64,000 nt of DNA from Diplonema papillatum (taxonomy: Eukaryota; Euglenozoa; Diplonemea; Diplonemida; Diplonemidae): contig JAPJBO010000365.1 in the NCBI GenBank assembly GCA_030068145.1, positions 147,443-211,442 of the forward strand, written 5' to 3'. The stretch's first letter is position 1. The number at the start of each line of letters is the position of its first letter. The notes under the pieces were generated by a model. The model was not told the origin of the DNA, made no database searches, and saw only the letters and a list, made by a program, of their open reading frames with translations. Both the position numbers and the translations under genes were made by a program. This document shows, in pieces, positions 1 through 64,000 of the stretch.

Positions 1-3000
1 GGGGGTCGAGAAGTGGTCGTGCAGGTTGCCCGCTGCGAGAAGCAGCTCTAGCAGGTTTGAGGTGTTGATTTCATTTTATCTATTTTTCGGCAGTAGTACT
101 GCTGTACTGAAGGGAACATTTCCGGAACAACGGCTCGCGGCGGAGAGGCAACGAAAGCTACCAAGAGTGCGCATACCAGACCGTATTAATTCTAAAAACT
201 CTTCGGTCCAACCCAAAGCACGACTTTCACTGGATGAGTCATATATCCTATAGGATGGTCAGGGGGTAGGGGGGGTCTGTCTGAAATGCGCGAGACTCCC
301 TGAAACTTCGCGCACTGCCCCTTCCTACTAAGATTTCCCCCCCACGGATGATAGATTCTCCACACACACAAAACAGTCATCATCGTCCCCTACCATACAA
401 TCAGTTGATGTTCTGCTGATTGCTTCGTTTTTTTTGGTGTGCGCGGCTTGTCCGGAAATGTTCTGTTTCTTTTTATGTTCTATTCTTTGCCTTTTTTTCT
501 TCAGAAAACAAACAGGTTCAATCTGTTGCTTTGCCGCAGCTTCTCGTCGTGGGACTATGTTTCTATTTTTACTTGCTTTTTTTAAGCCCGGGCCGGAGAG
601 AAAAAAACAAAAAGAAAATCAAGAATAGTTGGATCGCATGACCGATGTTGTCTCTGATGTTGATTCCGACTTGCACGTGGCACTCAGCCATGTAGAGAAG
701 TTCGCTTGAGATTCCGGGATTTTAAGGTCTCCGGGTGACCGGTGTCCAATGGATTCTTCTGGAGCACGTGGGTAAAAAAGGGGGTCGGGCGGGTTGTTTC
801 TTTTGTGTACACTTCGTTACTACTCTTGGCTAGCCAAGTTCCGAACTATTTGTGAGGAAAGCTTTTTTTCACGCACATGCATGAGTTCTCGGGTCAGCTG
901 CAGCGTTGATCTTCGGGAAAAAGAGAGAGAAAGAACCCAGTTAAAGTACAGGTGATCATCTCTCAGGCTTTTTTCAATCAAACCACTCCAGCTTCTTTCT
1001 TTTGTGTGCAGACGCATTGTTCTCAACTTTCTTGGATAAGAAATCCCTACAGTTTTTGGCTCCAGCTTCTGGGTTGAACTCTACCACGTGTGGGCGTGCA
1101 CGTGGACATGCGCATTTTGATGTACAGCAGATGGCAACGGCAAAACAAAGAAGGCGGTCGCCGCTCTGGCAAAAGCGACAACAAGGCAAAACGAAAAAGA
1201 AGAAATACTTCGGGGCTGCCTTGTGCTCATTTCGACGGAGGCTGGGGGAGAAACGATACAACCGTCTTTTCCACGCTGTTTCTTTTTTGTTGAACGCTTA
1301 CGCCCGCCAGTAATCCCAGATTACCTGCGTTTCATGTGGGCTACAGCACACACTTTCATTGAGATTTTCGCTACCGGCAGCCTCCTCAGGTATTTCCTAC
1401 AAAGCAGGTGCTTGTACAAAAGAAGAATGAGGCCGGTGTGCTTTCACACAACGAGACTAGCAAGAGCCCAAGGCAAAACGAGAAAAAAGAAAAGAAGCAA
1501 GCGCCAATTCGACCGGTTTGCTCAACACCAACGACCGCGGACGGGGTCGTCGGTGTTGAGCAAAACTGGTCAAATTTCGTGGTCGCACCCAGCTTCGATC
1601 GCAAGAGTGCTTTTTTCCATCGTGAAATGTGATCCTCGTCGTCGTTGGGTCGGCTACCCTCCTCGTACCCTGCGTGATGCAAACCTGGTGATGCGAAACA
1701 AACGCTGAAAACCTTGTCTGCGAACGATGGGTGAAAATACGGTGCTTCAACGAGGTCGTTACCTCACTCCTACTAGGTATCAACCTGCGTATTTTTTGAC
1801 CGCTGGATTGCGGTTGTCAAAGACTGCAACCAGCCCATGACCGTGTGGCAGCAACGCGTTCACGGGTTTTACTGTGTGGGGAGCTCAGAGGGAATTTTTG
1901 GAGCTAGTTCTCAGATCTGGGGGGGGGCACCACCTCCCCCCGGAGGTTGGCTTCTCGCAGCTGGGTAGGGAAACACTGCACGCATCAATCATGGAAAAGA
2001 CTGAAAGGCAGCACTTTTTTTTTTTTCTTTTCAAGAGGAATGTAGGGGGGTGGGACGGAGAGTGGCGCATGAATGCGCCTCCACAACTTTGTAGGTTTTA
2101 AAGAACCGGTATTTTAGAGTCTCCGGTTGGCTGTTGGGGCTGGGAATCAAAAAATGGCAAGGGAAGAGATGGGGAGGATGTCGCTCGTCGGGGAGATTTC
2201 TCACAACGTCGCGAGACCGGATTTCTTTAGGTGCAAGTGCAATTGTAGCCCGGAGCAGTGTTGTACTTGGAGCCTGTGGTGTGCTTTCTTTTTTTGTATA
2301 AGCACCTGCTTTGTAGGAAATACTTGAGGAGGCCAGCTGCAAAAGATCGAAGGAGGTAGATGTGCTGTTGCCCACACGAAACACAGGTGAATCTGGGTTC
2401 AGTGGCGGGCGTAAGCGTTCAACAAAAAAGACCCACTTTGTAGTTGTATTGTTTCTCCCCCTCTAGCCTCCTTCGAAGGAAGCACAAGGCAGCCCCTCGA
2501 GTATTTCTGTTGTCTTCCCTTTTTTGCTCCGGGTTTTGGCACCGCCCTGAAAACACACTTTTGCCAAACTCTTAATGTGACTCCTTCGTCGGATTCTATC
2601 AGAATCCAAGCGGCCGGTTTTTTGAAGCCTCCGCTTGACCTGAGGCGGGAGAGGTTTCCTTTAGTTAGATCAGGGTCTGGGTTTTTTTTTTTTTTTTTTT
2701 TTTTTTTTCACTTCTTTTTTGCTCTGGGCAAGAAAATCTTGAAAAAGATCGCTGTCTAACCATGATACGTTCGTTGCGGCGTGAACCTTTTCTCGGACCT
2801 TTTTTTTTTTTTTTAATCAGGCAGATGCGCAGGTAGGCCGAGTTCTGGTGTTTTTTTTGACCCTGGGCCCGCTTTTGTTTCCCCCCATGTCGACGCCCTC
2901 AGCTCAGGTGCCTGGATACTCGTTCAATATCGCCACGACCCCGACGGAGGCCGGGGCCAGTGAACGATGAGGATGAGACGATACCTGAGCACCTCAACCG

Positions 3001-4437
3001 GCCAAATGCCAGTCCTCCAACCGCCTACAGCCCACACTTCCGAAATTGCCCTTCGCGGCTTCTGAGCCGGGCCGCCCTCATTCCACGACAACGCGGACAA
3101 ACAGAACGTCGAATCCATTCATATACACGGTGGAGTCCAGCCTCAGAAGCTGGAGTTAAAAAGCTGGAGTTATAAAGGCTGGACCTCACCGTGTAAGACG
3201 CCAGTCTTAGAAGATTGGATATTCGACCACCCGACCAATATCATACATGCTGAAGTCCAGCCTCAGAAGCTGGAGTGAAAGCTGGAGTTAAAATGCGGGT
3301 GGCACCCGCTTTTCGGGTGGATTTACACGCGTTTCGTGGTCGATCCGACCAATATCATACTAGGGTACAGGACTTCTCTCTCCCTCACACAACCCCTCCC
3401 TCCCCCCCACCTTTGCTTTCCGTGTACTGAAGCGTCACGATGGAAATGTGGCAAACACACGAAGATCATTGACAGTCGGGCTCGCTTGTGATTATCCTTT
3501 TCCGCAGCGGGCACTGAGACCGGAGCCAATCGCAGCACAAAGCGCACGACGAGGAAGAGAATTGTTTGTTTTCTGCTTTGCCGTTTTGCCCACTTTCAGC
3601 AGCACGTCTGCGTTCAAGGTCGCTACGGTGGGTGGACAGGTCTCGCCAGCACCCAAGAGCTGGATGCAGAGAGAGAAAGAGACGAGCGAAGGTACAGGAC
3701 AACCATCTCTCCGGGGAGCTCCGGTGTAAACTGATGGCCAGTGATAGACCTGTTGACCATAGACCGCAGTAGATCTGAAAGCTCGAGATAGACTATGAAT
3801 CACAAAGGCGATTTGAAGCAGCTTCGGGGATAGGGGCATTGGACTGGCTCAGACGCCCCCCCAGGTGCACCAAAGGTGCATAACGTAGGTTACTGAGTTA
3901 AGAATTGCGAAGAAATAGGACGCTACTTCGGAAGCAGGCCGTTTGTTTGTGCGTGCCGGTTGATTGTTTTCCCACTTGTATTTACCCTGTGTCATTTTTC
4001 AGGTAAGGAATACTGATCGACCACCAAAACACGCTGCCTACGTCTTTTTAGCCTGCACAATACATTGATGGGCAACCCCGCAAGATTGCTAGGACTAAAA
4101 AAAGGGACGATGACAACAGCATCGTACTTTGCCAGAATCCTTCTGCCCGAAACTTTCCCCCTCGCCAATTTTGGCATCTCGGCGTGTATTGATAAAAAGA
4201 AGAAGTTCGCTCAGGGCAAGAGCGCCTTCGGCTCTGGCGCATGTTCAGCGCAAACGCCAAGCCCGAGAGGATGCCTTGGTACTTTGGTCTAGAAAACCGG
4301 TGGCCATTCGACCCGTAGACCCTTGGCACTGCAGTGCACTGCCGGACACGTGAAGCTTGGTCGCAGGCTTTCCCGTGCACTTTTCGTACTCGCAAAAAGA
4401 AAAACGGTCGCTGCTCACCGGCCTGATCCGTCCTAGA
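1..4437. other. Gene-free repeat-rich stretch
   Basis: I recognise no protein-coding gene here: the open frames are short, overlap on both strands and run through homopolymers. The stretch holds an introner-like motif near 700-760, a weaker one near 2100-2140, an inverted repeat (described separately), T-tracts near 2681-2709 and 2800-2815, and two copies of a short palindromic motif containing CCTCAGAAGCTGGAGT near 3137 and 3255. That motif recurs near 42230, 46108 and, inverted, 46190. A segment near 107-130 (ACATTTCCGGAACAACGG) recurs near 16048-16070. Confidence 0.6.
1184..2520. repeat. Imperfect inverted repeat, arms about 1184-1425 and 2283-2520
   Basis: The right arm read on the minus strand matches the left arm read on the plus strand. 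Shared blocks are GGGGCTGCCTTGTGC, GGGAGAAAC(A/G)ATACAAC, TTTTTTGTTGAACGCTTACG with CCCGCCA after it, and TTTCCTACAAAGCAGG. The arms enclose about 850 bases of unrelated sequence. Part of the same unit is found next to the metallophosphatase gene (35550-35610 and related copies at 33870, 34490 and 34940), so this is a dispersed repeat present here in both orientations, not a transposon with its own transposase. Confidence 0.6.
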
Positions 4438-4648
4438 CATAGTGGTCAAACGATTCGCATTATCGCATATTATCGCATTTGGGATTCTGGCGCCAATTAT
4501 CGCGTTTTCATTCGCATTATCGCCCGATTAAAACCTGGGCAAATACAGTATCAGGGACTTTCGCATATTATCGCATGCCGATGATATGCGATAATCTTGT
4601 GCGACAATGCGATAACTATTATCGCATGCGAATCGTTTGACCACTATG
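4438..4648. mobile_element. MITE with terminal inverted repeats and CCTAGA target duplication
   Basis: The ends are perfect 22-base inverted repeats beginning CATAGTGGTCAAACGATTCG, at 4438-4459 and inverted at 4627-4648. They are flanked by identical CCTAGA hexamers at 4432-4437 and 4649-4654, the expected target site duplication. The 211-base interior is AT-rich and packed with direct and inverted ATTATCGCAT-type submotifs, so most of the element could fold on itself. There is no coding capacity. A 6-base duplication with short inverted ends indicates a non-autonomous DNA transposon; the superfamily is not determined. Confidence 0.85.
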
Positions 4649-4654
4649 CCTAGA

Positions 4655-4689
<35 letters not shown>
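4655..4689. repeat. Poly-C tract
   Basis: A run of roughly 30 cytosines directly follows the right target duplication of the MITE and lies about 55 bases before the outer end of the YR retrotransposon. Runs like this are prone to length errors in sequencing. Confidence 0.8.
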
Positions 4690-4691
<2 letters not shown>

Positions 4692-4742
4692 CCGCATCCA
4701 GCTGCAACTGACGTGGAAAAAGATAAAAGAAACAATCCAAAA

Positions 4743-4881
4743 TAATAAAATCCTCACTCCTATGCTTGTGTCTGTCACTCTCGTCCTCCGCTCCTGCTCT
4801 GCTTGCCGCGCGCAGTATAGTTGGAGCAAAAGGTGAAGCCAGAAAGCTGTTAATCTTGCTGCTGACCACATGAAGTGGTGC
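4743..4881 (-). repeat. Split direct repeat Y2 (outer 3' copy)
   Basis: 139 bases, identical by eye to 5025-5163. It begins TAATAAAATCCTCACTCC on the plus strand and forms the 3' terminus of the retrotransposon on its coding strand. The outer flank is A-rich. Confidence 0.9.
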
Positions 4882-4907
4882 CACGGGAACTCCGAAGAAA
4901 AATGAAG

Positions 4908-5024
4908 CAAGTGGGAAGGGAGGGAGGGGAAGCAAGCTACTTTGTTCCTCTGGACGGATTGGGAGCGGCAAACCTGTCGTTCGGATTATTATTAGTCTTC
5001 AAAGAAACAAGTTTCTTTTCCTAC
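4908..5024 (-). repeat. Split direct repeat X2 (inner copy)
   Basis: 117 bases matching 8656-8772 with an offset of 3748 and no visible mismatch. Near its terminus it carries a perfect 8-base stem, AAAGAAAC-AA-GTTTCTTT (5001-5018), seen equally in the outer copy at 8749-8766. A hairpin next to the recombining end could be a recognition feature; that role is inferred. Confidence 0.9.
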
Positions 5025-5163
5025 TAATAAAATCCTCACTCCTATGCTTGTGTCTGTCACTCTCGTCCTCCGCTCCTGCTCTGCTTGCCGCGCGCAGTAT
5101 AGTTGGAGCAAAAGGTGAAGCCAGAAAGCTGTTAATCTTGCTGCTGACCACATGAAGTGGTGC
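5025..5163 (-). repeat. Split direct repeat Y1 (inner copy)
   Basis: 139 bases matching 4743-4881, directly abutting repeat X2 at 5024/5025. It lies 128 bases beyond the RT stop codon. The Y1-X2 junction is the expected copy of the circle junction in elements of this class. Confidence 0.9.
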
Positions 5164-5291
5164 ATCCCTGCGCGTAGTCGCTTGTGTGAAGTCACTACAA
5201 ACAGTTCCCGGGCGTGAATAAAAAAGAAATTATGACGTGAGAAAGAAATATGATGCGAATAACAGTCTCGAGGACGGATGAGAGGTCCTCA

Positions 5292-6926
5292 CTACTTCGG
5301 AACCTGACGAGACAGCGCGTCGGCCAGCTGTTCTTTGGTGCTAACCAACCTCAGCTCGATGCTCGAACCCTGGAGACGTGCTGCTCTCTTGACTCTCCGT
5401 AGGATCCGGGCTGTCAGCGGGTCCTTGCAACGTCCCCTCTTGAAAGCGTAAACACATATCGAGTTGTCTACGAAAGCCCGAATGCTCACGGGGGAGCGGA
5501 CCCGGCGCAGCAGCTTCTCCACCCCTGTCAGAAGGGCCAGCGCCTCCAGACGATGGATCGGGTGCTTTGCCTCCAACGGTGTCCAGGCACCCCACGAAGA
5601 GAACAACCCGCGCGACAGGGCTCCCCAGCCAGTTGTCGACGCGTCAGTCCAAAGCTCGCACAGCCTATGTTGTTCGGCCTGCGGTATCCGTTTCCACCCG
5701 GCTATGGCACGTCGCAGTCTCCGCAGAGTTGACACGAGCGACGGCCACGGAGTGTACGGGGAGTCCCACAGGGCTGGTCGCTCATGCAGTAGCCTGCCGA
5801 CCCTGGACTGAAACAGGCTCAAGACAGGGAAGTCCCATCCATCCATTCCTAGAAAATACAAATAAAAATTGCACACGCCCAGAACCCGGTAGATGTCTCT
5901 GAAGGACGAGCCTCCTGAAACCGCGTCTATGGCCGGGCCGAGAGCGGTGGTGACGCTGCGCGGCGCGCGGATCCTATTGGACGGGAGGTCGACATCCAAA
6001 CCGAGCCACTGGACGCGCTCGGCCGGACCCTGTTGGACTGGCTTGGTCTCGAGTCCCACGTATTCCGCCGTACGGGTCCAGGCGTCCCAGAGCTCTGCCA
6101 TGCCAGACTTGTCACGGGCCGAAAGAAAAAAGTTGTCCACCCAGGGCGTCACTCTGCCCGAGGCGCAATTTGTCGTGACATAGCTGCTGACCATGTCCGA
6201 GAACGATGTGGCAACCGCCATCGATACGTTCCAACCCATAGGCATCACCTCCATCTGGAACTTGCCATGAGGCAGGCGCATGCCGAAACAAGGACGTATC
6301 CGTGGGTCCAGCTCGAACGCGTGGAAGAAGCTCAGGGCGTCTACTTCTAGCCCCACGTTAGCTGACCTTACTGTGTCCCAGATCTCCTCTCTCGACGGGA
6401 GCGACGTGGCGGGGATTTGCTCTCTGGGCAGGTGGCCGTTCAACGTTTCCGGCCAGCAAATAAGCCTCCCCTCGTCAGTCCGACCCTTCTTCGCGATGGT
6501 GAAGACCTTCATCTCGACGATCGGACTGGCGTGCGCCACCTTACGTGTGACGCTGGACATGGCGACGTCACGGGCGTGCCCAGGATGCAAGTCCGGCTTC
6601 CTGGTCAGAACACTCCGCCCCTTGAACGGACCAAAGAAACGGTAGAAGAAATCGTGGTCGCGAACCCACCTGGAGTCGTCCATCCATCTTCTGTGGCCGA
6701 TAACTCCCGCGATTCGGTCGCAACGGTCGTATCGCAGCCTGGAGGGCGCCTTCTGCGCTATCCTCGCCGTCGGGGGCGCGGGGTCGCGCAATCGCTTGAC
6801 GGCCTGGAACGTCGTAGGGTCCCACGAGAGCACGGCGTCGCTTAGAGAAAAATTTGCCGCGGCAAGTACATCGCGGACGGCCGGGGCAGGGTCATCCCGG
6901 CGGGTGAGGGTTGACCGCTCGTTCAC
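5292..6926 (-). CDS. Reverse transcriptase-RNase H of YR retrotransposon
   Basis: Counted from an in-frame GTG at 6926 the product is 544 residues. RT palm motif A is LEVDALSFFHAFELD (Asp196), and MPMGWNVSM (227-235) is the usual substrate-binding block. The motif C box reads WVDN at 262-265 in place of YxDD, so the second catalytic aspartate is asparagine. The RNase H domain follows, with all four acidic residues: Asp428 in LWTDAS, Glu461 in HRLEAL, Asp487 in FVDNS and Asp536 in LADALSR, the last motif being typical of DIRS/Ngaro-type elements. The first in-frame ATG is at 6683, inside conserved sequence. The upstream YR stop overlaps the proposed start as GTGA, so translation probably needs reinitiation or frameshifting. 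It would copy element RNA into DNA in the particle or nucleus. Family assignment is secure; catalytic competence is not. Confidence 0.88.
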   Translation of the reverse strand: MNERSTLTRRDDPAPAVRDVLAAANFSLSDAVLSWDPTTFQAVKRLRDPAPPTARIAQKAPSRLRYDRCDRIAGVIGHRRWMDDSRWVRDHDFFYRFFGPFKGRSVLTRKPDLHPGHARDVAMSSVTRKVAHASPIVEMKVFTIAKKGRTDEGRLICWPETLNGHLPREQIPATSLPSREEIWDTVRSANVGLEVDALSFFHAFELDPRIRPCFGMRLPHGKFQMEVMPMGWNVSMAVATSFSDMVSSYVTTNCASGRVTPWVDNFFLSARDKSGMAELWDAWTRTAEYVGLETKPVQQGPAERVQWLGLDVDLPSNRIRAPRSVTTALGPAIDAVSGGSSFRDIYRVLGVCNFYLYFLGMDGWDFPVLSLFQSRVGRLLHERPALWDSPYTPWPSLVSTLRRLRRAIAGWKRIPQAEQHRLCELWTDASTTGWGALSRGLFSSWGAWTPLEAKHPIHRLEALALLTGVEKLLRRVRSPVSIRAFVDNSICVYAFKRGRCKDPLTARILRRVKRAARLQGSSIELRLVSTKEQLADALSRQVPK

Positions 6927-7966
6927 GGTTCCCTCTCTTCGTCGCCTGTCCCCGCGTCTGCGAGAGCGCGGCTGGCTCGGATCTGCTGACGTCGGTGAGC
7001 AAGCGGGGCGTACCGGATGAGCCCCGTCAGGGTGGCGTGCAACGTCAGCGTCCGCACTGACTCGGCTGACGCGTGTTTTAAAGCGAACTGAGCCGCGCCC
7101 CGGCGGATGCTGTGTCCGCTGTACGTCTTGGGGAGGAGGCTCGCGAATCTCGCTGTCGTCCAATCGCCCCCCAGCGTATCGGTCGGGGCCAGCAACCGCA
7201 GGTGCCGCTCCACGAACTCGCGCCACGGGCCCGTCCTCACCGTCGTCACAACGCCGATGTTGCGCCAGTCTTTGCGCTGCCTCCAGCTCAGCTCCATCAG
7301 CTCCCCTTTCAATGTCACGTCCGATGCAGGGGTCCGCCGCACGTCTCCGATCCGGCTGCAGGTCAGCCACGCTATGGCGAATACCGCTGCGGCCTTCGGA
7401 GGTGCTCGCTGAACGACGTCCCACATGAGCCTCTTCGAGATCGGGCGAGCCTGGTCCCTCGGCTGTTCCACCTTCATCTTCGCCAGCCCCTTGAGGACCA
7501 TCCGGAGACGAGGGTCCTCCAAAGTGACCCCCTGGAGCTTCAGAGCGGCGGTGACGTTGCCCATCTCTGTCAGGATGGAGGAAGCCTTCAGCCCGTCGGC
7601 CTGCATCCATCCGATCCAACTCAGGACCTGGTCCGCCACGGTTGCGCCCAGGAGGTCCACTTTCCGCACGTACCGCCTCCACTTCGCGTGGGTGTAGGCG
7701 ATGTTCTGCCACGTGCTGTCGGCGTACGCGGCGTCGATGATGTCGAGCAGGGCCCGCTGGACCTTCGCACCCGGGATGTGTGCGATTTCCTTCAGCGGGC
7801 GTCCCCTGCGCGTCCGGCGGTCGTCCCGCGGCCCGCTCGCTTGGCCGCCGGCCCTCCGGGGGGGTTCTTCGAATGGGCAGTCACCAAGAAGGACGGCTGC
7901 CCTTGCTGCCTTTTCCTCCTGTGCCCTTTCCGCCTTTGCCGCCTTTTCCGTATCCACGCCGTACAT
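6923..7966 (-). CDS. Tyrosine recombinase (integrase) of retrotransposon
   Basis: From the ATG at 7966 the protein has 347 residues; the frame is open further upstream to 8065. The N-terminal half resembles the SAM-like core-binding region, with WRRYVRKVDLLG near 96-107. The catalytic half shows Arg205 in CSRIGD, His285-x-x-Arg288 in HSIRRG, His310 in LTLH and the nucleophile Tyr319 in IRYAP, the full R-HxxR-H-Y set of tyrosine recombinases. It should integrate a circular DNA intermediate without target duplication. It overlaps the end of gag by 86 bases in another frame, and its TGA overlaps the RT start. Its position before the RT is the unusual point, since DIRS, PAT and Ngaro carry YR last. 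Confidence 0.9.
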   Translation of the reverse strand: MYGVDTEKAAKAERAQEEKAARAAVLLGDCPFEEPPRRAGGQASGPRDDRRTRRGRPLKEIAHIPGAKVQRALLDIIDAAYADSTWQNIAYTHAKWRRYVRKVDLLGATVADQVLSWIGWMQADGLKASSILTEMGNVTAALKLQGVTLEDPRLRMVLKGLAKMKVEQPRDQARPISKRLMWDVVQRAPPKAAAVFAIAWLTCSRIGDVRRTPASDVTLKGELMELSWRQRKDWRNIGVVTTVRTGPWREFVERHLRLLAPTDTLGGDWTTARFASLLPKTYSGHSIRRGAAQFALKHASAESVRTLTLHATLTGLIRYAPLAHRRQQIRASRALADAGTGDEEREP

Positions 7967-8636
7967 ACGGCGGGGCGCCCTTACCCGAGCCGCGACTGGC
8001 CTGGGTCTTCTTCGTCTCCTTCCTCTGCCGGTCGACCTCCTTGTCGACGTCCTCGACCAACTCACGAATGTCGGACGGGTAGTCCGCCCACCGCGCCTTC
8101 TTTTCGACGGCCTGCACGGCGCGCTGGTCGAGCTTCCGCTTGATCAGCGCGCGGATCTCGTCGTCGATGACTTCCTGCACGAGGGCGTCCTCGATCTTGG
8201 GAGTTAGCTTGCGGATGCGGGCGAACCGCTCCTCCGCCTCCCGCTTCGCGGCCCGGGCCCGGAACGTCTCCGGTCCCCACTCGCGATGGGCCGTGTCGTA
8301 GAACAGCCACGGGTCTCGCAGCCAGTTGAACGAGCTGGCGGCCTCGGATGCGGTCGGCGGCGGCGGGGTCCTCCACACCGGCTTCCTGTTTGCGGGCAGG
8401 GCTGCTCGTGCCGGTGCTTCACCCTCCGCCTCGTCGGAGTCATCTTCGTCCTCGTCGCTGTCGCCATCATCGGCGTCTTCCGCGCGCGCCTCCTCCCCGT
8501 CTTTCTCTGCCAGAATCCTGGCCTGCAGCTCCCGCTTTCGCTGGATCCCGGCGACTACCACACCGAGTTCCGCGGCCAGCGCTTTCAGCTCGACCACGGT
8601 CAGTCCGGCCAAGTAAGCCTCGGTGACTTTCGGCAT
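7881..8636 (-). CDS. Gag-like protein with SAP-type motif and basic Gly-rich tail
   Basis: 251 residues, starting 20 bases inside the left repeat. Residues about 4-45 (LAGLTVVELKALAAELGV ... KRELQARIL) fit the SAP helix-extension-helix pattern for nucleic acid binding. An acidic Asp/Glu/Ser stretch follows near 50-72, then a helical region rich in charged residues. The tail (about 218-251) is a Gly-Lys-rich run (YGKGGKGGKG...) that could bind RNA. No zinc knuckle was found. Gag function is inferred from position and composition. The 3' end overlaps the recombinase frame, so the downstream frame needs internal initiation or frameshifting. Confidence 0.75.
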   Translation of the reverse strand: MPKVTEAYLAGLTVVELKALAAELGVVVAGIQRKRELQARILAEKDGEEARAEDADDGDSDEDEDDSDEAEGEAPARAALPANRKPVWRTPPPPTASEAASSFNWLRDPWLFYDTAHREWGPETFRARAAKREAEERFARIRKLTPKIEDALVQEVIDDEIRALIKRKLDQRAVQAVEKKARWADYPSDIRELVEDVDKEVDRQRKETKKTQASRGSGKGAPPYVRRGYGKGGKGGKGTGGKGSKGSRPSW

Positions 8637-8655
8637 CGTCGATGGGAAGTGCGAA

Positions 8656-8772
8656 CAAGTGGGAAGGGAGGGAGGGGAAGCAAGCTACTTTGTTCCTCTG
8701 GACGGATTGGGAGCGGCAAACCTGTCGTTCGGATTATTATTAGTCTTCAAAGAAACAAGTTTCTTTTCCTAC
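8656..8772 (-). repeat. Split direct repeat X1 (outer 5' copy)
   Basis: 117 bases matching 4908-5024. It forms the 5' terminus of the element on its coding strand. The outer flank is a run of 21 adenines (8773-8793). Confidence 0.9.
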
Positions 8773-9100
8773 AAAAAAAAAAAAAAAAAAAAAGAGAAAA
8801 AGAAAAAGAAGAAGAAGAAGAAGAAAAAAGGTAGTTTGAGTCTCCGAGCTCTTGATAGTAGCCCTTTTCCTTTTTTTTTTTTTTTTGCTTTTTTTTGTTC
8901 CGACTCCTCGAGTGTACGAGGCCGAACTCGAGAGGCCGTGACGGCTATTCACTACAGGACGTTCATGAAATCAAAACAAAAGAGAAGAAAAAAAACCAGG
9001 CAGAAGCAAGCGGCTCAGGCAGCTGCGCTCACAGAAGTGAGTGACTGCTGGGGTGGGGATAGGTAGGGAGGGGGGGGTTGAGGATGGGATTGGGGGGGGT
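8773..9100. other. A-rich and GAA-rich low-complexity stretch
   Basis: Contains (A)n, a short AAG/GAA microsatellite (about 8800-8826), T-tracts near 8869-8895, then G-rich sequence. No gene is seen. Confidence 0.6.
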
Positions 9101-9109
9101 GGGGGGGGA

Positions 9110-9290
9110 ATGTGAGTCTGGTTTGCCAGGCGGTTGTTCGCAGCTCGCCGCAGCCAGGACCACCCATGCTACGAGAGCACAGGCGGACGCGTCTCGGAGA
9201 ACGCCCCTTGCAACCGTGTCTGAGCAATCAGTTAAAAAAAACTCAGGGCGCCCGCCCTACTTGTGGCTGCGACTCGCTAGAACGACGGTG
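9110..9290 (+). repeat. Dispersed repeat R, partial copy
   Basis: Shares long blocks with 28646-28800, such as CCGTGTCTGAGCAATCAGTT and ATGCTACGAGAGCACAGGC (GTGCTACGAG... in the other copy), and more weakly with 44730-44850 and 62630-62750. No coding frame is conserved among copies, so it is probably non-autonomous. Confidence 0.7.
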
Positions 9291-9368
9291 GGAGGGGGGA
9301 TGCTTTTGGAATGGTTTGCGCCCCCGTCTGCTGAGCCTTCCGACCCAAGCCTTCCGTTCAGCAGTGAA

Positions 9369-9454
9369 CGTACTGATTTCAGCACGTAAATCATTTTAGT
9401 TTCTTCTTGTACACATGCCGAATCAGTACGTGTACACGTGCTGAAATCAGTGCG
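9369..9454. repeat. Hairpin-forming inverted repeat
   Basis: GTACTGATTTCAGCACGT (about 9369-9386) is nearly repeated in inverse as ACGTGCTGAAATCAGTGCGT (about 9436-9455), separated by about 50 bases. It could be a small MITE; no target duplication was identified. Confidence 0.5.
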
Positions 9455-9832
9455 TTATCAACACGTACTATCTTTTCTGCAGATTCAACTGGGGAATCAA
9501 CCGCAGTACCGGGGATTCCGGTAGACAGACCCTGCTGTTGCTTACCACCGCGACACCGGAGGGTTGAGGCCGGCGAGGAGGGAGAGGCAAAGACATGCAA
9601 CACTGGCAGGTGATCCCCCTATGCTCTATTTCTTTTTTTGCCTGACCCTACGTACTGATTTTCAGTAGGTATTTAGCTCCAAGACAAAAGAGCTGCGTAA
9701 GCCCTGTTTGGATCTTCAATCCAGGTACGCGGACCTTCTTCATGGAGCCGGAGTACCTATAGCAGGAAAGCTATGTGAGACCAGTCTGTCAAAATATGGT
9801 GGCATCCTGTGTCCAGAGTGAGCTGGTGCCTC

Positions 9833-10020
9833 CCACTCACCTTTTAGTCGCCCACGCCCCTTGTCAGACGCTAGCGACCGACATGGTGCACGTGTGTCAC
9901 AGTCGTTGGGTGGTGTTGGCAAGGGTTTCATCGGCCACTCGGACGAGCTTCGTTCTCGCCTCGCCGGACCTGGCTGTGTCAAGTGGCTGCGCATGGCCCG
10001 CTGTTTGACTCGGATGAGCT
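9833..10020 (-). repeat. Diverged inverted copy of part of the 2.2-kb repeat
   Basis: Its reverse complement matches 44030-44205 and 61930-62105: shared blocks cover the tracts around GGGCCATGCGCAGCCACTTG, GCCAGGTCCGGCGA and CATGTCGGTCGCTAGCGTC. It is visibly more diverged than those two copies are from each other, which shows that the 2.2-kb unit belongs to an older dispersed family. Confidence 0.75.
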
Positions 10021-10289
10021 TACGAATGCCTGTCATGGGTGCGCCTCTTCAGAGCCGCAGGTGGCATCGGCAAGCGCGGGTAACTAACTCTCTTGAAGGG
10101 TGCCATTCGCCTCGTCTCCTAAATAAAGACGTGCACGGAAGGACCAACGCGAATTCTCATTCTCTTCCTGTCGGCAGGCAGAAACAGGCGAAAAGCAGTC
10201 ATAGGAACGGACTTGCAACTGTCATGGGGCGAGGGAGCCAAGACCCTCGAGCCACCCAGCTTCTGACCAGAGAGCTAGACAAGTACCTT

Positions 10290-11353
10290 TCTTGCGATGC
10301 CTCGTCCTTCTCGGCGGGTGTCGCTTGCCGCGGTAGCTGTTCAAATTGTGGAGGATGCTGTCAAGCACCTACGTATTGATCATCCCGTGCACGTGTTGAG
10401 GGTACCGCTACGGTACGGGCATCCTGGAAGGAACGTGGTGGTTGGCACCAGCCGGATACAGTATCGCCAGACCTGTTGCCTGATGTCTGTGTATAGCACA
10501 GCGAGGCTGACGTTGCCTGATGGCTGCGTGCGCCTTCTGAGAGCCCAAGGCGCAGGGTGCCTCAATCCTTCCCCAGCTCTGCACACATGGCGAGGATGTC
10601 GTCCAGCACCTGCGTGATGAACGACGGGCCGCCCTTCCAAGCATGCGTCATGAGAGCACCGCTGCGACAACGGAGCTCGAGAAGGGAACTGGTGGTTGTC
10701 TCCAGCTGGAAACCCGTCGACATCGCCGCTGATGCCTGCGTGCGCCTTCTGGGACCCGAAGCTCACGGTGTCTCGAGCCTTTCTGCAACTGCTCCAATTG
10801 TGAGGATGCCGTCAGGTATCTACATATTGAACGGTGCCTCCCATGCACCTGATGTATGTGCATGTCCAAAGAGACACGGGTGCAAACCCGTCGGCATCGC
10901 CAGGTACGTTGCCGGATGGCTGTGTGTCTCCATCCTTCTCCAGCACCGCTCACATGGCGAGGATATCGTCAAGCACCTGCGTGAGGAACGACGGGCCGCC
11001 CTCCCAAGCATCCGCGTCGTTCTGCGCGTCTTGAGAGCACCGCTGCGACAACGGAGCTCGCGACGGGAAGCGGTGGTTGTCTCCAGCTGGAAACCCGTCG
11101 GCATCGCCGCTGATGCCTGCTGCCTCAAACCCTTTTTGCTGGTATCTCTTGCTGCAGCAATTGCTCCAATTGTGAGGATGCCGTCAGGTACCTACATAAT
11201 ATTATCGAACGGCCGCCCTCCCATGCACCTACTGCATGTCTAAAAGAGACACGGGTGCAAACCCGTCGGCATTGCCAGAATACGTTACCTGATGGCTGCG
11301 TGCGCCTTCTGAGACCCGAGACGCAGGGTGCCTCAATCCTTTCCCAGCTCTGC
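10290..11353 (-). pseudogene. Tandem decayed copies of the 3' end of the polyQ-protein gene
   Basis: Segments equivalent to the gene's last 150 or so bases plus 3' flank recur directly downstream of its stop. A shared anchor, GATGGCTG(C/T)GTG, lies near 10518, 10915 and 11291, giving spacings close to 380-395 bases, and a weaker fourth copy is near 10330-10470. All are on the gene's own strand and carry indels that break the frame. They are untranslatable relics of repeated tandem duplication of the gene end. Confidence 0.75.
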
Positions 11354-12532
11354 TCACATGGCGAGGATATCGTCAAGCACCTGCGTGATGAACGACGGGC
11401 CGCCCTCCCAAGCATCCGCGTCGTTCTGCGCGTCTTGAGAGCACCGCTGCGACAACGGAGCTCGCGACGGGAAGCGGTGGCTGTCCCCCGCGGGGAACCC
11501 GTCGGCATCGCCGGCGCCGTTGCCCGACGGCCCGATGGGCGTCGCCGGGTTGGCCTCGTGGCCCGCTTCGCGGCCGGCCGGCGCCGCGCTCCGGAACGGC
11601 GTCGAGTGCGGGTTCAGGCCTTTGTTCACCAGCTTCGACGACGGGCTCCACTGAGAGTACTCTTGGGCAGCAGTCTCCGGCGTGTTGGTGAAGCTGGACG
11701 GGTGAGTCGAAGAACGCGGGTCGGAATGGTATGTCCCGACGGGAGTCGAGTAAGGCGTCGACGGACCGACACTCCGCGGCGACGACATATCGTTTGAGCT
11801 GGTCTGCGGGTAAAGGTCGGCGGGGGGTCCCTCATGCGGGATCCTGGCGGGGTGTCCGATCCCATTGCCGTGCGCCTGCTGCGGGGTGCGGGCCGACGCG
11901 GGCGAGTGCTGCCCAGGCGCCGCGCCGTTGCCCCGCTGGACAGAGCTCTTCGGGCTGCTGCGCGAGGCGTGCGTCGCGTCGAAGCCGGCGCCGCCGCCGC
12001 CGCCGTTGCTGCCGCTGTCCATGCTGCCGGTGCGGTCCTTGCCGAACGGGCCGAGCCCCGCAATCGACGCGTCGCCGCTCTGAAAGAAGCTGTTCCCCTC
12101 GTGGGTGTTCGGCGACGCCGCCGGCATCGAAGCGCGGCTGGGCGAGTACCGGTGCTGCGGCTCCGGGCTGTGCCGCCAGGCGTCGGCGGCGTGCGCCTCT
12201 CCCGGCTGGAGGCCCAGCGCGCCTGGGTCGAGGGCCGACGACCACTGCGTCCGCTTGGCCAGGGGAGAGGATTGGGCAGGGTGGGGTGCGTCGTGGGGCG
12301 GCGGCGCGGCGGTCGCCGCATGCTGCAGGTTGTGCCCGACGAGGGCTTCGAGCTGCGGGTAGGCCGAGACGAGCCCGAAAAGGGTCGCCCGGAGAGCCGA
12401 AGACGGGCTGTTCTGGATCAGGTAGCCCACGGCAGTCCTCGGCCCGTTTGACTCATCCGGGGCGGAGAACCCGCCCTGCTGCTGTTGATACGCCCGCGGC
12501 GGGGTTCCCCGCGGCTTCTGCATGTCGCCCTG

Positions 12533-12578
<46 letters not shown>

Positions 12579-13075
12579 CCCTTGGGCGGGTCGTGCGGGT
12601 GCTGCTGCTGCTGGTGCTGCTGCTGGTGTTGTTGTTGTTGCTGCTGTTGGGGGGACGGGAGGAGGAATTGCCAGACGGCGCCGGTGGGGAACCAGAGGAA
12701 GGCGTCGTCTTCGAAGTGGATGCGGACGGCGCCGGAGGGGTGGACGTCGTAGACGTAGCCCGAGACTCCAAGGTACTGGCTGTACTCGGGGGTGACTTCC
12801 CACGCCGAGTTCATGATGCGCTTGCTGTCGGCCTCCGCGAAGACCTTGCGCACGACCTGCACGTCGACCAGCAGCGTGGCCTGCACGCTGCCCACCGGGG
12901 CCGCCGCCACCGTCGCCACCACAGCATCTGGCGGGCTCAGCGACTGGCTCGTGGAGATGCCCCCTCCTCCTCCTCCTCCACCACCTCCACTTCCTCCCCC
13001 GGGGGTAGCGTCCCCTCTCCGCTCCTCCAGCAACGTCGGCGGGTGCCGCAGCCAGGCCGCCATGTCCGTCGCCAT
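11354..13075 (-). CDS. PolyQ, Ser/Pro-rich protein with SH3/MIB-like N-terminal segment
   Basis: A 573-residue single-exon frame. After a Gly-rich N-terminus comes a compact region (about 60-140) with SAWEVTPEYSQYLGVSG, YVYDVHPSGAVRIHF and FLWFPTGAVWQFL, a strand pattern like the small beta-barrels of MIB/HERC2 or Tudor-type domains; I do not claim the family. Long glutamine runs follow (CAG/CTG tracts near 12538-12578 and 12600-12650), then a low-complexity tail rich in Ser, Pro, Asn and His. The sharp codon-position bias over 1.7 kb and an unbroken frame support a real gene. Its 3' end has decayed copies downstream, and a 34-base piece equivalent to about 12813-12846 recurs at about 13383-13416 upstream. 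Function is unknown; such architecture is common in nuclear regulatory proteins. Confidence 0.7.
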
Positions 13076-14323
13076 TTACCCCGTATTTGTTGTTTTCCCG
13101 CTTCTTTTTTTTTTTTTTTTTGGTCTTCTTTCTTTGTTTGTCCCTTCTTTTCTGTCTCTTTCCCTGTTATTGTTATTATGCTTGCGGTTGGGTGTTGTGT
13201 GCGTGAACGTAATTGAGATGTGTAACTTCTGTCGCGGTGTTACGCCGCGGCTGACTCTCCCACCTGCTGTCGGAACTGCGGCCTCTTTAGGCGAAAGGTC
13301 CTTGCATAGTGTCCCTTGTGTAGCTGGTCACAACATGTATCCGGGGGTGAGACGCCTTCTCTTACGCGAAGCAGCGACAGGCCATGATGCGCTTGCTGTC
13401 GGCCTCCGCGAAGACCGCTGCTGGTCGACTCTATTAGGCTTTGCTCAGGGTCCCTTGTGCTGCTGGACAGTCACCTAGTGACTGATGCGGGCCGTCGCTA
13501 CAGGTATTCTGCATTATAACCTCAAATTTTCTCGGTGCGTCACGGTCTATCAGGTCTATCCCTATTCCCTGGAACTGCACGGAGTTGCCTGGAGCTGTCG
13601 GTCATGCTACAGATATGCTGCCTTCTGACTTCAAACTGTCACGGTGTACCATGGTACACAATAGTCTATCAGGAGGGATAAACGTCTCGTATTCTTGAAG
13701 GAAAAGGGAGCGGATCGAAGGCGATGGCAAGGTTCTTGGGGGAGCGGGCGCTGTTCCTTTTTCCCCTCCGTTTTTCTTTTTCCTGTGAGCCCCTCCTTTC
13801 CCAGCGCACGCCCCCCGTGGCAGAGGCGGAAGACGAACGGTGCTGTCATTGACACGAAACGGTGAATACAAGAATAGAACGGCCGGCGGGGCCAAAGAAG
13901 AGCCGGAGCAGGGTGGCCAGCGCGCGCACCGTCGAAGGCAAGCGGCTGTTGGCGCGGCTGTGCCGTCACTCATTTCTGCACACCCGCGCCGTACATTCCT
14001 CCTTTGAAGGTGAGCGCAACCAGTCGGCACCAGCGCTCCGCGATAGTTTCTACCCCCGGTCCAAACGGCTCTACATAAAGAAGAAAAGAAAGGGGACAAA
14101 ATGCTTCGGAGGATACAGCTCTCGAAATGTGAGCTTTTTTCGTTTTTTGTGCTTTCCGGCGATCCTGTACGAATTGGTGTCTTTTGACCTTTTTGCTTGT
14201 GAGGATCAGGCTTCGGCACGTATCATGTGGTCGGTTGTCGTGGCTGAAAGCTGTCCTGCCGCGCTAGTCGTTAACTCGTGCTTGAGCCAGGATGCCCACT
14301 GCCATGCCGCTGGGCTCTTGCTG
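13076..14323. other. Spacer upstream of the polyQ gene
   Basis: T-tract near 13107-13123, then an exact fragment of the neighbouring gene (CATGATGCGCTTGCTGTCGG and following bases, about 13383-13416). No gene was recognised in the remaining sequence; frames at 13602-14398 lack support. Confidence 0.55.
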
Positions 14324-15985
14324 CACGGCGAACTCCAGCAACTTTTGCTCGAGCTAAAGTCCGGCCTCAAATGCGGGTGTGACCACACCCGGAAATAGGG
14401 TGTGCACACTCTATTGCACGGTGAACTCCAGCAACTTTTGCTCGAGCTAAAGTCCGGCCTCAAGTGCGGGTGTAACCACACCCGGAAATAGGGTGTGCAC
14501 ACTCTATTGCACGGTGAACTCCAGCAACTTTTGCTCGAGCTAAAGTCCGGCCTCAAGTGCGGGTGTGACCGGGACATTCCCCATTATGCTATTAAAGTTT
14601 GCTAATTTCCCCATTATGCTATTAAAGCTGCTAATTTCCCCATTCTGGGGGGGTTTTTTGCTAATTTCCCCATTATGCTATTAAAGTTGCTAATTTCCCC
14701 ATTATGCTATTAAAGTGGTGCTAATTTCCCCATTATGCTATTAAAGTGGCGCTAATTTCCCCATTATGCCATTAAGGTTTGCTAATTTCCCCATTCTGCG
14801 ACTGGGCTACTGGCGGTCGTAGTACAGCACAGGTAGTCTGGTCAAGACTTTTTGTGAGTAGTTTTGTCCATTTTCGAGGAAGATAATGACAATGCACTTT
14901 CTAACCGTGCCTAACGCGAGCAGTCGTTTGATGAAATCGATTCGACGGCGCTACTTAGCCTACTTTCAGTAGATTGTTTCGAGAAAACGGCTTATTTCCG
15001 AACAGTTAACTTTGCAAGTCACAGCGTCTTGGCACTGTGCTGGTCCGCGGGAAACAATCAGCATGTTCACCAAAAGGGGTCAGCAGGGTTCGCACTGACA
15101 GCTCAGCTGGTGATCTGACTGTCTGTAGTCTGACACCAGACTAAGTTGGAGCAGACTAAAGACAGCTGCACCGAAGCTAAGCTCTCACTGTCTCAGCGGC
15201 ACTGTAGCAAAGCAACAGCTTCTGCCAAGTTCTGGCGGAAAAACTCGGGAACCATACTGCAGGCTGCACTGCAGCGTGGACCTTTGTGGTACTCATTTGG
15301 AAATTTGATACATGAGATGAGGCTTTTCATCATTTCATGAGCCCAGTTTGTGTTGTCACAGTTGTGGATTCAGATACAGTGGAATGCCGCTGCGGTGGCC
15401 ATGATGGGCGCCGGGTCAAACCCGAAGTGCCAGGGCGGGCACTTCGGGTTGCTGCCATGTCTTGGACCAACCAAGGACTCCTGAAGGAGTGTACTGAAGA
15501 TTTCATGACCAGCAAGCTATTAGCCGTATCCTCACACACGTACACAAATCCAAGGGTTTGCGGGAAACCATTCCCGAAACGGTAGGACATGTTCGTGGTA
15601 GAGGCCGCGGGAAACTGTGGAAAACGGGTGGAAACCCGCCGAAACCCAAAAAAAATGTTTTAATGGCATAATGGGGAAATTAGCAAACTTTAATGGCATA
15701 ATGGGGAAATTAGCACCGCTTTAATAGCATAATGGGGAAATTAGCAGCTTTAATAGCATAATGGGGAAATTAGCACCACTTTAATAGCATAATGGGGAAA
15801 TTAGCAAACTTTAATAGCATAATGGGGAATCACCCGGTGTGACCACACCTGGAAATAGGGTGTGCACACCCGGAAATAGGGTGTGGCACACCCTATTGCA
15901 CACCCTTATTGCGGGGTGTGGCACACCCGCTTTTTGAGAGTCTGGTTTCACTCGAGCAAAAGTTGCTGAAGTACACCGTGTAGTA
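14324..15985. mobile_element. Foldback-type element with long inverted arms built of tandem subrepeats
   Basis: The left arm has three 93-base units (starts 14324, 14417, 14510; GAACTCCAGCAACTTTTGCT) followed by seven or so units of about 28-30 bases built on CTAATTTCCCCATTATGCTA (14570-14800). The right arm shows the inverse of both: TAGCATAATGGGGAAATTAG units at about 15658-15830, then inverted 93-base-type sequence with ACTCGAGCAAAAGTTGCTG to about 15985. The arms enclose about 850 bases (14810-15655) in which I recognise no transposase. Tandemly subrepeated inverted arms around a core are the hallmark of foldback transposons. Confidence 0.75.
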
Positions 15986-16545
15986 GACCCGTTCGCATAC
16001 ACTCTTCATGCCAGTTGTCCTCGTAGTACATTTGTACTGACGGTAACATTTCCGGAACAACGGTTGTAGATGAAAGAGATGTGGAAATGGGGGTTTTCCT
16101 AGAAGCTTTTCGTGTTCTTAACCATGGTTAAGTGCGCGAATGGTGAGAAGATCGATTCATGCTGGTTGGCAATTACTTATTAGATCAGTGCAAGCCCCCA
16201 TCTCGAAGGAAATGAAATGTTCCGTCTTGAACGGTTGCACCGGGCCTCCTCGCGTACTTCCTACAGAGCAGGCGCTTTATTATTCAAAAAAAACCAGGGG
16301 AAAAGGGAGAGAAGAAAGACTGGATGAACAGGGCTCTACGATATATATTCCGCGCTGCTCGGCGCTTCGGTAACGGGGGGGTCGGAGAACTTGATGGATT
16401 GTCTGTAAGAAAGTTGAAGTATGGCTAAAGACAAGGCAGTGGGCGCAGTCGAAACTGGCCGGTGACATCGTATTGCATGAAATTGATGCGTACAAGACAG
16501 CAGTAGAATCTGACGATTGTCTCTGCTGGTGGCAGGCGAGGAGTA
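15986..16545. other. Spacer
   Basis: Contains a copy of the ACATTTCCGGAACAACGG segment near 16048, and near 16423 the start of the MITE family that begins TTGAAGTATGGCTAAAGA. No gene is seen. Confidence 0.5.
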
Positions 16546-16549
16546 GGGC

Positions 16550-17112
16550 AAGAATCACATTCTAGAATCAGGGGAGACCCCTTCGAGAGAATCAGAATAC
16601 TCCTGAATCAGGCGGGATCCGCTCGGATTCCCACTCGAGAACCAGGCGAGAATCAGATTCTAGAATCAGGGAGACCCCTTAGAGAGAATCAGAATACTCC
16701 TGATGCAGGCGGGATCCCTTCTAGAATCAGAATCCCACTCGAGAACCAGGCCAGAATCAGATTCTAGAATCAGGGAGACCCCTTCGAGAGAATCAGAATA
16801 CTTCTGATGCAGGCGGGATCCCTTCTAGAATCAGAATCCCACTCGAGAACCAGGCGAGAATCAGATTCTAGAATCAGGGAGACCCCTTCGAGAGAATCAG
16901 AATACTTCTGATGCAGGCGGGATCCCTTCTAGAATCAGAATCCCACTCGAGAACCAGGCGAGAATCGCATTCTAGAATCAGGGAGACCCCTTCGAGAGAA
17001 TCAGAATACTCCAAATTCAGGCGGGATCCCTTCGAGAATCAGAATCCCACTCGAGAACCAGGCGAGAATCTCATTCTAGAATCAGGGAGACCCCTTCGAG
17101 AGAATCAGAATC
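16550..17112. repeat. 104-bp tandem repeat array
   Basis: Anchor AATC(A/G/T)(G/C)ATTCTAGAATC occurs at 16651, 16755, 16859, 16963 and 17067, exactly 104 bases apart, with an earlier diverged unit at 16553. Each unit contains shorter GAATCAGA and GGGAGACCCCTT submotifs and XbaI-like TCTAGA sites, so it arose from a simpler repeat. Confidence 0.9.
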
Positions 17113-17277
17113 CCACGAGAGAACCAAGCAAAAATCTCGTTCATGAATCGGGCAAATCTCATTCGATATTCGGGTGAGAACTTTTATTTGTGAATGGGAA
17201 GCGAGCAAATCCGGTAGGCGGACGGAAAGTGTCCGTTGACTCCGAGCCCAAGACGAGTGCCGAGAACTCAAAGCAGG

Positions 17278-20200
17278 CTACCGCAGCCGCAGCTCCTCGA
17301 AGCTGCTGCTGTACTGGTCTTCCAACGCCCGCCAGCAGTCGAGGACCGACTGCAGCTCCGCGATTTGGTGCTGCTGCTTCTGCTCCTGCTCCTGCTTGCG
17401 CTGCTGCTCCGTCGGCCCCCGCCTGGGCGGCGGGGCTGCTTCGGAGCGCTGCGGGTCGGCGGTGGCGCTGCGCGAAGCGGCGGTCACCCGGATCCGCGGC
17501 GAAACGTGGCTGCCGTGGGCGGGCTGCTGCCAGCCCTGCTCCCTCTCCTGCGCCTGCCGCTGGGCCCTCGTTTTGTGGCTGAAGGCGGCCGCCGGCTTGC
17601 CGCCGCGCCGCTCCGCCGGGGACACGGACCGGCTCTCCGGCGCGCTGGCGGGCGCGAAGTCGGCGGGGTCGTCGTGGCGGGGCTGGCGCTGCTGCGAGTG
17701 CCTGTCGACGTCCCCTTGGAACGTCGCGTGGGCCTCCGCCCGTGCCGCCGGCCGCGCCGCGTATTGCGCGTGCAGAGAGTCGTCGTTCCGCGGGATCGAC
17801 GACGGCAGAGACGACGACGGGCGGTACGACTCAGCACCGGACCCCGACCGCGGATTGCGGCAGGGCGACCGGTCCAGGCTGTACACGGAGCTGATCTCCA
17901 TCTTCGTCCGCTCGTTCGCCGACGAATACTGGCGGAGGATCGCTTCGATGTCGTCCTGCTGGTGCTTCCATTCGTCGTCCCATTCGACGAACGACGAGTC
18001 GATGTGCTGCGCCAGGTCCGTCAGCGTCCGCCCCGGCTCGACCGACGCCTTCCTACTCCGATTGCTCTCCGCCGCGGCATCCGCCTTCGCGAAGAAGCTC
18101 CCATCGCCCACGGGCGTATACCCACCGCAAACATAGTCCGCGTACCTGCGTTCGATTATTGGCAGATCAAAAGGAGCAGGTGCCCGATGATCCCTGGGGT
18201 TGGACCGTTCACTTGCGTTGTTGTGCGCACCAGTGGGACTCACCTGCTTTGGTGAGTTTCATGTAGTACGCTGCCAACTCCTTATCTGCGGGTAACACGA
18301 GAAAACATGGAAAATGTACGTACCCGACAACTTTCGCAGCGGGGGAGTGGGTGTCCTCGCTCCTGCTGCGGTGGGTCTTCTTCGCGAGTTGCTGGCTTTT
18401 CCTGTTAGTGGCTGGGATGAAGGTGCAGTCCTCCGTCACTTCCTCGGCCGCTTCTCTCCGCATCTTCGCCAGCTTGTCCTCGCGTCTTGTCTGAGACGTA
18501 CAAATCTTCTTCCAATAAGCGTCCCTGTGGGTTGTTGTAATGCAGGAAGCCATGCGCGCAGGGGTTGATCCGGGATGATTCGGACGCGTTTCGGGTCATC
18601 CCCGGGGTCGCTGGCCACCGAAGGCCACGCCCGAGGGCCCACGTTCTGGTTTTTTTCTTCTGTGGCTTTGTGCACTTCAACTCGGTTCCGGGCTGTTCAG
18701 TGTGAAAATAGGTCAAGTCTACCCGGTTTCATGGGGGGGCCCAAAGTACGTTGAAGTATGGCTAAAGATAAAGTGGTGTCACCTGAGGGGGTAATCCACC
18801 GTTAAGCAGCGGCTGCCGGCTTCTCCCGTGACATCTTTTATATGTACGTTGTAGAAAGAGTAGCGTTGGCACTCTTACAGGTTCGTTCCCTCGTAGCTCG
18901 CCGGGAACGGGCACTCCAGTGAAACTGCTGGTTTGGATTTTGGGAGCATTGCCTCATGTGAATTCTGAGACCTATTTCTCCCGAATGGTGAACCAGCTTT
19001 GGTGACCGCTGTTCGGCAGTGGATACATCGATATGTTTCCCGACTTGCGGATCGTGCTCGGTCATTTGAAGGGGCGCGGACAGTCGACGAGTGGTCTGGT
19101 TGAGATGAAGAAGCTCCTCGTTCGGCCATGGATGTGGTATGACTGACTGATTGCGGATGCGGTTGAAGACGAGTCGGTGAGGTTGCTGTGCTGGGCGCTG
19201 AGGTTCCGGTGAGGTTCGTACCTCCAGGTGGTTCACCTTCGTCTCGCGCTGGGCTATCAGCCGGGCTACCGAGCCCTTGGCACCACTGCCCCGCGTAGCT
19301 TGCTCGAAAAACCCCGGACGTAGTCGTAATGCGTCTCGCCGTAGTGTGCGAGCATAATTGCCGATTCGTCTTGTTGATCACTTCCGATCCGCAAGTACGT
19401 ATGGCTGCCGGTCCGGGTGAGGATGAAGAGAGCTATCGGCCGCTGGTAGACTACGTTAGCGACTTGGAGTGACGTGAGGTCACCCCACCCTTCGGAAGTT
19501 CCGACCGAACTCAAACTCCTCTTCCATTGGGTCCAGGTGCGGTGGGAGGACTTCGTTGGTGAAGAAATCAGGGTTGCGCTCGGCGAATTCAACCCTATTT
19601 TTGGCATTTGGCGGCGCAGTCGTTTAGGTCGGGAAGGCGGAATGCACTCAAAACGAATGTGCGCCCTTATGTCCCACTTCAAACAAATTGCTTGCAGTCG
19701 GATATAAGGACCCAAACTTGTTGCTGCAGTGGGATATTCGGGAAATTTAAATCTGGAAAAATCGGCAAAAATGGCCAAAGTCTGGAAAATCGGCAAAAGT
19801 GGCCAAAAATTGGCCAAAATCTGGAAAAATCGGCAAAAATGGCCAAAATCTGGTAAACTAATCAGCCGGCATCGCTTTGTCTGCGACGACTAAAAACCCA
19901 CTGGAGGCTGATGGCGAACAAGTGCAGGACTGCGTGAAGAACTTCGAAAATGAGAGTCAAAGGCCCCTGAAACCGACGAGCGGTGAGAGCTGGAGGTGCG
20001 TTCGAATCTCAGTCACTCCTCCTTTTCTCGGGGTTGTTTTTGAGCCTTCTAAAACTAAAAGGTGCCTTCACGTCGCAATTCACGAGGCACCGGGGGGGTG
20101 AAATGCTAGGTCAATGGATAGACAGAACCCTGCCTCTCATGCACGATTGATGGTGCTAGCATCAAAATCTAAGTGGGGGATGCATACTCGATGGGCTTGA

Positions 20201-22655
20201 CCTTCTCGAGGTCGAGCATCGGCGGCGCGTGCTGCTGCTCGTGCACTTCGCGGGGAGGCGGGTGGTTCTGGGCCGACACGCTGCGGAGGTGGACGGGCAC
20301 GTGGCCGCCCTGCCTGCGCAGGATTTCGAGGCTGCGCGGGTTTATCTCCGGCTGGTAGCTGCCCTCCTCGAGCTTGATCTCCCGCAGCTTCGCCTCGCGC
20401 TTCCGCCTCGCGGTGTCGTCGTGCAGCTTCATTTTTCGGATCAGCGCGTTGAGGTTCTCCTGTGCCATATTTTAGCGTTATTTGATTAGATCAGAAGGTC
20501 GGTATTTTAATTTCAGAATGAAAGTTCGTTGAGGATCCGGGGTTTAAAGTCTCAGGGTGACCATCGTCGAAAGGGTTCTTTTTTGGTATTGTATGCATTA
20601 TATATAATTCATATCTCATAGGAGAAATTCAAGGGGTCGGAACACCCGTGCTTGACCAATTTCTGTGGTTTGTGAAACCATCATGAAACATTGGGCTACT
20701 GGTTGGAGAAATCGCGAAGATGAATCGGTTATTCAGAGTGCAAGTTCACTTAAAGATCCGGGGGTTTTGTAGTCACCGGGTGACCAATGTTTCTTGAAGG
20801 TCTCGCAAACTAGTGTGCGTATCGTATCTGCGGTACGTGTGCTTGTGCGTGTGTCTTTGTTGCCTATTCGTGCGATTTGACCTGCACGCGTTCAGGTTGA
20901 ATCGATGGCAAACGTTTCCTTTCTTAGCTGCAACAAGCATGTCTCTCTGAGGATGCAATTACCGGCCATCGCAAAACAAAACCGCGGGATCGTTGCACTT
21001 GCCTGGCTGATTTCTTGTACGAGGCCGTCGCGCAATTCCTTTTGCCCGGGGGACTGCCCCAAGGACTTGGTCTGAAGTGCAGCGTACATTGTGTGAGCCG
21101 ACTGCGCTGTTGTACACGACAGGAACTTGGCCAGTAGCTGGTGTGTGTGCAGGCGTGACATCTTTCTTAGCCTTCGGCGTCTCCCACCCCCTGTGCGTAG
21201 CTCTCTCGGACGCAGAAAAGTCAGGTGATGCGGCAGGAACGCGACGGCTCTCGTGGCACTCTGGAAAACCTCGTGCAAGAAAACGACTTTTTCTCTCGGT
21301 GAATAAATAGCTAATTTCCCCCTCGAACCTTGAGCGCACACACATGCGGACCAAGTATTTTTCTCTGAGACCAAAAACGGAGCGCAGGCCCTGCGCAAAA
21401 CAAGACCGCGGGATCGTTGCACATGCCTGGCTGATCTTCTTGTGCGAGGCCGCGTGGGGCAGCCGCTTCGGGGCGTCCTGCTTCTGCTTCGCGGAGTTGT
21501 ACAGGCGCTCGGTGACCGGCTCGGCGCGTTTCAGGTGCTGCGCCGCAGGGGATATGGTCGGCTTGAAGGTGCTGGTGACCTGCTGCCCCTGGTGCACCGA
21601 GTTGTAGTGCTGGACCCGTTCCTCCCAGTGGTCGACTGGGTTCTTGTACCGGCCTGCGAGGATCCGGTTGCTCATGGCCGACGCCTTCTGTTCCCGGTTG
21701 ACCGCGGTCTGCTCGCGCTTCTCGAGGTCGCGCTTCGTGTCGAGGACGTGGTTGCGGCGCTTGAGCCAGTCGGTCTGCAGCTTGTAAAACTTCTCGGGGT
21801 CGCCGCCCGACCGGTTCGCCTTCGCGCCGGATTCGGAGATCTTCGGCTTCCGCTGCGTCTGCATCTGCTCGCGCTTCTGCTTGTCCGACTCCGCTTGCTG
21901 CGCCCGCTCCTCCTTTTTCCGGAGAACTTCCTGTCCCTTCAGGTACAAGCGGTCGCCTATTGGTGCGTGGGTGTTAAAGCTCGGTTGTTGGTAATCCCTA
22001 CACGAAATATAACCGACTTTGGTGTGTGGGTGGAGTCCGAATGGACCGGCGGGCGTAACGCACTGAGGAGCCTTGTTGTTCCGAAAGTTTGAGCCTTACG
22101 GCCGGTTCCTACGGTTCTGGGAAACCTCTGTTGCGGAATACAGCCCCGTGGGTGCGGGCGTGTGTGCGTGCGTGGGTACGTGTGTATGTTGACGCGTGGT
22201 TTCTGTCTAGGTTACCTGGGGGCTTGGAGTCTCATGAAGGTGCTGGTGACCTGCTGCCCCTAACACGTCTGGGATCCCTTCGTTCTTTGTCTGGCAGCTT
22301 TTGTCGAGCCTTTCCTTCCAAGCTGGCGCTTACGTAAAAATCGCATACCGATGGGAATGGCGTCGTAGTCGTCGTAGATGCCTTGATCAAGGCCTTCGTC
22401 CGCAGGGTGGCTTCTGTACTCGTAGCTGCGTGCGTCAGTCTGTGCATGCTCGTCGGTGTCCAGCTCGGCGTACAACGCATCGTCCGCATTGGCGTCGCCA
22501 CCGCTGCCCGTCTCTTCTAGCTCTGCATTCAAGAGCAGGAGCTCTTCTTCGTACTTACGGATGGTTTCGTCTTCTCCGTCTTCGGCAAAGTCCAAGTCCT
22601 CCTCGCGCCGTTGCCGGGCTATAGATCCATCTTCCTCTTGGAAGTCATCGTCCAT
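17278..22655 (-). CDS. Five-exon gene, charged coiled-coil protein with [ST][FY]xPxI motifs
   Basis: Proposed exons on the minus strand: 22655-22349, 21956-21427, 20459-20188, 18524-18324, 18193-17278. Exon phases fit at every junction. Introns 1, 3 and 4 are GT-AG (donors GTATGC, GTATGC, GTACGT). Intron 2 would be GC-AG (CAG|GCATGT). Joined, exon 1 ends in YDDYDAIPIG and continues DRLYLKGQEV. The protein, roughly 740 residues, has an acidic N-terminus, a Lys/Glu/Gln-rich helical body, and three related motifs, STFKPTISPAAQ, SYQPEINPRSLEI and CTFIPATNRKSQQ. Motifs of the type TFxPxIN are common in cytoskeletal and ciliary proteins of protists, so a cytoskeletal role is possible but inferred. 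The last exon is Ser/Gln-rich. The exon 5 acceptor could instead be at 18145. Confidence 0.65.
18755..18845. mobile_element. Short MITE copy
   Basis: Starts GAAGTATGGCTAAAGATAAA with GTGGTGTCACCTG following, and ends CTCCCGTGACATCTTTTAT. It contains the hairpin GTTAAGCAGCGGCTGCCGGC. A longer copy is at 29815-29975 with the same ends and an internal insertion, and the left end alone occurs near 16423. Confidence 0.7.
19735..19860. repeat. Short tandem repeat, AAATCGGCAAAAATGGCCAA type
   Basis: Imperfect repeats of about 35 bases built from AATCTGGAAAA, ATCGGCAAAA and ATGGCCAAA, three to four copies. Confidence 0.8.
20471..20600 (-). repeat. Introner-like dispersed motif in intron 2
   Basis: Contains GGGGTTTAAAGTCTCAGGGTGACCA preceded by a TTTTAGCGTTATTTG block only 12 bases from the proposed exon 3 acceptor. 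Related copies with the same orientation are at 20740-20840, 42000-42110, 42585-42665, 43555-43670, 700-760 and 26235-26330. Confidence 0.6.
20790..20945. repeat. SINE-like dispersed repeat copy
   Basis: Shares GTGCGATTTGACCTG, GCGTTCAGGTT and a CTGCAACAAGCATG(T)CTCTCTGAG block with 49699-49768 and, inverted, 60700-60780. Shorter pieces are at 23763 and 23911. No coding frame. Whether it derives from a tRNA or other RNA gene was not established. Confidence 0.55.
20971..21028 (-). pseudogene. Decayed copy of the exon 2 end of the five-exon gene
   Basis: Within intron 2, 58 bases repeat the exon 2/intron 2 boundary at 21396-21455, including the GC donor (here CAG|GCAAGT). This either shows partial duplication of the exon end or, less likely, a second small exon. 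Confidence 0.6.
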
Positions 22656-22719
22656 TACTCGCAGCGACCCGCTTTGCTCCCTGCCCTGTAGACACCCTCC
22701 CCGTTCGCTTCGCTGGCTT
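22656..22719. other. Leader of the five-exon gene
   Basis: The frame stays open upstream of the chosen ATG at 22655, but runs straight into the repeat array that follows, so the ATG heading MDDDFQEEDG is preferred. Confidence 0.4.
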
Positions 22720-23340
22720 GAACTTGGTTGTTTCGACCCGTGTTCTATGGGACTTGGTTCTTTCGACCCGTGTTCTGTGGGACTTGGTTGTTTCGGTCCG
22801 TGTTCTATGGGATGCATCATTGGACTTGGTTGTTTCGACCCTTGTTCAATGGGATGCATCCCTTGTCTCACCTACCTTTTGCGTTGTAGCTTGTATCGCA
22901 TTGTGGCTGGCTGGCTTGGACTTGGTTGTTTCGACCCGTGGATGCATTCCTTGTCACACCTACCTTATACCTCTGGTCATTGTGGCTTGGATTCGGTTGT
23001 TTCGACCCGTGTTCTGTGGTACCTTTTATGTTGTGGCTTGTATCCTTCATCTCTGGGCACTGGTCATTGTGGTTGGCTGGCTTGGACTTGGTTGTTTCGG
23101 TCCGTGTTCTATGGGATGCATCATTGGACTTGGTTGTTTCGACCCGTGTTCAATGGGATGCATCCCTTGTCACACCTACAATTTACCTCTGGTCATTGTG
23201 GCTTGGATTCGGTTGTTTCGACCCGTGTTCTGTGGGATGCATCCCTTGTCTCACCTACCTTTTATTCATCTCTGGCCACTGGTCATTGTGGCTGGTTTTC
23301 ATGTCTGATACCACTGGTCATTGTGGCTGGCTATGTAGGC
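22720..23340. repeat. Irregular tandem repeat, GTTGTTTCGACCCGTGTTCT type
   Basis: Blocks GGACTTGGTTGTTTCG(A/G)(C/T)CC, GTGTTC(T/A)(A/G)TGGGATGCATC, CTTGTC(T/A)CACCTACC and CTGGTCATTGTGGCTGG recur in varied order, about seven to nine times. Open frames through it on both strands are artefacts of the repeat. Confidence 0.85.
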
Positions 23341-25545
23341 GACAAGCCCTCTAGGTTCTACGTCCATCGGCGCAAAGCCGCAAGTTCGGAAAGACTATTC
23401 AGAAGCCGAGGACTCGGCGGTTCTGGAGCAGTAAACTACGACAGTTTGGATCACCACGCCCTCGTTCTTTGCTTGATAACGCTAATAAAGGCGACGCACC
23501 CCGCCTGTAAACGAGAACGTAAAGAGACTTTGCTTTCGGATTTGGCTTTCTTCATATGTGCTTGGGTGGGGGGGAAACGAATGGAGGACGGTATGTGAAA
23601 CAGGCGAGAAAGACTGCCGGCTCAGCACAGCGTGCCACTCCGGAACGATGAGCCGCGCATACGCCGGACCACTCGGCAGTTTCTCCCTGCTTACTTCGCA
23701 AGGGCGGTTTGCTGCAAGTACTTTCTTTCGCAAGCAAGGAGCGCCTTGTTAAATCTGGATGCGTTCAGGTTAAACCGCAGCGCAAGTGAAAGTTCGCATC
23801 AAAACTCCGTCAAGACTGCTTTCCCCCGGTACTGGGTTCTCCCGCGTACCTCGGAAGGGCGGTTTGCTGCAAGTACTTCTTATCGTGTTTGATGTGCGAT
23901 TAAATCTGGATACGTTCAGGTTAAATCGCGCGCAGTGAAAGCTCACCTGAAACTCCGTCAAAACTGCTTTCCCGGTTCAACGCGTTAACGGAAGCACCAC
24001 TGGACGTTGAAGATTTGTGTCACCCTACACCAAAAAGCCAGTATCCTTCTCATCGTCTTTGCACTCGCAAAGACAGTGGCTTGAACAGTCGAGCTTCAGG
24101 TGACTGAGTGGGCTCGGACGCGAAGATGTCAACACAACTACGCGCGTCGGCGACAGAATATTAAATAGCAAGCGAGGATTCCGGACGCTACGCAGACGGA
24201 AAACAAGAAGGAAATACGAGAGAGAGAGAGAGAGAGAGACGAGTTAGAGTGCAGGGACCATCTCTCCGGGGAGTTTCCGGTCTCCTCACTTCTCTTCGCA
24301 CTGCTACGGCGGGCGTAAGTCGCTCCGGAGGCGCGCTGCAGGTTGCGGCTCTGCTACAGTGAGTGGCGGCACCGGAGTTGGTGCTGCAGCGGGCGCTCTG
24401 GCCGGCGGGCGAGCTCGTCGCCTTGTAACGCTGCGGGCCCTCTCCTCGCGACTGCGCGGCCTACGGCATACGATAAACCATAATACATTGGGGACAAGCG
24501 CTCTTAAGATTGGGGTGAGTGGGCGAGTCAAAAGGCGAGCTTGGGGGCTTGAAGGGCCCTAGAGCGAGTCTTGGACGCGCCCGCCACCTGTGCGGCCCAT
24601 CTAGTCTTCGCCGACATAAACGCCGGGCAGCGCCTCCGAAGTGCCTTCTGAAAAGACTTTCCTGTACGGATTTCGCTTTCTGTGAAAGAGAGGACGACAG
24701 CGCAGGACAAAACAGAACAGAAATAAAGCTTGCCACGCCCCCTCACTAAGTTCTTTACGTGGCGGTGTGACCGTGGCGCAAAGAACCACAATGCACACCG
24801 CCGCGAACAGCAGAGGTTGGCAAAGCTACCGAGTGCGTTTTCCTCGGGGTTAGGTCAGAGTGGGTAAACAGAACGTATAAGAGAGAGAGAGAGGGAAAGG
24901 GGCTGCCAAACATCGATAAAGCTCTTCTCCGTGAAAGGCTCTAGCCTTTACTAGCCTTTACGCCGGGATCGGTGTATCACCCGTATGCACCAAATTTGCA
25001 ATACCAACTGCAGCACCAGCTCTAGTGAACCACTACTTGCAGCACCACATCAGTGGTAGTACCAGTTGCATCACGTAGCGCCACTTGCAGTGCCAGTTGC
25101 ACCAGTTTCACCAGCACCCCTGGTTCTCTGAATTTGTACTCCAAGCGCTGCACGTTCGCCGTAGCTCTCAGCGGGACAAAGATAATTATTGGTTGGGAAG
25201 TGCTGACCGGTCCGAGACCGCAGGCAGCAATCCCAGCGCTCCATGGTGTCCCAACGCATGCACTGCTGCGTTCCGGACCTGCTTTTACGTGCTGCCCTCG
25301 CAGGCGGCGGGGCGACTCGGTCACGTGACCACGATCGGTTCACTGAGTAGAAACAGCGGAGAGCCAGTGTGTCCTGGGGCGTTCGGGTCGACAGGTGACG
25401 GGTGGCCACGCCCGCCATGGTGCGCCCTCGTGACCGTGGTCGGTTCACTGAGGTAGTGACAGCGGGGAGCCCGGGTGTTCTGGAACGTATCTAGGAGACG
25501 CCGAGTACCAAGCTCCCGTCTTCAGGAGAAAGAAGAGACCAACGA
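23341..25545. other. Gene-free stretch with local duplications
   Basis: A block of about 150 bases containing GGGCGGTTTGCTGCAAGTAC occurs twice (about 23700-23840 and 23855-23985). A copy of the ACCATCTCTCCGGGGAGTTT family lies at 24240-24345 behind a (GA)n tract. Near 24990-25130 there is a degenerate GCAGCACCA repeat, and a segment with TCGGTTCACTGAG is duplicated near 25336 and 25439. No gene was recognised. Confidence 0.5.
24220..24345 (+). repeat. (GA)n-tailed dispersed repeat
   Basis: (GA)n followed by CGAGTTAGAGTGCAGGGACC, then ATCTCTCCGGGGAGTTTCCGG and TCTCCTCACTTCTC. Other copies: 3695-3720 (part), 48990-49042, 49625-49673, 49968-50016, 58120-58200. The constant link to (GA)n suggests a microsatellite-ended short interspersed element. 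Confidence 0.7.
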
Positions 25546-26175
25546 TCAGACGTCGCTCACGTTTGAAGGAGATTCCACTTTCTGAGGCCGCTTCCTGCGG
25601 CACCAGTTGTAGCACTGCCAGAACGCGGAGCTCATGAAGATGCCGAACACGATCGCGCAACAGTGCCCAGCCGTCGTGATCAGGTCCAGAGAAAAAGCGT
25701 AGTACAAATCAATGACCACCATGCACACGGCAGTGAACGTCAGCAGCAGACAAGGACTTCGCCTCGAGAAGATCTTTTGCGTGTTTTTGGTCCTGGAGAA
25801 CGTGCCGGCCATGTACTGGTCGTTGACAGTGTGCCCAAAGAAAGCGTTGGACAGCAAGCCCATCCCGCTGCACCCTACCACCATGCACAGCCCTAGCTGC
25901 AGGCAGAAGAACACGCAGAACATCGCGAGCCACCACAGCGAGAGTGTGCACATCGAGTACGGCTTCAAGGGCCCGTAAGTCGGCTCCACGGGTTTGTCGT
26001 GATCGTCGGGCGGCGGGTCTAGCGGCGAGAAGAAGGGTGGTTTTCTGCAGCAAACGTGCTCCGCTATGACGACTAGGCACGGCAGGACCGTTATGAACAA
26101 CAGCGCGTATGTGATCACGATGTCCGTTGGCGACCCGTCGCAGGTGAGGACGCAGACAACATCACAGCCGATCAT
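25546..26175 (-). CDS. Small multi-pass membrane protein, family unknown
   Basis: 209 residues from the ATG at 26175, which follows a stretch with no conserved frame. Four or five hydrophobic segments are visible: about 18-42 (ITYALLFITVLPCLVVIAEH), about 70-98 (CTLSLWWLAMFCVFFCLQLG and on), then two or three between about 130 and 190, followed by a basic tail CRRKRPQKVESPSNVSDV. Many cysteines lie in or next to the membrane segments. No family motif was recognised. A decayed copy of its 5' end lies upstream at 26515-26700, and introner-like and TTTTAGCGTTATTTG blocks precede the ATG, so an unseen upstream exon is possible. Confidence 0.7.
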   Translation of the reverse strand: MIGCDVVCVLTCDGSPTDIVITYALLFITVLPCLVVIAEHVCCRKPPFFSPLDPPPDDHDKPVEPTYGPLKPYSMCTLSLWWLAMFCVFFCLQLGLCMVVGCSGMGLLSNAFFGHTVNDQYMAGTFSRTKNTQKIFSRRSPCLLLTFTAVCMVVIDLYYAFSLDLITTAGHCCAIVFGIFMSSAFWQCYNWCRRKRPQKVESPSNVSDV

Positions 26176-26514
26176 AGTTGCTACTTGATTTGGGTGTGCG
26201 TGGGGAGGGGAGAAGTTGTGTTCTATTCGCCTTGCTTTTTTGGAGTTATGGTTCACTTGAGAATCCGGGGGATTTTTTAGCGTTATTTGTGGTTCGGAAG
26301 GTTGGTGTCTTAGAAAGTCCCCGGTTGTCCGTGAGGCCTGGGGCGGCAAACACACAGAGACGGTCAAAAAGGACTGGATAAGTGATCCACGTATGCCCAG
26401 GACAAAAGGACTGTAAACGATCCACCTAATCCACCTATGCCCACAGGACAAGCGACTAAGAAGTTGTCAAAAGCACTCACCGAACCTGCCGGTTTTAACC
26501 TCCTCGGGCCCCTC

Positions 26515-26700
26515 CGACTAGGCACGGCAGAACCGTTAAGAACAACAGCGTGTAATGTCCGTTTACGACCCGTCGCAGGCGAGGACGCAGGCAACATCAC
26601 AGCCGATCATAGTTGCTACTTGATTGTGTGTGCGTGGGGAGGGGAGAAGTTGTGTTCTATTCACCTTGCTTTTTTAGCGTTATTTGTGATTCAGAAGGTC
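26515..26700 (-). pseudogene. Decayed 5'-end copy of the small membrane protein gene
   Basis: Matches about 26065-26315: shared CTAGGCACGGCAG, CGACCCGTCGCAGG, ACATCACAGCCGATCATAGT and the leader GTGCGTGGGGAGGGGAGAAG. It has deletions inside the coding part and stops before the first membrane segment ends. Confidence 0.8.
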
Positions 26701-26707
26701 GGTATCT

Positions 26708-26960
26708 TAGCTCGCTCGAAGGAGCCCAAAGTTGTTCGACATGGCTCAAAGTAGTTCGAAGTAGTTCAGAGCAATTTTAAGTAAATCAGAATACTTCGAA
26801 GTGGTTCAGAGCAAATCGGAGAGTAGCTCAAAATAGTTCGAAGTAGTTCAGAGCAGTTCTAAGTAGCTCAGAATAGTTCGAAGTGGTTCAGAGCAAATCG
26901 AAGAGTAGCTCAAAACAGTTCGAAGTGGTTCCGATAGTTCGAAGTAGCTCAAGTTGTTTG
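26708..26960. repeat. 82-bp tandem repeat made of AGTAGTTC-type submotifs
   Basis: GTAGTTCAGAGCA recurs 82 bases apart (26761 and 26843). Each unit is itself composed of 10-11-base AAGTAGTTC/AGAGCA variants, so several levels of duplication are visible. Confidence 0.8.
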
Positions 26961-28489
26961 GACCGCAGATCATTGTCGGTGAGCCCCCTTCGGATCGAAG
27001 GAAATACCCGACGTAGCTGCTTCGACTCCGAATGGAAGGGGGGAAATATAGAGGTAAGGGGCAAATACAATACAAACACAATCTGATTTGTTCTTCGCTT
27101 ACACCACCGTGTGTTGTTTTCTCTCAGGACTTTTTGACCTGTTGTGTTTGTGTGGTTAGTCGTGTAGGGGTAGACCCGCATGACCTCACGTCCGTTCAAC
27201 ACGTGGTTCGGTAGTTACAGCACTTGGGAAACCCTTCTGTTCTTTGTCGGGCAGCATCGTCGAGCATTTCCTTTCAAGCTGGCGCTTATGTAAAAAAACG
27301 GGAGGTCGAACTGGAACTTCACTGGCACAAGACACGACGAGGGAACAAAAGAAACCGCGAGCGTTTGGGGCTACTGCGGCCATAAGGCACTTTAAAAAAA
27401 GCAGCGCCGCCGGCAGTGCAACGTAGGCTGCGGACGGTTCGTGGTGAAGCATCGAGAAAGATTGAGAAAAACCCGCGAAAGAGTGCAAGGTCAACGTGCC
27501 ATTGATGTGACACACAAGTCAACGGCAACCCCCACAACACAGAAATTCGCAGTTTTCTTGAAAAATGAGAAAGCTCGCACGAGCAGCCGCTGCTGCTGCT
27601 CGGCATTGAGGCCCCTGCTGCTGTTGGTGCGCACTTCCTTCAGACCTGTTTAGTTCATCTAACGGGAGTAGGGATAGTACGCTGCCATCGATCGGTTTTT
27701 TGTTCTTGACAGATTGCGTTTTGTTAGACACAAAAACGGATCTAGCGCTTCCTTTGTTTGCGCGCACTTCCTTCAACTCTGTTTTGTTCATCTAACGGGT
27801 CGGCTTTTTGTTCTTGGCAAATTGCATTTGCTAGACACAAAAAACGATGGGTAGAACTCGCCGAACGAGCTGGAAAGCGGGGGGGAGAAGAGAAAATGGG
27901 CGAAAACACAGGAAGCCAGGGGCCCTGCTGTTCTGGAGTATTTTGAGGTTTTGAACGACCGGTCTTTTAGAGTCTCGGGTTGACCGTTGAGACTGGGGCT
28001 GGAGTAGAGGAAGAGAGAGGGGGGGGGAGAAAAAAAGGGAGGATGATGTTGCTCAATCGGCGCGATGTCGTGTGTATCCGAACTGGATGTCCTAACTCAG
28101 CCGGTGACCCGTGACGATTTGACATTGGGGATGTACGGATCTGCAGCGAGCCACGCGCGGCAACCGGGGCAGGCCAGAAGACCACTAAGTCAACCGAGCT
28201 TGAAAAAAAAGAGGCGGGTAACTGATAGCACGCTAGGTCTATCAGAAGTCACGCGCAGATACCCGCAGACAATGCAATTCGACGCGGTTCCAGGAGACAG
28301 GTGGAGATCGGCTCACGAACGCTCTGTCTTCGGGAGGTCTCAACGCATTGGTGAGCGTCCTGCTCAAGCCGAGAGTCGTTCCTCAGCAACAACGCATTCT
28401 TTTTGGTAACAACGGGTTTGTTGGCGCGCCTGGGAACAATGTGTGCTCACTTTCCAAACGTACGCTACGGTTTTTTGTCTGTGACAAAC
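26961..28489. other. Gene-free stretch with dispersed repeats
   Basis: 27085-27295 matches 45185-45365 and 63085-63265 (blocks CGCTTACACCACCGTGTGTT, ATGACCTCACGTCCGTTCAA), so it is a partial copy of the 2.2-kb repeat family. A segment with CGCACTTCCTTCA and TTCATCTAACGGG is duplicated at about 27628-27737 and 27760-27846. A weak introner-like motif lies near 27950-27985. No gene is seen. Confidence 0.55.
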
Positions 28490-28810
28490 GGTAAAGGGGG
28501 ATTGCAAGAACGTGCTTGGAATGGGTATGTGCTCAACACCGCACTGTGTCCCGTCTGCGCCGTGTTTCGGTCCTTCAAGCCACGGACACATAAGGCGGAC
28601 CATCATCAGCGCGGAACCTGAGTGTCTGCAGACGGGACTGCAGTGTGAGTCTGGTTTGTCAGGCGGCTGTTCGTAGCTCGTCACAGCCAGGACCACCCGT
28701 GCTACGAGAGCACAGGCGAATCCGTCACGGGGAGAAGGCCCCTACAACCGTGTCTGAGCAATCAGTTAAAAAAACTCAGGGCATTGTGACTGCGACTCGC
28801 TAGGCAGCAC
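28490..28810 (+). repeat. Dispersed repeat R, longest diverged copy
   Basis: Colinear with 44620-44860 and 62520-62760 (GTGCTTGGAA, GTGCTCAACRCCGCA, GCGCGGAACCTG, GTGAGTC, ACCGTGTCTGAGCA). Its left half also matches, inverted, 36175-36260. Confidence 0.7.
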
Positions 28811-28850
28811 TGACTTGTCTTCTTTTTGTGTGTCCGTGACAAACGGTAAA

Positions 28851-29010
28851 GGGGGGGTCGAATAATAACAGACGTGTTAATATATTCGATTTGTCGAATA
28901 CTAAAAAAAATTCCGGGAAGCCGGACAGTGGCGGGATCAATAGTCGTAGTGTTTTTAGACGACCAGACGTGTGTCGAAATAACTGTTATTATTCGACCCC
29001 CCCCTTTATC
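28851..29010. mobile_element. MITE with GGGGGTCGAATAATAACAG inverted ends
   Basis: Left end at about 28851-28877 and its inverse at about 28983-29010 agree over at least 25 bases, including the flanking GATAAAGGGGG. The interior has CGATTTGTCGAATACTAAAA. A rearranged copy is at 39990-40112 in the opposite orientation. The right end lies about 50 bases beyond the stop codon of the GILT-like gene, in its probable 3' UTR. No transposase is present. Confidence 0.8.
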
Positions 29011-29062
29011 TTCATTTGTTTAAAGAATACAGAAAGGCGGAGGAAAAGCGGGGGATCGTTCT

Positions 29063-29764
29063 CTAGTTGACGAACGGAGCGCATCCGGTCGGCGGCGGGC
29101 CGGTGTAAGCGGTGCAGACCTCCTTCAGCATGAGGTTGGTGTTGGTGAGTTGCTTCCCGTTGATGAGGACCCAAGGTGTGCTCTCGTGGGCGGGCATGAG
29201 GCCCGCGGTCTCGCGGGCCGCGTCGAGAAGGAGAGCCCGGCTCGCTGCGGTAGCCGCGCAGGCCTTCAGCTGCTGCGCGTTGATGCTCGTCTTCTCCGCG
29301 CAGGAGTCGAACGAGATGTTCTTCAGCTGGTGCTGCCCCTCCCAGCAGTGCACGAACGGCTGGTACAGCTGCGGGTCGTTTCCGGTCATGTTCTTCAAGC
29401 ACACCTCGACGACGTTCCCGTAGCACTCCTGCGGGCCGTGCTGGCACACCGGATCACCCACGAAGCAGTCCTGCGCCGGCGGCTGGCCGCTCCCGCCGCA
29501 GAGGTTGTCCCAGCACAGGCGCTGCGTCAAGTTGTAGCCCTGGTCGCCCCCGCACTGCGGGGTGATGAAGAAAGCGTTTCCGAACGGTATGTACTGGTAG
29601 TCCAGGATGCCCCAGAGCCCGGGCGCGTTGAGCGTCGTTTCCAGCGGCCCCACAATCAAGTCCTGGCACGGCGGGCATCCAGCTTCTCCGTAGAACCGAA
29701 GGACCACCTTCTCCTGCGCGGTGGCAACCGCGAGCAGCATTCCGAGAACCGCCGTTGCCTTCAT
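29063..29764 (-). CDS. GILT-like thiol reductase (secreted or lysosomal)
   Basis: 233 residues in one exon. A hydrophobic signal peptide covers about 1-16 (MKATAVLGMLLAVATAQ). The active-site CxxC is Cys30-Pro-Pro-Cys33 in FYGEAGCPPC, followed by IVGPLE, as in this family. The diagnostic signature C-Q-H-G-x2-E-C-x2-N-x4-C is complete at 107-122 (CQHGPQECYGNVVEVC). The C-terminal half keeps the thioredoxin-like STPWVLINGK block (195-204). Members reduce disulfides at acidic pH in lysosomes or phagosomes; here a digestive vacuole role would be the natural inference. Length matches the family. The chosen ATG at 29764 begins the signal peptide. A decayed copy of its 5' part lies at 30620-30789. 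Confidence 0.93.
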   Translation of the reverse strand: MKATAVLGMLLAVATAQEKVVLRFYGEAGCPPCQDLIVGPLETTLNAPGLWGILDYQYIPFGNAFFITPQCGGDQGYNLTQRLCWDNLCGGSGQPPAQDCFVGDPVCQHGPQECYGNVVEVCLKNMTGNDPQLYQPFVHCWEGQHQLKNISFDSCAEKTSINAQQLKACAATAASRALLLDAARETAGLMPAHESTPWVLINGKQLTNTNLMLKEVCTAYTGPPPTGCAPFVN

Positions 29765-29814
29765 TGTCCGCTTTGCTTGTTGCTTCGTTCCTTTTAAGGG
29801 TATCTGGAAAGGTG

Positions 29815-29975
29815 GTTGAAGTATGGCTAAAGATAAAGTGGTGTCACCTGCCCACGTGATAAAGCCGTTAAGCATTGGAAACTTTTAAGTACACGGACCA
29901 CACGGATCAGCATGCACTGGCAAGCCGGCAGCCGTTAAGCAGCGGCTGCCGGCTTATCCCGTGACACCTTTTATT
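29815..29975. mobile_element. MITE copy (GAAGTATGGCTAAAGATAAA family)
   Basis: Same ends as 18755-18845, with extra interior sequence. The interior hairpin is GCCGGCAGCCGTTAAGCAG, with CGGCTGCCGGC as partner. It sits about 50 bases upstream of the GILT-like start codon, where it could carry promoter sequence. Confidence 0.7.
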
Positions 29976-29983
29976 TGTACCTA

Positions 29984-30190
29984 CCCCCCCCGTGTTAGTG
30001 TCGCCTACCAAAGGCACCTTTTCCTAAAAGGCGACACTAACACGGGAAGCCGTTGGTGAGGAGACATTCTTCATGCAAATAAAGGGAACCCTATTGAGTA
30101 CCGTCTTCCCGTGTTTGTGTCGCCTCGCGTTTTCAGGCAAAAAGGCGACACTGACAAGGGCTAAACGGAGCGACACTAACAGGTAGTTGG
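29984..30190. repeat. Nested hairpins with CGTGTTAGTGTCGCC arms
   Basis: CCCGTGTTAGTGTCGCCT (about 29989) and its inverse AGGCGACACTAACACGGG (about 30032) form one hairpin. A second pair, CCCGTGTTTGTGTCGCCT (about 30109) and AGGCGACACTGAC (about 30147), forms another, and a lone GCGACACTAACA follows near 30170. These are probably one or two nested short inverted-repeat transposons. Confidence 0.7.
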
Positions 30191-30619
30191 TTATCATGAG
30201 TCGTGGAATTGGCAGAATCAAGTGTTGTCAAGTCTTGACACTTGAACGTTCGGGCATTTTGAACACCCCCGTCCTTACCATCAAATTACACGAGCCAAAC
30301 CCCCCCACACCGAATCACCAGCCAGCGTTTGTCGGACCAGAAATGTCAAAATTATATGCAGATCTTGGTGCAAGTCGACGCTGGTAAAGCTTCGACGTCG
30401 CCCGCGTGATGTAAGATACAGCCCGTCCTTTACCACCTCACAGCCCCGCGCGGTCCGACGACAATGGCTGAGTGCTCAATCGAGATGGCGGAAGGGGACC
30501 GGACTCAAGGATGGATGACGAGCACTGGGGCATGCGAGGCAGACGCGCGTAGCATTGTTACGTTCCATTACCGAAACTATTATGCAGCCAAGTGTGCCCG
30601 TGGCAGTCTAGAACACCGG

Positions 30620-30789
30620 GCGCGTGAGCGTCGTCTAGAAACCCCCGCAATAAAGTCTCCGCATGACATGCATCCAGTTTCCCCGTAGAACCGAAGAACT
30701 ACCGTCTCCCGCGACGTAGCCACCACTTGCAGCATTACGAGAACCTCGAATGTTTGCTTTCGTCGATACTGCGGTTTACCTTGTTCCAT
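30620..30789 (-). pseudogene. Decayed 5'-end copy of the GILT-like gene
   Basis: In frame it reads SRETVVLRFYGETGC, equivalent to residues about 16-30 of the intact gene, but the active site has become CMSC in place of CPPC. Homology ends within about 20 codons on either side. It is on the same strand, upstream of the intact gene. Confidence 0.8.
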
Positions 30790-31740
30790 TTCTTTCGAAG
30801 GGTGCCACCATCACTGCTCGCGAGCTGGGCTCTTCCGTGTAGGCACTATGCTCGCAAAAAAGGATCTGACTGTGCGAAAGAACGGAGAAAGCGACGCGTA
30901 GTCTTGTATATTGTACTTCCAGCTTTGTTCGCTTGTCGACAACTTGTTTTGTGTTGAGGTGTCATTCGGCTCGTTTGTCGACAAGCTTTAGTTGAGGTGG
31001 CCCATAGTTCGTTTGTCGGCAACTTTGTTGAGTCATTTAGATGTAAATGTGGCCCACGTTGAGCAGCGTTTGTCAAGACTTGTCGTGACACCTGCATGAA
31101 GCAACGGAAAGGGAGTGTGCACCAGGCACTTGTGGGACTAGAAACACCAGGGTTTCAAGAACTTGGGGGTTGAACAACTCCCAAACTGGTAGAAGATATT
31201 GACCGGTGCGGGATCGATTAGGCAAGTGCTGGCGCTAATACAGTGACACTTTATGGCACAGGCTTCAGAAAAGGGGCAAGGGTGGGTGGGCGAGGATCAA
31301 GTTACGATGCTGTCGGGATAGCGACTGAGGGGTATTAACCTCGTACAAGCGTTAGCTATTCGTAGGTTATGCTATATTCGCACACGCGAAGGTTCCAAGA
31401 ATCGGTCCCCACGCTTTTGCTGGGAACGGGTGCCGGAGAGTGTTCGCTCATCGTTTATGCAGAGCACTGCCTCTGGGACTAACGCTCGTTTGCTGCCAGA
31501 GAACCGGACTTGCCAACTGTATGGCCCGTGCTGTTTGTGGAAGGCCTTCTCCTGCACCCGGGTTTTCGCGATGTTTTCGGCCCGACTTTTTCATCAATTG
31601 TGGACGCTTTTTTTCGGAGTTTTCAAACCTGGGTGACAAGAGGCCTTTGAAAAGGACTTTTTTACCATTTTTCTTCCTCAAGCCAGGCCGCTAGGCCTGG
31701 CTTGAGGAAGTAACAAGGCTCCAAAGGAGCGTGCATCTGT
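30790..31740. other. Gene-free stretch
   Basis: A few repeats of CTCGTTTGTCGACAA type near 30925-31020, otherwise no coding signal. It contains the perfect palindrome at 31673-31710. Confidence 0.5.
31673..31710. repeat. Perfect 17-bp-arm palindrome
   Basis: CTTCCTCAAGCCAGGCC, loop GCTA, then GGCCTGGCTTGAGGAAG. A perfect stem in otherwise ordinary DNA could be a recent hairpin insertion or a transcript end structure; no partner copies were seen. Confidence 0.85.
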
Positions 31741-32390
31741 ATACGGGTGAGCGGCGCTTCGGCACACTTCGTCGAAACGCCGCGGCCGGCTTCCCTTCGG
31801 AGATTCACAGTGAAGCACGTGATTAGCAGCTCGTCGATGGTGGATTCCACGGGGAGTCACGGATTTCGGAAACCTTGTGTCCAAAGCGCGCGAGCAGAGG
31901 ACGCCCCACTAGTGCGAGGCCCACCAGCAACACAGCATAAGTGTCTTGCCAACTTCTTGGCGTGTTTCGCTCGACCCTTCTGAATCTATGGGTACTTGAC
32001 CAGCAGTTCGCCGACGGCTTCCACGCAAGCGAAGCCGGTGGCATCCACCAGTGAGAATGCAGCGATGGGAACGAGTGCCAGACCGTCATGTGGGCAACCA
32101 GCAACGCAGCCGATGGTGAGGTTGCTTGCCTACTTCGAAGGGTGCTTCGGCACTCTTCGCCGGAATACCTCGACCGGCTTCCCTTCAGGATCCACAGTGA
32201 AGTACTTGACCAGCAGCTCGTTGACGGATGCTTCCACGCAAGCGAAGCCGATGGCGCGCTGCATCCGTCGACAAAAGCTTCCACATGACGCGAAGCCGAT
32301 GGCGTGCTGCATCGACACCAGCCAGAATGCAACGATGTGAACGCGTGCCAGGCGACAACCAGCAACGCAGCCGAAGGTGAGGTTGCTTGC
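31740..32390 (-). pseudogene. Decayed 3'-end copies of the metallophosphatase gene
   Basis: At least two copies of the gene's last 45-50 codons lie directly beyond its stop. One, 32130-32320, still reads MQRAIGFACVEASVNELLVK, and a second, more diverged one is at about 31750-31870 with SIDELLITCFTVN-like sequence in frame fragments. A third partial copy is near 32000-32060. All have the gene's orientation. Confidence 0.8.
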
Positions 32391-33743
32391 CTACTTCGAA
32401 GGGTGCTTCGGCACACTTCGTCGGAACACCTCGACCGGCTTCCCTTCAGGATCGACGGTGAAGTACTTGACCAGCAGCTCGTTGACGGAAGCTTCCACGC
32501 AAGCGAAGCCGATGGCGCGCTGCATCCACACCAGCCGGTTCGCCTCGTCGATCCTGCCGTTGGCTGGCGCGCTCGCTTCGGCAGCTTTTCGTATCTTCCG
32601 CTTCACCGTCGCTTTGAGCGACCCTTCTCCGCCCGAGGAAGACGAGCTCCCGCCCCCTGCCTTCCGGCCTGCTTGCTCCTCGCAGTCGCTGCAGTCGGCC
32701 GCGCTCTCGATCTTGGCGCTGTTGCCGACGATGCAGTACTCGGTGTTCCGGTTCCGGAGGTGGGCCATCAGGTGCTGGTGCCCGGAGCAGTACAGGTCGG
32801 CCTTCGCGACGATGTGGTCCCGGAGAGACGTTCCCCGCAGGCGGCTCGCCGGGCCGCCCTTCATGAAAGTCGTCGAGAAGTACCGGATCCCCGGGATTTT
32901 GTGCTCGAGGATGCTGAACGGAATGTACTCGATAGGGTGGTGCCCGACGACCACCTTCCACCGCGCCGACGACCCCTCCAGCCGCCGGGTCACGTACTTC
33001 TTCTGCGCGCCCCACCAGCCCCCGCCTGGGCAGATGCCGCCAGCGCACGCGACCCTGTTGTACTTGTTCGTGTTGAGCACCACCAGCTCGACAGCCGCGT
33101 CGAACGAGTCGACTTCCGCTGGCGTGAACAGCTGCGGCGTCCTCGACTGGTGGAAGCGGAGGGTTTCATTCGCAGAGTACATTGGGCCGGGGAGCAGCCA
33201 GTGCCACGTCCGCGCGTCGGCGGTGGGCGGCGGCGCTGGCTCCGGCGACGACGCCCTCGGGACCCCTCCGGGGTCGTCAGGCTCGCCGGTGGACGAGGCT
33301 GAATCCGCGGTGTGCAGAGTGGGTAACGAAGTGTTGCTCAACGGGGCGAGATCGGGGCACGGGCCAGTTCTTGGAGAACCGTCCGCGTTGCCTTCCGAGT
33401 CGGGGGGCTGGATACTCGGCACGCTTAGCGCGGTGTGCAGCGTGCCGCGGGGGGACGGCGCCGGTGCGGCCTGGCGGTCCCGCAGGTGCCACGCGTAGGC
33501 GGCTTTCTTGACGTCGTGGTTGCCCAGCGTGACCAGCCAAGGGACCCGCACCTGCGCGAGCAAGTCGTCTTCGAGCTGCGCGAAGCATTCGTCGTTCGGC
33601 TCGCCGTACACGTTGTCGCCGGTGGTCAGCACGAAGAGCGGCGGCAGCTCGGCCGCCAGCAGCCGCATCGCCTTCCCGACCGAGCGGCGGCCCGCGCCGG
33701 CTTCGCCGATGTCACCGACGACAAAAAATCGCGACGGGCCCAT
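32391..33743 (-). CDS. Metallophosphatase, purple acid phosphatase-like
   Basis: 450 residues from the ATG at 33743; the frame is open to 33905, which would add 54 residues of low-complexity leader. Calcineurin-like phosphoesterase motifs occur in order: VVGDIG (Asp11), TTGDNVYG (Asp43, Asn44, Tyr46), TLGNHD (Asn75, His76), VVGHHP (His268, His269) and SGHQH (His322, His324). The conserved tyrosine of GDNxY and the motif spacing after removal of an insertion fit the small, animal-type purple acid phosphatases. The insertion (about 84-176) is Ser/Pro-rich with a repeated TLHTA motif and may be an unspliced or acquired segment. The substrate would be phosphate monoesters; no clear signal peptide follows the chosen start, so its location is uncertain. 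Partial copies of both gene ends flank it. Confidence 0.87.
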   Translation of the reverse strand: MGPSRFFVVGDIGEAGAGRRSVGKAMRLLAAELPPLFVLTTGDNVYGEPNDECFAQLEDDLLAQVRVPWLVTLGNHDVKKAAYAWHLRDRQAAPAPSPRGTLHTALSVPSIQPPDSEGNADGSPRTGPCPDLAPLSNTSLPTLHTADSASSTGEPDDPGGVPRASSPEPAPPPTADARTWHWLLPGPMYSANETLRFHQSRTPQLFTPAEVDSFDAAVELVVLNTNKYNRVACAGGICPGGGWWGAQKKYVTRRLEGSSARWKVVVGHHPIEYIPFSILEHKIPGIRYFSTTFMKGGPASRLRGTSLRDHIVAKADLYCSGHQHLMAHLRNRNTEYCIVGNSAKIESAADCSDCEEQAGRKAGGGSSSSSGGEGSLKATVKRKIRKAAEASAPANGRIDEANRLVWMQRAIGFACVEASVNELLVKYFTVDPEGKPVEVFRRSVPKHPSK

Positions 33744-33921
33744 CGGCTCGCGGCGACCGCTTTCGCCGCTTTTCTCTCTGTTGCCGCTCACCGGTTGTGC
33801 ATGGGGGGTGGGGTGGCCCCTTCGTTTGAAAGAGGCCTTGGTATGGTTTGGCGGGAACTTCGCTAAAACGAAAATGCTCGAGGAGCTGCTTACTTCGAAA
33901 AACAATACTACTACAAAGTGA

Positions 33922-36090
33922 TGGTGTGATCCACAGTAGAAAACTTAACTTTCCATGAACTTACTAAGAAATTTCCAAGTAGTTTCCCATGCACACCCCA
34001 AATAGGGTAAAACGGCGATTTCTGGCCATTTTCTGCACTTCTCGTGAACTTCCCAAGTACTTCCCGAGTACACCCCTTGTACACCCAAGTGAGGCCACCG
34101 GAGCACACCAAAGTAGGTCTTTTTGTTGAACGCGTACGCGTACACGAACGTAAGCCAAGGACCCGCACCTGTGCGAGCAACTCGTCTTCGAGCTGCGCGA
34201 AGCATTCGTCGTTCGGCTCGCCGTACACGTTGTCGCCGGTGGTCAGCACGAAGAGCGGCGGCAGCTCGGCCGCCAGCAGCCGCATCGCCTTCCCGACCGA
34301 GCGGCGGCCCGCGCCGGCTTCGCCGATGTCACCGACGACAAAAAATCGCGACGGGCCCATCGGCTCGCGGCGGCCGCTTTCGCCGCTTTTCTCTCTGTTG
34401 CCGCTCACCGGTTGTGCATGGGGGGTGGGGTGGCCCCTTCGTTTGAAAGAGGCCTTGGTATGGTTTGGCGGGAACTTCGCTAAAACGAAAATGCTCGAGG
34501 AGCTGCTTACTTCGAAAAACAATACTACTACAAAGTGATGGTGTGATCCACAGTAGAAAACTTAACTTTCCATGAACTTACTAAGAAATTTCCAAGTAGT
34601 TTCCCATGCACACCCCAAATAGGGTAAAACGGCGATTTCTGGCCATTTTCTGCACTTCTCGTGAACTTCCCAAGTACTTCCCGAGTACACCCCTTGTACA
34701 CCCAAGTGAGGGCTGCCGCCGCTCTTCGTGCTGACTACCGGGGACACGGCGAGCCGAACGACGAATGCTTCGCGCAGCTCGAAGACGAGTTGCTCGGACA
34801 GGTGCGGGTCCTCGGCTTTCGTTCGTGTACGCGTACGCGTTCAATCAACAAAAAAGACCCACTTTGGTGTGGGGTGGCCCCTTCGTTTGAAAGAGGCCTT
34901 GGTATGGTTTGGCGGGAACTTCGCTAAAACGAAAATGCTCGAGAAGCTGCTTACTTCGAAAAACAATACTACTACAAAGTGATGGTGTGATCCACAGTAG
35001 AAAACTTAACTTTCCATGAACTTACTAAGAAATTTCCAAGTAGTTTCCCATGCACACCCCAAATAGGGTAAAACGGCGATTTCTGGCAATTTTCTGCACT
35101 TCTCGTGAACTTCCCAAGTACTTCCCGAGTACACCCCTTGTACACCCAAGTGAGGCCACCGGAGCACACCAAAGTGGGTCTTTTTTGTTGATTGAACGCG
35201 TACGCGTACACGAACGTAAGCCGAGGACCCGCACCTGTGCGAGCAACTCGTCTTCGAGCTGCGCGAAGCATTCGTCGTTCGGCTCGCCGTGTCCCCGGTA
35301 GTCAGCACGAAGAGCGGCGGCAGCTCGGCCGCCAGCAGCCGCATCGCCTTCCCGACCGAGCGGCGGCCCGCGCCGGCTTCGCCGATGTCGCCGACGACAA
35401 AAAATCGCGGCGGGCCCATCGGCTCGCGGCGACCGCTTTCGCCGCTTTTCTCTCTGTTGCCGCTCACCGGTTGTGCATGGGGGGGTGGTCCCGGGTGGCC
35501 CCTTCGGTGACAGAGGCCTTGGTATGGTTTGGCGGTGGGAACTTCGCAACGAAAATCGAGGGGCTGCCTTGTGGTTACTTCGAAGGAGGAGAAACAATAC
35601 AACTACAAAGTGGTGGTGTGATCTTAACTTCCCATGAACGTACTAAGAACTTCTTCCCGCGTACACCCCAAATAGGGTAAAATGGCGATTTCTGGCGATT
35701 TTCTGCATTTAGTACTTCCCGTGAACTTCCCAAGGGACCCGCACTTCCCGTGAACTTCCCAAGGGACCCGCACCTGCGCCAGCAGCTCGTCTTCGAGCTG
35801 CGCGAAGCATTCGTCTTCGGCTTGGTGGTCAGCACGAAGGACGGCGGCAGCTCGGCCGCCAGCAGCCGCATCGCCTTCCCGACCGAGCGGCGGCCCGCGC
35901 CGGCTTCGCCGATGTCGCCGACGGCAAAAAAATCGCGACGGCTCGCGGCGGCCGCTTTCGCCGCTGTTCTCTCTGTTGCCGCTCACCGGTGTGCATGGGG
36001 GGGTCGGATCGCCCCTTCGTTCGAAAGAGGCCTCGGTATGGTCCGGTGGCGCGGGAATTCGCGACGAAAAAAGTGTTTTCCGGGGCTGAT
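33922..36090 (-). pseudogene. Array of decayed 5'-end copies of the metallophosphatase gene
   Basis: Three upstream copies of the first 65 or so codons plus leader lie at about 34152-34538, 35215-35605 and 35765-36090, all on the gene's strand. The first two break homology at the same point, just after the codons for LLAQVRV, and then share a foreign segment (CGTACGCGTACACGAACG), so they amplified after one chimaeric event. Spacers of about 170-230 bases (33922, 34539, 34979, 35606) are also copies of one another. Confidence 0.85.
34713..35323. repeat. Inverted repeat inside the copy array (arms 159 bp)
   Basis: 34713-34871 is the reverse complement of 35165-35323 with only a few mismatches. 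The arms include the exon copy, so one copy was inverted in place. The two arms are about 290 bases apart and could form a large hairpin. Confidence 0.85.
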
Positions 36091-37909
36091 AACTGTTTTC
36101 ACTGGAGATTCCGCCGCTGGCGGTGACAAGCTGCGAACAGTCGCCTGGCAAACTAGACACCCTGATGTCCTGGCTGCAGACACTCTGGTTCCGCGCTGGT
36201 GATGGTCCGCGTAATGTGGCTTACATGGCCGAAACACGGTGCAAACAGGATCATAGCGGTGCCGAGCACGCAACCATTCCGTGAACAGTGCGAGTGTGTG
36301 GTCCTTTTTAAGATGGATTGTGTCTGCGCTCTCTCTTCCTTAAGGTTGCCGCCCGAGGGAACCGGCTGTGAGCCGAAAATCTCTCCGGACTGCACCAGGA
36401 GAGAATTTTGCGGCTCGGATCACAATGCACCCGCCCTGCACGAGGCACGCGCCCCAAGGCCCGTGCACGGCTACCGTAGCACCCTCCAGGTTTGCACCTT
36501 CCTCGGATGCTACGGTCGGGAAGGGGCTTCGAAGTAGGGAAAACACGTTCCCCTTCCCCGCGTTCTGCGTGTGGGGTTACCACCGGGCAACTGCCGCAGC
36601 AGCCGCAGATACGTCCGTGGCTCACTATCGGGAGGTGTCGCTGCTCACCTACCAGTGTGCTCGTGGTTGTTGCCCTACCGTGAACGGTGTGAGTTTGCCA
36701 GGCTATCGAGCAAGCTTTTACCCGTATAAGGATAATTCTGTTCCCGCTGAGCTTGCATTAGGACGTCTGCGTTGATGTGCACTCGGCAGCAAAATTCACC
36801 TGCTTTCGATCGGCGCAAGTTGCATTCGGCAAACGAGAGGGCGAAAGACAGAAAAAATGTGCGTCGACATTCGTGCAACAGGCATGCACGGTGGGTGTGA
36901 TGGGGAAAAGAAGCTCTAACGTGCTTCGGCTGGGGGGAGGGGGGCGGGGGGGCGGGGGGGCTGTCAAGACTCACGGTGCGCGACTCGCGTGTGAGTATCG
37001 CGGACGAACACGGATCCGAGCGCAGAGTATTCTTGTGCACGGTCGGACGTGCACGGCTAATATGGCCTGCAGTGCAAACACGGCATGCACATGTACAACA
37101 ATGGACAGTACTGTGCACGGCATGTGTGTGCGTTACCCTTCCGCCTCACAAGTCCGGACGGACTGCCGTGACAGCGCCAATTGAAGTCCAGCACGTGAGA
37201 CGTCCTAAACGATGGGGAGGTCCAAGGGGGCGCACTCGGTCCCGTCCCCCTCGAATTGCGCGAAACGTTTTGGCTACGCGACCCGACGTATTGACCGGTG
37301 CGCCGCAAGTGTGGTCACAAAAAAAAGGAATACTTGGAGTCGCGGTTCTCGATGGACAGCGCGCTTTCAGCGACACCATCTTGCAGTGCAGGATTTGCAT
37401 ACTTGAGCCAGTCCTGTTTGCTAGGAGTGCGTGGAACTGCAGCAGGTACTGCTGCTGTCTAACATGTCTACCAGCAGACCGGCTCAATACTTTTCGATGG
37501 GTATAGTTGAGTCGCAGCTCCTGACAAAACAGATGGAAAAGGAAGGAGTTCTCATTCTTCAGTTTTTCTCACGAAAGAGGGGGTCGGTCCTTGGTTCGAA
37601 GCTCGACTCCTGCACTCGTGAGCAGCACAAACTCAAGAGGTCTAGCCCAACCTTCCTTGCAGTATTTGCATACTTCAAAAAAAGAAACGAGCGGGGGGGA
37701 TAGGGGACTGGGAAAGCTCTAACGCGTCTAGAAGGATGCCTCTAACAAGGTCCACGTCGTGGCCATGACAATCTCTACGTTCTATTTTTCCTATATTTAT
37801 TTCTGTTTCTAAAAGTGTGTGTTTTTGTTTCTACTCGGCCTGTCGGGTTTGTTTCCAGCTCTCCTGAACCCTGGTTTCTCAACTTGTCAGCTGGTTAATC
37901 TGGCCACCT
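36091..37909. other. Gene-free stretch
   Basis: Near 36175-36260 there is an inverted piece of repeat R. A G-run lies near 36930-36960. A segment at 37505-37660 with GTCGCAGCTCCTGACAAAAC and GGGGGTCGGTCCT recurs at 39330-39890, where the minisatellite has grown inside it. No gene was recognised. Confidence 0.5.
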
Positions 37910-38353
37910 TCGCTTTAAGTTCCGTCAGCTGGTTGATATGGCCACCTTCGCCTTCGCTTTCAGTTCCGGAGGCGTTCTACCTCCGGGGCGATATCCACTG
38001 GTCGTTCGTCTATTCCACGGTCACTTTATCGACTACAGTACCGCCAGCGTGCGCTTGGTGGTGCTTCCCGCTAGGGCGACGTGTTCTCGCGAGCGTTGGG
38101 AAGGCGTGGCGCTGCCGCCACAGAGGGAGCTGAACTGATTCGGGTGCAGCGGGTCGGCGAAGCGGGGCTTGGTCTGAGCGATGTTCGGGGACGCTTCCGA
38201 CGACGGGGTGCTGGATAGAGACGGCGGCCTGCGGGTGGTGCGCGCGTGGAAGGCGGCGTGGGGGTGCCGGGGCAGCGGCGAAAGCTCCGAAGGAGGGGAA
38301 GCCGGCTCGGTCAGCGGCTGCGCGGTGTTCGGCTTTCTAGCTCGCGCTACCTG
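37910..38353 (-). pseudogene. Decayed copy of the last exon of the three-exon gene
   Basis: A unit of about 445 bases matching 38355-38815, including coding blocks that read TQPLTEPASPPSELSPLPRH in the intact exon. It lies directly downstream in the same orientation and carries indels near its ends. Confidence 0.8.
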
Positions 38354-38486
38354 AGGTGCTGGTTGATCTGGCCGCCTTCGCCTTCGCTTCAAGTTCCGAA
38401 GCCGCTCCACCTCCGGTGCACCACCAGCAGGCGATGTCCGCTACATGTGTCCGGGTCGTTCGTCTATTCCACGGCCACTTTATCGA

Positions 38487-41400
38487 CTACATTCCCGCCA
38501 GCGTGCGCCTGGTGGTGCTTGCCGCTACGGTGACGTGGCACGAGGTTCTCGCGAGCGTTGGGAAGGCGTGGTCGCTGCCGCCACCGAGGGAGCTGAACTG
38601 ATTCGGGTGCAACGCCTTGAGCGGGTCAGCGAAGCGGGGCTTGGTCTGAGCGATGTTCGGGGACGCTTCCGACGTAGGGGTGCTGGATAGAGACGGCGGC
38701 CTGCGGGCGGTGTGCGCGTGGAAGGCGGCGTGGGGGTGCCGGGGCAGCGGCGAAAGCTCCGAAGGAGGGGAAGCCGGCTCGGTCAGCGGCTGCGTGGTGT
38801 TCGGCTTCCCCTCGGAATCGACGCTGCAAGACGAGCTCGCGCTGCCGGAGGCCACCCGGTTCCTCAGCTTTTTGCAGCCAGGTTGGTCCGGTCCCAAACC
38901 AGCGCCGGCTGGTGGGTGGTGGGGGATGGGCGACACCGACGGCGATCCGCCTTCTTGTTCCCCGCCGCCAGCTCCAGCCGGGCTGTCCGCCTGCAGGCCA
39001 CTCCATTTCCGGTGGATTGCCGTCAGGCTGTCGACCACTTGGGCCGGGGTCGAGACCTTCAAACCGGCAAGCGGCGCCACGCCTGCCTTCGCTGTTGTGT
39101 CCACGAAGGCGGACATCCCACACTTCGACCCCCGCGCGCGCAGCGGCTGGCGGTACTTCCCCGCCGCCGCGTCCGGCGGGCTAAGCAGGTGACTCACGTC
39201 CTTCAAGGGTGCGGGCGGAGCGGATTTCTCGGCCGCCTTCGCGTCGCTCAGCCACGCGGTGACAGGCGCCGGCGCTCCCTGTGTCGATTTGTTAAGAAGG
39301 TCGCGGGGGGGTTGCGGGCCCGGGAAAAGTTGTGTCGCAGCTCTTGACACAACAGATGGAAAGAAGAAGTATTATTGCGTACAGACAGAAAGAAGAAGTA
39401 TTATTGCGTACAGACAGAAAGAAGAAGTATTATTGCGTACAGACAGAAAGAAGAAGTATTATTGCGTACAGACAGAAAGAAGAAGTATTATTGCGTACAG
39501 ACAGAAAGAAGAAGTATTATTGCGTACAGACAGAAAGAAGAAGTATTATTGCGTACAGACAGAAAGAAGAAGTATTATTGCGTACAGACAGAAAGAAGAA
39601 GTATTATTGCGTACAGACAGAAAGAAGAAGTATTATTGCGTACAGACAGAAAGAAGAAGTATTATTGCGTACAGACAGAAAGAAGAAGTATTATTGCGTA
39701 CAGACAGAAAGAAGAAGTATTATTGCGTACAGACAGAAAGAAGAAGCCGTCTCAATAGAGGGTGTTCGTTTTATTCCGCTTTGAGTGTGTGATAGCGTGA
39801 GAAAGCGGGGGGTCGGTCCTGCTGTAGAATACGCCAGGTTCTCCGACTCTCGCAATCGTAGCTAGCACGAACTCAAGAGATTCACCAGAACTTTGCTTCG
39901 CCCGAACTTTACTGTTTCCCGAACTTTAACTGCTGCCTCCAGTCTCGCCCCGCGCCGGCCTTTAGCCGAGCGCACGTACTTTGGCACACGTCTGGTTGTC
40001 TAAAAACAATACCACTATTTGATCCTGCCACTGTTCGGCTACCCGGAACTTTTTTTAGTATTCGACAAATCGAATAATGACACAGGTGCATGTTATTTTT
40101 CGACCCTCCCCCAGTGCTGATGCTAAGGCCCCTAAACTCGGCATCGTTGTCAGCCCGACGGCAACGAGGGGTGGGTGGGTACCCCCCCCCCCCTAAACCC
40201 CCCCCCCCCCCCCCCTGCAGGGCCTGTGTGCAGCAGGGTGGTGACCGCTCTAAGGTGGTTTCCTCAGCAGCGACCAAGAAAAAAAAATTTCTTTTGGTCC
40301 AAATCCTCCCAAAAAAGCACTCGAAAAAAAATTTCACCCACTTTTTCCACCATTTCACCTTAGAGAATTTAGCTAAGGTGGGTCCCACAGTAGGTCCACA
40401 GTGGGTTGCACCAGGAGGGGGGGTAGGGGGGGAAAATCTTAGTTTCGTGTTCAGGCGCTACTTGCCTCTAGGTGTTTGATGCTAGCATCAAGGGGGGCCC
40501 CCCTTTAGGATGTCGAAGGGAGGGGAGGCAGTGCTGACACTCCTATTAAGGCGGGTGGAGTGGGGTACCCCCGCGGGGAAGTAAGCGTGCTACGTAAAAC
40601 CAACAGGGACCTCTATTTGGTTTCGGTGTGAATTTTGTCATGACAATTGGTCTGATCGGCAGACCTTCAAAGATCAGCCGGCCGATTATCGGCCGGTCGG
40701 TTTTACACACGGCGCAAACTGCAACACACACCTCGGCCCCAACGTGCAGCTTGGTCAGCAGCTCGGAGACGCGGCGGTCAACGCTGTTCTTCGTAATGCG
40801 CTCGAACGAGCCGTCGACCTTCTGGTTGAGAGACCGCGTGATTTTCTTCTCGACCGCCTTCGCCCACCTCTGCAGCGCAGGCTTCACCCACGCGACGACC
40901 GCTTGCTGGACGTTGTCCCCACTGGGGAAGTCGACCAGGTTCAGGGTGGAGCCGGCGGTGGTGGCGGCGGACAGGTCGTGGTGGGCGGCCGCGGTCTGGC
41001 GGTGCTGCCGCGGCGGGCTTGGCTCGCTGCGGAGCTGGCGAAGGAGGGAGACGGCGCGCTCGATTTGGTCCTCGCACCGTGCGAGCCGCTCGTCGTGCCG
41101 CCGGTATTGCGCGTCCCAGCCCTCCCGCGCGCAGCAGCAGCAGCAGCAGCAGCAGCGGCCGCAGCCGGACTGTTCAAGCGACGGCGGCGGCGCCAGCTCC
41201 TCGGTAGACCCGCAGCCCTCCCTCCTCCTCTGTGGCTCGGTTGCGGGGTGATGCGGCGCCGCGCCCGGGGGCACCTCAACGCCACACTCCTGCGCAGTGT
41301 GCACTGGGTGGCTCCTGCCCCGCGCCCGCGTTGCAACCCCCCGCCCCCCGGGTGCACACGGCTGCAGCGCCGCGGGCACTCCCCCACTCGCAACGCGCCC

Positions 41401-43368
41401 CACGACCGCCACCGGCGGGGAACCCGGCCGCGAAGCGCCCCCCGAAGGAGACGGGGGCCTGCCCGCCGCGCACGCCGCCGCGGGCGGCGGCGACGGTTCC
41501 GACCGCCCGGCGGCCGCCGGCTGCGGGTTTCCGGGCACAGACGACGCCGCGCAGAGACGGCGGTCTGGGGTGCGTGCTGGGGGCGGCGGCGTGGCGAGGT
41601 GGTCGAACTGCCGGGGCAGGAAGGGCGACAGCGCGTGGGCGGGCGGCGGGGACGCTGGGTGGCGGACGCTGTGGAGCTTGAGCACCTCTTGGTTCAAGCC
41701 TTGGAGGGCCTCGGCCAGCCGGCTGGTGTCGATCGACCGGCTAGCGCTGCGCAGGCGCGGGCGGAAGGGCAAGCTCCGCTCGACGGACCGCCGGTCGTGC
41801 GACCGCCGGGCGGCGGCGGCCAGCCCGTATATGGGGGTGATCCCCCCGTCGCCGCCCCTCCCGAACGAGAACTCCTCGCCGCCGTCCTCCGCGGCGCACC
41901 GCCGCCGGCGGTGCGAGGGGGACGAGTGCGAAAAAGGCGCGCGGAGGGTGGCGCGTGGCGTGCCTGTGTTTGTGGTGAGCGTACAGATTGGTGTCTTGCT
42001 TTTTTAGATTCCGGTTCCGGGGGTTTAAGGTCTCCGGGTAACTAACTATCGTCGAAAGTACACGGGGTTTCTTGATGGTACCGTGTATTGGTATGTGTAT
42101 CTCAATTGTGGTAGTAGTGGTGCACGTGAGTGTGTGTGTAACTCCTTGTTGCCTGTTGCCGACTATTCGACTGATTCTTTGTTCGTTCGTGAGGTTCCGA
42201 CGAGTGCGAGTATGTACGGTGAAGTCCAGCCTCAGAAGCTGGAGTTAAGAGGGTTTACCAGAGGAGCTTGAGCACCTCTTGGTTCAAGCTTTGGAGGGCC
42301 TCGGCCAGCCGGCTGGTGTCGATCGACCGGCTCGCGCTGCGCAGGCGCGGGCGGAAGGGCAAGCTCCGCTCGACGGACCGCCGGTCGTGCGACCGCCGGG
42401 CGGCGGCGGCCAGCCCGTATATGGGGGTGATCCCCCCCGTCGCCGCCCCTCCCGAACGAGAACTCCTCGCCGCCGTTCTCCGCGGCGCACCGCCGCCGGC
42501 GGTGCGAGGGGGACGAGTGCGAAAAAGGCGCGCGGAGGGTGGCTGTGATTTGTGGCGAGCGTACAAATTGGTGCCTTGCAACTTTTTTAGAATTCGGGGG
42601 TTTAAGGTCTCCGGGTTACTATCGTCGAAAGGGGCGGATATTGGTATGCGTATTTCAATTGTGGTAGTATGTGTGGTGGACACGCACACCTTCCTCGCCG
42701 TGCTTCGCTTTCGCCGGCTCCGCTTCTGCCTCGGCTTCCGCGGCCGGCCCGCCGGTGATGCTGGTGCTGCAGCTGGTGCTGCTGCTGCTGCTGCCGGCGC
42801 GGCTGCCGCTGCCCGCGGGGCTGGTTGCGCCCGCTTCCGTCTGTTTCGCGGCGGGTGCCTCGGCGGGCGCGAGCACCGGCGCCCGCGCGTACAGGTGCAG
42901 CCGCTCCACGACGAACGACGGCGCCCCGCCGGCGGCCGCCGGCCCGGGCGGGAAGGCGGCCCTCAGGTAGCCGTGCGAGGGGGGCACCCGCTTTTCCCAG
43001 AGCTGCACACCGGTCCCCGGTAGCACCTTGCACCGCAGCAGCCGCCGGTGCGTCGCCGGGTCGGCCGACGGGCCGGTGAAGATCTCGGCGTGGTCGGGAG
43101 GACACGGCCCGCGGCTGCTCGCCTGCCAGCCGATGAACCGGATGGCCGCCCCGGCGGGCAGCGGGGGCAGCTTCACCAGCAGGAAGCGGGGCTCGCCGCC
43201 GTCGCCCGCCACCTGCCACCCGCCGCTAACCGTCAAGACTGCCGCTGCGCCGGCCGATGACGCGTCGACGACCCTGCATCCCTTCTCGGCGCTCGCCCAG
43301 TTCGGCTCGTCGCTGCCTTGTATCCCCTGAGGGGTCAGCGGACGGTCGAACGGGCTTATGCTCCGCAT
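38487..43368 (-). CDS. Three-exon gene, beta-sandwich N-terminus and low-complexity body
   Basis: Proposed exons: 43368-42690, 41963-40732, 39278-38487. Both introns are GT-AG and phases match (phase 1, then phase 0), giving 900 residues in total. The N-terminal region (about 15-150) reads GCRVVDASS, GGWQVAGDGG, RFLLVKLPPLPAGAAIRFIGWQ, AEIFTGPS, a pattern like the discoidin-type jelly-roll at the start of some centrosomal and ciliary proteins; this is a weak resemblance. Exon 2 is rich in Pro, Arg and Ala, has a cysteine run from a GCA/TGC microsatellite (41129-41155) and then a helical, probably coiled-coil region (RHDERLARCEDQIERAVSLL; QAVVAWVKPALQRWAKAVEK). Exon 3 is Ser/Pro-rich. Function is unknown. 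The frame is open upstream of the chosen start and an introner-like motif lies at 43555-43670, so an earlier exon may exist. Confidence 0.6.
39362..39746. repeat. 29-bp minisatellite, 13 near-identical copies
   Basis: The unit AGAAGAAGTATTATTGCGTA plus CAGACAGAA repeats at exact 29-base steps from 39362 to 39738, with a final partial unit. Copies look identical, so the expansion or homogenisation is recent. Because 29 is not a multiple of three, all forward frames stay open and give a false 150-residue protein. It lies in intron 2 of the three-exon gene. Confidence 0.95.
39990..40112. mobile_element. Inverted, rearranged copy of the GTCGAATAATAACAG MITE
   Basis: Shares CACACGTCTGGT(T)GTCTAAAAAC and AGTATTCGACAAATCGAATA with the reverse complement of 28851-29010. 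The ends are partly lost. Confidence 0.65.
40113..40540. other. Intronic low-complexity stretch with C-runs
   Basis: Two runs of cytosine (about 40182-40193 and 40198-40215) and A- and T-rich tracts; the TGATGCTAGCATCA palindrome lies near 40478. No coding signal is seen. Confidence 0.5.
42000..42110 (-). repeat. Introner-like dispersed motif in intron 1 of the three-exon gene
   Basis: Core CCGGGGGTTTAAGGTCTCCG with GGTAACTAACTATCGTCGAAAG following, starting about 45 bases from the exon 2 acceptor. The neighbouring copy at 42585-42665 arose with the duplication of the exon end. Confidence 0.6.
42255..42560 (-). pseudogene. Copy of the exon 2 start inside intron 1
   Basis: Almost identical to 41685-41960, including GCTTGAGCACCTCTTGGTTC and the coding block for RRSHDRRSVERSLPFRPRLR. 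An extra C near 42430 shifts the frame relative to the real exon. The introner-like motif and 5' intron sequence upstream of it are also duplicated (42585-42665 against 42000-42110). Confidence 0.85.
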
Positions 43369-43554
43369 TTCCAGCCCGGCTGCCCCCAGTCTTCTTAAGC
43401 GTTCTTTTGGTTCGTTCCTGGTGTGGGGTGCTTTGCGCGAAGTAGAAGGTCTTGGTTTCGGCTGATTTTCAGCAGGAAGAAGGGCAGTTCCATAAGCATC
43501 CGTTGAGTCGACTAGGCTGGGCGATTGGTGCACCCTGCTTCTCTCTCTTTCTAG

Positions 43555-43670
43555 AGTGTAAGTTCGCTTCGTAGAGAACCGGGGGTTTAAAGTCTCCGGG
43601 TGACCATTGTGGTAAGTGTTCCTTTAAGGTATCGGATCTTAGTCTGCGTATCGAATCTGCGGTAGGGGGT
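43555..43670 (-). repeat. Introner-like dispersed motif upstream of exon 1
   Basis: AGTTCGCTTCGTAGAGAACC, then GGGGGTTTAAAGTCTCCGGG and TGACCATTGT. This is the best-preserved copy together with 20740-20840, with which it also shares CTGCGTATCG(A/T)ATCTGCGGTA downstream. Confidence 0.6.
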
Positions 43671-43860
43671 GTCTGTAAGTTGAAGGCAGCTGGCGTGCTT
43701 TTTCCAGACTTGCAGTTCACGGAGGGTTTAGGTGCAAGACGCATGGCTGGATGAGCACGACCACCTCGAATCGACACCAGGAGAATTCGGGTGGAGCTGG
43801 CTTCTACAACTAGTAATATTCCGGTAAAAGGTAGCACTCCTCAACTAGCCCGAACCAACA

Positions 43861-45977
43861 GGATCAAAGAATGTCAGTCACACCCCTTCCCGATTATTTT
43901 TTGCCGCAGCCGCCGGTGCGTCGCCGGGTCGGCGGACGGCGTTTTGTCCGCCGTAGCTTCTTCCTCCCTCCCCTTCCCCGCTTTCACCGATCAACGCCGC
44001 TGGGGGTTTGCAACACCCGACGCTGGGGAGTTGATCAAACAGCGGGCCATGCGCAGCCACTTGACACAGCCAGGTCCGGCGATGAGAACGAAGCTCGTCC
44101 GAGCGTCCGATGAATCCCTTGCCAATATCCAACGACTGTGACACACATGCACCATGTCGGTCGCTAGCGTCTGACAAGGGGCATGGGCGACTAAAAGGTG
44201 AGTGAGCAGTCACCCAACATTCCCTTTGCATTAGCGAACATCAGCTACAGAGAGGTCTTCATACATCTCCCTTGGCGGTTCTTGTCTGCCAGCACGGTGA
44301 GCAGACGCCCACGGCTTCAGACCGTTCCCCCACGTCCGGCGTTTCACTTTGCACGCTCGCGTTCGGGATAACTCGCAGAACCAAAAGGGATACGTCAAAA
44401 GGCTTCTTATTTCGTCTCTTGGGCAGCAGGGGTGTCGAGAGCTAGCAGGAGGACCGTTGCAGCCCGGTTCATGGGAAATAGGAGGGGAGAAAGGTTTGCG
44501 GTGATCTCTGTCCGTTGGGTAGTTCGTGCTACATTGTCTGTCTGCCGACAAAAGAGACCCGCGCGACCGCAACACGTTCACAATGAAGGTGGCGGCGGGG
44601 GGAGAGTTTTAATTGTTTAGGGGTGGAGGAATGCAAGACGTGCTTGGAAAGTTGGTGCTCAACGCCGCATCGGTTCAGCCGCGGAAAAGGCGGGCCAGCA
44701 TCAACGCGGAACCTGGGACAGGACAGCACTGTGAGTCGGGCTCGCCACACGCCTGCCATTCATGCTACGAGAGCAAAGGCAACGCCATCGGGGAGACGGC
44801 CCCTTCAACCGTGTCTGAGCAGTCAGCTAAGAAACGCGGGGCGAAGTTTTACTTCAGGGCAGGGGACAGAACTCGTGGAGCGCGATCTGCAGGTGCTGGA
44901 GCTTCAGGCGAAGCATTTTCACCCCGACAAGAAACGTCGGCCCTTGCCGAAGCTTTCCGAATGCGTCGCCGCTGTGCCTAACTTGTTCCAGTACGAGAGG
45001 GCCCCGCCAATGCGCGCGCCGAACAATTCCTTGGCCATGGTGACGCTTCAGCTAGACTTTGGCGGGCAGTGTCGAAATCGTACTTTAGTTGCACACTGAC
45101 ATAACATGTGACACACCACGCAAGAAGATACACCGTGCTAAACTTTTGTTTGTGCATGATAATGACAACCACGGTTGTTTGTTTTTCGCTTACACCACCG
45201 TGTGTTGTTTTCTCGTTTGTGTGATTTGTCGTGCAGGGGTAGACCCGCATGACCTCACGTCCGTTCAACACGTGGTTCGGTAGTTACAGCACTTGGGATC
45301 CCTTCTGTTCTTTGTCGGGCAGCATCGTCGAGCATTTCATTTCAAGCTGGTGCTTATGTAAAAAAACATGGGATCGCGTGTTGGGTCAACATAACATGTG
45401 AGATCACTTGTTATTTCCATAATAAGTGGGTTGTGTGATTCCCGAACTTCTGATGTGAAAAGGACGATCGGGCGTCATCGGTTTGCCCTTCCGTCATCAT
45501 GCCCGTGTCCATCAAGAAATATGAAGGCGTCTTCCTCTTGTCTGTCCAAGTCTACCGGACACGTCTCTCCATGGAAATAAAAACAAAAAAGACAGGCGCT
45601 TCGTTTTGTTTGTGCGTGCCAAAAAAAAAAAAAAAAAGGAAGAGAGAGATAGGGGGGAGAGAGAGAGAGAGCGAGAGAGGCGAGATACTCGAAGGCAACC
45701 GGTGCTTACTTCGACGACTGGTCACTTGACTAGGTCATTTCTCTCTGTTGACTGGTAGAGACCGTGTGTCGTCGATAGTAAAAGGACCCCACTTGACGCG
45801 CCGGACCTTGTTAGCGTGCGTGGGTGTGTGTGGGTACGCGTGTGCTACTACTAGGAGAGTCTACTGCTGCTACTACTAGGAGAGTCTACTGCTGCTTTTC
45901 TATTATGTGCTCGAATCGGGTGCCCGGAAAAAGGCGTTGGTTTCAGAAAGCGGAGTGAGCCTGCAGTCCAAGAGGGG

Positions 45978-46032
<55 letters not shown>
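43861..46032 (+). mobile_element. 2.2-kb dispersed unit, copy 1
   Basis: Matches 61761-63740 at a constant offset of 17900 with no indel for about 1.88 kb and only about six substitutions seen by eye, then continues with small indels into a (GA)n tract. Older diverged pieces of it are at 9833-10020, 27085-27295 and 28490-28810, so it is a repeat family and not only a segmental duplication. It begins GGATCAAAGAATGTCAGTCA and ends in (GA)n. It encodes no recognisable transposase or RT. Near its start it carries about 30 bases (CAGCCGCCGGTGCGTCGCCG) also found in exon 1 of the adjacent gene (43035-43066). Confidence 0.8.
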
Positions 46033-46033
<1 letters not shown>

Positions 46034-46760
46034 GAGGTGTTTGAGAGCACGACTATCTCTCCGAAGAGCTTCCCGCGCTCAATGCCCCCTTGTCTTCTAC
46101 GCGGTGAAGTCCAGCCTCAGAAGCTGGATAAAAGCGGGTGGCACGCCCGCTATTCGTGGTTGTCTCTCAGGCACACCTCCTTGACTCCGGCTTCTGAGGC
46201 TGGACTCAATATAGGATATACTCTGGGATCGGAGAATCGCTGATTCTCCGATTCTCATCAATCCAGTCTGATTTGAGCAGCCTGGTGATCCTGCCAGTAG
46301 TCCCACGGAAAGGTCTTTAGCGCGTCGGCGTAAGTTCCCGAGTATTCCCGTTCTTCACCCCAGCAAACAGAGCCAATTCCCGCGTGCAACATCTGATGGG
46401 TCATTGCTCCTGAGTCATCATCAACCAATTGAGAACGACGAGCCACAAAACGACATGACGAACTACACACGAGAAAAGCGCTACTGCATGGGAACTGAAA
46501 GGTGGACAGAAATACGTAGATTGGTTCTTGGTTGCTTTCTGGACTTTTACTTGTAGTTTTCTCCTTTTTGTCGCGACACTGTTACGTGTGTACTATGTGC
46601 TGCCGACAGATTTTTTGTCGAGAGGAAAAACACGAAGACTTTTTCCGGAAGGTTTTATTATCCTGCCACAAACAGGTAACCACCCATACACACCTCTTTT
46701 TCCCTTTCCTGTGGTTTGCGACGTCTTTTTTTCTTGACCCGCAGGTCAGAAACATTTTTT
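46033..46760. other. Spacer before the RT fragment
   Basis: Contains two palindromic CCTCAGAAGCTGG motifs in opposite orientation (about 46112 and 46188), enclosing about 80 bases. The rest shows no gene. Confidence 0.45.
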
Positions 46761-48172
46761 GAAGTGCCCAGAACCTGCAGAAGGAGCATCCCCTCAAAGA
46801 ATGGAAAAGGCAGAACCACCCTGACATTTCAAACATCGTGGACGACGAGCTCAACTGGGCGAGCAGCCTCCTGTGTGGTGACTTAGGCGAGCAAAGCGAA
46901 GCTGCTTTTGAGGGAGAATTCAATATTGCCGAGACTGTCGAAAAAGAACGAAGCGAGTGCACAAGCGAAATAAGGAAGCAAGAACTGGCGCTCGCCACTC
47001 TGACTACAAAGACGTACATGCGTTCCCTGCCTAAGACGCCGTTTCGAGGAGCCGTGGGGCCGTTGGAAAAGCTGCCCTCCTCCAGGGCGAATTACGAAGT
47101 CGTTGAGCAGGGGTTGACACCACAGGAGATTTTCGTCCTCAGGCAGTGCACGCAGGAGCCACTTCTCACGTCTACAGAAAGACATCAAGCTCTACCAAGT
47201 CGGGATATATCCGACGCTGATTTGCAGGCGATGAAGCGCGCCGCTCGAAGGCCACGAATCACCCTTTGTGTGTTCAAGATCCCGAAGAAAAATAAACAAG
47301 AGACGCGGCTTCTCATAGATGGCCGGCCGCTTGACCTCCGAACAGCCCCAGTTCTTTCCCCGAAGACGCCGTCACTCACTGACATCGAGGCGTTTACACT
47401 CGAGTTTGAGGTGTTCATGACACTCGACCTCCTCGGGTATTTTTATCAGCTGCCTGTGTCAGCGGCTCTGATGGAGAACCTGGGTTTTAGGGCACGCGAC
47501 GGAAAATATTACGTATTTACCATCGCAGTGCCGGGCATATCGCGGTCGCCTACCATTGCGCAGTTGACGACACTGGGTGTGCGGCGCGGTGCAGGCGTGG
47601 ACTCCTCGAGCTTGGCAATTTACGACGACATTGCTCTTGGAGGCGAAGGAGTTGACGATGTTAGGGCTCAGGAACAGCGATTGAGGCAGACCCTCCGGGA
47701 GGCCCGCATTGTCGTTAGGGAAGACAAAGTGACAGAACCCTCGGCATCGGGAACTTTCGATGGGATAGAACTCAATCTCACGGAAAAGACGCTTTCGATC
47801 CCACGGCAATGGGCGGAGTCGGTGAACGCTCTATTCGGACAAAAGATTACGTCGTACAGGGCTCTGGCTCAGTTCATTGGATGTCTCAGATGGGGTTTAT
47901 TCGTCATGCGGAGTCCTGCAGCGGTGTATCCGGAATTGCTGCGGGCAAATCGACAGCTAAGCAGCGTATGCACGACAGTCAAGGACTGGGACACTGTGAT
48001 CAGACTCCCCCGAGCCATCGTAGAGGAGGTTAACAGAGGAAGGGCATGGCTGTTGCATTGTAAGCCCAGAAGGATTCAGCACCCAACGCGCAACGTCCAC
48101 GTCTGGACGGACGCCTCAGATGAGGGGGGTGCCATTGCCATTCTGGACCCGGTGGAGAGATGCCCCCTTCGG
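46761..48172 (+). pseudogene. Truncated retroelement reverse transcriptase, start of RNase H
   Basis: The frame is open from just after a stop near 46758 with no clear ATG and runs to 48240. RT motifs appear in order: KIPKKNKQETRLLIDGRPLD, FMTLDLLGYFYQLPVS (motif A aspartate), AVPGISRSPTIAQ, the catalytic box IYDDI, and FDGIELNLTEKTLSIP. RNase H starts at VHVWTDASDEGGAIAIL and is then cut off, since sequence beyond about 48172 belongs to an opposed LINE fragment or is unrelated. The pattern is nearest to the RT-RNase H of LTR or DIRS-type elements and clearly distinct from the RT at 5292-6926. It is broken and cannot encode a full polyprotein. Confidence 0.75.
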
Positions 48173-48189
48173 CGCATTCCCGTGCAGCG

Positions 48190-48993
<804 letters not shown>

Positions 48994-49130
48994 GAGTTAG
49001 ATTAGAGTGCAGGGACCATCTCTCCGGGGAGTTTCCGGTCTCACATGATTGGAGGGGCTGCTGCAAAAAAGAGTTAGCGTGAGACCACAAGACGATGCTA
49101 ACACTCAAACTACTGCGGCTCAATGGGGCA

Positions 49131-50228
49131 TTTCTTGATGACGCGATGTGCAACCTGCCAACACGAACGCATGTGTTCCGTAGCTATGCTTTCGCGTCTC
49201 TCTTCTCACCTTGTGTCACCCTGAGAAATCGCTCTCAGAAATTGCTTTTGCAATCCTAACCCCAAAGTAACCGGATTTAGGCTTAAGATCTGGCAGAACT
49301 TGGCTTAAAAATTTGGAGCTGAAAAAGTGCAGGAGGGGGGGGAGGCGTTGGCACATGTGGGACTGTGCAGAGCTGATGGGGGGGTTTGCAGTTTGATGTT
49401 TTCGTTCTCCAACGAAAACGGAGATAGCGGTCAACAAAACATTTCAGAAGCTAAGGCATACACTGGTGAACGAAACAACAGCTGATCAGTTTGAAATGAG
49501 TGGTAAAAGAGTTCTTGTTCTTCGAGTGTACCGGAAACCTCCTCTGAGCTTACCTGCTGGAATGGTTTCGTTGGCTCCCCTTCATTTATTAGTGGTGCCG
49601 TTGTTCCAGAAACAAAAAAGACAGAGAGACGAGTTAGAGTGCAGGGACCATCTCACCGGGGAGTTTCCGGTCCAGAAACAAAAAAGATTGGAAGAATTGT
49701 GTGTGCGCGTTCAGGTTAAACCGCTGCCGACGCTCCTTTGGCTGTAGCAAGTATGCTCTCTGAGAAGGTCTACCAGGTCTAAGGAGGTGGTTACTGGTTT
49801 TCGGGACTGAAAAAACGCAAAAAAACTGATCATCGCGATTGGGCCTGTAGGCGAAGGTGTCGTCAGCAATTTTGTTGGTGTCATCGGGTTCGAGAAGAAT
49901 ACGGTGGGATTCACTCGGTCAACTGCGCTGTATGGAACCCGGCGGATCGCGCTTGGCGGGCAGTAGCAACAGTGCATGGACCATCTCTCTGGGGAGTTTC
50001 CGGTCTCCTCACTCTTTGATGACACGGTGTACGGGCTGGCAAGACGACACGAACGCATGTGTTCTGTAGATATGAGTCATTTTGGCTGTTCGTGAGCTCC
50101 CGTGCATATCGTAAAAATTTGGAGCTGAAAAGGGGGATGGTGTTGGAACAACAAATGGGACTGTGCAGAGCTGATGGGCAGAGACAAAAGGGAATGAACG
50201 GGTCAAAAACAGATCATCGGTTGAGCCT
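49131..50228 (-). pseudogene. Decayed copies of the 3' end and flank of the OSCA-type gene
   Basis: 49830-49970 repeats the last 45 or so codons and stop region of the gene (blocks AGGCGAAGGT, TCGGGTTCGAGAAGAA, CGGCGGATCG, GGCGGGCAGTAG) with frameshifts. The 3' flank at 50000-50200 (CACGAACGCATGTGTTC, AAAATTTGGAGCTGAAAA, GGGACTGTGCAGAGCTGATGG) also recurs at 49160-49385. Three copies of the GCAGGGACCATCTC family are interleaved (48990, 49635, 49970). Confidence 0.75.
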
Positions 50229-52730
50229 TTAGGCGAAGGTGCCGAAATGGTCGTCAGCACTCTTTGTCGGTGTCGTCGGGTTCGAGAAGAAAACGGATTC
50301 GCTCGCACAAATGCGCTGTGTAGGAGCCGGCGGATCGTCGCTCGGCGGGCAGTAGAAACTTCTGGCTGCCATGGCGGCATGATCGGTCTTTACTGGAACG
50401 TATGCAACGGCTGGGTGAACATAGACGCTCGCTTCTGAATCGCCTACGAACTTTTGAGCTGCGGTCCATGATGAGAAATCAAGCTGACGTGGCTGCGGTG
50501 CGGTATCACTGAACTGTCGAGCTACCACACTGCTTAGTGTTGGTAGGTCGGCGGCTGTCTCATACGGAATCTGGTAGTCAATACTATCAACTGCTTTTAC
50601 CACGAAAGTGGGGCCCATCGCATCCGATGATTTTCGATTCACCCACACGATACACGCAACAGTCGATACGAGCGGGACAATGGATACACCAAACACATCC
50701 CATCGCTCCTTTATCGAGGACAGGAGCGTCACGCCGAAAAATTGCATCAGGAAGAGCACCACCAGCATGAACAGAATTACGCTCGGTACCAGCTTCAGAT
50801 CTGACGCTCTCGAGGGCGGGTAGCAGTCAGCCAAAGTAGAACGGTCAACTAGGTATCGCAACAAGAAGAAAGCGAACCCGAAGACAGGGATGTACGGAAC
50901 ATTGACGCTGAACAACATCGCAAAGGAGAAGATGACAAGTGACATCGTGTAGTGTTCTGAGAAATAAAACTGCGGTCGTTGGTAGGCTGCATCGAGCTCG
51001 CGGTGAGTCAAAGCTGACAACGACTTGAGGGGTCCCACGACTAGCAATCCTATCTGAAGCAGTCGTGTAAAGTTGCCCATGAAAGCTCCTTGCGCCACGA
51101 CAGTAACAAAATATCCGTTTGTGGGAACAATCATTGACACCATCAAGTACAACAGCCCTGCTGTGTCCATGTCCTCTAGAATACTAGTCGAATCCCCGAC
51201 ACCCTGTGCGGCGGCTTGAAGCAAGATACTCGTCAGCAGAGAAAATACGGCAAACTTTTTCAGAACCCTAAGTTCACGCACGCTTCTGTCTGGCGCGCGT
51301 TCAAACTTCTCAGTCCATGATCGAAGAACCCCTGGAAGAATGGAGTTGAGGACAGCCAAGGCAATGACAGGCATATACGCAGACACTGCACCACGAAGTT
51401 CGGCATTGGTATCCAGCAAAGGCTCGAGAAAAGGAATCCATTCACCCAACTTGTCCACTGACCCAAAGAAAGCCAGAATAGAACCCCACAGCATGGCAAG
51501 AACAACCAGCACCGCACAAGTCACGGCAAAACGAAGTTTTCGCTCGACCCAGGTGGTACCCATGTTCTCCCAAAGAATGCTTTTCGGATGAGGCGCGAAC
51601 CACACTTTCTGGCCACCAATAAGCGATTTTTCATTCGCGTGGATGATGTACCGGCAGCAGTCGATTGAGGTGTTGAACGTGACGTAAGCAAGGCCGAGAG
51701 CATCCGACTCCAGTTCTTCAACCTCGGCCTTCATGGCCAAAAGCTCTTCGTAGCATTCATCGACTACTGTTCGATGGTGCTTGATGGCGTTGACTTTACT
51801 CCCACAAAGGGTCGGCCTGATCTCAAGTTTTTTATCATCCAGGATGGAGCTTCCTTTGATCTCCTCTTTCTCGCAGAAAGCGTACCAATGCTCTAGTTGG
51901 TGAAGTGAATCATCGTGTTTTTTTATTGTTTTCAACATTTTCTTCGGACAATTGCGCGGAATATCGATGCTGGTGATTGATGAGACAAGCTGTGACGGAA
52001 CATGTGCGCGGACCTCGTCGTTGGTCACTTTAGACAGCGGTATACCTAAACAGGAAAGATCCACAGCCGCTGTTCTCGGAGGTGTTTGAGACGCCTTAGC
52101 GCGCATAAACGTATTCATCAAGTTTACGGCGACACCGTACATCTCGTAGGCAACAAAGATGGACATAATAAGGACCACCCACAACCGGGCGGATTTTGGC
52201 GCGATGTTACGCGTCGACCAGTCGGGGATGCCAGCTTCGTACTTATTGTCGGTGTCGTTCAACTCTGTCAGATACTGATCGCGGTAATTCGACGATGCGT
52301 TTATGGGAACAAGAATGACCAGCAAAGCGAATGACGTACTGGCAAACATGAGCATGGTCATCCGCAGGAACTGAAGGTACACGCGTGACTCCCATCCCTG
52401 TGCAGACTGAAGCCAAGGGTCGCGCCCCTCTAGTAGGGCGCCAAAGCGAGTCGAGGATTGAAAGCCGGCACCGCCAAAATTGAAAAAGGTCGGTGGGTCT
52501 TGTGGACGTCTGGGCCTGAACACCTTCCATGCCATCACGCGGCCTCTCTTCGTTTCATTCTGCACCACGCGAGCGATCAGCACCAACACCACTGACGCAA
52601 TCGCGTTCAGGGTAATTACCGAAAGCAGACCTTCGGTGTCGTACATATTGTCCGCTTGAGCAACCGCCTGATGTTCCTTTGCTCGTATACTCTGCTGGAT
52701 ATTTCTTGCGTAGCCGGCTTTCTGAAGCAT
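50229..52730 (-). CDS. OSCA/TMEM63-type mechanosensitive or osmosensitive cation channel
   Basis: 833 residues in one exon. The layout follows the OSCA/CSC1/TMEM63 (DUF221) family: an N-terminal membrane helix (about 34-56), two more helices (about 125-145 and 185-208), a long cytoplasmic region (about 215-375) with a coiled stretch and the RNA-recognition-like segment ending LGLAYVTFNTSIDCCRYI, then VWFAPHPKSILWENM, which matches the family's conserved APEPxDIxWENL block, and a core of about seven or eight helices to about 690. The region SILPGVLRSWTEKFE to VLKKFAVFSLLTSILLQ corresponds to the pore-lining helices. The C-terminal tail of about 130 residues is polar. Such proteins form cation channels in the plasma or endomembranes that open with membrane tension. 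The start at 52730 is the first in-frame ATG. Confidence 0.9.
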   Translation of the reverse strand: MLQKAGYARNIQQSIRAKEHQAVAQADNMYDTEGLLSVITLNAIASVVLVLIARVVQNETKRGRVMAWKVFRPRRPQDPPTFFNFGGAGFQSSTRFGALLEGRDPWLQSAQGWESRVYLQFLRMTMLMFASTSFALLVILVPINASSNYRDQYLTELNDTDNKYEAGIPDWSTRNIAPKSARLWVVLIMSIFVAYEMYGVAVNLMNTFMRAKASQTPPRTAAVDLSCLGIPLSKVTNDEVRAHVPSQLVSSITSIDIPRNCPKKMLKTIKKHDDSLHQLEHWYAFCEKEEIKGSSILDDKKLEIRPTLCGSKVNAIKHHRTVVDECYEELLAMKAEVEELESDALGLAYVTFNTSIDCCRYIIHANEKSLIGGQKVWFAPHPKSILWENMGTTWVERKLRFAVTCAVLVVLAMLWGSILAFFGSVDKLGEWIPFLEPLLDTNAELRGAVSAYMPVIALAVLNSILPGVLRSWTEKFERAPDRSVRELRVLKKFAVFSLLTSILLQAAAQGVGDSTSILEDMDTAGLLYLMVSMIVPTNGYFVTVVAQGAFMGNFTRLLQIGLLVVGPLKSLSALTHRELDAAYQRPQFYFSEHYTMSLVIFSFAMLFSVNVPYIPVFGFAFFLLRYLVDRSTLADCYPPSRASDLKLVPSVILFMLVVLFLMQFFGVTLLSSIKERWDVFGVSIVPLVSTVACIVWVNRKSSDAMGPTFVVKAVDSIDYQIPYETAADLPTLSSVVARQFSDTAPQPRQLDFSSWTAAQKFVGDSEASVYVHPAVAYVPVKTDHAAMAARSFYCPPSDDPPAPTQRICASESVFFSNPTTPTKSADDHFGTFA

Positions 52731-53249
52731 ACATTTTCAACGCAGAAGGCTCCACAATTTGGGGTATTTTGGTCTTGGACGCCACGAATACCGAACGGAC
52801 AAAAGAAGCGGCATGAATGTGGGTAGAGCAAACTCGGATAGGATAGGGAAGATAGAAGTGTGACGCGCGCAAGGGAAACCGTGCCGCCGGAGAGACGAGG
52901 CCCAAGGCTGCGTGGTTGTAGCGTTGGTGATGTTTTCTTTTCTCCGAATTACATCGTAGAAATGTTTGTGGCCTCAGGGAAAACTCCCTCTAGGTTTACT
53001 CCGCGTAAACGGTACTACCGTAGGTTTTTCTTTTTAGCTTTTGTGATGGCTGAAAGGGCACACGTGCTGGCGTATGTGGCTTCCTGTCTCTAAGTCTTCA
53101 AAAGGGGTCTGCCACATCCTTCGGTTTTGACCCATAATCGATGGCGATGTCATCGCCTGAACAATGGTGAAGGAAATGAATACGTGTTCATAAAACTTCC
53201 TGCTCTGGTAGTTGGCTCGAAACACAAGAAAACGACAACAGACGGCAGT
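52731..53249. other. Intergenic, between channel and pseudophosphatase genes
   Basis: No coding or repeat signal was recognised. The left part is the channel gene's 5' region, and the right part the 3' region of the next gene, as both are on the minus strand. Confidence 0.45.
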
Positions 53250-54209
53250 CTACATGGCTATTCTTCCAAAGTGCCATTCTGTCAGTTCTTCCATGGGAAT
53301 GAGTGCTTCGTCAATTTTGCGATATACCTTCGTCTGCAAGAAGTCAAATGCTTGGTAGGGACTCAGCCCGCGACTCTTCATGAGGTAGGCAATGACCAGA
53401 CCGGCTGACCGTGTCCTACCCCAAAACTTGAAAAGGATTTTGTGACCGTTTGGGTTACCATCCTTCAGGGCTTCTGTCACAAAATGATATACAGGCGCAA
53501 AAGCTGCGGAGAAACTTGCGTTCTTGTCATCTTCAATATTGCACTCGAGTTGATGGAGCCCAGACATGTTCGGAAGCTCGGCTTCAGAGTCAGTAACGAG
53601 GTGTGTGATGCCCCACAGCCTCAGGGTTTTCACTTCTAGATTCATAGCTGGGCTGGACAAGAATAACCCAGGTTCCACAAGGGCCGGTGCCGGTGTCATC
53701 TCTTCAACGGTTACACCGCAGCACATTGGGAAGCAGTCTCGAAACGCTTCGTACCCCGCTTTCATTATCCACACTTCCTGCACAGTACGAAATAGATTCG
53801 AGCGGTAATGACCACTGACGGATCCCTTTACCAACGCGGCCTTCACACTGGTTGCTACACGTTGTGTGTACTCTGAATTGCACCCCGTATCATATACTAC
53901 CACGTATTTCCATGCCACTGGCCACAGCAGCTCCTCGTCGACGTTCGCTAAAAAGCGGTTCATGTGTTCTTCGAATGTTACGTCGTTAGTCGGTTCGGGC
54001 AAGGGCAAGGCACTGGCTAATCTACCACCACCAGCAGCTGCGACTTCTTCTTCAGAACGCGTATCGAGCACGAGGTACACTTCGAACAAAGGCAAGTTGA
54101 ACACTTCCTCAACACCGCAGTTTCTAATCTGCGGTCCTTTCCACGCCTCGTCTTTATTCGCGTCGTTGGCTCCTTGCATAGCTTGCTTAGTTGATACGAC
54201 GGCCGCCAT
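53250..54209 (-). CDS. MKP-type rhodanese plus dual-specificity phosphatase domain, catalytically dead
   Basis: 319 residues from the ATG at 54209. The first half (about 33-160) is a rhodanese/CH2-like domain, with EVYLVLDTRSEEE and KYVVVYDTGCN; it has Asp107 where a true sulfurtransferase has cysteine, as in MAP kinase phosphatases. The second half (about 178-315) is a DUSP fold: PGLFLSSPAMN, LRLWGITHLVTDSEAELPN, then KILFKFWGRTRSAGLVIAYLMK. The P-loop, normally HCxxGxSRS, reads KFWGRTRS (261-268), so the catalytic cysteine and preceding histidine are lost while Gly, Arg and Ser remain. Domain order and the dead P-loop resemble animal MK-STYX (STYXL1). It would bind phosphoproteins or partners without dephosphorylating them; the target is unknown. 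Confidence 0.87.
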   Translation of the reverse strand: MAAVVSTKQAMQGANDANKDEAWKGPQIRNCGVEEVFNLPLFEVYLVLDTRSEEEVAAAGGGRLASALPLPEPTNDVTFEEHMNRFLANVDEELLWPVAWKYVVVYDTGCNSEYTQRVATSVKAALVKGSVSGHYRSNLFRTVQEVWIMKAGYEAFRDCFPMCCGVTVEEMTPAPALVEPGLFLSSPAMNLEVKTLRLWGITHLVTDSEAELPNMSGLHQLECNIEDDKNASFSAAFAPVYHFVTEALKDGNPNGHKILFKFWGRTRSAGLVIAYLMKSRGLSPYQAFDFLQTKVYRKIDEALIPMEELTEWHFGRIAM

Positions 54210-54849
54210 TTTCCCCTTCAAGGTATGTAAGTACTGCAGGGAATATGATGAGTTTGAACTGTGTGTAACTCTGTTAACAAAACTGAGTTCGACCCCCGAG
54301 AGAGAAGTGAAGCGGAAGCTGCTATTTCACAAGGCCAGATCCAACGACCAAGCGCAGACTCAATAATAAGTGTGTAGAGTGAGTCATGTGCTGAGAAGCT
54401 GCGGGCTTGAAGCAAACGGGCGAGGTCTTGCCGGTTTCGTGCTTACGTCACGGAGTTTGCTGAATGGATTGAGTTAGCAGCAGCAGGTTTTCAAGCTCAC
54501 GGCAAGTACAAGAGACGCACGAATTTGGTGAAGACACGGTGCAAGACCGGTTGAAGCTAGAACTGGCATGCCGAACAAGTCTGAGATTGCTCGCATTGCG
54601 TGTCGCTCTTGTGAGTGAACAGGTGTGCCTCGAGTTGTAGACGAACACGTCGCTGAAAGTCGGCGACGTCTTGATGCTCAGGATGGCTCTGTTTGGCACT
54701 AATGAAACGTGGTAACTGTCAATACGAGACAGGGCAACGTGAAGAGTGAGTGTGTGCACGTTCCTGCAAGGAAGCAAGAGTGCTATAGTGCTTGCAGCAA
54801 GCAGCTGAAGGCGCTTCCTGGTTGATGTCTCGGCTACCCATCTGCCGAA
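54210..54849. other. Intergenic stretch
   Basis: Upstream region of the pseudophosphatase gene and downstream region of the zinc-finger gene. No repeats or coding frames with support were seen. Confidence 0.45.
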
Positions 54850-55422
54850 CTACGATCTGCGTCGTTTTTTGGGGGATGCCTCGCTGGAACTGCTAGCGCT
54901 GGAACACGAATCGCTGTCAGAAGCGGCTGGAGGTTGTTGCAAGCCGAGTCTCTTCCTCGCTGCCTCCAACCGTGCAGCGGCTTTTGCTGCCTCATCCACC
55001 TGCAAGTCCTTTCCTCTCTCTTCCGCACGTTTAGCGAACTCCTTCGCACGCTCAACCTTCGAACGCCAATCAACCTCATCTTTCTTCGATGCAGGTCGGT
55101 CTCTGACATTCTTTTTCTGCAAGCCACGTCTTGCGCTCCGGTCGCCTATCTCGCAAAATCCACCAGCGGCCCCTGTGCGCGGCCCCATGATTTCCTCGGC
55201 CTCTTTGAGAGTATTGCAAATGTGGCAAGAAGACCGACGAGCCCAATTGATATTGCCGCAGCTGCTGCATTGCCAGTCGTCTTTGGTGAACAGTGGTGTG
55301 CCCATTGCCTGCACGCGGGCTTCACCTAGTCTTTGGTTCTTTTTCACTTTTCCATCAGCGGTGACTTGTACACCCGGAAGTTGCGTGAAATCGCTCATGT
55401 TACCTGACCCCCCCACCCCCAT
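54850..55422 (-). CDS. RanBP2-type zinc finger protein, ZRANB2-like
   Basis: 190 residues in one exon; a second ATG at 55398 would remove eight residues. One RanBP2-type finger lies at 49-70: DWQCSSCGNINWARRSSCHIC, with Cys52, Cys55, Cys66 and Cys69 spaced 2-10-2. The WxCxxCGNxNWARRxxC pattern is that of fingers which read single-stranded GGU in RNA, as in ZRANB2. The C-terminal part has a charged helix (VERAKEFAKRAEERGKDLQV...) and ends in a Ser-rich run and the basic tail KKRRRS, a likely nuclear signal. ZRANB2 has two fingers and a longer SR tail, so this is a reduced form. A role in pre-mRNA splicing is inferred from the family. Confidence 0.88.
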   Translation of the reverse strand: MGVGGSGNMSDFTQLPGVQVTADGKVKKNQRLGEARVQAMGTPLFTKDDWQCSSCGNINWARRSSCHICNTLKEAEEIMGPRTGAAGGFCEIGDRSARRGLQKKNVRDRPASKKDEVDWRSKVERAKEFAKRAEERGKDLQVDEAAKAAARLEAARKRLGLQQPPAASDSDSCSSASSSSEASPKKRRRS

Positions 55423-55829
55423 AGCCTTGTGCCACGGTGCACTAGTAAAAGTGAAAAGGTGTTCTGACTAGTCATTTTACTAGTGAAAAAGCATGACTAG
55501 TGTCCTAGCAGAAATCCACCTGTTCCGGACCGAAATCTGGGCTGTTTTGTACCCTACCGTTGTGCTTACTACCGTGTTCGGAGAAATGTTGGACTGAGAA
55601 AAAGGCGCAATACTTTTCAAACCCCCCCCAAAAAAAAAAAAAAAAGTCCAAAATAGTTCCGGTCCAAATAGCTTACAGTAGGGTTCACGCCCATTACGAA
55701 GTTTAGAATCCAAGAATACGATAGGATATGATACACCTGAGGTGTCTACAGTCACGGGCGCGCCCAAGTCCGTTCACAGCGCCCTACAACTTGGAGAAGG
55801 TCGCTAATGTAGCCAGACTCAGAAGGTGG
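55423..55829. other. Intergenic stretch
   Basis: Short ACTAGT-type inverted motifs near 55440-55500 (CTAGTAAAA, TTTTACTAG) may form a small hairpin, and an A-run lies near 55629-55645. No gene is seen. Confidence 0.4.
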
Positions 55830-56062
55830 CGAGTTGCTGAGCGTAATCGGCACGCGGCGTCGGGCAGGGCCGGTGGCATGCCGCGGAAGGACACGACCGG
55901 CAAGCTCGCAGTGAAGCGAGCGTCGCTGAGTGAAGGCGACGTCCTGGCCGCCGAGTGGCGGTCACGCGCGTTTTTGACGCGGTGGATGCCGACGACAGCG
56001 GGCTGCTGACGTTCAAGGAGTTGATCAAGTACAGCCGGTCCCGTTTCGGTCCGGCGAATGCG
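55830..56062 (+). pseudogene. EF-hand protein fragment, frameshifted
   Basis: In one forward frame 55830-55965 reads LSEGDVLAAEWRSR. After a one-base shift near 55965 the adjoining frame reads VFDAVDADDSGLLTFKELI, a complete EF-hand loop (Asp-x-Asp-x-Ser-Gly-Leu-x-x-x-x-Glu). The two parts fit as one domain only if a frameshift or an undetected small intron lies between them. No second EF-hand follows before stops. It is probably a relic, or one exon of a gene I cannot resolve. Confidence 0.5.
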
Positions 56063-58119
56063 AACAACCGTCGTATGCGAACAACCGAAGATGCGAAAGA
56101 AGCTGTTTCCACAAATAGTACACCGGCTACGCATTTACCGTACTGTGCGGTAGTCCCGACGGGTAAAAACCAGAACCTGCTGGTGTCCCACCCGACGAAA
56201 GCTTTGAGCAGTTGATCGGTGGGCTCCATGGTCGTCTGCACGTCCCGAAAAGACAAAGAAACGTGACTTCCAGGCATTCGAAATGCCCGGACAAAGCACC
56301 ACGACGTGTTAACTAGCACACAATGCAACGCGCCGCCACAGACTACAAGACTGGTTTTCCGCGGCGGTGTGAAAGAGGAAGTCTCCAATCACGAAATGGG
56401 AGAGTGCCTCCAACACCAGAAAGCGGAGCACATAGCAGTGAGCAACGGGGCACTATTTGTGGAATGTGCGCAATACAAAGCTCTACGTGCAAACAGTTCA
56501 CAGGCGGACAAAGCCAGCACCTGTCGCACATTCATGTGGGAAATTCGACAAGAAGACCTGCCGACCGCCTCTCATTTCTTCGTGGGTTTTAGGGAACCAC
56601 TACTGTAAATTCAGTGTGTCCGGTGCGATGCCAAGGCGATAGGAGCGCCATGAGCGAAAGGCTGAATCGACGGACAGAGTTTGAATGTGATCGGAAGCCC
56701 GCATTATGCCCAGTGTCTGAGACCTGTCACGACATGTCACCGTGTAGGGATAGCACTGTCGTTTACTATGTTTGCTAAGCCATACAAAGGACGTTCCCGA
56801 GAAACCAACCAAAAACCTCGCAACTTGGCTGTCTCTCGCGAAAACTGGGGTTGCCCCGGTGGTCAAAGTCAGAAAAGTCCTTGACTAGTGCACCAATCCA
56901 TGCCATGCATTCTTACTACCTTGCGCAAAGCTCTGTTCGATCGGAAAGTGCGATCCCGCAAACCAGCGCTTCGTGACCAGTGGACAACGGCCGAGGAAAC
57001 TCTTCGGAATGCGTCAGTCGACTGCTATGGAACTCTTCATCTATTTCTGAAAACTTGCGACCGAAATGCTGACAAGACGTACAGGGAGTTCATGCCAAGG
57101 GCTTTCTCGTTTGAAAGAGAGTAACTTTTCGCTTGTCGCTTTTCTTCACTACCTTTCGCTTCAGCCAGAGCCTGAGTAAAAAAGAATGAAAGAGGAAAAG
57201 GAAAAGTCTTTTGTGTGCCCAATCAACGAAAGGTGGCTTTTTGGGAAGAATAACGTATTCCGGCCCCTGCAGCAAACTTGTCAACGCAGCATCATGTCGG
57301 ACAGCTTTGGTATGCACGACGTTACTCCTAATGTCGCTACACTTTGCTTGTATCAAACGTCACAACTTTTGCTCAAAAACTACAGCAACACTTCATTTTC
57401 CAGCATACGCGACGTTACTTCTAATGTCGCTACACTTTGCTTGTATCAAACGTCACAACGCTTGCCCAAAAAAGTACATCTTACACGGCTTGAAAGCCAC
57501 TTCACTTTCAGCATACGCGACGTTACTTCTAGTGCCGCTACACTTTGCTTGTATCAACACGTGGCAACGCCATGTACTGGACTGCTTGAAGGACAATATA
57601 CTGCGCATAAGCGACTAATACTAAGCGACCATACTCCTACTAACCAACGTCGATATTCTTCATTTTCACAGCGTTCTGGTACGAAGCAGCTGGAAATGGA
57701 CGATGAAGCTAGCTCAGCTTTCGCCTCCAGTCCCGATCAGGCGCCGAGAGCTCGCATGTGCCGTGATTGGGCTGCGGGTTGCCAGGAGAATCACGAACGG
57801 CTGGGTGTTGTTTAGCGTTTTCCACGATAACAGCACCGCAGAGAGCCGGTTCCGTAAGTTGGCGTCACCGCATCCCGTAGAAAATCGGCTACTCGTTTCG
57901 TTGAACGCAGCGCCTGGTCGTTTTTACGTACAGCTGAATGCAGCAGTACGCAAGTAAAAACGTCACGGTTTGCGGTGGCGAGCTTCTCATCTCCTCTAAC
58001 ATATCTAGTTTGGTAAGAGATAACTGCAGCACTAATACAAAGAATGTGAGAGAAAGAGAGACGTAGTTTGAACTTGATATACAGCAACAATATGCGACGT
58101 TAATCGTAGGTTTGTTAGG
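56063..58119. other. Stretch without recognised genes
   Basis: Contains three imperfect repeats of CGACGTTACT with (T)CTAATGTCGCTACACTTTGC, at about 57317, 57410 and 57518. Open frames of up to about 200 codons run through these repeats and have no family likeness. Confidence 0.5.
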
Positions 58120-58200
58120 GTTATGCAAGGACCATCTCTCCGGCATTCTCACTTCTCTTACAAACGGCTGCGGCGGGTGAGTCGTTCCGGCGGCGATGCA
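58120..58200 (+). repeat. Copy of the ACCATCTCTCCGG dispersed repeat
   Basis: AAGGACCATCTCTCCGGCAT, then CTCACTTCTCTTAC and GGCGGGTGAGTCG, colinear with 24260-24340. It lies immediately beyond the stop codon of the Cys-rich membrane protein, so it probably forms part of that gene's 3' UTR. Confidence 0.65.
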
Positions 58201-58210
58201 GAGGAGTCTA

Positions 58211-60190
58211 TCAGGCTGTCCTGTGACTCAGCGACGAAATGTCGGATTTTTCCTCGATTTTCCCTCCGAACGGGGTTCCGGGTGGTGATGGCGTGCACCC
58301 CGGCTTGAAGTACAAGACGGCCCCAGCGACGACGGCGAGCCCGACGGCAATGCCGGTTGCCAACACGACGACTTCCCACGTCTCGAGTGCCGCTTCTTTG
58401 CCGGGGGCGCTGTCGCCGGCGCCTCGCGGGCACGAGAAGGGCCCCGAGCCGCAGCCAAGCGCCGTGCACACCATCCCGGACTCTTCGCAGACGCACGTGT
58501 TGCAGCCGTTCCTGCCGTCGTCGCGTCCCTGCCACCCTCTGGGCACCGTGTGGCCACACGTCGTGGTGCAGGGCTTGCACACTCCCGCGCCATCGATCGT
58601 CATTTCCCCCCGGATGCAGGCCAGGTGCTCCTCGCACTTGTCAACAAAGCAGGGCTGGATCATATCACCACCACACGAGCTGCCCAAACCAACCCGTGGA
58701 ACACATGTACCCCCCACCGATACATCCCCGCACGAGCCCTGCGCATTCTGCTCAGGCCTGCACCATTCGCTCACAGCGCAGTCGGCGTCGGACAAGCACA
58801 CCACACCGGCACGCTGGCAAGTCATCGGCACCTCGCCTCCAATGGCCACGACATCCGGGGCGACTTTGCACGTAGTCGGATGCGGGCATTCGCCGCTTCT
58901 GTCGACAACGGGGCCAGTTTCCACCCCGCCGCTCCAGCACACGTCGCCTTCGAGAAGGCACCGCAGCGAAGGGTCGCAGGCGGTCTCCGTGCACACGAAG
59001 CCACGCTGGTCACACGAGCACGTGTTGCACGCGTTCGGTCCGTCGTCGTTTCCGGACCAGCCCCCCACGACAGTCCTGCCGCATGCTGTCTTGCAAACAA
59101 CCTGGCACACGCCCGGGGGGTCTGCCATCATCATGATGCTGAACCCCGGAACGCACGAAAGACCAGCCTTGCATTTCTCGGAGAAGCACGGCAGCCTTTC
59201 GCTGCTGCACGGGCCCCCTTCGCCCAGCCGTGGGGTGCAGATTTTCGTTGCCGCGCAGTCGTGCGTTGAAGCTTGCTCCGGTCTGCACCACTCGTCGGCG
59301 GCGCAGTCGGTGTCGTCCGAGCACGGCACATCGCGCTGGCAGGTCTTTGGCGCCTCGCTTCCAATAGCAATGGTGTCCGGTGCAACCTTGCAGGACGTTC
59401 CGTCAGGGCATTCGTTCGTTCTGTCGAAGCCGGGTCCAGTCTCGACTCCACCGCTCTTGCATTCGTCACCTTCGCCGAGGCACGGCAAGTCAGCGCAGGC
59501 GGTATATGTGCAGACTAAGCCGCCTCCCTCGCACGTGCAATCATTGCACGCGTTCGGACCGTCGTCTCTTCCCTGCCACCCTTCCCAGACGGTCTTGCCG
59601 CACGTAGTTTTGCAGGTTCCCAGGCACCTGCCCGCCGCGCTGCCAAACGCGGGGTTGCCGCGCACGCACGCCAGCCCGTCCTCGCACGCGTCCAGCTTGC
59701 AAAGCAAGGCGGACTCCCCGCAGAGCTCGCCCCTCTTCGCCTTCGGCACGCAGCCCTTACCCCCGCCGCAGAGAAAAGGGCCGCTGGGGGCGGGCCGGCA
59801 CCATTCGCCTGCGCCGCAGTGCTCGTCGCCAGCGCAAGGCGCGACCTCCCGGCAAGCGTACACCTGCCAGCCCGCGAAGGCGAAGCTCTGCGGGAGGCAC
59901 TGCGTGCCCTTCGGGCACTCGTGGCTCCTGTCCCACGCGGAGCCTTCGGCGTCGGACCTGCAGACGGAGCCTTCCGCCAGGCACCGCAAGTCCCCGCCGC
60001 ACGTCGCGTTCGAGCAACGCATCGCGCCCGCCTCACACCGGCACGTGTTGCACCCGTTCGCGCCGTCGTCGGTGCCGTTCCAGCCGTGCGGAACCTCGGC
60101 TCCGCACGTCGTCACGCACGCGGCGAGCGCCGCCGACGCAGCGCATCCCAGCAGCAAGAGGACAGGCAGTGCCCGCATCGTTCCCACCAT
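58211..60190 (-). CDS. Cysteine-rich repeat type I membrane protein with pacifastin-like motifs
   Basis: 659 residues in one exon. A signal peptide (about 1-24, RALPVLLLLGCAASAALA) is followed by three tandem units of about 165-180 residues and the start of a fourth. Each unit opens with a motif such as GWQGRDDGPNACNDCTCEGG...CTYTAC, close to the pacifastin light-chain pattern (GW.G.DDG.N.CN.C.C...G..C....C), followed by DRxxECPxxTxCKVAP and CxxDxDCAxxEWCRP blocks. All units are Cys-dense. A transmembrane helix (about 607-630, VVVLATGIAVGLAVVAGAVL) and a short cytoplasmic tail of about 28 residues end the protein. It is a surface protein; protease inhibition is known for pacifastins, but the similarity here is to the short motif only, so adhesion or sensing is equally possible. 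Repeat units are well diverged, so the gene is old. Confidence 0.87.
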   Translation of the reverse strand: MVGTMRALPVLLLLGCAASAALAACVTTCGAEVPHGWNGTDDGANGCNTCRCEAGAMRCSNATCGGDLRCLAEGSVCRSDAEGSAWDRSHECPKGTQCLPQSFAFAGWQVYACREVAPCAGDEHCGAGEWCRPAPSGPFLCGGGKGCVPKAKRGELCGESALLCKLDACEDGLACVRGNPAFGSAAGRCLGTCKTTCGKTVWEGWQGRDDGPNACNDCTCEGGGLVCTYTACADLPCLGEGDECKSGGVETGPGFDRTNECPDGTSCKVAPDTIAIGSEAPKTCQRDVPCSDDTDCAADEWCRPEQASTHDCAATKICTPRLGEGGPCSSERLPCFSEKCKAGLSCVPGFSIMMMADPPGVCQVVCKTACGRTVVGGWSGNDDGPNACNTCSCDQRGFVCTETACDPSLRCLLEGDVCWSGGVETGPVVDRSGECPHPTTCKVAPDVVAIGGEVPMTCQRAGVVCLSDADCAVSEWCRPEQNAQGSCGDVSVGGTCVPRVGLGSSCGGDMIQPCFVDKCEEHLACIRGEMTIDGAGVCKPCTTTCGHTVPRGWQGRDDGRNGCNTCVCEESGMVCTALGCGSGPFSCPRGAGDSAPGKEAALETWEVVVLATGIAVGLAVVAGAVLYFKPGCTPSPPGTPFGGKIEEKSDISSLSHRTA

Positions 60191-60818
60191 TTTTTGTTTG
60201 TGTTTTTTGTGTTACCGTCGATCCCGAAGGACGATCAGTTTTTTTTTTTTTCTTTTTTTCGTGTGGCTGTGGCCCTGTATTGAGATGCTTCTGTTTAGAC
60301 GGAACGGTGCAACTCGTTTTTTTTTTTTTCCCCGACGACAACTAGTGTCAGACTAGCCTACCCGAAGGCAGTTGATTCCTTTAGGCAAGATTTCTCTACC
60401 GGCGGAAGTTGTTTGGGTTAACGTCTTTTTTTTTTTTTTTGTCTCGCGCCGTCTCTATAAAAAGAAAAGAAGTGTGAAAACGGGTTTTTGAAGAATTCGT
60501 AGTCCCGCCTCGTTCGCCCTCTAGGTGTCCCGCTCGCAAAGATAAAACCAAAGCTCTCGATAGTGTCCACATTTCTCATATCGGCTATTTCGGTGCCGGG
60601 CTTCTTAGACCGAATACGTCGTGATCAGCGTCGACCATCGGGCGGCGAGCGGGTTTTTTTTTTTTTTTTTTTTTTTTTTTTGCGATAACCAGTAACCACC
60701 TTAGTGAGCATACTTGTTACAGCTAAAAAGGAACGTTGGCAGCGGTTTAACCTGAACGCGCACAGGTCAAATCGCACAAACAAAAATTGGGCGCTCGTGC
60801 TGAAACATATTTACTAAA
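60191..60818. other. Intergenic stretch with homopolymer T-runs and a SINE-like copy
   Basis: T-runs near 60239-60252, 60319-60330, 60427-60440 and 60654-60680. At about 60700-60780 there is an inverted copy of the repeat seen at 49699 and 20790 (GCGGTTTAACCTGAACGCGC). The stretch separates two divergently oriented genes and so holds both promoters. Confidence 0.55.
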
Positions 60819-61130
60819 ATGTCCGTGGACCTGAAGACGTTCGACTGGGCTCCGGTGCCCATCCTCATCGCACCTGAAGGATGGGTGCCTGCTGACGAGG
60901 ACGTCGACTGCTGCATGGATTGCGGCCGAGTCCACGTCAAAGGCGCGTTCTGCGCCCGCTGCGGAAAGAGGGGTAACGAGACCTGCTTGAAAGCCAGCTT
61001 GCCTAAAGAGGTGGCTGTGCGAGTCGTCGAAGGGTTGGCGGAGGACGGCTGGATTTGTCCAGCTTGTCTGGTGTCAATACACCAAACGGGCGCTAACCTA
61101 CAAGAGGAAAGAAAGAAGAACCCCGAGTAA
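60819..61130 (+). CDS. Small Cys-rich, probably zinc-binding protein
   Basis: 103 residues from ATG to TAA. Cysteines at 31, 32, 35, 45, 48, 56, 80 and 83 are arranged as CCMDCGRVHVKGAFCARCG and WICPACL, which could bind two zinc ions in a treble-clef or PHD-like way. Otherwise it begins hydrophilic and ends in a charged tail EERKKNPE. No family was recognised. It could also be the first exon of a longer gene. Support comes from the clean start after a spacer, the cysteine pairs, and lack of repeats inside it. Confidence 0.55.
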   Translation: MSVDLKTFDWAPVPILIAPEGWVPADEDVDCCMDCGRVHVKGAFCARCGKRGNETCLKASLPKEVAVRVVEGLAEDGWICPACLVSIHQTGANLQEERKKNPE

Positions 61131-61155
61131 AGAGTCTACCAAGGTCGTGAACCCT

Positions 61156-61760
61156 GAGAGTAGTTGAGTCGCAGCTCTTGAATAAGCGGCGGTCGACGGC
61201 TTCGTCGCAGCACAACCACCGACGGCGAGGCAATTGTCGGCGCGCAGCGGGCACTCGTGCCTCGTGCAGTTCGACCCCGCAGCCGTGGACCGAAAACGGT
61301 CGCAATATGATGGGCGAAGCCAAAGTCAGCTGGTGCTATCTGGTATCTAGCTCCTTTCGCGGTCGGCTGCTGCGCTTCCACGCCGTGAGCTTCTTGGGTC
61401 TCCCTCCCTAGCAGTTCTGCAGAGGCGGTCGATACCATTAGCAGTGAGAACTTGGAATGCAAGTAGGCTTGCACTGTCACAGGGAAGCGTTAGCTGGCAA
61501 CGCCGTCCGAAGATGGTAACAATGTGACGGACGAAAACAAGGTCAGCTGGTGGTATCTAGCTCCTTTCGTGGTGGGCCGCTGCGCTTCCACACCGTGAGC
61601 TTTTTGGGTCCCTCCCCGGCAGTTCTACCGAAGCGGTCAATACCATTAGCAGTGAGAACTTGAAATGCAGCACAGGGGGTAGGCTTGCGCAGTCGCAGGC
61701 CAGCGTTCGCAATGTGGTGGACAAAATCAAGGTCAGCTGGTGGTATCCAGCTCCTTTCGA
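61156..61760. repeat. Three tandem units of about 200 bp, last one cut by the 2.2-kb repeat
   Basis: Blocks CAGCTGGTG(C/G)TATC, AGCTCCTTTCG, ATACCATTAGCAGTGAGAAC recur at about 61310-61461 and 61521-61667. A third unit starts at about 61718 and stops at 61760, where the 2.2-kb unit begins. The truncation marks the left insertion junction of that unit. Confidence 0.75.

Positions 61761-64000
<2,240 letters not shown>

Follow-up and report, generated by a model that had tools for sequence, protein, structure and literature searches.

The closest described systems to the element reported here are the VIPER and TATE retrotransposons, whose structures have been described from kinetoplastids (Muszewska 2013; Ribeiro 2019, PMC6681497). 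Split direct repeats, arranged A1...B1 A2 B2, are reported for the VIPER elements of two species, T. cruzi and C. fasciculata, and for a single TATE copy of L. braziliensis (Ribeiro et al. 2019, PMC6681497); a survey of trypanosomatids from 2025 restates this arrangement for VIPER/TATE (PMC12278014). In these accounts the elements carry a Gag-like frame, a tyrosine recombinase (YR), and a reverse transcriptase–RNase H (RT/RH) in that order, they insert with no target duplication, and SIRE corresponds to A2-B2 (PMC6681497, PMC12278014). Several published VIPERs have no CH-box in Gag (PMC6681497). For D. papillatum, the genome paper reports more than 60 ORFs resembling TATE, MULE, and Helitron proteins, taken together, and its authors defer rigorous element identification (PMC10161547). 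These TATE-like ORFs very likely belong to the genome studied here; the passages of that paper dealing with them describe neither their structure and repeats nor their families and insertion sites.

We analyzed a stretch of 64,000 nucleotides, hereafter the window, from contig JAPJBO010000365.1. The host is a euglenozoan, very likely the diplonemid Diplonema papillatum, a free-living relative of trypanosomes. The window contains an element with the following features:

4743 to 8772, minus strand: whole element, X1-ORF1-YR-RT/RH-Y1X2-c-Y2, 4030 bp; both ends recur in sister copies
8656 to 8772, minus strand: X1, left split direct repeat, 117 bp, identical to 4908–5024
8722 to 8723, minus strand: AG, trans-splice acceptor for the RNA behind copy L033, element positions 50–51, in X1
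7881 to 8636, minus strand: ORF1, Gag by position, with homologues in other families
6923 to 8143, minus strand: tyrosine recombinase frame, with a Cre-like profile match and invariant R, K, HxxR, H, and Y
5292 to 7880, minus strand: RT-RNase H frame, 862 codons, with a PF00078 match and RNase H residues
5025 to 5163, minus strand: Y1, internal repeat, 139 bp, identical to 4743–4881
4908 to 5024, minus strand: X2, internal repeat, 117 bp, abutting Y1 at 5025/5024
4743 to 4881, minus strand: Y2, right terminal repeat, 139 bp, identical to Y1
8773 to 8793, strand not assigned: target T-tract on the 5' side of the element, 21 A on the plus strand
4739 to 4742, strand not assigned: remainder of the target T-tract on the 3' side, TTTT in the element sense

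The first-pass annotation had placed the element and its X1...Y1X2-Y2 repeats at these positions, with Y1 and X2 abutting to the base, and this placement proved exact, with everything read on the minus strand. X1 and X2 match over all 117 bp and Y1 and Y2 over all 139 bp with no mismatch, and a spacer of 26 bp separates X2 from Y2. Within positions 3500–10500 of the window there are four inverted pairs of at least 25 nt, none of which joins the element ends; the terminal repeats are direct. An Rfam search of the window gave no match. The first-pass description of the locus, as an intact YR retrotransposon that combines split direct repeats with the gene order of VIPER, is borne out. The gene order, the A1...B1A2-B2 repeats, the overlap of the YR and RT frames, the absence of target duplication, and the occurrence of A2-B2 as a separate short repeat are all common to this element and VIPER/TATE (PMC6681497, PMC12278014). 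The claim that the locus newly joins split repeats to the VIPER order does not hold, since both were described in VIPER/TATE in 2019 (PMC6681497); nor does the element newly show how VIPER-type elements end, as the split repeats were already published (PMC6681497, PMC12278014). The Diplonema element differs from VIPER/TATE in its T-tract target and in an ORF1 that has no CH-box. Its RT motif C reads WVDN, a further possible difference from VIPER. VIPER and TATE live in kinetoplastids, whereas this host is not one. The novelty lies mainly in the host group, with the use of T-tracts as targets, the WVDN of RT motif C, and a spliced-leader fossil as new details.

Other YR retrotransposons share fewer of these features. 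DIRS-like elements have inverted terminal repeats with an internal complementary region, in contrast to the direct terminal repeats found here. PAT-like elements place YR after RT and usually carry a methyltransferase domain. They resemble the Diplonema element in their split direct repeats, whereas here YR lies upstream of RT and a Pfam scan found no methyltransferase match. Ngaro-like elements, for example those of Cafeteria burkhardae, have B1 abutting A2 and solo AB repeats, as does the Diplonema element (PMC8547959). Their order is ORF1, RT-RH, YR (PMC8547959), whereas RT follows YR both in the window and at all seven loci read from other families.

The labels Gag, YR, and RT-RNase H given at first pass stood for the second, by profile and residues, and for the third, by PF00078 and residues; Gag is assigned by position only. 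A Pfam scan found no Gag family match in ORF1, and its weak SAP-like N-terminus scored below the Pfam cut-off in all four sequences scanned. The C-terminus is rich in Gly, Lys, and Arg. Homologues in other families are 40–51 % identical. The CH-box zinc knuckle is absent, and the window translation contains no cysteine at all. Because several published VIPERs lack the CH-box, we do not regard it as defining for VIPER-like elements.

The YR frame has a GTG at 8065 and its next in-frame ATG at 7966. A profile built from four YR sequences matches Cre recombinase with an E value of 7e-4, the match being confined to the N-terminal portion plus the first half of the core. Three of the four single YR proteins matched phage-integrase families; the exception is the window's own YR, in which the Pfam scan found no recombinase. 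The residues R, K, HxxR, H, and Y are invariant in the alignment. An AlphaFold2 model of YR as a single sequence had a mean pLDDT of 39 and was set aside. The RT-RNase H frame continues the ORF1 frame directly beyond its stop and stays open across the whole YR gene. PF00078 matches at an E value of 1e-5, which is under Pfam's own cut-off. The RNase H residues D, E, D, and D are invariant across five aligned sequences, and motif C is WVDN in the window and in 7/7 loci of other families. In two pairs, dN/dS for YR and RT is 0.08–0.15, with dS near saturation in one; these codon comparisons indicate purifying selection on RT and RNase H.

We also considered a coding role for the amino acids of the RT frame where it crosses YR. 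Alternate-frame identity of the window with L042, L043, and L065 gave no signal above codon-shuffled sequences (z 0.4 to 0.6), and this role was rejected. Among L042, L043, and L065 themselves, pairwise identity did rise above that of shuffled codons (z 2.1 to 6.4). The non-coding frame of the same pairs does so as well (z 2.0 to 5.6), and we therefore read the excess as residual common descent. L044, which belongs to the same family as L043 and has a broken YR frame, was omitted from the YR alignment and codon tests; L041, interrupted by a 2.36-kb insert, was replaced by L065 in the comparisons.

Copies with the same X/Y ends, looked for on the suggestion of the first-pass annotation, do occur. 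Both ends were found in 15 of the 20 sister copies examined, at 99.6–100 % identity; one of the 15 begins at base 2. Stop-free, full-length RT of 100 % (rounded) identity occurs at 21 places in the genome. The seven loci of five other families (RT 31–53 % identical) all show the order ORF1-YR-RT, and none has YR downstream of RT, the arrangement that the annotation had named as contradicting its reading. Five of them (L041, L042, L043, L044, and L065) represent three families with 40–58 % amino-acid identity, depending on the piece; L043 and L044 are one family, with RT 97 % identical. L072 and L073 are more distant (YR 27 %, RT 31 %). Split repeats with the same ATTA|GT junction are present in L042, L043, L044, and L065; L041 is interrupted, and the 4-kb stretches of L072 and L073 do not reach the ends. 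Pattern-based scans of viral contig and prokaryote genome collections found no relative.

Insertions lie in T-tracts, in a single orientation. Clean empty sites, also proposed at first pass, were found, and comparison of occupied and empty sites of one host repeat showed no target-site duplication. In the T-tract tally the 5' entry of L033, a false match on X2, was excluded; the entries left unparsed (L064, L066 3' end; L067 both ends; L068 5' end) are all readable by direct reading. Solo X2-Y2 forms (4743–5024 in the window) were read at 23 loci, about as many as full copies, most with exact ends in the T-tract position. Three X1...Y1 copies were read. Of 739 candidates, 40 were scored; the 52 matches scored, 28 being 5' ends, included no rotated copy. 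A double-stranded circular intermediate in which the Y1X2 and Y2X1 junctions are used alike is disfavored, because rotated copies would then be expected to be common; this result constrains circle-based integration models.

One copy, L033, carries nucleotides 6–39 (34 nt) of a spliced leader joined to element position 52 onward, directly behind the AG at element positions 50–51. Since the leader is joined at the splice acceptor, processed RNA must have been reverse transcribed, showing that this copy moved by retrotransposition through a trans-spliced mRNA. The leader matches the published 'Euglenozoa 14' leader, and a brown alga, considered earlier as the host, was dropped in its light. Its core occurs 571 times in the genome and 0 times in reversed controls; GTA directly follows it in 220 of the 571, and some occurrences lie in tandem arrays.

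We conclude, with a probability of roughly 0.8, that this is a complete, apparently recently active YR retrotransposon of a euglenozoan, VIPER-type by architecture, with the following likely cycle. The host would transcribe through the element and use the AG in X1 as acceptor for trans-splicing, which would replace the first 51 nt of X1 in the mRNA by the spliced leader, as seen in L033. This mRNA would encode the ORF1, YR, and RT-RNase H proteins. The RT frame is probably entered from ORF1, in this lineage by stop read-through, and would cross the YR gene in another frame, which is stop-free but whose amino acids show no conservation between the window and other families. RT would then copy the RNA, and the shortened X1 and any 3' loss could be rebuilt from the internal Y1X2, which holds both ends joined. 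The ...ATTA end and GT... start are found joined to T-tracts in one orientation and with no duplication, presumably by YR. Recombination between X1 and X2 or between Y1 and Y2 may give the observed solo X2-Y2 and X1...Y1 forms. More tentatively, and with greater doubt than belief, we propose that trimming of the element RNA by the host accounts for the split direct repeats: trans-splicing would remove 51 nt from the 5' end of X1, Y2 would presumably be shortened by polyadenylation, and the internal Y1X2 would rebuild both ends before YR inserts into T-tracts, with an RT that uses Asn at the position of the second catalytic Asp in motif C.

The assignment to the VIPER type competes with a separate YR-retroelement lineage that resembles VIPER only in order and repeats, YR having come before RT twice or the order being ancestral to several lineages. 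WVDN in the window and 7/7 other loci, the missing zinc knuckle of ORF1, and the weak or absent matches to general RT and YR models fit such a lineage. Set against it are the order, A1...B1A2-B2 repeats, overlapping YR/RT frames, lack of target duplication, and A2-B2 short forms shared with VIPER/TATE (PMC6681497, PMC12278014), and a host in the same phylum as kinetoplastids, and we consider it improbable. PAT and Ngaro also have split direct repeats, which would fit a local rearrangement of such an element (YR after RT) or the nesting of two unrelated ones. This reading is refuted for practical purposes by the same structure in 15 full-length sister copies and 7 loci of five further families, where YR and RT diverge in step (YR 46–48 % and RT 51–53 % over their main parts in one set, YR 27 % and RT 31 % in the second). 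The YR-style insertion with no duplication would suit a Crypton-like DNA transposon, cut and pasted by YR, that had acquired an RT gene and had no RNA stage. DNA-only transposition is strongly disfavored by L033, whose leader at the splice acceptor requires reverse transcription, and by the purifying selection on RT and RNase H; we hold it to be very unlikely.

For the solo X2-Y2 forms, recombination in place is preferred. That they are an independent short element, non-autonomous and spread by YR, is less likely, though to be taken seriously: the 23 loci, most with exact ends in T-tracts, are about as numerous as full copies, and SIRE of T. cruzi is the same segment of VIPER (PMC6681497, PMC12278014). 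However, in-place X1-X2 recombination yields the identical product, Hackl et al. put forward such recombination as the origin of the solo AB repeats of Ngaro (PMC8547959), and solo X2-Y2 has no internal Y1X2 junction, thought necessary for end repair.

Near-identical, apparently recently mobile diplonemid families would date the VIPER-type group to before kinetoplastids arose, and such copies give element ends at single-base resolution. The spliced-leader fossil ties the split repeats to a transcript end cut off by trans-splicing; therefore, the long-inferred end-repair step becomes testable. If the RNA-trimming proposal is true, VIPER-type elements would be older than the kinetoplastid–diplonemid split, and their end structure would be explained by trans-splicing.

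The element reads on the minus strand, and the coordinates 4743..8772 given by the first-pass annotation are exact. The split repeats it described, X1...Y1X2-Y2 with Y1 and X2 abutting, are borne out as identical pairs in the window. The features are listed here, with YR for tyrosine recombinase, RT-RH for reverse transcriptase-RNase H, and ORF1 for the frame in the Gag position.

Window 8772-4743, minus strand: whole element, 4030 bp, in the order X1, ORF1, YR, RT-RH, Y1, X2, 26-bp spacer, Y2
X1 (117 bp) and X2 (117 bp): identical along their entire length
Y1 (139 bp) and Y2 (139 bp): identical along their entire length, Y1 directly abutting X2
ORF1, 251 aa: "Gag" from position alone
Spacer, 26 bp: between X2 and Y2
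L072, G000:C38:226000-230000, and L073, C27:409200-413200, same genome assembly: second, distant YR group

The window YR is too divergent for a recombinase match in Pfam and matches no integrase family in PHROGs. A profile of four YR sequences matches Cre recombinase (E 7e-4) over about 180 residues, mostly in the N-terminal region and the core's first half, and each of three YR relatives matches phage-integrase families in PHROGs. The residues R, K, HxxR, H, and Y, which we take to be the catalytic set, are invariant across the four aligned YRs. The window RT matches PF00078 at E 1e-5, below the curated cut-off, and aligns weakly with a viral enzymatic polyprotein in the PDB (E 0.17). The residues D, E, D, and D, presumably the RNase H set, are invariant in five aligned sequences. 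The N-terminus of ORF1 is weakly SAP-like, below the cut-off in all four sequences scanned. RTs usually carry (Y/F)xDD at motif C; here the motif is WVDN, in the window and in seven of seven loci of other families. That the element copies are identical suggests that the WVDN enzyme works, if it is the RT used.

The genome searched comprises 271 Mb in 2910 contigs. It holds at least 21 full-length, stop-free RT matches at 100% (rounded) identity, the window's included; RT-match counts are lower bounds because 80 of 2468 candidates were scored. Of the 20 sister copies, 15 have the same first and last base as the window element at 99.6-100% identity, one of them (L035) starting at base 2. The 5' ends are altered in L033 and in L034; in the latter the T-tract and X1 up to its 24th base are intact and element positions 25-99 are missing. 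The remaining three (L022, L039, and L040) end exactly at the end of Y1, and represent two independent cases because L039 and L040 have common flanks.

Three further families (L041/L065, L042, and L043/L044), whose amino-acid identity is roughly 40-53%, also have ORF1, YR, and RT in that order and, where their ends are intact, the repeats. The ATTA|GT junction of the window element also occurs in their repeats. The RTs of L043 and L044 are 97% identical, and the YR frame of L044 is broken. L041 carries a 2.36-kb insert (5631-7993) just after the RT gene that is absent from L065. A PF00589 search showed another YR group in many copies; most of the 150 rows scored, of 1099 candidates, are YR matches of two frame lengths, 521 and 554 aa. 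This group was read from one 4-kb stretch per length class (L072 and L073), with the element ends outside what was read. The two are 72-80% identical to each other, have the order ORF1-YR-RT/RH, and are about 27% (YR) and 31% (RT) identical to the window's proteins. The Gag-YR-RT order proposed at first pass thus holds in the window and in related loci, and YR lies downstream of RT in none of the seven fetched loci, from five other families of this genome. The arrangement of the window element is no local accident.

The same order, Gag-like, YR, RT/RH, is that of VIPER and TATE (Ribeiro et al. 2019, PMC6681497, available text). That text also describes split direct repeats, A1...B1A2-B2, in T. 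cruzi, C. fasciculata, and one L. braziliensis TATE copy, and the available text of a 2025 survey adds that target duplication is absent (PMC12278014). All three traits are as in this element family, whereas the hosts are kinetoplastids there and a diplonemid here. The central novelty claimed at first pass, VIPER order together with split direct repeats, is therefore already in print. Outside kinetoplastids, the same portion of PMC6681497 reports few matches to VIPER/TATE, with two bacterial records matching RT/RH and YR that its authors put down to contamination, and for YR also a bacterial integrase. The Diplonema genome paper, in its available part, mentions ORFs resembling TATE and describes no elements (PMC10161547). 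The Ectocarpus and Cafeteria papers, in the portions available, present Ngaro or PAT-like elements and not the ORF1-YR-RT order (PMC12477816, PMC8547959).

Insertion sites were compared at 44 loci: the window, the 20 copies, and 23 solo X2-Y2 loci. The 5' end could be parsed in 42, and at least eight T's stand right before the first G in 37 of these, with five T's in one more. Of the other four, three (L030, L031, and L061) show 7-8 T's in a row with one additional base, and the last is the spliced-leader copy, L033. At the 3' end, T continues in 39 of 41 parsed loci (exceptions L037 and L046). Parsed copies carry the T's on one and the same strand with respect to the element. As background, 96 of the window's 64000 positions follow T8 and 46 follow A8. 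When the flanks of the solo L064 are joined, they match a dispersed host repeat in 40 of 40 copies scored (481 candidates), at 95-98% identity over the whole or nearly the whole length; the solo L067 lies at the same site of this repeat. Empty sites, which the first-pass annotation had proposed to look for, were thus found: the three repeat copies read have an unbroken run of nine T's at the insertion point, and the occupied sites read ten T's, 282 bp, one T (L064) and nine T's, 282 bp, one T (L067). From this comparison, insertion is clean and duplicates no target sequence, apart from one or two T's in the length of the tract.

Other repeats lie near these insertions. A dispersed sequence, GTATAAGCACCTGCTTTGTAGGAAAT, the same or very similar, adjoins four insertions of two families (L042 after 6138; the 3' flanks of L022, L062, and L063), and may be a common target repeat or another element. 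Beside the window's target site, TCGCATATTATCGCA-like repeats are enclosed by a 28-bp inverted repeat (window 4433-4653; 96% complementary, 165 nt apart), with a 32-nt run of C following closely at 4658-4689; this structure is possibly a small mobile element. Elsewhere (window 32394-35642, minus strand), a metallophosphatase-like gene seems to have its 5' part in repeated form: of the long frames on that strand, those from 33944 and 34561 have the same first residues, and that from 35642 similar ones. Repeat-bounded genes like these have been published for D. papillatum (PMC10161547, available part).

The 282-bp X2-Y2 query gave at least 40 full or nearly full matches (best 40 of 800 candidates). 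Twenty-three matches away from RT loci, each taken with 200 bases per side, have X2-Y2 only within the fetched stretch; one is without the first 6 nt, and one pair has common flanks. According to the available texts, solo AB repeats are likewise known for Ngaro in Cafeteria (PMC8547959), and SIRE of T. cruzi corresponds to the same segment of VIPER (PMC6681497, PMC12278014).

If circles with two equal junctions integrated, rotated copies, X2-Y2|X1...Y1, should be common. We searched with a query of Y-end, X1, and interior, which such a copy would match end to end and with the highest score. There was no end-to-end match among the best 40 of 739 candidates scored, from which some known 5' ends are absent; the query gave 28 matches to X1 plus interior, 12 to Y1X2, and 12 short ones to Y2. 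This absence counts against the simplest form of the proposed integration model. It may be that one junction is protected; otherwise the integrating form is unlike a simple two-junction circle.

The copy L033 bears on the RNA route. In it, X1 has lost its initial 51 nt: at the 5' end a T-tract leads into 34 nt that end in ACTTTATTG, and the element sequence picks up again past the AG at element positions 50-51, with the joining G assignable to either side. We take the leader exon "Euglenozoa 14" to be that of Diplonema. The 34 nt are nucleotides 6-39 of this exon (PMC3795323, available part). A 39-bp leader, with leader genes in repeat units, is described for D. papillatum in the available part of PMC10161547. 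We assign the host to Euglenozoa with high confidence and to D. papillatum with good confidence. The spliced-leader core occurs 571 times in the genome (reversed control, 0) and is followed by GTA in 220, with an array on contig C1335 at about 1.24-kb spacing. The other 351 exact copies are without an exact GTA, and many may be spliced-leader-bearing retrocopies. The junction of leader and element occurs once in the genome, with one mismatch allowed. With its leader exactly at a splice acceptor, L033 offers direct evidence that one RNA from this family passed through trans-splicing, reverse transcription, and integration. A trans-spliced mRNA would lose the 5' part of X1, which X2 alone would still hold; this one copy suggests that such loss may be a reason for the split repeats. 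Our literature search by title found no link of split direct repeats or DIRS with the spliced leader or trans-splicing.

In the window, L042, L043, and L065, the RT frame continues that of ORF1, beginning immediately past its stop, and no stop codon interrupts it anywhere in the YR region. Under codon shuffling within YR, a stop-free RT frame has P 0.003 (window) and 0.018, 0.004, and 0.0195 (the other three), values that are not independent because the families are related; for L072 and L073 it arose in 0 of 2000 shuffles each. The amino acids of this frame, window against the others, show no conservation beyond what YR imposes, and dN/dS in two pairs is 2.2 and 6.4, versus 0.15 and 0.09 for the YR frame. 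Our reading is that ribosomes have to traverse this frame but that its product is a free linker; RT is therefore probably entered from ORF1. For the window's lineage this would mean reading through the ORF1 TGA; for L072 and L073, whose ORF1 and RT occupy different frames, it would mean a frameshift. The families compared differ in the bases that follow the TGA and so conserve no known read-through signal. That YR and RT overlap extensively has been published as a trait of YR elements (PMC6681497, available text).

By its architecture, the window element is a VIPER-type element in a diplonemid. The architecture is known and the host group is new, and the evidence on ends, targets, and the RNA intermediate is unusually clean.
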